The position numbers and the translations under genes are program-made. Shown piece after piece: positions 1 through 34,538 of a stretch of DNA of 34,538 nucleotides. The notes beneath the pieces are model-generated. The model was not told where the DNA came from. It saw nothing but the letters and a program-made list of their open reading frames with translations, and searched no databases. The stretch lies in NCBI GenBank assembly GCA_003671025.1, contig QWPW01000023.1, positions 1 to 34,538 on the forward strand, read 5' to 3'. The stretch is from Planctomycetota bacterium. GTDB taxonomy: Bacteria > Planctomycetota > Phycisphaerae > Phycisphaerales > SM1A02. How positions within the stretch are numbered: the stretch's first letter is position 1; each line of letters opens with the position of its first letter.

Positions 1-198
1 ATAAGTCTTGTAGTTCATCGTGTAGTCCATTTCAAAACACCACCATCACAACCGACACGCGCCCCAGTTCACCATCAAGAATGCGCGATCCGCAGACAGG
101 ACAACCGAAAGTGCCTCTCCCGTCGCCAGCCCAGTGATGATGCCGACGGAGCCGTCGGTGCGGCCGACCTTGGCTTGCTGCTTAGCGCATGGGGCTGA
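1..198 (+). CDS. 3' end of a protein with a C-terminal dockerin/EF-hand-like repeat (partial)
   Basis: Frame 1 is open from the left edge to a TGA at 196-198. Its last residues read DADGAVGAADLGLLLSAWG, the calcium-loop-plus-helix signature (D-x-D-G-x-V-x-x-x-D-L) that also ends the two secreted proteins to the right, so the strand and frame are believable. The preceding ~45 residues look unlike a secreted domain, and frame 3 is also open up to about position 138, so a frameshift just before the repeat, or a decayed gene, is possible. The rest of the gene lies outside the window. By family, the product would be secreted and calcium-binding. It converges on the FG-GAP gene; no terminator is obvious in the 96 bp between them. 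Confidence 0.45.
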   Translation: MSLVVHRVVHFKTPPSQPTRAPVHHQECAIRRQDNRKCLSRRQPSDDADGAVGAADLGLLLSAWG

Positions 199-294
199 CG
201 ACGCCTCGCAATGCACTGCAGCAAACGGTAATGCATCGCTGGTTCGCTGAACAGCTCGCGTCCGATTCTCATCGAGACTCGGAGCGCGTGACTC

Positions 295-1815
295 TCACAA
301 TTCACACTTGCCCCAACTGTTGAGTAGTAGTGCGACATCGCTCGCGCCGACGTTGCCGTCTTCGTCGAGGTCCGCGGGCTCTCCCGCGGGCACCGCTCCC
401 CAGCGATTGAGGAGCAGCGAGAAGTCGAAGCCGTTGATGAGTCCGTCGCGGTTGATGTCGGCGATGCAGAGTTCGCATGTGTTAGGAATGCCGTCGTCGT
501 CGTCGTCGGGCTGGCACGCATCGGGCACGCTGTTGAGGTCGCAATCGGCGGCTCCTCGTGCAAGTTCGACGGCGTCGGGAATGCCATCACCGTTGCAATC
601 CTGCGAGAAATCAGCGCCTGCGACCACGCCGCGGGGAGCGCTCGTGCCCGGTGCGTCGGGTGCGCCTGGGGCACCGATGGCGAGTTGACCATCGCGCAGC
701 GCGACGCACGCGCCGAGGAGATCTTGTGGGTGTCGATCTATTAGTACGGCGTCGACGACGACGTTCCAAACTAACTTAGTGCGAATGTAATAGCTCACGA
801 GGCCAGAGAGTGGAGCTAAGTCGGAGCCCGCGCCGGGTGCGCCGATGGCGAGTCGATCGCCGTCGAGTGCGACGTCCCAACCGAAGTTTCCACCCATGAT
901 TGGTTCGAGCGGCTCGATCACAACTCTTGCTTGCCACAGGTTGTCGGAGAGTTCATAGAGCTCAACGCGTCCGCTGGTCTCTGCGCCTGAGTTCGCGCCG
1001 TAGACGCCAATGGCGAGACGCGTGCCGTCGATGGAGAGCGATTGACCGAAGTACTCGCGCGCGACGGCCTGCGTGGGCCGCAGTGTTTGCTTGAGAATCC
1101 ATGCGCTCGCGACGTATCGATAGAGGTACACCGCTCCACCATCGATGATCACGGCATCGTCATAGGGATCGCCCACGGCGAGCCAGTCACCGGCGAGCGC
1201 CACGGATTCGCCAAAGCGATTGCTGGCGCCGGGGGTGGGAATTGCGATGGTCAACGCATGGGTCCACGCTGAATTCGCCTGCGTGAAGATGCTCACCGAG
1301 CCACCGCCGCTGTGCAGTGGTGCGCCTATGACAAGCGTGTCCTGCTCCAGCGCGAGCGCTGAACCAAAGCGCGCACCCGCGCTGGTCACGGGCGGAAGCA
1401 GTCGCTGTGCATGCGCCCAGTTCGTTTGGTTGTTACGAAACATCCACACCGCGCCGCTGTCGACTCCCATGGCATCGTGACGAGTCGCGCCCGCAGCAAA
1501 CCAAGTGTTGTCGCCTGCGACCGCCTCACCTAATTGATCACCGGGTTGAAGTCCAACTGCAGTGGGTCGTTGGATGAACTCCCAACCTTCGCTGGTGAGA
1601 TTGAAGATGTCGACGGCGCCCGCGTTGGAGCCTTGCGCATCCGCGCCGCGCACGCCGACGCAGAGTGTGGACGCGTTGGCAAACGCGACATCGCTTCCGT
1701 ACGCGTCATAGTTTGCAGCGTCGGGTGAGACGATGCTCCCCACCACCGAAAAATCGTCGGCAACAGCGAGCGACACGCTCGTCAACGCAGTGAGGATGGA
1801 GATTGCACGAATCAT
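295..1815 (-). CDS. Secreted FG-GAP-repeat protein with C-terminal EF-hand/dockerin-like repeats
   Basis: About 506 aa. I chose the ATG at 1815, not the upstream frame start at 1860, because GGAG lies 6 nt before it and it opens directly into a signal peptide (MIRAISILTALTSVSLAVADD). Residues ~30-410 carry repeated FG-GAP-like blades, e.g. ALDGDRLAIGAPG, SIDGTRLAIGVYG and ALAGDWLAVGDP, alternating with GAVYLY-type strands; this family folds as an extracellular beta-propeller. Then come thrombospondin-3-like Asp/Cys segments (DCNGDGIPD, DCDLNSVPDACQPDDDDDG) and two EF-hand-like repeats (DINRDGLINGFDFSLLLNRWG, DLDEDGNVGASDVALLLNSWG). It lies 35 bp downstream of the beta-helix gene on the same strand, probably co-transcribed. 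The ligand is unknown; export is well supported. Confidence 0.85.
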   Translation of the reverse strand: MIRAISILTALTSVSLAVADDFSVVGSIVSPDAANYDAYGSDVAFANASTLCVGVRGADAQGSNAGAVDIFNLTSEGWEFIQRPTAVGLQPGDQLGEAVAGDNTWFAAGATRHDAMGVDSGAVWMFRNNQTNWAHAQRLLPPVTSAGARFGSALALEQDTLVIGAPLHSGGGSVSIFTQANSAWTHALTIAIPTPGASNRFGESVALAGDWLAVGDPYDDAVIIDGGAVYLYRYVASAWILKQTLRPTQAVAREYFGQSLSIDGTRLAIGVYGANSGAETSGRVELYELSDNLWQARVVIEPLEPIMGGNFGWDVALDGDRLAIGAPGAGSDLAPLSGLVSYYIRTKLVWNVVVDAVLIDRHPQDLLGACVALRDGQLAIGAPGAPDAPGTSAPRGVVAGADFSQDCNGDGIPDAVELARGAADCDLNSVPDACQPDDDDDGIPNTCELCIADINRDGLINGFDFSLLLNRWGAVPAGEPADLDEDGNVGASDVALLLNSWGKCEL

Positions 1816-1850
1816 CTCGAGCTCCGTTGTGTGCTTGGAGATATGCGCGC

Positions 1851-4316
1851 TTAGAGACAAGTGCCCCAGCCATCCAACACAAGAACGAGGTCTGCGCTGT
1901 TCACTTCGCCGTCACCGTTGAGATCGGCTTCGCCAGGATTCGAATCGCCCCACGCGATGAAGATCTCGAGCAAGTCATCGACGTTGACCGCGCCGTTGTG
2001 ATCGACATCGCCTTGACACTGACAGTTGTCGGGAATGCCGTCGCTGTCGGTGTCCGTCGCAGTGCCGAGGCGAATCTCGCACGCATCGGGAACGCCGTCG
2101 CCATCGCAATCCACGCTAAGGTCTCCCCCGCTGCAACTGTCTGGCACTCCGTTGAGGTCGCAGTCGCGCACTGTGCCAAGCGCGATGTCGATCGCATCGT
2201 GCACTTGGTTCTCATTGCAGTCGATGAGCGCGGGATCGGGGATGGGGAGCGCGTACGCCCACCATTCGTTGTCGTCGTCGTCCATACCGTTGTCGCCGAG
2301 AAGATTGATGAGCGCAGTCGGCTTCACTGCAGCCTTGGTGGTGAGCTGCATAATCAGCACGCGAAGGTCAGCGCCCGCGAGACTGGCCTCGGTGCCGGGT
2401 AGCACCGAGATCGCACCGTTGTTGGTAGACACACTCGCGTCCGTCGCCGCGTTGAAACTCGCAAACGGAAAGTCCTGCGTGATGATCAGATCGACGTTGT
2501 TGCGGCACTCTTCGCCGATTGTGAAGAAACTGTCGTAGAGCAGCGATGCGTCGCTCGCTTCGTTTGTGTCGCAAGGAATGTCCTCAACGGTGTTGCCGCC
2601 GGTGGCGCTTTGATAGAAGCCGGAGGCGCTGGAGATCAGCAATGGGTATTCGGCGTTGCCATAAATGCTCGTGACGCTGGCGTTGGCTGCCAACTTGCCG
2701 CTGAACGTCGCGTACACGCGCCATGTCACGGCCGTCGTGGGCAGACCCGAGATCATGTCCGTGATGGGACGGATCTCGGTGACGAGGCCGGCGAAATTCA
2801 TCTGCGCCTGGCAGATGTCGTCGGGCATGCCATCGTTGTTGATGTCGTTATTGACGAGGTCTTCGTCGTCGATGGGGTTGCCGTTGCAGTCGATGGCTGC
2901 TAGTGGGCAGGTGTTGGGAAAGCCGTCTCCGTCATCGTCGGCGCAGAGCGAGGTGTAGCAGTTGGGTTCGGTGACGAGGACTTGGCCTGCGATCGCATTG
3001 GGTTCGTTGATGCAGAAGGCGCAGGCGCCGATGCGGAGGAGTGAGGCAGAACCTTCGAGCCACAGCGCGCCGCCGTCTACCGCTGAGTTGAGGGAGAACG
3101 TGGAGTCGGTGATGGTGCGCTGCATGTTGGCGGCGTTTTGCCGCGACCAGATTGCACCGCCGTTACCTCCAACCGCGTTGCCGATGAATCGACAGTCGTC
3201 GATGAGAAGTGTGCCGATGGATCCCCACTCGTTCATGCTGATTGCACCACCAGAACCGTTCGTAGAATTTCCTGTGAAGACGCAGGTATCAAGAGAGAGC
3301 TCTCCTGAGCTGCCCATCCGAATAGCGCCGCCGTTATTGCGCGCAACGTTGTTCGTAAAGTCACATCCGACAAAGGAAGCGCTGCCGGTTTCGTTGCCCG
3401 CGATCCCGATCGCAACCGCACCACCTAGACCGTTACAGTTCGCCACATTTGCCGAAAAGTTGCAATTCAAGAACGCAAGATTCGACGCGACACCAAAAAT
3501 ACACACGCCGCCGCCCTGGTCCAATGGACCCCACCAGTCGCAGTTGTCCACGACGTTCGCAGTGAAGTCCGTGCTTGTCACGCTTGCTCGCGAATCTTGG
3601 GCGCAGATGCCACCACCGTCTTCGCCGGGCCAAAATCCATTGTTCGCCGTAAACGTGCAGTTCGAGATCGATGTCGTGTCGTTGAACAGATAGGCGCCGC
3701 TTCCCCGCTGAGAGTGATTGGTAGTGAACGAACAGCCTGAAAGGATTGGCGCGCCATTAGCAACATGCAGCCCACCGCCTGAAATGTCTGCTCGGTTCTC
3801 ATTGAACACGCAGTCGATCACGGCGGAGGAACTGTCTGACAGGCGCAACCCACCGCCAGCAGCGGGTCCGCTGAGCGCAAAGTTACTTTCGAACAGACAA
3901 TTCAAAATCGTTGGCGACGCGCCCGCCGCATACATCCCGGCTCCGATCGCTGCTCTCCCACGCTGAATCTTGAAACCGTCAATCCGAGTCGCCGCGCCTT
4001 CATTTGTGTACGCAACCACGCAGCGCCGTAAGTCTTGACCGTCAATGATCGTCGTGCTCGCCCCCGATTCCGATCGCACGGTGATCGCCTTTCCACGAAA
4101 ATCAACCACCGCCGCCGTCCCCGTTGCCGTGTACGTCCCCGGCTTCACTAGGACGATGTCGCCGTCCACCGCAGCATTGATCGCCGCCTGAATCGTCGAG
4201 TAATCCGCGGGTCCGTTGTCGTCGACAGTAATCGTCGCGCTCCACGCCGACGGCGCGACGGACAACGACAACATCACGGCAACAGCAGCACGTCGAAAAA
4301 ACGCATGGGAAGCCAT
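1851..4316 (-). CDS. Secreted right-handed beta-helix protein with C-terminal EF-hand/dockerin-like repeats
   Basis: About 821 aa from the ATG at 4316, which is preceded by AGGAG with 7 nt spacing and begins a signal peptide ending ...SVAPSAWSA. Residues ~27-440 resemble the pectate-lyase/polymorphic-outer-membrane-protein parallel beta-helix: the opener ITVDDNGPADYSTIQAAINAA, then many repeats with NC-F-N (NCTFTANN, DCRFIGNAVGGNGGAIW). No polysaccharide-lyase catalytic motif is visible, so an enzymatic role is not claimed. A less repetitive segment (~520-720) may be another beta domain. The C-terminus has TSP3-like calcium segments (DCDGDGVPDACE, DTDSDGIPDNCQ) and two EF-hand-like repeats ending DGWGTCL. 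It is the first gene of a likely two-gene unit with the FG-GAP gene. Probably cell-surface or extracellular. Confidence 0.85.
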   Translation of the reverse strand: MASHAFFRRAAVAVMLSLSVAPSAWSATITVDDNGPADYSTIQAAINAAVDGDIVLVKPGTYTATGTAAVVDFRGKAITVRSESGASTTIIDGQDLRRCVVAYTNEGAATRIDGFKIQRGRAAIGAGMYAAGASPTILNCLFESNFALSGPAAGGGLRLSDSSSAVIDCVFNENRADISGGGLHVANGAPILSGCSFTTNHSQRGSGAYLFNDTTSISNCTFTANNGFWPGEDGGGICAQDSRASVTSTDFTANVVDNCDWWGPLDQGGGVCIFGVASNLAFLNCNFSANVANCNGLGGAVAIGIAGNETGSASFVGCDFTNNVARNNGGAIRMGSSGELSLDTCVFTGNSTNGSGGAISMNEWGSIGTLLIDDCRFIGNAVGGNGGAIWSRQNAANMQRTITDSTFSLNSAVDGGALWLEGSASLLRIGACAFCINEPNAIAGQVLVTEPNCYTSLCADDDGDGFPNTCPLAAIDCNGNPIDDEDLVNNDINNDGMPDDICQAQMNFAGLVTEIRPITDMISGLPTTAVTWRVYATFSGKLAANASVTSIYGNAEYPLLISSASGFYQSATGGNTVEDIPCDTNEASDASLLYDSFFTIGEECRNNVDLIITQDFPFASFNAATDASVSTNNGAISVLPGTEASLAGADLRVLIMQLTTKAAVKPTALINLLGDNGMDDDDNEWWAYALPIPDPALIDCNENQVHDAIDIALGTVRDCDLNGVPDSCSGGDLSVDCDGDGVPDACEIRLGTATDTDSDGIPDNCQCQGDVDHNGAVNVDDLLEIFIAWGDSNPGEADLNGDGEVNSADLVLVLDGWGTCL

Positions 4317-4510
4317 CTCAAACTCCTGCGCGAAGCGCGGAAAGCAGCGGAAACACTCAATCACCCGATTGTCGAAACTGAACTCAAACGCGGGGACTCT
4401 TAGGGAGCACCGAAAGTGACTGTCACATCGCCATGCGCGAACCCGCCGCCGTGCCGTAAAGAATCAACAAAACACTTTGTAGATTTACCCTCGGCAGGTA
4501 CCGTGCGTGG

Positions 4511-5098
4511 ATGCCAGACGAAGCTCTCACCGCCCTGCTCAACCGATCGCTCGCGGGCGATGCTGTTGCTGCAGATCGTGCGTGGGCCGCGGTTTACGAT
4601 GAGATCCGCTCCATTGCGGGCGTGGCGCTCTCGCGTGAAGGAACCACCGAACTTCCCTCATACGACATTCATCCCACCGTGCTGGTAAATGAAATTTTTC
4701 TTCGCATCGGTCGCAGCCCGCCGCTTGCGTGGGACAGTCGACGCCACTTTTTCGGCGCGGTGCACCAAGCGTGCGATCAAGTGCTCATCGATCACGCGCG
4801 CGCGCGCAACACCCACAAGCGCGGCAATGGTCGCGCGCCCGTGCCGCTGACTTTCGTCGCCCACGATCTCTCCAAAAATGACACCGCGCGCAATGCCCTT
4901 GAATTTGGCCTTCCCGTCGCGCTTGAGCGTCTGGCACACGACTATCCCAGAGCCGCCGAAGCAGCGCGCATGCGTTACATGGAAGGCAGCAGCAGCGCCT
5001 CCATCGCCGCGATCATGTCCGTGAGCGAATCGACCGTCGAGAAAGACATGGCCTTTGCGCGCGCGTGGCTCAAACGCGAACTCGACCGCGATCTGTAA
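4511..5098 (+). CDS. ECF-type RNA polymerase sigma factor, TIGR02999-like
   Basis: 195 aa. It matches the planctomycete/acidobacterial ECF group by the region-2 signature LVNEIFLRIG...WDSRRHFFGAVHQACDQVLIDHAR and the following basic THKRGNG segment. Region 4 at the C-terminus has a helix-turn-helix (SSASIAAIMSVSESTVEKDMAFARAWLKREL). In this group the sigma factor is usually encoded next to a protein kinase instead of a classical anti-sigma factor, as here, where the kinase starts 96 bp downstream. That suggests kinase-dependent control of the sigma factor, by inference. It is divergent from the beta-helix gene; the 194-bp gap holds no promoter that I could call confidently. Confidence 0.9.
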   Translation: MPDEALTALLNRSLAGDAVAADRAWAAVYDEIRSIAGVALSREGTTELPSYDIHPTVLVNEIFLRIGRSPPLAWDSRRHFFGAVHQACDQVLIDHARARNTHKRGNGRAPVPLTFVAHDLSKNDTARNALEFGLPVALERLAHDYPRAAEAARMRYMEGSSSASIAAIMSVSESTVEKDMAFARAWLKRELDRDL

Positions 5099-5194
5099 AC
5101 TCGCCATCGCGCTCCCTTACATGAATCTATGAAATAGTAGAACTTCGCGTGAGAGGTATGGAGGCTTTCGTCCTACATCACGCATGACTCAACG

Positions 5195-8100
5195 ATGACG
5201 GTCAATAGTCCGCAACCTCTTGGGTCGATGAGCGAACGCGTGCAAGAGGCGTTCGCGCAGGCAGTCGAATTGGATGGACTGCCGCGCAGTGCGTTTCTCA
5301 CTCGACTGCGCGAAGAGGACGCGGCGTTGGCGAAGGAAGTCGAATCGCTTGTGCGCTTCCATGGCGCTGGCAATGGCGAGGGGCGCGACCGCGCACTCGA
5401 CCAGGTGCTCGATCAACTGCTCGACGGCGGGCACACACACCTCGGTTTGGAGCGCGATCGGCATCCCACCCTCTCACTTCCGCCCTCACTCTTGGGCGAA
5501 GTGGTCGGAGGCTGCAAGCTCGAGCGCATCATCGGCGCAGGCGGAATGAGCGCCGTGTATTCGGCGTGGCAAGGATTTCCCCCCCGACGCGTCGCGGTCA
5601 AGATTGTGCGTCGTGAACGTCTCAGCGCTGCAGCGCGACGACGGCTGCGCGTTGAAGCCGAAGCGTTGGCGCGGCTCGAGCATCCCAACATCGCGCGCGT
5701 GTACGCGGCGGGGTCGCAGCTGATCGGCTCGCGCGAATCCGATCCCGATTCGCCGTACATCGTGATGGAACTGGTTGAAGGCGCGATGACCATCACGCGC
5801 TGGGCCGACGAAAAACAACTCAACGCCAGGGCACGCATCGCGCTGATGTCCACGATTTGCGATGCCGTTGAACATGCGCATCGCGCTGGTGTCATTCATC
5901 GCGACATCAAACCGGGCAATGTGATCGTTGGAATCGACGGCACGCCCAAGGTGATCGACTTCGGTATCGCTTCGGTGGCGGACTCCACCGTCACCGCGGC
6001 CACCGAAGGACCGATGGGCACGCTCGCATATATGAGCCCTGAACAAGCGCGCGGAAGCACGATCGACACGCGCAGCGATGTGTGGGGTCTCGGCGCACTG
6101 CTCTACGACTTGCTCGCGGATCGACCTCCGTTTGACATGCGCGACCGTTCGCTCGCGCAACATCTCGATCGACTGTTGCATGATCCGCCCACGCATATCA
6201 CTCACGCAGCGAGTGAGGCTCGGGGCGCATCGTTCGTCATCACACTTCCAGCTGCCACCGATGCGGTGTTGCGCAAAGCGCTCGCGACCGATCCCGATCG
6301 ACGCTATCGCGGCGCTGGCGAACTCGGAGACGAACTGCGTCGACTCATTCGCGGCGAAACGTTGTTGGCGCGGCCCGATTCCGAGTGGGACTCATTGGCG
6401 CGTGTCACTCGTCGCCATCGCCGATCGCTGATTGCGGCGACGGGCATTGCACTGACTGTCGTGTGCGCGCTCGTGGTCTCGCTGATCTTGCTCAATAGTG
6501 AACGCACCGCGTTGGCGCACGCCAATTGGAGCGCGTATCTCGCGTCCATCAGCGCCGCCAGTGGAATGCTCGACCGCGGCGATGCCAGTGCCGCGCACAA
6601 AAATCTCTCCGCCGCGCCCGAGTTTCATCGCGATTGGGAATGGAACTTTCTCGAGCAGCGATGTGATCAAACTTCGTGGCAATTGCAATTGCCGCGCAGT
6701 CAACAGGTGTATGGATTGGACTACGCCGCGGATGGGCGCACGCTTTTCGTCGCAGCGAGCGGTCACGCGTTGGCACTCGACGCGCAAACGCATCAAGAAC
6801 GTTGGCGGGTGAAGAGCGGCTCGACCGACCCGTGGTGGCGCGTGCGCGCGGTTGCCGATCGGGGCGCGGTGTTCCTGCGACTCGTCATCGGACTTGAACG
6901 CGTCGATGGCAATGGTGCGGTGCTCGCATGGGTCGAGGACCCCAACATCAATGACATGGACGTCAACGCTGCAGGTGATCGTCTGTTCACCAACTCCCCC
7001 AGCGGCGCAGTTGAACGCGATGTGAACACACTCGCACTACTGCGAACGATCGTGGCCGTGCCTGCGCTCACTGCATTTCCGCGCGAGATGTGTGTTGCGC
7101 CTGATGGGTCACGCATCGTCACTGGCGATATGGGCGGGTCTGTCACTTTGTTTGACAGTGAGAACGGCGTGGTCGCGTGGTCATGGAAAACCCCAGGGAT
7201 TCCCGTGGAAATTCGCGGTGTTGCGTTCTCCAGTGACGGCACGCGCGTCGTCGCGTGCGGCGGACCGCATCTCGTGGTCTTCGATGCCGCAACTGGCGCG
7301 GTGCTTTGGCATCTCGCGCAGAGTGGTCACTTGTATTGCTCGCCGAGTTTCACCGTCGATGCGAATGAAGTGCTCGTTGCCACATGGAGCGAGACCGTGG
7401 AACGCTACGACGCGAGCAACGGCGCGCTTATCGCCAGCATCAGCGGAGCCCATAGTCAAGTGTGGACCGTAGTTCCTTCGCCTGACGGAACCTCGATCGC
7501 CGCGGGTTGCTTTGGTGCGCGCGTGCAAGTGTTCGCGTCGAACGCATCGACGGACATTCCTGCGCTTGTGCTCGACGGCTCTGCGATAGTCAGCGTGGCC
7601 ACGAGCGCGCAGAAATCGAGCGCATCCTTGTATGCCGCGACGGCCAACGGCGCGCTCTTCGCAATTGATCGCGCGACACTCGCGGTGCAACGCATCAGTG
7701 TTGATCTACATGTGAACGATGTCGCCGTCGCTGCAGATGACACCGTGGCAGTAGCGCACGATGGTGGCGTGGTGTGGCTCACTGGTGATGGCTCAGTCTC
7801 GCGCAGCGCCACGACGTCCGCGCGCGTGCATCGCGTTGGATTCGTCAGTCAAGACAAACTCACGGCCGCAATTTGCGCGGATGGATGCGAAGTGTTCTTC
7901 GACAGTGCCAGCACGAAGGAGAAGTGGATGGTGGGTGATCGCAAGAAAGGTTGCTCAATCGCGTGCGACACGCAGGATTCAAACGTCGTCTATATCCCTG
8001 GTGGACATGGTGGCGTGTCGGTGTTGCTCAACTCCACGAGTGGCTTGCAGGCGCATCCGAAGCACATGTCACCCGAGTTCCCCATCACCGCGGCACTCTC

Positions 8101-8422
8101 GCCTGACCGAAAAACCCTTGCAATTGGCTGCGTGATGAGCGAAGGCGAAGTGAGCCTGCTCGACGCGCGCACGTTCAAACCACGCGCGAATCTGCCCAAT
8201 CACCGAGGAAATGTGCATGCGGTGGCGTGGAGCAACGATGGCCAACGAATCGCCAGCGCTGCGGGCGACGACACGGTGCGCATTTGGCATGTCGCGCGTG
8301 AGTGCGAGATTCTCACCGCGTGGCGTGGGCCGTGTACTGATCTCGCGTTTGATGCGAACGACGCGCTGTGGCTCGCGTGTGCGGATGGTCGACTGCGCGT
8401 CTTGCGTGCCAACGATCGTTGA
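5195..8422 (+). CDS. Membrane-anchored Ser/Thr protein kinase with C-terminal WD40/PQQ-like propeller
   Basis: 1075 aa. Residues 1-100 carry the helical N-terminus usual for kinases paired with these sigma factors. The Hanks-type kinase spans ~105-395: glycine loop GAGGMSAVY (114-122), ATP lysine K136 in VAVKIV, catalytic HRDIKPGN (235-242), DFG (255-257) and a substituted APE motif, SPE (281-283). All key residues are present, so it should be active. One membrane span lies at ~411-433. The ~620 residues beyond it hold irregular WD40/quinoprotein-like blades, the last being a canonical WD40 (GNVHAVAWSNDGQRIASAAGDDTVRIWHV). This topology puts the kinase in the cytoplasm and the propeller outside, consistent with a sensor that signals to the upstream sigma factor. 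The ATG at 5195 has no clear ribosome site; ATG 5228 is an alternative. Confidence 0.92.
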   Translation: MTVNSPQPLGSMSERVQEAFAQAVELDGLPRSAFLTRLREEDAALAKEVESLVRFHGAGNGEGRDRALDQVLDQLLDGGHTHLGLERDRHPTLSLPPSLLGEVVGGCKLERIIGAGGMSAVYSAWQGFPPRRVAVKIVRRERLSAAARRRLRVEAEALARLEHPNIARVYAAGSQLIGSRESDPDSPYIVMELVEGAMTITRWADEKQLNARARIALMSTICDAVEHAHRAGVIHRDIKPGNVIVGIDGTPKVIDFGIASVADSTVTAATEGPMGTLAYMSPEQARGSTIDTRSDVWGLGALLYDLLADRPPFDMRDRSLAQHLDRLLHDPPTHITHAASEARGASFVITLPAATDAVLRKALATDPDRRYRGAGELGDELRRLIRGETLLARPDSEWDSLARVTRRHRRSLIAATGIALTVVCALVVSLILLNSERTALAHANWSAYLASISAASGMLDRGDASAAHKNLSAAPEFHRDWEWNFLEQRCDQTSWQLQLPRSQQVYGLDYAADGRTLFVAASGHALALDAQTHQERWRVKSGSTDPWWRVRAVADRGAVFLRLVIGLERVDGNGAVLAWVEDPNINDMDVNAAGDRLFTNSPSGAVERDVNTLALLRTIVAVPALTAFPREMCVAPDGSRIVTGDMGGSVTLFDSENGVVAWSWKTPGIPVEIRGVAFSSDGTRVVACGGPHLVVFDAATGAVLWHLAQSGHLYCSPSFTVDANEVLVATWSETVERYDASNGALIASISGAHSQVWTVVPSPDGTSIAAGCFGARVQVFASNASTDIPALVLDGSAIVSVATSAQKSSASLYAATANGALFAIDRATLAVQRISVDLHVNDVAVAADDTVAVAHDGGVVWLTGDGSVSRSATTSARVHRVGFVSQDKLTAAICADGCEVFFDSASTKEKWMVGDRKKGCSIACDTQDSNVVYIPGGHGGVSVLLNSTSGLQAHPKHMSPEFPITAALSPDRKTLAIGCVMSEGEVSLLDARTFKPRANLPNHRGNVHAVAWSNDGQRIASAAGDDTVRIWHVARECEILTAWRGPCTDLAFDANDALWLACADGRLRVLRANDR

Positions 8423-8427
8423 GACGA

Positions 8428-9252
8428 TCACTCCGCGCGGTACGTCGCCACCAACGCCAACGCTGCCGCGACAGGATCGGAATTCGCCTCGATCGCGCGC
8501 GACATCGTGCGCACAATCGCGCTGCCGATGATGGCGCCATCAGCGTGCTCGCCGACTGCCGCGATGTGTTGCGCGGTGGAGATGCCAAATCCTGCCGCGA
8601 TTGGCGCGTCGGTGATGCGTCGCAGTGCTTGCACGCGCTCCGCGATTTCTGGTGCGTCGCTGCGTTCGCCTGTGACCCCCGCGCGTGCGAGCAGATAGAT
8701 GAAGCCTGTCGAGATTCGTGCGACTGTTTCTAAGCGTGATGCGGGAGTGGTCGGCGCGACGAGCGCGCAATACGCCGCACCAGCATTGTGTGCTTGTTGT
8801 GACAACTGCTCGGCGTCGAACGGATCCGCATCAGGAATGATGAAGCCCGCGAAGCCCGCGTCGACGGCTCGCGCGATGAACGCATCGCGTCCCATGCGAT
8901 TCACGATTGAGATCGACACCATCGCCAACAGCGGCAAAACACTGCCATCACGCGATTTCGCCTGCGCGCGCTTGACCATGTCAAACACCGAGTCCGGCGT
9001 GACGCCCGCGACCAACGCGCTGTGCATCGACTCGGCGATGACCGGTCCATCGGAGATGGGATCGCTGAAGGGAAATCCAACTTCGACGAGATCAGCGCCA
9101 GCATCGGCCAGTCCTTGCAACAAGCGTTCGCTCGCGGCAAGTGAGGGATAGCCCGCGGTAATGAAGGGCAGAATGGCGCAGCGCTTCTGTGCCTTCGAGA
9201 GTGCGAACGCATTGCGAATTGAAGACGCGCCTTGATTGTGCTGCTCACGCAT
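8428..9252 (-). CDS. trpA: Tryptophan synthase alpha chain
   Basis: 274 aa, normal for TrpA. It cleaves indole-3-glycerol phosphate to indole and glyceraldehyde-3-phosphate and passes indole to TrpB. The sequence shows FITAGYPS, the active-site segment DLVEVGFPFSDPISDGPVI with the catalytic Glu and Asp, a downstream phosphate-loop region (FIYLLARAGVTGERSD), and GFGISTAQHI. No trpB or other trp gene is in the window, so trpA stands apart or the rest of the pathway lies elsewhere. Its stop codon is only 5 bp from the stop of the convergent kinase gene. The start at 9252 has no strong Shine-Dalgarno. Confidence 0.95.
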   Translation of the reverse strand: MREQHNQGASSIRNAFALSKAQKRCAILPFITAGYPSLAASERLLQGLADAGADLVEVGFPFSDPISDGPVIAESMHSALVAGVTPDSVFDMVKRAQAKSRDGSVLPLLAMVSISIVNRMGRDAFIARAVDAGFAGFIIPDADPFDAEQLSQQAHNAGAAYCALVAPTTPASRLETVARISTGFIYLLARAGVTGERSDAPEIAERVQALRRITDAPIAAGFGISTAQHIAAVGEHADGAIIGSAIVRTMSRAIEANSDPVAAALALVATYRAE

Positions 9253-9330
9253 CGAGGCAAGATACGAGATTCGTTCCCCATTGATGTTGAAGACGAATCG
9301 TTGTTACGCGTCAGCGTCTTGCAACGCGTC

Positions 9331-9819
9331 TCAGACAATCGTGGGCATAGGCATTGCGAACCCGAGTGCAGACAGCTTGGTCAACGCGTGTATCGCCACT
9401 CGCTGCGCAACATCATCGGCGTGGTCGTCGTCACACGGAGGCATTAGCCCAGCCGCGGTCGAGCGGTAGCGATCCGCAAGCGCCCAACTCTTGGTCGACG
9501 CATCCTCGGCGTGGCGAGGAATGGTGTGCAAATGAAGATGCGGCACCGCTTCATTGAAGCTGATCGTGTAGGTGCGCTCGCACTTGGTGACGGCGCGCAC
9601 TGATTCGGCGAGCGCGGACATGATCGCGCCAAGTTCGCGTTGCTCGATCACCGTCATCACGTCGAGACCGCTGCGATGTGCCTTGGTCGCGAGCATCATC
9701 CATCCCGCGATCGGAACCGGATCGACGTGACGCATCACAATCCAGCGCTCACTCGCGAGAAAGACGCGTTGCGCTGGCGGACAAAATGGACATCCCGCAG
9801 AATCGCTCCGAGCACTCAT
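9331..9819 (-). CDS. HIT-family nucleotide hydrolase/transferase
   Basis: About 162 aa. It has the histidine-triad motif HLHLHTIPRH preceded by FNEAVP, typical of HIT enzymes, which hydrolyse or transfer nucleotidyl groups through the central histidine. A CPFC pair near the N-terminus (GCPFCPP) probably contributes to a zinc site, as in GalT-like and some HIT proteins. I set the start at ATG 9819 because it overlaps the stop of the MazG-like gene in an ATGA (9816-9819), implying translational coupling. The longer open frame up to 9915 encodes residues resembling no HIT N-terminus. The substrate cannot be read from sequence. The pairing with a MazG-like pyrophosphohydrolase suggests nucleotide housekeeping. 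Confidence 0.88.
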   Translation of the reverse strand: MSARSDSAGCPFCPPAQRVFLASERWIVMRHVDPVPIAGWMMLATKAHRSGLDVMTVIEQRELGAIMSALAESVRAVTKCERTYTISFNEAVPHLHLHTIPRHAEDASTKSWALADRYRSTAAGLMPPCDDDHADDVAQRVAIHALTKLSALGFAMPMPTIV

Positions 9820-10139
9820 ATTTTGAATCCTTCCGGCCCGCCGTCTTTGATGTATTTGCGGTGAATTGCCGCAGTGAGATCGACTTCGCAGATGTTGGCC
9901 AGCGTCGCGAGCCATGCCATCACATCAGCGAACTCTTCCTCAAGATTGGCGCGATCGAGTTTGCCTCGTTCGCGATTGGCCAACGCGTGCGCGAGTTCGC
10001 CGACCTCTTCGATGAACCACAAGTACGTCCCAGGCGCGCCGCGTGCGTTGTCGGTCGCGAAGTATTTCTCGCGAATGAGTTTCTGAAAATCCTCGATCGT
10101 CATCTTGGTTTGCATCATGAATCTCTTGTGGGCGGCCAT
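9816..10139 (-). CDS. MazG-like nucleotide pyrophosphohydrolase
   Basis: Up to 107 aa, the size of single-domain MazG/dUTPase-fold proteins. The all-alpha NTP-PPase signature is present: EEVGEL in the first helix and EEEFADVMAWL in the second, whose acidic residues bind magnesium. The family removes pyrophosphate from (d)NTPs, often damaged or non-canonical ones; the specificity here is unknown. The start is uncertain: ATG 10139, 10118, 10115 or 10103 all work, and the conserved domain begins at MTIEDFQKLI (10103). The stop overlaps the HIT gene start (ATGA). It lies just downstream of the tRNA-Arg terminator, so it needs either its own promoter or read-through. Confidence 0.85.
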   Translation of the reverse strand: MAAHKRFMMQTKMTIEDFQKLIREKYFATDNARGAPGTYLWFIEEVGELAHALANRERGKLDRANLEEEFADVMAWLATLANICEVDLTAAIHRKYIKDGGPEGFKI

Positions 10140-10154
10140 CCACTGCGGTGAACG

Positions 10155-10191
10155 CGGGTTCTAAAAAAAGAACCCGAGGCAGTTCGGGGTT
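10155..10191 (-). terminator. Rho-independent terminator of tRNA-Arg, with an overlapping alternative hairpin
   Basis: On the minus strand AACCCCGA pairs with TCGGGTT (one bulged base, loop CTGCC-type) and is followed at once by TTCTTTTTTT, a classic intrinsic terminator about 50 nt past the tRNA 3' end. The same TCGGGTT arm is also part of a second perfect hairpin, CGGGTTCT/AGAACCCG (10155-10162 with 10169-10176) closing over the U-run, so the two structures exclude each other. Confidence 0.75.
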
Positions 10192-10239
10192 GAGTGAAGA
10201 ACGCCCCAATTTGCGGCGCAACACTGGGAAATCTCAAAG

Positions 10240-10313
10240 CGTCCACGGCGGGGCTCGAACCTGCAACCTTTGCCTTCGGAGGGCAACGCTCTATCCAATT
10301 GAGCTACGCGGAC
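10240..10313 (-). tRNA. tRNA-Arg (anticodon CCG)
   Basis: The minus strand folds as a full cloverleaf: acceptor GTCCGCG/CGTGGAC (one G-U), D-arm GCTC-AATTGGATA-GAGC, anticodon stem TTGCC/GGCAA with loop CTCCGAA giving anticodon CCG (reads CGG), and T-arm with loop TTCGAGC. Position 10240 supplies discriminator G. The 3' CCA is not encoded. An intrinsic terminator follows; it is divergent from the MFS gene. Confidence 0.95.
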
Positions 10314-10360
10314 AGTCGTCATCGAGTGTAACAACCGAGCGCAGTACACTTCGTTGGCCA

Positions 10361-11572
10361 ATGTCCACCGCTGCGCGTTCCGCTGATTCTTCTTTCGCCA
10401 CGCACGAGCAACCTGTTCGAGCAATCCCCATCGCGGGCCTGACATTTTTCTGTTCACTGGGAACGGGCGTGCTGTGGAACGCGATCTACTTCATCGCGCA
10501 AAGCTCATACGGCTTTACGCAAACCGACAGTCTGCTCTTAGCGTTCGTGAACGGACTGCTCTACACGGTGGTCGCGATGTCCGCGGGACGCACGGTGCGA
10601 TTTCTCGAGCGGCGCATGAACCCGCGTGCGGCACTGGGCATGGTTCTGCTCACGCAGGCAATCATGGCACCGCTGGTGTTGATCTTTCCCCACGTCGTGA
10701 CACTTTGGATTTGCGCGGTGTTGATGACCAGCCTCGGCGCGTTGCAGTGGCCGATCGTGCAGCATTACTTGGTGTCGGGCCGTCACGGCGGCGAAATGCG
10801 CAACGCCATCGGATGGTGGAATGTGTCGTGGATGGCGGCCTCCGCGATGGGACTCGCCGCTGCGGGGCCACTGCAAACATTCGATCTCATGAAGTGGGCG
10901 ATCCCCGCGCTGTTGCCCGTCAATCTCATCGCGCTGTGCTTTTTGCTGCGTTTTCCTGCGCATCCGATGAAGCACGATGCCGATGCGCATGCGCATCACG
11001 TCCCGCGTTCTTATCACTCGCTGCTTGCGTGCGCGCGCGTGTTGCATCCAATTGCGTATCTCGTCATCGGCGCGCTCGCTCCGATTCTCCCCTACTTGTT
11101 CAGCAGCCTCGGCACCGACGCATCACTGCAAGCTCCCATCGGTGCCACGTGGCATGTCACTCGGTTGCTTGCCGTCATCGTCTTGTGGCGCACTGCGTTT
11201 TGGCATGGCCGCGGCGCGAGTTTAATGGTTGCGGGCGTGTTGCTTTCGCTCGGCTTCGCACTGGCAGTTGCCGCGCCCAACGAGACGTTGCTGATCATCG
11301 GACTCACAGCGCTGGGCATCGGACAAGGCACGATCTATTACAGCGCGATCTATTACGGGCTCGCCATCGGAGCCGCTGAAGTCGACGCCGGCGGCATTCA
11401 TGAAGCGTTGGTGGGCGCGGGCTATTTCGTTGGACCGTTGCTGGGACTGCTCGCATTGAGCGCCGGCGCAGGAACACCCGTGTTCATCGGCCTCGTGCTT
11501 GGCGCGGTGTCGGTGGGATTCGTCGTTTCAATCGCCCGCGGGCGCGCGGTGGCGCGTCAACCTAGTTCGTGA
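10361..11572 (+). CDS. Major facilitator superfamily transporter
   Basis: 403 aa from ATG 10361 (MSTAARSADSS); the longer frame upstream runs through the tRNA-Arg gene and is not coding. Roughly 11-12 hydrophobic segments alternate with short loops. The N-half has the MFS-style AGRTVRFLERRMNPR loop after the second or third helix, and a histidine-rich central loop (HDADAHAHHVPR, about residue 280) separates the halves. The C-half has a glycine-rich segment GLTALGIGQGTIYYSAIYYG. The substrate is not predictable; the His/Asp-rich loop could bind metal, but that is conjecture. It converges on the epimerase gene with a 16-bp overlap of coding ends. Confidence 0.85.
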   Translation: MSTAARSADSSFATHEQPVRAIPIAGLTFFCSLGTGVLWNAIYFIAQSSYGFTQTDSLLLAFVNGLLYTVVAMSAGRTVRFLERRMNPRAALGMVLLTQAIMAPLVLIFPHVVTLWICAVLMTSLGALQWPIVQHYLVSGRHGGEMRNAIGWWNVSWMAASAMGLAAAGPLQTFDLMKWAIPALLPVNLIALCFLLRFPAHPMKHDADAHAHHVPRSYHSLLACARVLHPIAYLVIGALAPILPYLFSSLGTDASLQAPIGATWHVTRLLAVIVLWRTAFWHGRGASLMVAGVLLSLGFALAVAAPNETLLIIGLTALGIGQGTIYYSAIYYGLAIGAAEVDAGGIHEALVGAGYFVGPLLGLLALSAGAGTPVFIGLVLGAVSVGFVVSIARGRAVARQPSS

Positions 11573-12585
11573 GCGAGTGCCGCCGCGAGTGACGCGTGTG
11601 TGAAACAGAATCCATCGCGTTGCAGCACACGCGGACGAACAAACGCCCCGTCGAGCAAGAGTCGCTGTCCCATCTCACCGAAGATGATGCGCACGATCAC
11701 CGCAGGCAGCGGCGCGAAGGATGGGCGATGCAGGGCATGACCTAAGGCGCGCGCAAACTCGCGTTGACTACACGCCGTGGGCGCGACCACGTTGACCGCG
11801 CCCGCCAACGATTCATGGCGCGCAGCAAAGAGCACCGCCCCCAAGACATCATCGAGCGAAACCCAACTAAACCCCTGCTTTCCGTTGCCAATCGGTCCAC
11901 CAAGACCACAGCGAAATGGCAACAACATTTCCTTGAGCGCGCCACCAGACGCGCTGAGCACCACGCCAAATCTCAGATGCACCGTGCGCACGCCTGCGAC
12001 GCGCGCGGCCTGCGCGGCGTCCTCCCATGCTAAGACCACCTCCGCGAGAAAGCCTTCGCCGACGCCAGACATTTCGTCGACTGGTTCGCTGTCGCGCGGA
12101 CCGTAAAATCCAATCGCGCTCGCGCACAGAAACGCAATCGGCGGGCGCGAACATCGCGCGATCGCACGCGCCATCAACGCGGTGCCATGGGTGCGACTCT
12201 CGAGAATGCGTTGCTTGCGCTCCTTGGTCCAGCGCGACGAGGCAATGGACTCGCCCGCCAAATGCACGACCACATCGATGTCACGCAAATCCTCAGGGTC
12301 GAGTCCCTGCTGCAGGTCGGACGGATTCCACTGCCGCTCTGATGGGTTCCGCGCTGGGTGACGGACGAAGCTCACCACCTCATGTCCGCCATGACCCAAG
12401 AACGAAACCAAGCGCGCGCCCACGAGCCCGCTCGCCCCCGTCACCGCAAAACGCAGTGATTTCACGCCAAAACGCGCTTCGATTTGCGCGTGCGTTGTGC
12501 GCGCGGTGGCTTCGTCGCGCTGCCCACGTGCAGTCGGCGGCGCAGATGTGTCAGGAGCAGAAGGGTCGGCACTCGCGGGATTCAT
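11557..12585 (-). CDS. TIGR01777-family NAD(P)-dependent epimerase (SDR)
   Basis: About 342 aa from ATG 12585 (MNPASADPSAP). Features: Rossmann motif GASGLVG after the first strand, VVHLAGESIA, the SAIGFYG segment, HLRFGVVLS followed by FSWVSLDDVLGA, and a C-terminal DUF1731-like tail (FGEMGQRLLLDGAFVRPRVL). These are hallmarks of the TIGR01777 group, extended SDRs related to YfcH and often fused to an SRPBCC domain. Here the ~55 residues before the Rossmann domain are low-complexity Ala/Thr/Arg plus IEARFGVKSLRFAVTG, so the SRPBCC part is absent. The reaction is unknown for the family. Its 3' end overlaps the MFS gene by 16 bp. Confidence 0.9.
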   Translation of the reverse strand: MNPASADPSAPDTSAPPTARGQRDEATARTTHAQIEARFGVKSLRFAVTGASGLVGARLVSFLGHGGHEVVSFVRHPARNPSERQWNPSDLQQGLDPEDLRDIDVVVHLAGESIASSRWTKERKQRILESRTHGTALMARAIARCSRPPIAFLCASAIGFYGPRDSEPVDEMSGVGEGFLAEVVLAWEDAAQAARVAGVRTVHLRFGVVLSASGGALKEMLLPFRCGLGGPIGNGKQGFSWVSLDDVLGAVLFAARHESLAGAVNVVAPTACSQREFARALGHALHRPSFAPLPAVIVRIIFGEMGQRLLLDGAFVRPRVLQRDGFCFTHASLAAALAHELG

Positions 12586-12813
12586 GCGCGCAAGTGTCGC
12601 ACATGCGGAGGCTGAGTGTGATTGATGAACCATGCGAACGGCCCGCCCATGAGCGTCTCGAGTGTGCGAAGTTCATCAAGCAAGTCGCCCGAATCGACAA
12701 CGGCTTCGCGTGTCATCATTAGAATCATTGGAGGTACGCATACTTCTCTGCGCACGACAGAATCGTGCCGTGATCACGCGACAACTCGACCACCACTTGC
12801 CGATGAACTCACC

Positions 12814-14403
12814 ATGACTACGACCGACCCCGCACCGCAAAGTGTGCGCACGCCGCGCGATCTTGTTGGACTGGCATTGCTTCATGGCGGAGTCGCCGCG
12901 TGGGTCGGCTACGGCGTGGTGGTGAAGGCCGTCGAGTTCAATCCGCAACTGCTGCCGCCGCCGATCTTGCAGAGTTTGTTGTGGTTCGCGCGATCCACCT
13001 CGGTCGACGCATCGGCGTTTATCGAATGGTCGTTTCGCGCGATTCTCGGCGTGGAAGTCTTCATCGTGCTCGCGGTGCTCTGTTCGATTCGCTACGCGCG
13101 CGTCATTGCCATCGCAACGCTCTCCTTCTTCTGTTTGGTGCTGCTCATCGCGATGAGCATGGCTGGAATGAAGGATGGCTTGAGTGCCGCGCTCACCGGG
13201 AGTTGCGGCTGCTTCGGCGAAAAAGGATTTCCCGCGAGCGTGATGTTGTTGATTGACGGCGTTCTGCTCGCCAACGCGATCTTCCTCGCGCCGCGCCCTC
13301 GTCGCGGCGGAACCACCGCGCTCTATGCGGCGATGGTCATCGGCGCGATTGCAATCTTCGCCATCCCCGAGCGCCATGTTGCGACTCCAGTGCCAGTTGA
13401 TTCCGCGGTCAGCGATCCAACCGCGACCGACGCGCAGATTCCCGCGAGCAACGCGATCACTGGCCCATGGCCCGCGGTGCCTGCAACGTGGGAGAAGAAC
13501 TATTTCCCTAAGTGGAAAGAGTGGATCGGCAAGCCATTTCGCGAGCAGAAACTTGCGTTGGCCATCGATCGACCAATGCCTGTTGATCTTGAGCAAGGCG
13601 ATTGGCTGATCACGTTTTCGCGTTGGGATTGCGATCACTGCCAAGAGATGTATCGCGCGCACTTCGCGAAACCGCGCGCAGAAAAGATCATGAAAGTCAG
13701 CATTCCTGATACGACAGGACGACCGCTGCCGATGCCGTGCGTTGGCTGCGTCGACAAATTGCTCTTCCGCGTGAAAGCCGGCGAAACTGGGCGCTCACCC
13801 AACTACCTCATTCAGACGCCGATCATTGTGCGTCTTAAAGATGGCATCGTCACTGCGGTGTGCACCGATGTCGACAACGTGCAGGAGCTCAACGCGATTC
13901 TCAACGAGACGATCGTCGAACCAGCGCCGCCCATCGCAACAAACATTCCCCCAACCAACACTGCCAAGAGTTGGCCTGGGCCTCCCGCGCAACTTGACGC
14001 GTTCTACATCGCGGAGTTTGCGGGGACCGAGGGCAAACCGTTCTCTGACAATTCGTTCGCACGCTTGATTGCAGGCACTATTCCTGCGGACTTTCTCACG
14101 GGTCGTTGGATTGTGATCTTCTTTCGCGAAGACTGTGAGCACTGCCACGAGTTGCTTTCAACCTATTTCACGGGCAAGCTCTCGGTGCGCACGATGACCA
14201 TCGCGATTCCTGATGCTGACCCCAACAACATCAATCAAAATCCCTGCGATGCCTGCGCAAAGTTGAGCATGATCAAAGGACCGAACTATGTCATCGGCAC
14301 ACCAGTGGTGCTCGCGATCAACGATGGCGTGGTCGAATGCGTCATCGAAGATGCGGAAGACATGGCGGCGCTTGAAGCATGTATGAAGCTCACCGCGCCG
14401 TGA
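12814..14403 (+). CDS. MauE/DoxX-like membrane protein with two double-CxxC thioredoxin-like domains
   Basis: 529 aa from ATG 12814 (MTTTDPAPQS). Residues ~15-190 hold four or five membrane spans with GSCGCFGE (129-136) between the third and fourth, as in MauE-type redox membrane proteins. Two homologous soluble domains follow. Domain 1: CDHC (273-276), CVGC (309-312), likely cis-Pro 336 and C350 in DGIVTAVC. Domain 2: CEHC (441-444), CDAC (478-481), Pro 497 and C509 in DGVVECV. The first CxxC sits after a strand (WLITFSRWD, WIVIFFRED) like the thioredoxin active site. The second CxxC after an IPD turn is not standard. I infer thiol-disulfide exchange outside the cytoplasmic membrane. A related gene starts 6 bp downstream, so they form an operon. 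Confidence 0.82.
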   Translation: MTTTDPAPQSVRTPRDLVGLALLHGGVAAWVGYGVVVKAVEFNPQLLPPPILQSLLWFARSTSVDASAFIEWSFRAILGVEVFIVLAVLCSIRYARVIAIATLSFFCLVLLIAMSMAGMKDGLSAALTGSCGCFGEKGFPASVMLLIDGVLLANAIFLAPRPRRGGTTALYAAMVIGAIAIFAIPERHVATPVPVDSAVSDPTATDAQIPASNAITGPWPAVPATWEKNYFPKWKEWIGKPFREQKLALAIDRPMPVDLEQGDWLITFSRWDCDHCQEMYRAHFAKPRAEKIMKVSIPDTTGRPLPMPCVGCVDKLLFRVKAGETGRSPNYLIQTPIIVRLKDGIVTAVCTDVDNVQELNAILNETIVEPAPPIATNIPPTNTAKSWPGPPAQLDAFYIAEFAGTEGKPFSDNSFARLIAGTIPADFLTGRWIVIFFREDCEHCHELLSTYFTGKLSVRTMTIAIPDADPNNINQNPCDACAKLSMIKGPNYVIGTPVVLAINDGVVECVIEDAEDMAALEACMKLTAP

Positions 14404-14409
14404 CCTGCG

Positions 14410-15372
14410 ATGGACAAACTTCTTTGCGCGATTTCTCTTGAGTCTTCACTGATGAAATTTTTTCTCCAACCTCGCGTTGCGTCCTTCATCATCGCGCTGG
14501 CATTCGCGCTGATGGCTTCGCTCCAACTCTGGCTTGGTGCCGAAAGCACGCCCGCGCCGATTCACACGGTTTTACAAGGGGTTTTTGCCATGCCCGACCT
14601 CATCGCGGCGCGACTGATCATCGCCGCCGAGTTTGGCATCGCGGCCGCCGTGTTGTGTGCCGGCGTGCGTCCGTTGAATGTCGCTGCGACAACAGTGAGT
14701 GCGTTTGTCGCACTCGCGTGCGTCTCACGCGCGTTGCGTGAGGGCGGCCTCCCGTTGAGCGCACTCGCGTTGATCAGTTCTCTCGCGCTTCTGGCACTGG
14801 CTGTGCACGCCGCGCCACGCCTACGAGCTGTGACGGCGCGCCGAGGAATGTCATCCGCGTGGACCGCACTGGGTGCGCTTGCCGCGGCGACGATTGGAAT
14901 GCGCGTGGCTGCGAGCACTTCGTTTCGCGCACCGATCACTGACGAGGCCGCGAGCAGCAAAGTCAGCGTCTCGGTGATCGATCTCGACATGAAGCCGTTC
15001 ATCGGGCGTCATTACAACGACACCAGTCTCGCGAGCTATCTCCCCGACCTCGGACCGCTCGTGAGTGAAGGAACTGCCTTCGTCGTCTTCTATCACCCGA
15101 ACTGCCAGACGTGTCACGGATTGTTTGATGACTACTTCGCGGTGCCGCGCGTAGAAACAGTCGTCGCAGTGGAGATCCCGCCCGCAACAGGATCGATCTC
15201 TGCAAGTCACGAAGAGCTCGGCGCGATCCATTGCCCACAATGCAGCATGCTCATGCTTCCGCCGGGACCTGCGTGGGGAGTTGCCTCACCCATGGTGGTG
15301 AAGTTTGAGAACGGCATCATCACTTGCTCGTCCGATCGTTACGGAGGCGATTGCCTCAACCCTGCGCAGTGA
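14410..15372 (+). CDS. Membrane protein with one double-CxxC thioredoxin-like domain (paralogue of the upstream gene)
   Basis: 320 aa. Residues ~20-165 form about four to five membrane spans resembling a MauE/DoxX core but without the CGCFG motif. The C-terminal domain repeats the upstream module: AFVVFYHP-NCQTC (C232, C235), an IPPATG turn, CPQC (275-278), Pro 294 and C306 in NGIITC. The start may be ATG 14410 (6 bp after the upstream stop) or ATG 14452 (MKFFLQPRVASF); neither has a strong ribosome site. Together the two proteins carry three copies of the module, which points to an electron-relay or scaffold role at the membrane, by inference. The last 17 bp overlap the end of tilS on the other strand. 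Confidence 0.8.
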   Translation: MDKLLCAISLESSLMKFFLQPRVASFIIALAFALMASLQLWLGAESTPAPIHTVLQGVFAMPDLIAARLIIAAEFGIAAAVLCAGVRPLNVAATTVSAFVALACVSRALREGGLPLSALALISSLALLALAVHAAPRLRAVTARRGMSSAWTALGALAAATIGMRVAASTSFRAPITDEAASSKVSVSVIDLDMKPFIGRHYNDTSLASYLPDLGPLVSEGTAFVVFYHPNCQTCHGLFDDYFAVPRVETVVAVEIPPATGSISASHEELGAIHCPQCSMLMLPPGPAWGVASPMVVKFENGIITCSSDRYGGDCLNPAQ

Positions 15373-16429
15373 TGTGATCGGCTGTGACTTCGCGCGCGTT
15401 GATGATCAAACACACGGCACCACTGCAGTCGAATGATTTCGGCGCGCGTTGAGGGTCACGCAAGACACGCAGCGCCGCAGCGAGCGTTGGTCGCGCGATA
15501 TCTCCGCCCGCCGCGTGCACCAATCGACGCAGCACCGTTGCATGCAACGCGTGAGGAGCCTCGTCCATTGTTGCTCGTGTGATGGAAGTGACGCCCACTG
15601 GTGCGATGTGCGCCGCGAGCGTGTCGCGCAACTCGAGCAGTTGCTCCGCTTCATCGGACAGGACAGCAGCACCCAACGCAATCTGCTCGACGAGACGCGC
15701 CAAGCCAGGATCGCTGCGCAACGCACCGCGTTCATGCGAGGCGTTGGAGGGATCCTCGTGCCACTCGATTTCGATGGCGCGGAGGAACGCACGCAACTCT
15801 TCGCGGCGCGTGTTCAGCATCGGTCGCGCCACTCGTAAATCATCGGCGAATTCGCGCATCGGAAGAAGAGTCGCGAATGACTCGAGTGCTTTGGCGCGCA
15901 CCAGTGCCAGCAGCACTCCTTCCGCACGATCATCCGCGTGATGTGCTTGCACGGCGATGGCGCTGCCAACGCGCGCGCAAATTCGCGCCGCAACACCCAG
16001 TCGCGCTTCACGCGCGCACTCCAACATGTTGCCCGTGCGCGGCAATACCACTGACTCGCTGTGTACATCGCGGATACCGAGATGATGGGCAAGTGCAACC
16101 ACGAACGCGCACTCCGCGACAGCTTCGCTGCGCAATCCGTGATTGATCGTGAGCACCGAAATCGACGCGAGCGTCGGATCGGTACGCTCACGCAACGCTG
16201 CGATGAGCAACATCATCGCCACCGAATCCGCACCACCACTGACCATCAACAGCAGCGCATCGCCGCTGGAAACACCCGATTGTTCGAGCCCGTGTGCGAC
16301 CAGCGGCGCGAGCGCATGACGCGAACTGCGCAACAACAATTCTTCACGCGTCAGCCAAGATGGATTCGTCGCACATGTTGTGTCTGTCGAGCAGGCAACC
16401 ATGGCTATGGGTTCGCGTACGCCACTCAT
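15356..16429 (-). CDS. tilS: tRNA(Ile)-lysidine synthase
   Basis: 357 aa. TilS converts the wobble cytidine of tRNA-Ile(CAU) to lysidine with ATP and lysine, and is normally essential. The PP-loop SGGADS (64-69) binds ATP; TINHGLRSEA and the AVQAHHADDRAEGVLLAL segment match the N-type PP-loop ATPase core. The C-terminal region (~220-350) matches the helical middle and tail domains weakly. In AHHADDRAEG the usual HHxDDQ(A/V)E glutamine is Arg. The start at 16429 overlaps the stop of the preceding gene in an ATGA (16426-16429), so tilS is probably translated by coupling in the ECF operon. Confidence 0.88.
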   Translation of the reverse strand: MSGVREPIAMVACSTDTTCATNPSWLTREELLLRSSRHALAPLVAHGLEQSGVSSGDALLLMVSGGADSVAMMLLIAALRERTDPTLASISVLTINHGLRSEAVAECAFVVALAHHLGIRDVHSESVVLPRTGNMLECAREARLGVAARICARVGSAIAVQAHHADDRAEGVLLALVRAKALESFATLLPMREFADDLRVARPMLNTRREELRAFLRAIEIEWHEDPSNASHERGALRSDPGLARLVEQIALGAAVLSDEAEQLLELRDTLAAHIAPVGVTSITRATMDEAPHALHATVLRRLVHAAGGDIARPTLAAALRVLRDPQRAPKSFDCSGAVCLIINAREVTADHITAQG

Positions 16430-18285
16430 GGGCGAGCGGCTTCCACACTTGCCGCGGGCTTGTGCGCACCTTTGACCGCGACGGATTCACTCGCGCTCCG
16501 TGTGCCGTGGGCGTGATCAGAGCCCGCGTCAATCTCAATCGTCGCACGCACCGAGTTGTCGGTGGGAAGTTCGTACATGAAGCGCACACGACCAAGTCGC
16601 TCGAACGTTGCGGCGAGCGCGTCGAGTCCGCTGCCGACGCGATCGTTCGCGGCATTGCTGGCTAACGGACGCCAACGACGCAACAACGATGCGGCGCGCG
16701 GACCGTCGCAAAACCCTAAGCCCGCGCAGGCGGAATGCGCAGGAAAACCAACGCGCGATGCGTGGCTCACGGTGACGGTCTGCGCAGCTGCGCCGTTGCT
16801 TGATCCACCACCAACGATTGCGTGGGTCTGCGCGTTTGCTTCTGTAGCACACGACGATTGCGTCAAGCAGTGCATCACTTGCGCGAGCCACTGTGGGTCA
16901 CTCGCGTACACCTGCCAACCGCCGCACTCGGTGGCGACGGTGTTCCAACAGAGCACGCTTTTGCCTAAACGAAAGGGCTTTCCGAGATACCGGTCGAGCA
17001 TCGGACCAAGTGCCGCACACTCGCGTCGTTGCGTTGCGTGGTCGGCTTCATCGCCGATGGCAAGCGTCTCGCGTCGCCGCTTCGATTGCATTTCAGCGGA
17101 CTCGTCGGCGTGGAGATGATTCGCGGGCTCGATGCTGCGCGCGATTCCGCAACACACTCCACGCATGTATCCATCTTGATCGAGCAAGCCTTGCTCGGCA
17201 TCATCAACGCGCCATGCAAACGCGATCGAAGGTGCTGCATGCATTTCGCGCGCGCCGATGGCGAGCAGTCGATCGCCGGAAAGATTGGCGCGCATTGCGG
17301 GTGATGCGGTGAGTTCAGGAACAACCGCAGTCCAAAACGAATCCGCAGAATTCGGTTTGCCGTCCGCTGGATTCATCACCACGAAGAGCGCGCTGTCCTC
17401 GAACGCGCGCAGCAACTTGCTGTCCATGCTGATCGCAGGAGTTGCGGCCCCTAACGGCGAAGACTCGTACTCGCCGTGTACTTGCGCCAGAATCTTTCCT
17501 GAGCCGAGATCGAGCTTTGGTGCGTTGGCGGCTCTCGAACTGTTTTCCGCTACCGCCTCGATGCTGAGCGCCACCGTGGTTGCGCCACCAATAGGCGCGG
17601 AGTGACGCATGAAGATGCGCATCGGCGCATCGGAACCCAACAACTCTTGCAACAGTGGTTCGCCCAAGAGCGAGTTCGCTGGTTCTTCACGCATCGCGCG
17701 CGTCGACGCGAGGTCGAGTGCGTTGTCGCCGGCAATTCCCAGCGGCGCCATCAACAGCCAGCCACCGACACGACGCAATGAAAGTTTCTCCGTGGGCGCG
17801 ACGAAGCATCCCGGCGAAACCAAGCGCGCGTTGAACATCCGCAACACGCGCTCGCAGCGATCATCGTTCGATTGAAACGCCAGCACCCAAACGCTTGCAT
17901 CGGTGATGCGCGCGGGTGCGGATGGGTTCAACAATGGCTCCGCGGAAACGTCTTCCAAGAAGAAGGCGATGCGGCCAGTGAAGAGTTCATGCGCCACTGC
18001 ATCGGCGGCGGTTCCCGCACGTCGCGCGAGGAGATCGAATGTCGCAAGCGCTTTCGAACCGGCAAGCACTTCGAGCACGGGACGCATGGCCGCGCCTTGT
18101 TCGCCGCGCAAAAAGTGTGCGGGCGCGCGCGCGTCGATCGCGAAAGTCGCGCCGCGCGGAGCCAATGCAAACGCCGCGTTGTCCGCGTAAGCAGACTGCG
18201 TCCTAGCGGTGGTGACGAGTACGAATCCAAGCGCAAGCGCGAGTGCGCGCGAACATGAATGAATGAGCGCGGCGCGACAGTGCAT
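16426..18285 (-). CDS. Large secreted protein of unknown function
   Basis: About 619 aa from ATG 18285, or 622 from a GTG at 18294 that directly abuts the preceding stop. I do not recognise the family. It has a signal peptide (RALALALGFVLVTTARTQSAYA), then a mixed alpha/beta sequence rich in Ala, Leu and Arg with no catalytic motif I can name. It is Cys-containing in its second half (CCG, ECAA, ECGG, CLTQSSC, CAGLGFCDG), which could mean disulfides outside the cytoplasm. The arrangement of repeated Gly/Ala strands resembles planctomycete 'DUF3352-like' extracellular proteins, but this is only an impression. It lies between a one-span membrane protein and tilS in a tight operon headed by an ECF sigma factor. 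Confidence 0.72.
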   Translation of the reverse strand: MHCRAALIHSCSRALALALGFVLVTTARTQSAYADNAAFALAPRGATFAIDARAPAHFLRGEQGAAMRPVLEVLAGSKALATFDLLARRAGTAADAVAHELFTGRIAFFLEDVSAEPLLNPSAPARITDASVWVLAFQSNDDRCERVLRMFNARLVSPGCFVAPTEKLSLRRVGGWLLMAPLGIAGDNALDLASTRAMREEPANSLLGEPLLQELLGSDAPMRIFMRHSAPIGGATTVALSIEAVAENSSRAANAPKLDLGSGKILAQVHGEYESSPLGAATPAISMDSKLLRAFEDSALFVVMNPADGKPNSADSFWTAVVPELTASPAMRANLSGDRLLAIGAREMHAAPSIAFAWRVDDAEQGLLDQDGYMRGVCCGIARSIEPANHLHADESAEMQSKRRRETLAIGDEADHATQRRECAALGPMLDRYLGKPFRLGKSVLCWNTVATECGGWQVYASDPQWLAQVMHCLTQSSCATEANAQTHAIVGGGSSNGAAAQTVTVSHASRVGFPAHSACAGLGFCDGPRAASLLRRWRPLASNAANDRVGSGLDALAATFERLGRVRFMYELPTDNSVRATIEIDAGSDHAHGTRSASESVAVKGAHKPAASVEAARP

Positions 18286-18294
18286 GATGAGCAC

Positions 18295-18828
18295 TCAGGA
18301 TTTCTTGAAGGGCGCATTGGCGCTGGCGTCGGCGGGAAGCTCACCCATCGGCTTCGCTTGGGGCGCCTCTGCCGCGAAGGGAACCGCTGAGAACGGAACC
18401 GCGATGGAACGAATCGCTTCGAACCCATCGTTCATCGCTGCGGTGCGCTCACGCAAACCACTCTCCACGATGGTCACTGCGGCGTCGTCGGCGGCGATGA
18501 TTCCCGTCTGCGGAAGCGCGTCGCGCAAGAGCGGCATCGCGCCGATCACGACGACGGCAATCAAGGCAGCAATGCCGATGGGCAGCACGCGCCGAGGGAA
18601 CTCAAGCAGAATGCGATCCGCAAGTCGCTGCGCCCGCTCATGCTCGAGCGGAGAATCATGTGCCACACGCGCCTCGCCACGCAGCGCGAGCAATGCACGC
18701 ACGAGCAATCGCTGCGCCCTGTCTGAGAAAGCACTGTTTGAAAAAGCACTGTTTGAAAAAGCGCGACGGGTGTCATCGCGCGAATCATCGCGAAACGGAT
18801 CTTCCGAACCCGAGCCGAAGCCGTTCAT
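18295..18828 (-). CDS. Single-span membrane protein, candidate anti-sigma or regulatory partner
   Basis: 177 aa. A Ser/Asp/Arg-rich N-terminus includes the repeat AFSNSAFSNSAFSD from a 15-bp DNA repeat. A helical stretch (~35-75, RAQRLLVRALLALRG...) precedes one membrane span (VLPIGIAALIAVVVIGAMPLL), and a ~75-residue Ala-rich tail follows. The gene overlaps the sigma factor stop by ATGA (18825-18828), the usual place for an anti-sigma factor, and the topology fits. There is no zinc-binding HxxxCxxC motif, so it is not a classical ZAS anti-sigma. Role inferred from context only. Confidence 0.7.
   Translation of the reverse strand: MNGFGSGSEDPFRDDSRDDTRRAFSNSAFSNSAFSDRAQRLLVRALLALRGEARVAHDSPLEHERAQRLADRILLEFPRRVLPIGIAALIAVVVIGAMPLLRDALPQTGIIAADDAAVTIVESGLRERTAAMNDGFEAIRSIAVPFSAVPFAAEAPQAKPMGELPADASANAPFKKS
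18722..18762. repeat. 15-bp in-frame tandem repeat
   Basis: GCACTGTTTGAAAAA occurs twice exactly (18731-18745 and 18746-18760), with a partial diverged copy on the left and the first bases of another on the right. On the minus strand it encodes the AFSNS units of the membrane protein N-terminus. The length is a multiple of three, so copy-number changes keep the frame. Confidence 0.9.
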
Positions 18829-19406
18829 CGAAAGACCTCAAGCGGACACGCGAAGCCGCTCATCTCAATCGCCTCAAGCATGCGCCGACGCGCGCGGAAG
18901 AGATGACTCTTGACCGTGCCCTCAGGCATGCGCAGTTCTTCAGAGATGCGCTGCACCGGCCAACCTTGCTGATGGAAGAGCAGCACGATTTCTCGTTGCG
19001 GCGAAACCAACGCATCAAGTGCGATGGTGAGCATCGCTTGCACGCGTTGTCCGCGTTCGATTTCGACGGTCTCCGTGAACGGCGTCGCAGAAGTTCCCGC
19101 GCGCCACTGCACCAGTTCGCTGTCGGCAGTGGGCCGCATCTTCTGCTGATGATTGACCAACAAGCGCTTGCCGATAGTGAAGAGCCACGTGGAAAAACGA
19201 AACCGCTCGTCGAAACGGTCCAACGAGCGGATCACGCGCACAAAGGCTTCTTGACTGAGGTCTTCGGCGAGGTCGGACTTTCCGCACAGCCGAAACAAAA
19301 AAGCCTCCAACGGACGCTGGTAGGCTTTGATCAACTCTGAAATCGCGTCACGATCGCCGCGTTGTGCGCGTTTGATGGTGAGGCGTTCGGTCTTGACATC
19401 AAGCAT
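18825..19406 (-). CDS. ECF-type RNA polymerase sigma factor
   Basis: About 193 aa from ATG 19406 (MLDVKTERL); an in-frame GTG at 19451 would add 15 residues. Region 2 contains AYQRPLEAFLFRLCGKSDLAEDLSQEAFVRVIRSL and FRFSTWLFTIGKRLLVNHQQ, the canonical ECF core-binding and -10-recognition helices. Region 4 has LDALVSPQREIVLLFHQQGWPVQRISEELRMPEGTVKSHLFRARRRM. It heads an operon with a one-span membrane protein (ATGA overlap), a large secreted protein and tilS. By analogy it responds to an envelope signal relayed by the membrane protein. Confidence 0.93.
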   Translation of the reverse strand: MLDVKTERLTIKRAQRGDRDAISELIKAYQRPLEAFLFRLCGKSDLAEDLSQEAFVRVIRSLDRFDERFRFSTWLFTIGKRLLVNHQQKMRPTADSELVQWRAGTSATPFTETVEIERGQRVQAMLTIALDALVSPQREIVLLFHQQGWPVQRISEELRMPEGTVKSHLFRARRRMLEAIEMSGFACPLEVFR

Positions 19407-19451
19407 GGGAGACTCGGTCAGTTCTTGCTGATGGATCTCGCAGGTCGTCAC

Positions 19452-19820
19452 AAGTCAGGCGTGCGAGAAGGTTGATTTGCGGAGGCGGTAGCGAGTGTAC
19501 GGCGCGCGGTTGCGATCGTTCCTGCCAATTGTCCAATTACGCGCGAGGGCAAGCCGAAGTTCAACGCTGCTCGAGTCCGAGTATGACTGAGATCTCGACC
19601 AGAACTTGCACTGTGTTCTGCCATCGCGAACTGGCGCGTGCGCGCGTGAGACGCGGTGCCTCACGCGGGAATTCCGCTGCTTTTTCGCTGAAATCAGCCC
19701 GATCACGCGCAGGTCCAAACAATTCGGCGCGCGGCGAGAGTTCGCCGCGCGCCGTTGCTGGATGGAACTAGGGTCTTGACCCGACGCGATGAGCGGCTGC
19801 TCCGTGAGCATGACGCTGAG
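19452..19820. other. Intergenic region with one strong hairpin
   Basis: About 370 bp between the stop of the cobalamin-domain-like gene and the ECF sigma gene, both on the minus strand. No reading frame in it looks like a gene. It must hold the promoter for the ECF operon, but I cannot call one with confidence. The only clear structure is the hairpin at 19725-19754. Confidence 0.6.
19725..19754 (-). terminator. Perfect 13-bp hairpin, possible terminator
   Basis: CGGCGCGCGGCGA pairs perfectly with TCGCCGCGCGCCG over a GAGT loop. It lies ~67 bp past the stop of the gene ending at 19821. The minus strand continues AATTGTTTGG, a poor U-tract, so termination is plausible but not certain. It could also be a regulatory or transcript-stabilising stem. 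Confidence 0.5.
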
Positions 19821-20660
19821 TCACGCCGCCCGATTGCGCCCCACTACCCGCGCGATCGGCCCGTTGGCCAACGTGCGCAGCGACTGCAACATGTCAAAGG
19901 GCGTGTCAGCAGAAAAGTCGGCGCGAATCTCTTCCGCGAGGCCAGGAGCCCGCGCGAACACGCCGCCGCCCACGCCGATTTGCATCCCGATCACCGGTGT
20001 TTGCGTTCGAGAGGCGTCGATGAATCTGCGCAGGCGCGGCGCATCGGAACCACAACCCGCGAAGCTCACTACAAACGAGGGCTGCCGCACGCCCACTTCC
20101 GCAAAGAGATCGTCGGACTCAACGCCTCCGCCGAGAAACACGACATCAAAGCCATCGGCCTCCGCCAAGCCCGCGAATATTTCGGCGGCGAGTTCTTCGA
20201 CGGCCGCGCGCCCGCTGGTGACGACCACGCAGCGACAACGCGATGGAGATTTCGGTAACGCGCACTCGAGTCGCTGCACCAATTGTGTGAGCAACACCGT
20301 CGCGCAATGTTCATGCACGGATGAGAGTTGATCGCGCCGCGAAAGTGTTTCGATGAGCGCGCACGCAGGCCAAATCAAGTTGCGCAACGCGTGCAGAGTT
20401 TCGTTTCCAGACTCGAGATACTCGCGCAGGATGTCACGACAGGCGACGCGGTCCCCCGCGGTGAGGCGGTCGAAGAATCGCTCGAACCATCGCTCAGTGC
20501 TCGCGCTCTTGCGCGTTGTGCTTGCGCCGTTGTCCTTGAGGACGTGGCCTTCTCCGCGAAAAACTGTGTGGTGGTTGCGCGGGGAGTTCCTGTTGGAATC
20601 GCCGCCCATATCGTCGTCCATCCGTCGGTCCATGTCGCCGAAATCCTTGGCTTGAGGCAT
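19821..20660 (-). CDS. Cobalamin-binding-domain-like protein lacking the B12-ligand motif
   Basis: 279 aa from ATG 20660, chosen for a GGAG 7 nt upstream; the longer frame has no ribosome site. The first ~55 residues are polar and probably disordered. Residues ~60-135 resemble the helical B12-binding cap domain (HALRNLIWPACALIETLSRRD...VHEHCATVLLTQLVQRL). Residues ~143-260 resemble the Rossmann-like B12 domain as found in MerR/CarH-type regulators (CVVVTSG, FDVVFLGGGVESDDL, FVVSFAGCG). The position of the signature G-E-x-H-x-x-G reads SGRAAVEEL, so the lower-ligand histidine is absent. It may not bind cobalamin and could serve as a signalling or protein-binding relic. No partner gene is evident. 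Confidence 0.68.
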   Translation of the reverse strand: MPQAKDFGDMDRRMDDDMGGDSNRNSPRNHHTVFRGEGHVLKDNGASTTRKSASTERWFERFFDRLTAGDRVACRDILREYLESGNETLHALRNLIWPACALIETLSRRDQLSSVHEHCATVLLTQLVQRLECALPKSPSRCRCVVVTSGRAAVEELAAEIFAGLAEADGFDVVFLGGGVESDDLFAEVGVRQPSFVVSFAGCGSDAPRLRRFIDASRTQTPVIGMQIGVGGGVFARAPGLAEEIRADFSADTPFDMLQSLRTLANGPIARVVGRNRAA

Positions 20661-20888
20661 TACCGTGCTCCAGCTTGCGAACGCAATCGAAGTATCCCAT
20701 CGCCCTGCGTTCGAGTTGGTGTGTGGCCGGATCCTCCGACCGAGTGGGTGCGGCTCAATCCCTTGAGCCACGAGGACAAGCGATCGTCTTCGAGCAAATT
20801 TCGACGAGCGTTCTGTTGCGCAAAAAATTGCGCGATCGTCGCGCAGAATCGGCGCGCGGTTCCGATACGCACTCGCGCGCTTTATCGA

Positions 20889-21674
20889 TCAGCCGTGCAC
20901 ACGCGCGCAACTCACTACGCACGTACCAAAGGTCAAGGCGCGTTGTTGCACCGACGCGAAGCCTGCACTGAGCATGGCGCTCTTCAGCGAGTCACGATTG
21001 AGAAACGTCTCCACCGATCGCGGGAGATAGCGATACGCGCCGGACGTGTCGCCAGCAATGAGCGACGCGCTCCACGGCATGACGCGATGGGTGTAGAAGC
21101 GGTTGAGCGCGCGAATAACGGAGTTGCGCGGCTCATCAAACTCGAGCACCACCAACCGTCCGTTTAGACGCAAGACACGGCGAAACTCAGCCAATGCCGC
21201 GCGAGGATCGCCGACGTTGCGCAGGCCAAACGCGATCGAGAGCACGTCGACCGACGCATCGGCAAGCGCAAGCGCCGTGGCATCGCCCCACTCGTACGTT
21301 GGGACCGCGGCCTGCTTGCGCGTTGGCTTGGCGATCTTCACCGCTTGCACGCGCGCACTTTTGGCGCGCGCAATGTCCAACATCTGCGGAGTGAAATCCA
21401 AACCGCGCACCGACTTCGCGCCCGCGTCGGCGAAGAGTTGGGTGAGATCGCCGGTTCCGCACGCGACATCGACGACATCATCGTGCGCGGTGACCTCTGC
21501 CATCGCGACGGCCGCGCGACGCCAGCGTTGATCAAGTCCAAACGAATGCAGTCGATTGTTGAGGTCGTACGCCTTGGCGATCGCGGCGAACATCGCCTGC
21601 ACCTTCTCGGCTTTGTCGCCGCGACGATGAGGATCAGTGGCGAGTTCTTCGCGTTGCCAAACAGCCTTCGACAT
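20889..21674 (-). CDS. ubiE: UbiE/MenG-type demethylmenaquinone C-methyltransferase
   Basis: 261 aa from ATG 21674; the frame runs far upstream but conserved sequence starts here (MSKAVWQREEL). It methylates the quinone ring using S-adenosylmethionine in the last steps of menaquinone or ubiquinone synthesis. Visible signatures: FAAIAKAYDLNNRLHSFGLDQRWRR, SAM motif VVDVACGTGDLTQLF, GLDFTPQML, LSIAFGLRNV and YLPRSVETFLN, all characteristic of UbiE/MenG. Whether the quinone is MK or UQ cannot be decided; menaquinone is usual in Planctomycetota. It is divergent from the amidohydrolase-like gene with a 64-bp gap. Confidence 0.93.
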   Translation of the reverse strand: MSKAVWQREELATDPHRRGDKAEKVQAMFAAIAKAYDLNNRLHSFGLDQRWRRAAVAMAEVTAHDDVVDVACGTGDLTQLFADAGAKSVRGLDFTPQMLDIARAKSARVQAVKIAKPTRKQAAVPTYEWGDATALALADASVDVLSIAFGLRNVGDPRAALAEFRRVLRLNGRLVVLEFDEPRNSVIRALNRFYTHRVMPWSASLIAGDTSGAYRYLPRSVETFLNRDSLKSAMLSAGFASVQQRALTFGTCVVSCARVHG

Positions 21675-21738
21675 AGGGCGGAGAGTATAGAAGCCGAGCA
21701 CCTTCGATTGGCCCGTCTCGGATACATTCCGTGGAGCG

Positions 21739-22674
21739 ATGATCGTGGACCTCGACATGCGAACTTGGGCCCGTAACGACGACCTCGGCGACGAGCTCGC
21801 CGCGGCAGTTCGTCGTTCGGGCTCGACACGTTGGGTCGCACCTGATGGATCGCCCGAAGCGCTTGAATCCGCCATGAGTTCCATCGACGCCGCGCTGTTG
21901 CTCGGCTTTCGCAGCGAGCTGATTCGCGGAGCCGTGAACGAAGCATTTTTGCGGCCGATCATCGATCGAAGCGGCGGCAGACTTTTTCTTGCGCGCGCGA
22001 TCGACCCACTCTCAAGCAATGCGTGCGCCGAGATCGACTCCGCGCGCAGCGAAGGAATCGCCGCGCTGTGGATGGATCCTGCATTGCAAGGATTCAATCC
22101 CACTCACTCACGCGCGATGCGCGCCTTCGATCGCGCCGAAGCGAATCAGCTGCCGGTGATGCTTGGATGGAGCGGTCCGCAACCCGCGTCCTCGCGCATG
22201 GAGTTTGCGCGTCCCTATTTGCTCGACGAAGTCGCGCGCCAGTTTCCTCGGCTTTCGCTGGTGATCGCGGGTTTCGGCGCGCCCTTCACGCAAGAGACCA
22301 TGGCACTCATCGCCAAGCACGATCGCGTCTTCACCACCACCGCGGGCGTTGCCGCTCGACCTTGGGAATTGCTGAACGTTCTGCAGATGGCGCGCGATCT
22401 CGATGTCGACCGCAAAATCTTTTTCGCCTCCGGGTTTCCCTTCGATACGCCCGCGCGCGCCATCGAGGCGATCCTCGCGGTGAACAGTTGGATTCAATCC
22501 ACGCCGTTGCCACACATTGCGCGCTCCGTGCTGCGTGCCATTGTCGAACGCGATGCCATCAGTTTGCTTGGACTGGGCATCGCACCGATGCATCAATCAC
22601 GCGACAGCGCGCGCATCTTGGCCGACAACGTGCTCACCGATGCCCGCCCGCGACTTACCGAAGAAACGATATGA
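21739..22674 (+). CDS. Amidohydrolase-fold (PF04909-like) protein without metal ligands
   Basis: 311 aa. The overall pattern fits the Amidohydrolase-2 TIM barrel: an N-terminal strand (IVDLDMRTW), GIAALWMDPALQGF, LPVMLGWSG, FPRLSLVIAGFGAPF, a WELLNVL helix and KIFFASGFPFDTP near the C-terminus. In active members these positions read D-x-H-x-H, the x-x-H-x-G of the barrel strand, H-x-G and GSD-x-P. Here the histidines are replaced (D6/R8, G143-W144, G178) and the GSD aspartate is G232. It is therefore probably not a metallohydrolase. Its stop overlaps the start of the lipoprotein gene (ATGA), suggesting a functional link. A start at ATG 21757 is possible. Confidence 0.72.
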   Translation: MIVDLDMRTWARNDDLGDELAAAVRRSGSTRWVAPDGSPEALESAMSSIDAALLLGFRSELIRGAVNEAFLRPIIDRSGGRLFLARAIDPLSSNACAEIDSARSEGIAALWMDPALQGFNPTHSRAMRAFDRAEANQLPVMLGWSGPQPASSRMEFARPYLLDEVARQFPRLSLVIAGFGAPFTQETMALIAKHDRVFTTTAGVAARPWELLNVLQMARDLDVDRKIFFASGFPFDTPARAIEAILAVNSWIQSTPLPHIARSVLRAIVERDAISLLGLGIAPMHQSRDSARILADNVLTDARPRLTEETI

Positions 22675-23348
22675 CGACGCGACTCACTCACCGTTTCTCA
22701 CGCGCCACAATGCCTTTGCTCACCGCGCTCGCATTGCTGGGAGTGATGCCGCTGACGGGTTGCCGTAACACGGATGCAATCGGGTCGATGGAAGTGATTG
22801 CGATGGGCTCGCAGCCGTTGTTGTTCGCACCAGCGTTTTCCAATGCCGCATACATCACGCGCGAAGCTGAAGACAGTTTCTGGTTTTCCGATGTGCCGTT
22901 AGAAACGCTGCTCGAACACGACGCAACGGCCCCGCTGCAGAACGGCGTCTTTCTCCATGTACAACTGGTGTGGATTCCGCTCGCAGGATCAACCCCCGTC
23001 GACGCCACCGCGACCAACTTGGTGACGAGATTGATCGTGGTTTCCGCTGGCGAGGTCGGGCTCTACGGCGGCGCGGGGTTTGCTCGGTTGAAGGGCGAAC
23101 GAAAGAGTGGCCCGTTGCAACTCGATGTCGAAGGCGGAACACTCACGCTGCTCGAGAAAACCGCAGGATTCACCGATCTCCTCAGCCCTGCGGGATTTAG
23201 CGCGACGTTGCAAGCGCCTTGCGACAACGACAATGCCACACGATGGCGACGCGCGCTATCACAGTTTGTCACCAACGCGTTTGGAAAGTCGATGTGGGTC
23301 GATGCGCGCGAGATTTCACGCGACTCGATCGCGCTTAGCGCGCGCTGA
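22671..23348 (+). CDS. Predicted lipoprotein of unknown function
   Basis: 225 aa from ATG 22671, which overlaps the stop of the preceding gene (ATGA 22671-22674). The N-terminus is a lipoprotein signal: basic start, hydrophobic LLTALALLGVMP, lipobox LTGC with the lipidated cysteine at residue 31. The mature part (~195 aa) is beta-rich with no cysteine-based or catalytic motif I recognise: FLHVQLVWIPLAGSTP, LVTRLIVVSAGEVGLYGGAGF, GPLQLDVEGGTLTL. I do not recognise the family. It is probably membrane-anchored on the outside, with expression tied to the amidohydrolase-like protein. It overlaps the convergent RluA gene by 14 bp. Confidence 0.78.
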   Translation: MTTRLTHRFSRATMPLLTALALLGVMPLTGCRNTDAIGSMEVIAMGSQPLLFAPAFSNAAYITREAEDSFWFSDVPLETLLEHDATAPLQNGVFLHVQLVWIPLAGSTPVDATATNLVTRLIVVSAGEVGLYGGAGFARLKGERKSGPLQLDVEGGTLTLLEKTAGFTDLLSPAGFSATLQAPCDNDNATRWRRALSQFVTNAFGKSMWVDAREISRDSIALSAR

Positions 23349-24066
23349 GGATTTGCGTCAACGTCGCTTCGAGCTCAGGCGCCACGCCGTGACGCGCCGC
23401 GTGCACTGGCAATCGAAACACCAGATCTCCCTGCGCACGTTTGATGCGCAGCGCCACTGACTCGAGATCAAATCCGTCGGGCCATCCTTCACCCCCGTAC
23501 GCATCGTCGCCGATGAGTGGAAATCCAAGCGATGCGAGCATCACGCGAATCTGATGGAAGCGTCCAGTGTCCAGACGAATGAGCGCGTGTGCCTCACGCG
23601 ACGAATCATGCGTTGGATCATGCGTCGGATCATGCGTCGGATCACGCGTCGCCGCAACCCCGAGCACGGTGAGCCGCGAGGGATCTCCACCAGAACGCAC
23701 GACGCGTGCGAGTTTGCCCTCGCGTTTGAGATAGGCGCGATGCTCACCGACAAGAGTGTGCGCATCAACGTCGCGCGCTCGCAAGGGAATGCGCGCGAAG
23801 TACCACTTCTCCCAAGCGCCTTGACGAATCTCTTCGCAGTGATGCGCGACGACGGCGCGATCGCGCGCAATCATCATCACGCCGCGCGTAGGGCGATCGA
23901 GCCGATGCGGAAGTTGGCAGTCATCCCAGTGCAACGCCGCGCGAGCACGTTGCAGCAATGAATCGCCACGGTCACCCGCAGCGCGTTCACACGAAAGGCC
24001 CGCGGGTTTGAATACCGCCGCTTCGTCTGCAGTTTGCGAAATGATTTCGAGTGCGCTTGCACGCAT
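23335..24066 (-). CDS. RluA-family pseudouridine synthase
   Basis: 243 aa from ATG 24066; a GTG at 24075 that overlaps the upstream stop (GTGA) is an alternative start. Signatures: VFKPAGL near the N-terminus, PHRLDRPTRGVMM with catalytic Asp in HRLDR, and RLDTGRFHQIRVMLASLGFPLIGDDAYGG. The family isomerises uridines in rRNA or tRNA; the target is not predictable. A short N-terminus means no S4 domain. An insertion of four DPTH-type units (residues ~144-157) comes from a 12-bp DNA repeat and sits in a surface loop before the conserved RLDTGRFHQIR motif. It is probably co-expressed with the response regulator. Confidence 0.92.
   Translation of the reverse strand: MRASALEIISQTADEAAVFKPAGLSCERAAGDRGDSLLQRARAALHWDDCQLPHRLDRPTRGVMMIARDRAVVAHHCEEIRQGAWEKWYFARIPLRARDVDAHTLVGEHRAYLKREGKLARVVRSGGDPSRLTVLGVAATRDPTHDPTHDPTHDSSREAHALIRLDTGRFHQIRVMLASLGFPLIGDDAYGGEGWPDGFDLESVALRIKRAQGDLVFRLPVHAARHGVAPELEATLTQILSAR
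23605..23652. repeat. Four copies of a 12-bp repeat inside the RluA gene
   Basis: Units of ATCATGCGTCGG at 23605, 23617, 23629 and 23641: copies two and three are identical, copy one has one change, and copy four has two. On the minus strand they encode DPTH repeats. Being a multiple of three, gain or loss of units keeps the frame. Confidence 0.95.
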
Positions 24067-24071
24067 CGAGT

Positions 24072-24734
24072 TCACGCGGTGATGAACCCTTCGCGGACGG
24101 CGTAAAGCGCCAATTCAACCCGATCATGGATGTCGAGTTTTTCCATCACGCTGGTGACATGCTTGTCCACGGTCTTGACTGAGATGCCCAGCATTTCCGC
24201 GATTTGTTTCTTGGCGTAACCCTTGCCTACATAGCGAAGCACTTCGATTTCGCGCTCAGAGATTGCCGTACCGCGCGTGCCTGTGATCTTGCGCTTGCGA
24301 ATCGCAGAGGTGTCGCCGCGCACGCGCTCCGCTGCGCGTGGCGAAAAGTATTGTTCGCCGCGCGCGATGGCGCGAATCGCGCCGGGGATCGCATCGGGAT
24401 CATCGCTCTTCACGATGAAACCAAGCGCGCCCACCTTCAGCGCTTGCTCGATCGCGCGATCGGAATCAGTCGCGGTCAAAAACATAATCGCGGTGTGTGG
24501 GCGCAATTGCAGGATGTGGCTCGCGGCGTGAAAGGCGTCTACTCCAGGCATGTCGACGTCGAGCACGACCACCGAGGGCGAATGCTTGTGTGCAAGTTCC
24601 ACGGCATCAGCCCCATTCGAAGCTTCGCACACCACGCGTAAATCGTCGGTCGCGTTGAGCACCGAGACCAGTGCAGAGCGAATGAGCGCATGATCATCAA
24701 CAACGAGAACAGTGGTCGGACGAGCGGTGGCCAT
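24072..24734 (-). CDS. NarL/FixJ-family DNA-binding response regulator
   Basis: 220 aa from ATG 24734 (MATARPTTVLVVDDH). The receiver domain has the acidic pair D13/D14, phospho-acceptor D59 in VVVLDVDMPG, T87 in FLTATD and K109 in GFIVKSDD, all intact. The C-terminal LuxR-type HTH (ISEREIEVLRYVGKGYAKKQIAEMLGISVKTVDKHVTSVMEKL) binds DNA. No histidine kinase is encoded nearby, so it is an orphan in this window. The downstream RluA gene overlaps or nearly abuts it. Confidence 0.94.
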   Translation of the reverse strand: MATARPTTVLVVDDHALIRSALVSVLNATDDLRVVCEASNGADAVELAHKHSPSVVVLDVDMPGVDAFHAASHILQLRPHTAIMFLTATDSDRAIEQALKVGALGFIVKSDDPDAIPGAIRAIARGEQYFSPRAAERVRGDTSAIRKRKITGTRGTAISEREIEVLRYVGKGYAKKQIAEMLGISVKTVDKHVTSVMEKLDIHDRVELALYAVREGFITA

Positions 24735-25040
24735 TCGCGAAGAATACGGGAATCGTCGCAAAATGGCAGTGGTTTTGCGTTGAGTCACTTGAATTGTGAT
24801 CGGCGGCTCCATGGCTGTATGTCGAGGCCAAGAGTCCACACATCAGTGCCAACATCCCCTGAAGATGTTGCGAGTCATTTGCGCTTTAGTTGTCTTGGGG
24901 GGAGTTGGGGTGGCCGCCTTATTGCGACCGCTTCAATGCTCAGTATTCTTTTGAAAGTGAGTTTGGCCGACGAGCACACGTACCCGCTCCCCCACGTTTG
25001 CTGCTGATTCATTCAAGAGCACATGCAAGGAACCAAGGCA
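24735..25040. other. Divergent intergenic region upstream of response regulator and ECF-like sigma genes
   Basis: 306 bp without a credible gene. It contains a perfect inverted repeat, CAACATC-7 nt-GATGTTG (24850-24870), shaped like a dimer-binding operator or short hairpin, and a sigma70-like promoter at 24922-24949 facing the sigma gene. The inverted repeat is ~50 bp upstream of the -35 box, a usual distance for an activator site. Confidence 0.5.
24922..24949 (+). promoter_or_regulatory. Sigma70-like promoter for the ECF-like sigma gene
   Basis: TTGCGA (24922-24927) and TATTCT (24944-24949) are separated by 16 bp; each matches four of six consensus bases. The predicted leader is ~85 nt before ATG 25041. 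Confidence 0.4.
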
Positions 25041-25769
25041 ATGAATTCAATCGAGTCTGAGGAATCCCCCGTTCACGCGACCCAAATCCGAGCAGCCCTC
25101 GTACTCGACCTCTTTGACCTCTACTACGAACGTGTGTTTGCGTTCCTGCGCAAGTCGACGACCCCCGACGCGGCCGAAGACCTCGCCCAAGAGACCTTCG
25201 TTCGACTCCTGCAACACCCCGATCTTGAGAGTTTGACGCTTTCGATCAGCTACCTGCTCAAGATTGCCCACAACCTACTCCGCCGCCGCTACGCACGCGC
25301 CTCCCGACTGCGCGAGTTGCTCGAAGAACGCGCGCACAACGAACCCGAGCTCTCCGGAGGCGTCGCCAAGGCCAGCAAGTACGCCGCGGGCGACCTCGGC
25401 TCTCACAGTGCGGGCGAGGTGTTAGAAACGGCGCTGGGGCTGCTCAGCCGCGACGAGGAAGACGCGATTCGGCTCATCGTCTGCGAAGGCAAAAGTTACC
25501 AACACGCGGCCCAATCGCTCGGGGTTTCCGTCTCAACGATCAACAATTGGAAGCACCGCGGGATCATCAAGCTCCGTCGATTGCTCGGTGAGTCCGATGC
25601 CGTCGACGCGGGCGCGGACGAAGTGGCGGCGAGAGAAGCCCACCTTGCGGATGGCATCGACGCGCAGCGATCACGCTTCATCCCTGTGCGCGTGTGTGAG
25701 ATCGACCTCACCGTCGAGGTTCCTACCAAGAAGCCCAAAAGCGACAGGCCAACGCGACGAGTCGGTTGA
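25041..25769 (+). CDS. Sigma-70 family ECF-like sigma factor with a C-terminal extension
   Basis: 242 aa from ATG 25041, preferred over ATG 25023 because AAGGA lies 9 nt before it. Region 2: LYYERVFAFLRKSTTPDAAEDLAQETFVRLLQ, then SISYLLKIAHNLLRRRYARASR. Region 4: LLSRDEEDAIRLIVCEGKSYQHAAQSLGVSVSTINNWKHRGIIKLRRLL. After region 4 there are ~60 further residues (ESDAVDAGADEVAAREA... ending KKPKSDRPTRRVG), a mostly acidic then basic tail not needed for sigma function. No anti-sigma gene is adjacent, so it stands alone between its own promoter and a strong terminator. Control may act through the tail, by inference. Confidence 0.88.
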   Translation: MNSIESEESPVHATQIRAALVLDLFDLYYERVFAFLRKSTTPDAAEDLAQETFVRLLQHPDLESLTLSISYLLKIAHNLLRRRYARASRLRELLEERAHNEPELSGGVAKASKYAAGDLGSHSAGEVLETALGLLSRDEEDAIRLIVCEGKSYQHAAQSLGVSVSTINNWKHRGIIKLRRLLGESDAVDAGADEVAAREAHLADGIDAQRSRFIPVRVCEIDLTVEVPTKKPKSDRPTRRVG

Positions 25770-25816
25770 ACCAACTCCACCCGCGCCACCCACGCACAAC
25801 TTCAGTCATTCAAAAC

Positions 25817-25851
25817 CGCTGCACACGACAATTCGTGAGCAGCGTTTTTTT
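25817..25851 (+). terminator. Rho-independent terminator of the ECF-like sigma gene
   Basis: CGCTGC/GCAGCG outer stem, one A-A mismatch, CACGA/TCGTG inner stem, CAAT loop, followed directly by TTTTTTT. It lies ~48 bp past the stop at 25769, a textbook intrinsic terminator on +. It ends 9 bp before the stop codon of the convergent zinc-ribbon gene. Confidence 0.9.
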
Positions 25852-25860
25852 GTGCCACCC

Positions 25861-26196
25861 TCAGAAGACGCTGAGCACGCCGAGCACGCCAGCTCCCACC
25901 AGCAATGACGCAATCAAGGTCCACACCATGAGTCTCTCCCATCGCTTAATGATGCCTCGACGCGTTGGATGATGGCGACTGGTCTCACCGTCGAGCCACG
26001 TGAAGCACTTGGGACAGACATCGGCTGCGTCGAAAATCTCTGCGCCGCACTCGGGGCAATACGCTGTTTGCGAAGCGAAACGATCGCGATCAAGCGCGTC
26101 GTGTGCATCCGAGTCATCGGCGCTGGGCGCGTCAAACCCATCGTCGCGATTGCGATCGTCTTCAAACTCGTCGTCGGTTGGATGGTGTCGTGCCAT
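25861..26196 (-). CDS. Small zinc-ribbon, single-span membrane protein
   Basis: 111 aa from ATG 26196 (MARHHPTDDEF); the longer frame starts with TTG at 26244 and would run into the start of the divergent gene. A strongly acidic N-terminal ~40 residues precede a zinc ribbon with CPEC (47-50) and CPKC (61-64), a basic His/Arg stretch, and one C-terminal membrane span (~90-110, VWTLIASLLVGAGVLGVLSVF). This is a tail-anchored layout with the ribbon in the cytoplasm. Function unknown. Its start codon lies only 33 bp from that of the divergent peroxiredoxin-like gene. Confidence 0.75.
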   Translation of the reverse strand: MARHHPTDDEFEDDRNRDDGFDAPSADDSDAHDALDRDRFASQTAYCPECGAEIFDAADVCPKCFTWLDGETSRHHPTRRGIIKRWERLMVWTLIASLLVGAGVLGVLSVF

Positions 26197-26229
26197 GGAA
26201 GAAGTTCGCTCGCTAGCGTATCGGCTTCC

Positions 26230-26790
26230 ATGCCACCACTCCAAAGCTCAATGATTGCGCTCGGCACTCCCTGTCCGGCATTTGAACTCGTCGACCCGCG
26301 CGGATTTCGTATGTCCAACCGCGATGCGCACGGGCGCCCGCTGTTGGTGATGTTCTGGTGCAACCACTGTCCGTTCGTGAAGCACATCGCGGACGAGGTC
26401 GCGCAACTTTGTCGCGAGAAACTGGCGCAAGGTCTGAGCATCGCGGCCATCAGTTCCAATGATCCGCGCACCCATCCTCAGGATGGTCCCGAGCTCATGA
26501 TCCGCGAAGCGTGCCAGCGCGGGTACGTGTTCCCGTATCTGTTTGATGAGTCGCAAGAGGTCGCGCGCGCCTTCGATGCGCAGTGCACGCCCGATTTGTT
26601 TCTGTTCGACGCTGCGCATCGGTTGGCCTATCGCGGGCAGCTTGATGACAGCCGACCATCCAACGGAATTCCCGTCACGGGACGGGATCTGCGTGCAGCA
26701 ATCGACGCTGTGTTGAGTGGGCGCGAACCGTCGCCAGCGCAGTACCCATCGGTGGGATGCTCGATCAAATGGCGCGCGCGCGACGGCTAA
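26230..26790 (+). CDS. Thioredoxin-fold peroxiredoxin-like protein (PRX_like1 type)
   Basis: 186 aa from ATG 26230 (MPPLQSSMIALGTPCP), which gives the usual short N-terminus; ATG 26251 is an alternative. Diagnostic features: FWCNHCPFVKHI with a CxxC at C44 and C47, the AISSNDPRTHPQDGP segment, FDESQEVARAFDAQCTPDLFLFD with the cis-Pro, YRGQLDDSRPSNG, and the C-terminal SVGCSIKW. These define a widespread redoxin group whose electron donor and peroxide specificity are poorly known. There is no signal peptide, so it is probably cytoplasmic. It is divergent from the zinc-ribbon membrane protein. Confidence 0.92.
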   Translation: MPPLQSSMIALGTPCPAFELVDPRGFRMSNRDAHGRPLLVMFWCNHCPFVKHIADEVAQLCREKLAQGLSIAAISSNDPRTHPQDGPELMIREACQRGYVFPYLFDESQEVARAFDAQCTPDLFLFDAAHRLAYRGQLDDSRPSNGIPVTGRDLRAAIDAVLSGREPSPAQYPSVGCSIKWRARDG

Positions 26791-26866
26791 GTCGCGGCGG
26801 TGATTCGCCTCAAGCGCAGCGCGGCGAGCCACGATGTGCGAAGCAAACATGAACGGGCGCTATCAA

Positions 26867-26899
26867 CGAACAACCCTCGCATAAGGCGAGGGTTGTTCG
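26867..26899. terminator. Perfect 14-bp hairpin between redoxin gene and tRNA-Asp, probable bidirectional terminator
   Basis: CGAACAACCCTCGC pairs perfectly with GCGAGGGTTGTTCG over a 5-nt loop ATAAG. It lies 76 bp past the redoxin stop on + (followed by TATTTTCG) and 11 bp past the tRNA-Asp 3' end on -. Both sides are only modestly U-rich, the + side more so. Confidence 0.75.
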
Positions 26900-26909
26900 T
26901 ATTTTCGAG

Positions 26910-26983
26910 CGAGGCGGACGGGAATCGAACCCGCAACCACCGGCGTGACAAGCCGGTACTCTAACCAATTGAGCTACCACCCC
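26910..26983 (-). tRNA. tRNA-Asp (anticodon GTC)
   Basis: The minus strand folds into a cloverleaf: acceptor GGGGTGG/CCGCCTC with two G-U pairs, D-arm GCTC-...-GAGT, anticodon stem CCGGC/GCCGG with loop TTGTCAC (anticodon GTC), and T-loop TTCGATT. Discriminator G at 26910. CCA is not encoded. Confidence 0.96.
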
Positions 26984-27017
26984 AACAGTCATTGGTCTTC
27001 ACCGATGACGGACGGAA

Positions 27018-27045
27018 AGAGTAGCAAATCCACAGCGTGAGTCAA
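27018..27045 (-). promoter_or_regulatory. Extended -10 promoter for tRNA-Asp
   Basis: Read on the minus strand: TTGACT (27045-27040), 16 bp, then TACTCT (27023-27018) preceded by TGC, an extended -10. The -10 lies ~35 nt before the mature tRNA 5' end at 26983, and polA ends 40 bp upstream of the -35. Confidence 0.65.
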
Positions 27046-27084
27046 GCGCATCAGGCACGCGGACGCAGTCCCAAATGATGCCGC

Positions 27085-30000
27085 TCAGACATCCGACCAA
27101 CGGAAGCCAATCGCTGATGAAACTTCCAGCGGTACGCGCAAACTCATCGCGCCGCGCATGACTTCGCCGAGCAACTGCGCGACTGCGGCGGCTTCCGCGG
27201 CGGGTGCTTCGACCAACAATTCATCGTGGATCTGCAACAGCAAACGCGCTTGAGGAAACTGTGCGCACAGTGCCGCATCCAATCGCACCATTGCGATCTT
27301 GATGAGGTCCGCCGCTGATCCTTGCACCACGGTGTTCACCGCGATTCGTTCGCCAAACGCGCGCTCGCCAGGATTGCGCGATTGAATCTGCGGAATCGGA
27401 CGCCATCGATTCAGCAGCGTCGTTGCGTGACCGCGGGCCTTCGCGTCCTCGACGGCGCTGCGCAAAAACGCATCAATTCCCGCGAAGCGCGCGCGATAGC
27501 TCTTCATGATTTGTTTGGCGCGCTCGATGGTGTAGGTCGGACCGAGTCGACGCGCGAGCCCTCCCGCGGAGATGCCGTACACGATGCCGAAGTTCACCAT
27601 CTTCGCGGCAGAACGTTGCCCATCGTTCACCTCGGCGGCGTCAACCTCAAACACCTGCGCAGCGACGGCTCGGTGAATGTCTTCGCCGCGCGCGAACGCG
27701 TCGCACAAACCAGGGTCGCCCGAGAGATGCGCCAAGATGCGCAGCTCAATCTGCGAGTAGTCCGCGCTCACCAGCAGCATGCCTTCGCTGGCGGTAAACG
27801 CTTTGCGAATGGCCGCGCCGATTTCGGTGCGAATGGGAATGTTTTGCAGATTGGGATCACTCGACGAGAGCCGTCCCGTCGCCGTTCCCGTTTGATGAAA
27901 CGAACAATGAATGCGCCCCGTCTCTGGTCGCACTGCGGCATCAAGCGCCACGAGATACGTGCCCACCAGTTTGGAAAACTGGCGGTACTCCAAAATCTGA
28001 TTGGGCAACTCTGATGTGCACGCGGGATCTTCGGCGAGCTTCTCGAGAACTTCGCTGTCGGTGCTGATGCCGTGCGTCGTGCGCTTGATCACGCGCAGAC
28101 CAAGTCCAGGCGGCTCAGCGTCAATCGCGTTGAACAACACTTGCGAGAGTTGCTTCGGACTATCGGGATTGAACGGCCAGGGCGCACTGGCGGCGATGGA
28201 CTCGCGCACCGCTGCGAGGCGCACCTCGAGCGCCCGCCTTTGCATTCCCAGTTCGATGCGATCGACGCAAATGCCCGTGCGTTCCATACGCGAAAGCACG
28301 GGAATCAGCGGGATTTCCACATCGCGATACACCGCGCGTTGATCGCGCTCATCAACCACCCGCTCGAGCATGGTGGCCAATGCGAAGGCGATCTCTGCAT
28401 CTTCGGCTGCGTAGGGCGCGGCGATGGACAACGGTGCTTCGTGAAACAAACGAGGCAACGCACCCTTCGATCCCGCGAGCTTGGGACCGAGCACCGCTTC
28501 CAGTGGAATCGGCCGCACGCCCAAGATGTGTTCGCTGGTGGCATCGAGTCCGTGCGAAGGACGCGTGGGATCGACAAGCCAACTAGCGATCATCGAATCG
28601 CCCACGATGCCGCGCAGACACACATCGTGATTGAGCAGCACTGCGTAGTCGTACTTGAGATTGTGTCCCGTCTTGCCGACTGATTCGTCTTGCAGCAACG
28701 GACGCAGCAGTGCCAACGCGGCATCGGTGGTGAGATGTGTCGCAGGTTCGGGCGATCGCATGGGAACGTAGAAGCCTTCGCCTTCGCGCAATGCAATGGA
28801 GCAACCTGCGAGGCGCGCGATGGGCAACACCAGCGAATCAGTTTCGCAGTCAAACGAAAACCGACCCGCGGCGCGACACGACATGATGAGCGTGGCGAGT
28901 TCTGACTCGGTGCGAATGATGGTGGTGTCGAGCACTCTTCCGCTTGCGATCGGCTCAGCGGCGGTCTGCGCGCCTTCGAACAGCGTTCCCAGCGCGCTCG
29001 GGTCTTCGATGGTGTGCGCTGCCTTGGTCGCGTCAAAGGCAAGCAACGCTCCAAAGAGAGAACCCGCATCAACATCGCGCGCGGAAGCGGCTTTGGATTT
29101 GCGCGGCGCTCTCTGGGCACTCGAGATACTCGCCGTCGACGCAATCACTTCGGTCGAAGTGTCCCGCGTAGCACCGCCGAAGATTTCGCTGGCCTCGCTG
29201 CGCAAGCGATGAAAGCCCAACACGCGCAACATCTCGAGCAACGCAGGAAGATCACAACGCGTGGGATCGAAACGTCCATCAGCGAAGTCAAACGCGAAAT
29301 CACAATCGGTGATCAGCGTCACCAAGCGACGCGACAACGCGACGATGTCGCGGCTCGCAGCAAGAGTCTCGCCCTTCTTGCCTTTGATCGCGCTCAGATG
29401 CTCGTAGATCCCTTCGATCGAACCGTATTCCGCCAACAACAGCGCCGCCGTCTTAGGGCCGATGCCCGGCACACCAGGAACGTTGTCCGATGTGTCTCCC
29501 ATCAACGCGAGCAAGTCGATCACTTGATCGGGTCGCACGCCTTTGCCTTCGAAGAGTTGCTCCAAACCGATGTCCGCATTCTTGTGCGGATCAAACAACG
29601 TGGTCTGCGCGTCGACGAGTTGACCGAGATCTTTGTCGCGACTCACCATGCGAACGCGCGGACTCCCACCATCGCGACGAAGCCGATGCACCAGTGTCGC
29701 AATGACATCGTCGGCTTCAACTCCAGCGATGGCTAGCACCGGAATTCCCATCAAGCGCAGCGCTTCGAGACAACGCAGCACTTGCGGATGAAAGTCGTCA
29801 GGCGCGGGCGAGCGATTCGCTTTGTACTGCGGGTAGATCTCGGATCGAAAAGTTTCTTTATCCCCTGCGGCGTCGATCACCACGATGAGGCCTGTCGGTT
29901 TTTGGCTGCGAATGTAGGAAAACAGCGTCGAGATGAAGCCGAACACAAGGTTGGTTGGCTCACCAGTGACGGGACTGGAGAGGCCGCCGCGAATCGCGAA

Positions 30001-30141
30001 GTACGCACGAAAGAATTGTGCGTGGCCATCGATGATGGCGATGTGCGCGCCGATGGGCGCGGTTGTGATCGAGACGGTGGGTGAAGTGATGGCCCCCGCC
30101 GTCGAGCTCAACTCTTGTGTCTGCTCACCACCATCGTTCAT
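27085..30141 (-). CDS. polA: DNA polymerase I with 5'-3' and 3'-5' exonuclease domains
   Basis: 1018 aa from ATG 30141, which overlaps the preceding stop (ATGA 30138-30141). It fills gaps and removes RNA primers in repair and replication. The 5' nuclease domain (~30-290) has IIDGHAQFFRAYF, GVEADDVIATL, SRDKDLGQLV and LMGDTSDNVPGVPGIGPKTA. The 3'-5' exonuclease domain (~405-590) keeps its DxE metal pair (D431, E433 in FDCETDS), GHNLKYDYAVL and YAAEDAEIAF, so proofreading is probably active. The polymerase domain has DYSQIELR (~794), O-helix RSAAKMVNFGIVYG and motif C QIHDELLVEAP (H972-D973-E974). A ~50-residue Ala/Ser/Arg-rich linker (~325-375) joins the nuclease and proofreading domains. It is at the end of the mre-glmU-like cluster. 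Confidence 0.97.
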   Translation of the reverse strand: MNDGGEQTQELSSTAGAITSPTVSITTAPIGAHIAIIDGHAQFFRAYFAIRGGLSSPVTGEPTNLVFGFISTLFSYIRSQKPTGLIVVIDAAGDKETFRSEIYPQYKANRSPAPDDFHPQVLRCLEALRLMGIPVLAIAGVEADDVIATLVHRLRRDGGSPRVRMVSRDKDLGQLVDAQTTLFDPHKNADIGLEQLFEGKGVRPDQVIDLLALMGDTSDNVPGVPGIGPKTAALLLAEYGSIEGIYEHLSAIKGKKGETLAASRDIVALSRRLVTLITDCDFAFDFADGRFDPTRCDLPALLEMLRVLGFHRLRSEASEIFGGATRDTSTEVIASTASISSAQRAPRKSKAASARDVDAGSLFGALLAFDATKAAHTIEDPSALGTLFEGAQTAAEPIASGRVLDTTIIRTESELATLIMSCRAAGRFSFDCETDSLVLPIARLAGCSIALREGEGFYVPMRSPEPATHLTTDAALALLRPLLQDESVGKTGHNLKYDYAVLLNHDVCLRGIVGDSMIASWLVDPTRPSHGLDATSEHILGVRPIPLEAVLGPKLAGSKGALPRLFHEAPLSIAAPYAAEDAEIAFALATMLERVVDERDQRAVYRDVEIPLIPVLSRMERTGICVDRIELGMQRRALEVRLAAVRESIAASAPWPFNPDSPKQLSQVLFNAIDAEPPGLGLRVIKRTTHGISTDSEVLEKLAEDPACTSELPNQILEYRQFSKLVGTYLVALDAAVRPETGRIHCSFHQTGTATGRLSSSDPNLQNIPIRTEIGAAIRKAFTASEGMLLVSADYSQIELRILAHLSGDPGLCDAFARGEDIHRAVAAQVFEVDAAEVNDGQRSAAKMVNFGIVYGISAGGLARRLGPTYTIERAKQIMKSYRARFAGIDAFLRSAVEDAKARGHATTLLNRWRPIPQIQSRNPGERAFGERIAVNTVVQGSAADLIKIAMVRLDAALCAQFPQARLLLQIHDELLVEAPAAEAAAVAQLLGEVMRGAMSLRVPLEVSSAIGFRWSDV

Positions 30142-31385
30142 GACGACACCACCGCGTGCAACTCGCGCAGACGCGCTTCCACCGCAGGCGTCAGCGCGCA
30201 ACCGCGCCGAGACATCATCGCGCGCGCCGTTTGCGTGAATTTCTCGAAGCGAAACGTTCGCGGTGCATCATTGCTGTCCACTTGCCATGCGAAACGCATG
30301 ACGCATGTTTGCGGTGGTCGCGAAAGCGCAATCATCGCGCCAGTCCCGATGGTGGTTCCAGTCATGAGCCGCGTGCCAATCGCAAGCTTCGCGTGGTCCG
30401 CAATCACGCTGCCCCAGAATTGTCGACCAGTAGCGAGCAATCCGCCTTCTGGTTCGAGGCGCACGATGACGTCGCCGTAGGTGTTGAGCAGATTCGAATT
30501 GTCGCTGCCGGCGCCGATGTTCACCCACTCGCCGATGAAGCTGTCACCGAGATGTCCGTCGTGTGATTTGTTGGAGTAACTCTGGAAGATCGTTCCACCC
30601 ACTTCGCCACCAACGCGGCAATGCGGACCGATGACCGTGTTTGCTTTGATGAGCGCACGCTCGGAAATCACCGTGCCTTCGAGTACTGCGCAAGGACCAA
30701 CGAGCACGCTCAGCGGTCGAATCACCACATTCGCGCCGATGATGACCGGTCCCTTCGACGAATCGATGACGCAGAGCGGTCCCACTGTGGCGGTGCGATC
30801 GATGCGAATGGGATGCTTGCCAAACGACTGCCCTTCGTGAGGCGAGAGAGCGCGCGCGGGCGCTTGACTCAGTCGCGCACTCGACGCATAGAGCGCCAGA
30901 TCTTCTTGCAGCGTTGTGCCAATGCGCGCGGTGATGTCCCACGGTGCGTTGGCTAATGCCGCTTCGACAACAGCAGTGCGCGTGCTGCTTTCGCTCAGAC
31001 TTGGCGCTGCGCGCAACGCATCGATGGTCTGCACATTCTCAATCGTGCAACGCGCGGCGAGCAACGTGCCTTGCGCGTTGCGTTTGATGTCTCCGTGATT
31101 CATGCCCTCGAGGATGTCGAGCGAGAGCAAACGACCGTTGACCACCATTGCGTCGCGCGCGGGCGCAACGTCGGTGCGCGCGCCACTCTCGCGTGTGATC
31201 GCGCTGAGTTCATCGCGCACCAACAGCGCAGAGGCCGTCATGTTCAGTTTGGCTTCGATGCGCTCGAGCATCGTGCCCAGTCCAACGCGCAGACTAAATG
31301 CGGCGCGTACGTCTACCAGCGGACCGAACGCTCCAAGACCATCATCGAAGACATAGAGCGAGTGTGCCGCGTCGGCTGAAGTCAT
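30138..31385 (-). CDS. GlmU-family putative nucleotidyltransferase/acyltransferase (TIGR03991-like)
   Basis: 415 aa from ATG 31385 (MTSADAAHSLY). The N-terminal half (~1-200) resembles the variant nucleotidyltransferase domain of this group (FDDGLGAFGPLVDVRAAFSLRVG, VVNGRLLSL). The C-terminal half is a left-handed beta-helix of hexapeptide repeats (VIIGANVVIRPLSVLVGPCAVLEGT) with the diagnostic VGGEVGGTIFQSYSNKSHDG and FIGEWVNIGAGSDNSNLLN. By family it may join GlcN-1-P acetylation and uridylylation for UDP-GlcNAc, or act on another sugar phosphate. The gene lies between mreD (69-bp gap) and polA (ATGA overlap), an apt place for an envelope-precursor enzyme. Confidence 0.85.
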   Translation of the reverse strand: MTSADAAHSLYVFDDGLGAFGPLVDVRAAFSLRVGLGTMLERIEAKLNMTASALLVRDELSAITRESGARTDVAPARDAMVVNGRLLSLDILEGMNHGDIKRNAQGTLLAARCTIENVQTIDALRAAPSLSESSTRTAVVEAALANAPWDITARIGTTLQEDLALYASSARLSQAPARALSPHEGQSFGKHPIRIDRTATVGPLCVIDSSKGPVIIGANVVIRPLSVLVGPCAVLEGTVISERALIKANTVIGPHCRVGGEVGGTIFQSYSNKSHDGHLGDSFIGEWVNIGAGSDNSNLLNTYGDVIVRLEPEGGLLATGRQFWGSVIADHAKLAIGTRLMTGTTIGTGAMIALSRPPQTCVMRFAWQVDSNDAPRTFRFEKFTQTARAMMSRRGCALTPAVEARLRELHAVVSS

Positions 31386-31454
31386 GCGCGCACTGTACCG
31401 ATCGATCATTGTCGAGCGTCCGCGCGCAAGGACGTGATTGGTTGAAGTAACCGT

Positions 31455-32036
31455 TCAGCGGCTCATGCGCGCAGGACCCGCGGTGAGTTTTGTGGAGACC
31501 ACGAAACCCCACAAAGGTCTGGTTTTTTCGAGGCACCAGAGCACCGGCAACGCGACAACTCCATCGAGCAGCGCGCCGATGAAACGGATCCACACTTCGC
31601 TCCCGCCCGAGCCAGGCCACCACGGCGCGTCGCTTCCAGTGACCCATGCGCGCAGCAACCACGCGGCGATGAACACGATTCCAGCGAGCAGTGAAAACGC
31701 GAATGTCGCAGCGCTTCCCGCCAACGGATTGCGTCGGTAGAGCAAGCTGCGCAACTGAAGCACAGCCAACGCGCCCAGTGCAAATCCCAGCACTCGCGGA
31801 CCAGGAACAACGACGAGCATTCCATCAGCGCCAACCAGCGGCGCCAACAAATCCGCGGCGAGCCCGGCCAACATCGCAGCGCGCAATGCGCAACGACGCG
31901 CCGTCGAGAGCAACGCAAACACCACGACTGCGGGCAACACTTGCGGATGCGCGCCCGCAATTTCGAGAACGCTGCCCACACTCGAATCAAACGAGAGCGC
32001 GAGCAACACCGCGACGATGTACGCGGACCAATTCAT
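31455..32036 (-). CDS. mreD: Rod shape-determining membrane protein MreD
   Basis: 193 aa. Five or so hydrophobic segments dominate (WSAYIVAVLLALSFD, VLPAVVVFALLSTARRC, MLAGLAADLLAPL, ATFAFSLLAGIVFIAAWLL, LLDGVVALPVLWCL). Sequence identity to any MreD is low, as is usual, so the call rests on size, topology and position. The start overlaps the mreC stop in an ATGA (32033-32036). By family, it works with MreC and MreB to position the wall-synthesis machinery. Confidence 0.85.
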   Translation of the reverse strand: MNWSAYIVAVLLALSFDSSVGSVLEIAGAHPQVLPAVVVFALLSTARRCALRAAMLAGLAADLLAPLVGADGMLVVVPGPRVLGFALGALAVLQLRSLLYRRNPLAGSAATFAFSLLAGIVFIAAWLLRAWVTGSDAPWWPGSGGSEVWIRFIGALLDGVVALPVLWCLEKTRPLWGFVVSTKLTAGPARMSR

Positions 32037-32947
32037 CGAGGCGAGCTGCGTTCTTCGTTTGCCTCAGACTGAGGCGTGATGGCAACGATGACTGATGCCG
32101 CATCAGCGAGACTCGAGATTCTGCGCACTTCGATGCGGCGTGCCAGTGGAACTTGTTCGATGGGCTCGACGCGCACCACGATTCCTACGCGCGTTCCCAG
32201 CGCGACGCGCGGATAGCGTTCGTCGGCCAAACGTGCGATGAGTCCTTCACGCAACTCCACGGTTGAGGCGACTTCTGCAGTCCAGTTTCCGTTGGGCAAC
32301 GGTTTGAGAACGGCACCAGGAAAACCTTGCACGTTTGCCTGCGCATCACTGCCCTCGGCGGGATACAGCCGCACGCCGATGCCGGAAAGTTTCGACGCGG
32401 GAATCACCGCACACGAATACGCGCCCACATCGTTGGCCACGATTCCCGCAAAGATGTCGCCATCGACAAACACCGGCGCGCCCGCACGCACGCCGTGACG
32501 CTCGCCCGCGTTGAGTCGCACCGTGGCATCAGCGCGCGTGGGATCGCTCGCGATGACCGACGCTTCCGCAAGACGAACGCCTTCGGTTCCCGCGCGTGTA
32601 CTCACTGCTTGCAGCGCCGCCATCGAGCGTTCGAGTCGTTCGCGTTCGAGCCGCGATTGCTCGTACAGCGTGCGGTACTGCGCGAGTTCACTCTCAAGAC
32701 GAATGACTTCGGGCGCGCGCGCATCAAACGATTCGCGCGGCGGACGAATGCGGTCGCGCAGATACATGCCCGCGTGCGTGAGCGGTGCCAGTGGCACGGA
32801 GAGAAGTCGCGCCGCGGGATTGGTCCACGGTGTCAGCACGCGCGCGGGAAGCAAGAGCAGCAGCAACGCGAGCACCGCGAGCGTTGCATCGAGTCTTCGC
32901 CCTGAGAGTCGTGTCGCAAGAAACTGGAGGACGCGCGAGAGTTCCAT
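32033..32947 (-). CDS. mreC: Rod shape-determining protein MreC
   Basis: About 304 aa from ATG 32947 (MELSRVLQ); ATG 32956 and a TTG at 32977 are alternatives. A cytoplasmic N-terminus and one span (LDATLAVLALLLLLLPARVL) lead to a coiled coil (VIRLESELAQYRTLYEQSRLERERLERSMAALQ), then the periplasmic beta-barrel pair with VIASDPTRADATVRLNAGERHGVRAGAPVF, IVANDVGAYSCAVIPASK and, in the second barrel, NGNWTAEVASTVELREGL. This is the standard MreC layout. It lies 133 bp downstream of mreB; the gap holds a short near-repeat, CGCACGTTCA, twice. Confidence 0.93.
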   Translation of the reverse strand: MELSRVLQFLATRLSGRRLDATLAVLALLLLLLPARVLTPWTNPAARLLSVPLAPLTHAGMYLRDRIRPPRESFDARAPEVIRLESELAQYRTLYEQSRLERERLERSMAALQAVSTRAGTEGVRLAEASVIASDPTRADATVRLNAGERHGVRAGAPVFVDGDIFAGIVANDVGAYSCAVIPASKLSGIGVRLYPAEGSDAQANVQGFPGAVLKPLPNGNWTAEVASTVELREGLIARLADERYPRVALGTRVGIVVRVEPIEQVPLARRIEVRRISSLADAASVIVAITPQSEANEERSSPR

Positions 32948-33080
32948 GGAGTGCATCTCGTCGCCATCAACGCTCAAGACTCACCGCTGACCACTGCTCG
33001 CGTTCGCTGTGCGCAACATTCATCGACTCAAACTCTCAGCGCACGTTCACCGCACGTTCAGCGCATGACTGTTGAACACG

Positions 33081-34136
33081 TCAACCGTCGTCAACATCGG
33101 TCTCCATCGTCGCCTTCCAGTCCTCAAGATTCTCGAGGTAGATCGCGGTGCCACGCGCAACGCACGTGAGTGGATCGTCGGCGAGACGAACAGCGAGACC
33201 AGTACGCTCTTCGATGACGCGACCGAGTCCGCGCAGCATTGCGCCGCCGCCGGCCATGAGGATTCCGTTGTCGACGAGATCTGCGCTCAATTCGGCTTCA
33301 GCGTTTTCCAAGGTGCGCAGCACCGCGTCGACAATCTTGCCCACGGGCGCGAGCAAGCACTCGCGGATTTCGTCGCTGGTCACCACCGTCTTGCGCGGAA
33401 GGCCTGACACCGTGTCACGGCCACGCACATCCATGGTGAGTTCTTTTTCCAACGGAGCAGCACTGCCCACTTCGATCTTGATGCGCTCGGCGGTTTGCTC
33501 ACCAATGGTGAGGCCGTGCGCCTTTTTCATGTGACTCATGATCGCTTCGTCGAACTCATCACCGGCGACGCGCAGTGACTCGCAGGTCACCATTCCGCCG
33601 AGGCTAATGATGGCGACGTCGGTGGTGCCGCCGCCGACATCGACGATCATGCTCGCGGTGGCTTCACCAACGGGAAGTCCCGCGCCCATCGCAGCGGCCA
33701 TCGGCTCTTCGATGAGATAGACGCGTCGCGCGCCCGCGCGTGTTGCGCTTTGAAACACGGCTTTGCGTTCGACCGCGGTGATGCCCGAAGGAACTGCAAT
33801 CACCACGCGCGGCGCGAACAAGCGACTGCGCCCGGTGACCTTGCGAATGAAGTACGCGAGCATCGCCTCGGTCACTTCGAAATCAGAGATGACGCCGTCT
33901 TTCATAGGGCGAATGGCGCTGATGGTGCCGGGAGTTTTTCCCAGCATCTCTTTCGCGGCCCATCCCACTGCGGTGCCGTTGAGCAGGACTTTATTCGTGC
34001 CTTTACGCACAGCCACCACCGACGGCTCGTTGAGAACGATGCCTTCGCCGCGCACACAAACCAGTGTGTTGCAAGTGCCAAGGTCGATGCCCATATCGAC
34101 GCTGAACCAGCCGAGGAACTTGTCGATGATCTTGAT
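33081..34136 (-). CDS. mreB: Rod shape-determining actin homologue MreB; non-canonical start likely
   Basis: 351 aa if initiated at the ATC at 34136. The protein is clear: VDMGIDLGTCNTLVCVRGEGIVLNEPS, MKDGVISDFEVTEAML, VVIAVPSGITAVERKAV, LIEEPMAAAMGAGLPV, IVDVGGGTTDVAIISLGG and GILMAGGGAMLRGL cover the actin-type phosphate and adenosine sites. MreB filaments guide lateral wall synthesis. The frame extends to an ATG at 34340, but those 68 residues look non-coding and no ATG, GTG or TTG lies in frame between 34283 and the internal ATG 34094. GGGAG precedes ATC 34136 with good spacing, giving the family N-terminus (M)KIIDKFLGWFSVD. A CTG at 34163 with AGGAG upstream is the alternative. Confidence 0.93.
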   Translation of the reverse strand: MKIIDKFLGWFSVDMGIDLGTCNTLVCVRGEGIVLNEPSVVAVRKGTNKVLLNGTAVGWAAKEMLGKTPGTISAIRPMKDGVISDFEVTEAMLAYFIRKVTGRSRLFAPRVVIAVPSGITAVERKAVFQSATRAGARRVYLIEEPMAAAMGAGLPVGEATASMIVDVGGGTTDVAIISLGGMVTCESLRVAGDEFDEAIMSHMKKAHGLTIGEQTAERIKIEVGSAAPLEKELTMDVRGRDTVSGLPRKTVVTSDEIRECLLAPVGKIVDAVLRTLENAEAELSADLVDNGILMAGGGAMLRGLGRVIEERTGLAVRLADDPLTCVARGTAIYLENLEDWKATMETDVDDG

Positions 34137-34406
34137 GGTGACTCCCTCGCGGCACTGCCGCAGCGGTTCTCCTGAATGACGAAATGAAGAGTAACACGAA
34201 CCCTGCGACGCCGTCGAGTTGGTGATCGTTGGTTGAGTCGAAGGAGCAACTTCATCACCGCGTTCGTTGCACGACCGACTCATCTCAGGTGCGCGGCAGT
34301 CTGATCGAGGTCCGACTCTTGGCGAGTTCGCCGCGGTCATCGGTCTCGGCTAGCGATGAGCATTGACGCGATCGAAACGCTCATGAGCGTGATGCGAGTC
34401 AATCGA

Positions 34407-34438
34407 TGCAGACGCCGTGCGCGCACGCGGTGTCTGCA
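34407..34438. other. 11-bp stem-loop in the leader region upstream of mreB
   Basis: TGCAGACGCCG pairs with CGGTGTCTGCA (one G-U) around a 10-nt loop. Just beyond it towards mreB is a perfect 12-bp palindrome, CGCTCATGAGCG (34379-34390), flanked by ATTGAC/GTCAAT (34365 and 34398 area). No U-tract follows on either strand, so these are regulatory or structural candidates, not terminators. Confidence 0.45.
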
Positions 34439-34460
34439 AATGGCCGCGAAAAACACCGTG

Positions 34461-34502
34461 AAAAACACAGTCGGCGATGGCTGAACGCGCATCGCCGACT
34501 GT
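34461..34502 (-). terminator. Rho-independent terminator for a minus-strand gene beyond the right edge
   Basis: ACAGTCGGCGATG and CATCGCCGACTGT form a perfect 13-bp stem with a 10-nt loop. The minus strand continues GTTTTTCACGG, a U-tract. The stem would end transcription of a gene outside the window and insulate mreB. A second small hairpin (AAGCGCA/TGCGCTT, 34504-34519) lies beside it. Confidence 0.75.
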
Positions 34503-34538
34503 AAAGCGCAAATGCGCTTCGCCCAATTTTGTGACCAG

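Follow-up and report, generated by a model that had tools for sequence, protein, structure and literature searches.

What could be the role of two adjacent genes that couple membrane domains to three thioredoxin-like modules, each of them with two CxxC pairs? The genes, called A and B here, lie in a stretch of 34,538 nucleotides from a Planctomycetota bacterium (contig QWPW01000023.1; the whole stretch is referred to as the window). In our opinion, and with a probability of roughly 0.6, A and B make up an operon of two genes whose products are a pair of extracytoplasmic thiol-disulfide oxidoreductases, resembling MauE together with a MauD-like protein; the added cysteine pairs would act either as a relay or as structural elements. 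This judgement was reached from sequence comparison and predicted structure.

Both open reading frames were recovered on a check of the sequence where the first-pass annotation had placed them (Table 1). Its description of two adjacent membrane proteins with three thioredoxin-like modules, in all of which both CxxC pairs and a proline align, is borne out. Hydropathy points to hydrophobic N-terminal segments in A and in B. For B, the family alignment suggests that a start at 14452 (MKFFLQ...) is likelier than one at 14410.

Table 1. Features of genes A and B, with positions in the window and the basis of each assignment
Feature	Position	Strand	Basis or remark
Gene A (ORF A)	12814..14403	+	529 aa; MauE-like membrane domain and two thioredoxin-like modules
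MauE-like membrane domain of A	12814..13383	+	Pfam MauE match below cut-off; hydropathy
CGCFG motif (residues 131-135)	13204..13218	+	between membrane segments 3 and 4 of A
Thioredoxin-like module 1 (A)	13492..13884	+	profile match 1.6e-42
CDHC, first CxxC of module 1 (C273, C276; residues 273-276)	13630..13641	+	alignment
CVGC, second CxxC of module 1 (C309, C312; residues 309-312)	13738..13749	+	alignment
C350 of module 1	13861..13863	+	two residues later than the fifth Cys of modules 2 and 3
Thioredoxin-like module 2 (A)	13996..14385	+	profile match 9.9e-44; AF2 model
CEHC, first CxxC of module 2 (C441, C444)	14134..14145	+	helix start after strand (model)
CDAC, second CxxC of module 2 (C478, C481)	14245..14256	+	between strand 77-83 and the strand after Pro115 (model)
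C509, fifth Cys of module 2	14338..14340	+	alignment
C523, sixth Cys of module 2	14380..14382	+	alignment
Gene B (ORF B)	14410..15372	+	320 aa; membrane domain without CGC hairpin and one module
Thioredoxin-like module 3 (B)	14968..15360	+	profile match 3.6e-41
CQTC, first CxxC of module 3 (C232, C235)	15103..15114	+	invariant in 21 aligned B proteins
CPQC, second CxxC of module 3 (C275, C278)	15232..15243	+	invariant in 21 aligned B proteins
C306, fifth Cys of module 3	15325..15327	+	invariant in 21 aligned B proteins
C315, sixth Cys of module 3	15352..15354	+	invariant in 21 aligned B proteins

The modules are homologous to each other: with A as query against its own genome, the module of B is found at E = 1.2e-6 (the profile behind the E-values of Table 1 includes the window's own rows). 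The arrangement of the two genes recurs elsewhere. In 66 of 66 listed pairs of adjacent module genes, several loci being listed twice and the starts being those of the longest frame, both members lie on the same strand with short gaps or overlaps, and at five distinct loci the overlap is 4 bases. The unit that recurs is A-(extra module)-B.

The cysteines need a more careful count than they had received. Five had been thought conserved in all three modules; only four align. The next cysteine of module 1 stands in DGIVTAVC, whereas in modules 2 and 3 the fifth comes two residues earlier, in DGVVEC and NGIITC, and a sixth, missed at first reading, is present in these two modules (C523 and C315). 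All six are invariant in the aligned B proteins (C232, C235, C275, C278, C306 and C315). An IP turn occurs in all three modules, with the proline motif at TP 336, TP 497 and SP 294 in modules 1, 2 and 3, respectively. Across a six-row alignment of the modules of the window and of locus L003 the invariant columns are G25, C59, C62, F70, P84, C96, C99, P108, P115 and G123.

The AF2 model of module 2 (pLDDT 72.9, pTM 0.73) has a thioredoxin-like overall fold, as judged by VIA comparison. Its top VIA rows (Z 9.6 to 10.4) belong to thiol-disulfide proteins, of DsbE/CcmG type or other, among them 3lor_C (Z 10.4, rmsd 2.8 over 119 residues), 3gl3_B (Z 10.2, rmsd 3.1 over 118 residues) and CcmG 3kh9 (Z 9.9, rmsd 3.1 over 122 residues); ResA chains (Z 8.5 to 8.9) are level with peroxiredoxins and deiodinases (8.4 to 8.9). 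Foldseek places FetE, DsbE and ResA best, with TM-scores by query length of 0.33 to 0.49 over the 50 rows listed. A sequence search of the PDB gives, for the most part, short alignments around the PDI CxxC, the widest match noted being to FetE 8t4c (profile positions 20-120, E=0.0048). No model of Pfam, NCBIfam or PHROGs passes its cut-off on A or B of the window, where matches are weak or below cut-off, and none explains the second CxxC; a known family with such an explanation was the outcome that the first-pass annotation had wanted checked. Short or weak matches to Eclosion hormone, thiovarsolin, TrbB, adenylate kinase and NSF were taken as chance.

How well are the cysteine pairs kept? Since collection of the modules relied largely on what best matched the proteins of the window, the counts favour close relatives; the copies of the window itself (L001, L002) were removed beforehand. 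The first CxxC is present in all 136 modules, 14 of which lack an intact second pair, and so is a conserved proline ahead of a later strand, which is probably the cis-proline. Both cysteines of the second CxxC are found in 122 modules, neither in 12 and one in 2. The pair is thus kept in relatives, a point on which the first reading had made its proposal depend, and its absence is mostly paired. In 121 of the 122, the distance between the first and second CxxC is 32 to 42 residues, and within the second the spacing is kept as its middle residues vary widely. C5 and C6 are found together in 50 of the 52 modules that carry the label B and in 20 of the 23 with the label A2. These labels (A1, A2, A, B, S) were assigned automatically, in some cases wrongly: L038 (S-like), L040 (A-like) and the A modules of L032 and L039 are called B, and the B of L005 is called A. 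Outside the family, 23 of the 28 matching genomes are without both added pairs, 3, all of the same order, have the second CxxC only, and 2 have the C-terminal pair only (by eye).

Such a pattern brings up a possible explanation that we hold as a tentative one: the second CxxC and C5-C6 may be structural disulfides that brace an extracytoplasmic domain, with only the first CxxC and a CGC motif of the membrane domain being redox active. That the first CxxC is universal and the second dispensable, mostly lost as a pair, speaks for it, as do the lack of both added pairs in most matching genomes outside the family and the five cysteines of module 1, which cannot all pair within that domain. Against it, a CxxC spacing kept through very varied middle residues is more usual in redox or metal pairs than in structural disulfides. 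The paired conservation of the second CxxC fits a structural disulfide equally well. On balance, our slight preference is for a redox-active role of the second CxxC, as an accessory pair close to the cis-proline side of the active site, over a purely structural disulfide. On the module tree the second CxxC requires as few as 5 changes, and for the coupling of the cysteine pairs the starred branches supply 2-3 independent pairs, a number too small to test it. This tree has 123 columns and 110 rows, thinned from 188 at 65% identity or more, with L125, L148, L149, L150, L165 and L166 left out beforehand; 50 of its 107 branches are open, seven rows are long, and the root is at midpoint.

If the spacing is typical of metal pairs too, could both CxxC pairs jointly bind zinc, copper or an iron-sulfur cluster, and the modules be metal chaperones or sensors? 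Four conserved cysteines in two pairs, 32 to 42 residues apart, would suit a site of this kind, and Trx2 proteins, according to PMC8615215, bind zinc with two extra CxxC motifs. Nevertheless, we regard this as improbable. The first CxxC persists in all modules, even in those 14 whose second pair is not intact, which disfavours an obligatory four-cysteine metal site, and 25 of the 28 matching genomes outside the family are without the second CxxC. In the model the first CxxC occupies the thioredoxin active-site position. Finally, the identified gene neighbours, clusters 4, 8, 14, 17-23 and 25 aside, include no metal genes.

The membrane domain gives our preferred reading, a thiol-disulfide oxidoreductase pair, its other half. 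MauE/DoxX-type membrane proteins are tied to redox work. Pfam MauE (PF07291) scores 15.7 bits against A of the window and 16.8 bits (E=0.0087) against the domain alone, below the curated cut-off of 27 bits; 19 of 23 A proteins of the family match it at E<=0.1, the best at E=7.8e-10. The structure model of the membrane domain is of low confidence (pLDDT 46.6, pTM 0.31) and unusable for a fold search. C131, G132 and C133 of its CGC motif are invariant in 23 of 23 aligned A proteins, and among the 28 matching genomes from outside the family, 26 have CGC as judged by pattern or by eye. The alignment has a gap at this hairpin in the membrane domain of B. Charges are a guide to membrane topology, and the positive charges in the sequence would put the CGC and the modules alike on the outer side of the membrane.

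We therefore picture A and B as membrane-anchored proteins that would carry out thiol-disulfide exchange on what is probably the outer side of the cytoplasmic membrane. A would work like a fused MauE and MauD, the outward CGC of its membrane bundle exchanging electrons with the active-site CxxC of its modules. B is a paralogue lacking the CGC hairpin, and would for this reason depend on A or on another partner for the exchange of electrons. The second CxxC and the C-terminal cysteines would be added pairs, cysteine 3 presumably pairing with 4 and 5 with 6. The direction, oxidising or reducing, and the electron path of A and B are points that we infer. One could go further and see in the six-cysteine module a three-pair disulfide relay within a single thioredoxin fold, with electrons moving among the active-site CxxC, the second CxxC and the C-terminal pair, B handing to A and A to the membrane CGC. 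We think this unlikely. If true, the relay would be a membrane thiol redox system apart from DsbB, VKOR and DsbD, and its A part would be present in most of the sampled genomes of the family.

How widespread are the two genes? Of the 181 genomes sampled from the family, 165 gave a match to A, and 86 have B as assigned by a gap in E-values. MauE-thioredoxin fusions also occur elsewhere in the phylum; plasmid records gave no match. On the tree of A, B requires 2 changes, which fits a single gain, on the starred branch 97*, and a single loss, in genus g33. The uneven presence of B bears on a further alternative, to which we give little credence, namely that A/B takes the place of VKOR-DsbA fusions as a disulfide-generating oxidase. 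VKOR is over cut-off in 7 of 86 genomes with B versus 42 of 80 with a module and no B, counts that leave out G071 and G084 (below cut-off) and come from a search that misses genes (G159 was found in one search and is absent from another); by genus the figures are 4 of 18 versus 16 of 25. The single VKOR gene scanned is indeed a VKOR-DSBA fusion. However clear the genome count, replacement of VKOR is not upheld on the A tree and we rejected it as a finding: B needs only 2 changes there, the starred branches leave a single independent pair, and so about one event underlies the contrast. VKOR is retained in seven genomes with B, all 16 genomes of g33 are without B and without a listed VKOR match, and a DsbB match is present in the own genome and in 8 others among 41. 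Separate VKOR, DsbB and DsbD genes exist in the family. The own genome encodes DsbD and a DsbB-like protein separately, and thus A/B need not supply general oxidation or reduction.

The gene neighbourhood was described from 59 sequences with 26 clusters listed, of which 11 (those set aside above) do not enter the identification; gene calling was crude, with the longest frames kept, and the module genes themselves were lost in 10 of the 59 sequences. The identified neighbours are a TilS-like protein, an SDR epimerase and, by eye, a GmhA-like isomerase. Thioredoxin-reductase-like proteins were also seen among the neighbours. The original proposal had been a thiol-disulfide or cytochrome/copper maturation operon with a MauE-like membrane domain. 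We retain the thiol-disulfide system and the MauE-like domain, which most A proteins match, and find no support for the maturation part: neither cytochrome nor copper maturation genes were seen by eye in ten neighbour clusters or among ten proteins of the window.

Although most of the family genomes sampled have a match to A, none of the Pfam and NCBIfam models scores above its cut-off with the proteins of the window. Among the papers listed by a literature search, with subscription journals mostly outside its scope, none on a MauE-thioredoxin fusion or on a second CxxC of such kind was seen. A natural comparison is offered by A, which has the CGC, and B, which does not, and, in related genomes, by modules that have the second CxxC and modules that do not. 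It makes two ideas testable: that a CGC feeds the thioredoxin fold attached to it, and that a second CxxC within the fold is a relay or a brace.

How do A and B compare with systems that are already known? In VKOR-DsbA fusions, DsbB and DsbD a membrane bundle works with an extracytoplasmic thioredoxin fold, either fused to it or as its partner, and in this they resemble A and B; in A and B no match to PF07884, PF02600 or PF02683 is listed at E<=1, with HMMER filters dropping many weak matches. The BT_3928 family (NF045576) matches some A proteins weakly, at up to 25.2 bits against a cut-off of 250 bits, and the match spans the membrane half only. Thioredoxin-2 shares with the modules the possession of extra CxxC motifs. 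Its two extra CxxC form an N-terminal zinc finger, as stated in PMC8615215, whereas the one extra CxxC of our modules lies inside the fold, after the active site and not ahead of it. CcmG, DsbE and ResA are similar in fold, in one CxxC at a helix start, in a proline before a strand and in membrane tethering. The modules differ from them by the second CxxC between the central strand and the proline strand and by the C-terminal cysteine pair, and all Pfam thioredoxin models stay below cut-off on the proteins of the window (the best is Thioredoxin_2 on module 3, 12.8 bits versus 27).

A parallel is also offered by MauE with MauD, where a MauE-type membrane protein is paired with a thioredoxin-like one, MauD. 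The match of A itself to Pfam MauE is under the cut-off, and no methylamine dehydrogenase (mau) gene is found among the identified neighbours, that is, in the ten neighbour clusters, or in the ten scanned proteins of the window. In PMC7794033, MauE is speculated to help disulfide formation and the exact function of MauD is called unclear. A differs from this pair by fusion of the two parts in one chain, by its extra cysteine pairs and by having B, a paralogue without the CGC, at its side.

The first-pass annotation described a repeat of three thioredoxin-like modules on two adjacent membrane proteins, A (a MauE-like membrane domain with modules 1 and 2) and B (a membrane domain with module 3). 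This repeat is indeed real, since A, searched against its own genome, matches the module of B at 1.2e-6, and the module profile, with matches taken to E=1, finds there exactly modules 1 to 3, each at 3.6e-41 or better (the profile includes the window's own rows). The genes lie 6 bases apart, and the pair is real, conserved and without a name in the libraries scanned. Common to the three modules are a first CxxC (CDHC, CEHC and CQTC in modules 1 to 3), IP, a second CxxC (CVGC, CDAC, CPQC), a proline ahead of a strand and a glycine.

Genes A and B and other features of the window
Feature	Positions	Strand	Description
Protein kinase, 1075 aa	5195-8422		WD40 repeats
Protein A, 529 aa	12814-14403	same as B	hydrophobic segments; CGCFG at residues 131-135; two thioredoxin-like modules
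Protein B, 320 aa	14410-15372	same as A	hydrophobic segments; one module; without the CGC motif
Protein of 622 aa	16426-18294		no Pfam match at E<=0.001; recurs in 20/59 neighbourhood sequences
Sigma-70-type factor gene	18825-19451		near the gene for the 622-aa protein

Five cysteines had been thought conserved in all three modules. Both CxxC pairs are shared, but the fifth cysteine (C5) is offset in module 1, where C350 lies two residues past the position of C509 (module 2) and C306 (module 3). Our counts cover 136 modules, taken from the first loci. The later place is used in 20/23 first modules of two-module proteins and the earlier in none of the 23; in second modules the earlier place is used in 20/23, and those 20 have a sixth cysteine (C6) further on, as do 50 of the 51 modules, among 52 labelled B, with the earlier C5. 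All six are invariant in the 21 B proteins aligned, drawn from across the family. The first CxxC is present in every one of the 136 modules, whose second CxxC has both cysteines in 122 cases, neither in 12 and one in 2.

These extra cysteine pairs are, in our opinion, the point of interest, with relay or brace as candidate roles. One group of A proteins, under fork 93 (not among the supported ones), comes from genera g12, g13, g17, g22, g29 and g41 and from f65, a family of another class; it has the C-terminal pair C5-C6 without a complete second CxxC, while the second CxxC occurs without the C-terminal pair in the f2 proteins L156, L157 and L160 and in L158 of genome G001. Each added pair can thus be missing where the other, or the active site, is kept. 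This argues against one obligatory metal site built from both CxxC pairs, and for separate cysteine pairs. On the module tree the minimum changes are 5 for the second CxxC, 7 for C5 and 9 for C6, with independent pairs too few for statistics.

The AlphaFold2 model of module 2, made from a six-row alignment (pLDDT 72.9, pTM 0.73), supports a thioredoxin-like fold. Among solved structures Foldseek ranks FetE, DsbE and ResA first (TM-scores near 0.4), and VIA-align 2 gives Z 10.4 (3lor_C), 10.2 (3gl3_B) and 9.9 (CcmG, 3kh9); ResA chains score 8.5 to 8.9, level with peroxiredoxins, thiol peroxidases and deiodinases at 8.4 to 8.9. A DsbE/CcmG-type subtype is likely, though not settled. The first CxxC (model residues 59-62) opens the helix after strand 49-56, and the second (96-99) falls between strand 77-83 and the strand after Pro115. 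In thioredoxin folds the stretch before the proline strand runs into the cis-Pro loop, which flanks the active site; it is therefore plausible that the second CxxC lies close to that site.

Within the family, A is matched in 165/181 genomes (101/104 of the good-quality ones); B, called by a gap in E-values (3.7e-60 vs 1.7e-40), is found in 86, a module without B in 80 and no module in 15. Single-module A occurs in many genera; among the loci read, two-module A occurs in g1, g3, g4, g19 and g20, while those of g8 and g36 have a further gene, with one module, that separates A from B. Across the order, the profile matches 101 of 251 genomes at E<=0.001 (91 inside the family, 10 outside), and in the phylum draw 20 of 294 at E<=1e-6 (18 outside). 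By eye, the MauE-thioredoxin architecture with its CGC motif is present in 26 of the 28 matching genomes outside the family, the exceptions being L104, a contig-end fragment, and L166, another kind of thioredoxin-like protein (E=4e-4); the second CxxC is seen in only three of the 28, namely the f2 loci, which belong to the same order.

Several single cases may be added. The f65 modules of L104 (E 9.8e-36) and L105 (E 4.4e-31) are close to those of the window's family, and on the tree they fall together with some of them at forks 92 and 93, not counted as supported; this may reflect lateral transfer. In f38 (L112, L117, L119) MauE-thioredoxin genes also stand in tandem, there lacking the second CxxC, so the window's family is not alone in pairing such genes. 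G001, a family member of genus g2, has two copies that differ: L158 has the second CxxC, whereas L168 lacks it and groups with proteins of f38 and f64 from elsewhere in the phylum (supported, 98). On JASGCF010000297.1 (L003; 4060 bases), labelled Limnohabitans sp. MAG13, A and B are of the type seen in the window's genus, and both the contig and the proteins are equal in length to those of same-genus G081 (L015, G081:C54); the label is probably wrong.

The window's own genome also encodes DsbD (a 733-codon frame) and a DsbB-like protein, but gives no VKOR match. Across the family, VKOR exceeds the cut-off in 7/86 genomes with B vs 42/80 that have a module and lack B (Fisher p 2e-10); by genus the figures are 4/18 vs 16/25 (p 0.012); the 15 module-less genomes were excluded and G159 was added from a separate VKOR search. 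However, when mapped on a tree built from 76 A proteins, B requires no more than 2 changes, which fit a single gain (branch support 97) and a loss in g33, and VKOR requires 12; supported branches leave one independent pair. An exclusion between B and VKOR is thus not upheld, and ancestry alone can explain the contrast.

A cytochrome or copper maturation operon had also been suggested. The neighbourhood set (the window and 58 loci, 59 sequences) does not bear this out: the neighbour clusters identified (all of the 26 listed but 4, 8, 14, 17-23 and 25) include no gene for cytochrome, copper or methylamine functions. What recurs is a TilS-like (PP-loop) gene (29/59) and an SDR epimerase (25/59), both with a Pfam match in the window copy, and, by eye, a GmhA-like isomerase (20/59). 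The only possible redox or sulfur neighbours recognised, both by eye, are a thioredoxin-reductase-like gene in 9/59, 2 to 3.5 kb from single-module A on the other strand (L132, L133, L135 and L140-L145, all in genera without detected B), and a class V aminotransferase or cysteine-desulfurase-like gene, also in 9/59; neither is among the ten window proteins scanned. Adjacent module genes share a strand in 66/66 listed pairs (some loci listed twice), with a 4-base overlap in 5 distinct loci.

As for mechanism, charges would put the stretches round residues 93-96 and 161-164 on the inner side, and the CGC loop would accordingly share the outer face with the modules. On the simplest reading, a MauE-type membrane unit would pass electrons between its CGC and the attached thioredoxin-like domain; B, which has no CGC hairpin, would need A or another partner. 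Among known systems, PMC10501769 describes mycobacterial DoxX as part of a membrane oxidoreductase complex linked to the recycling of thiols, and PMC7794033 gives the speculation that MauE helps to form disulfides. A resembles MauE plus MauD, but joined in one chain.
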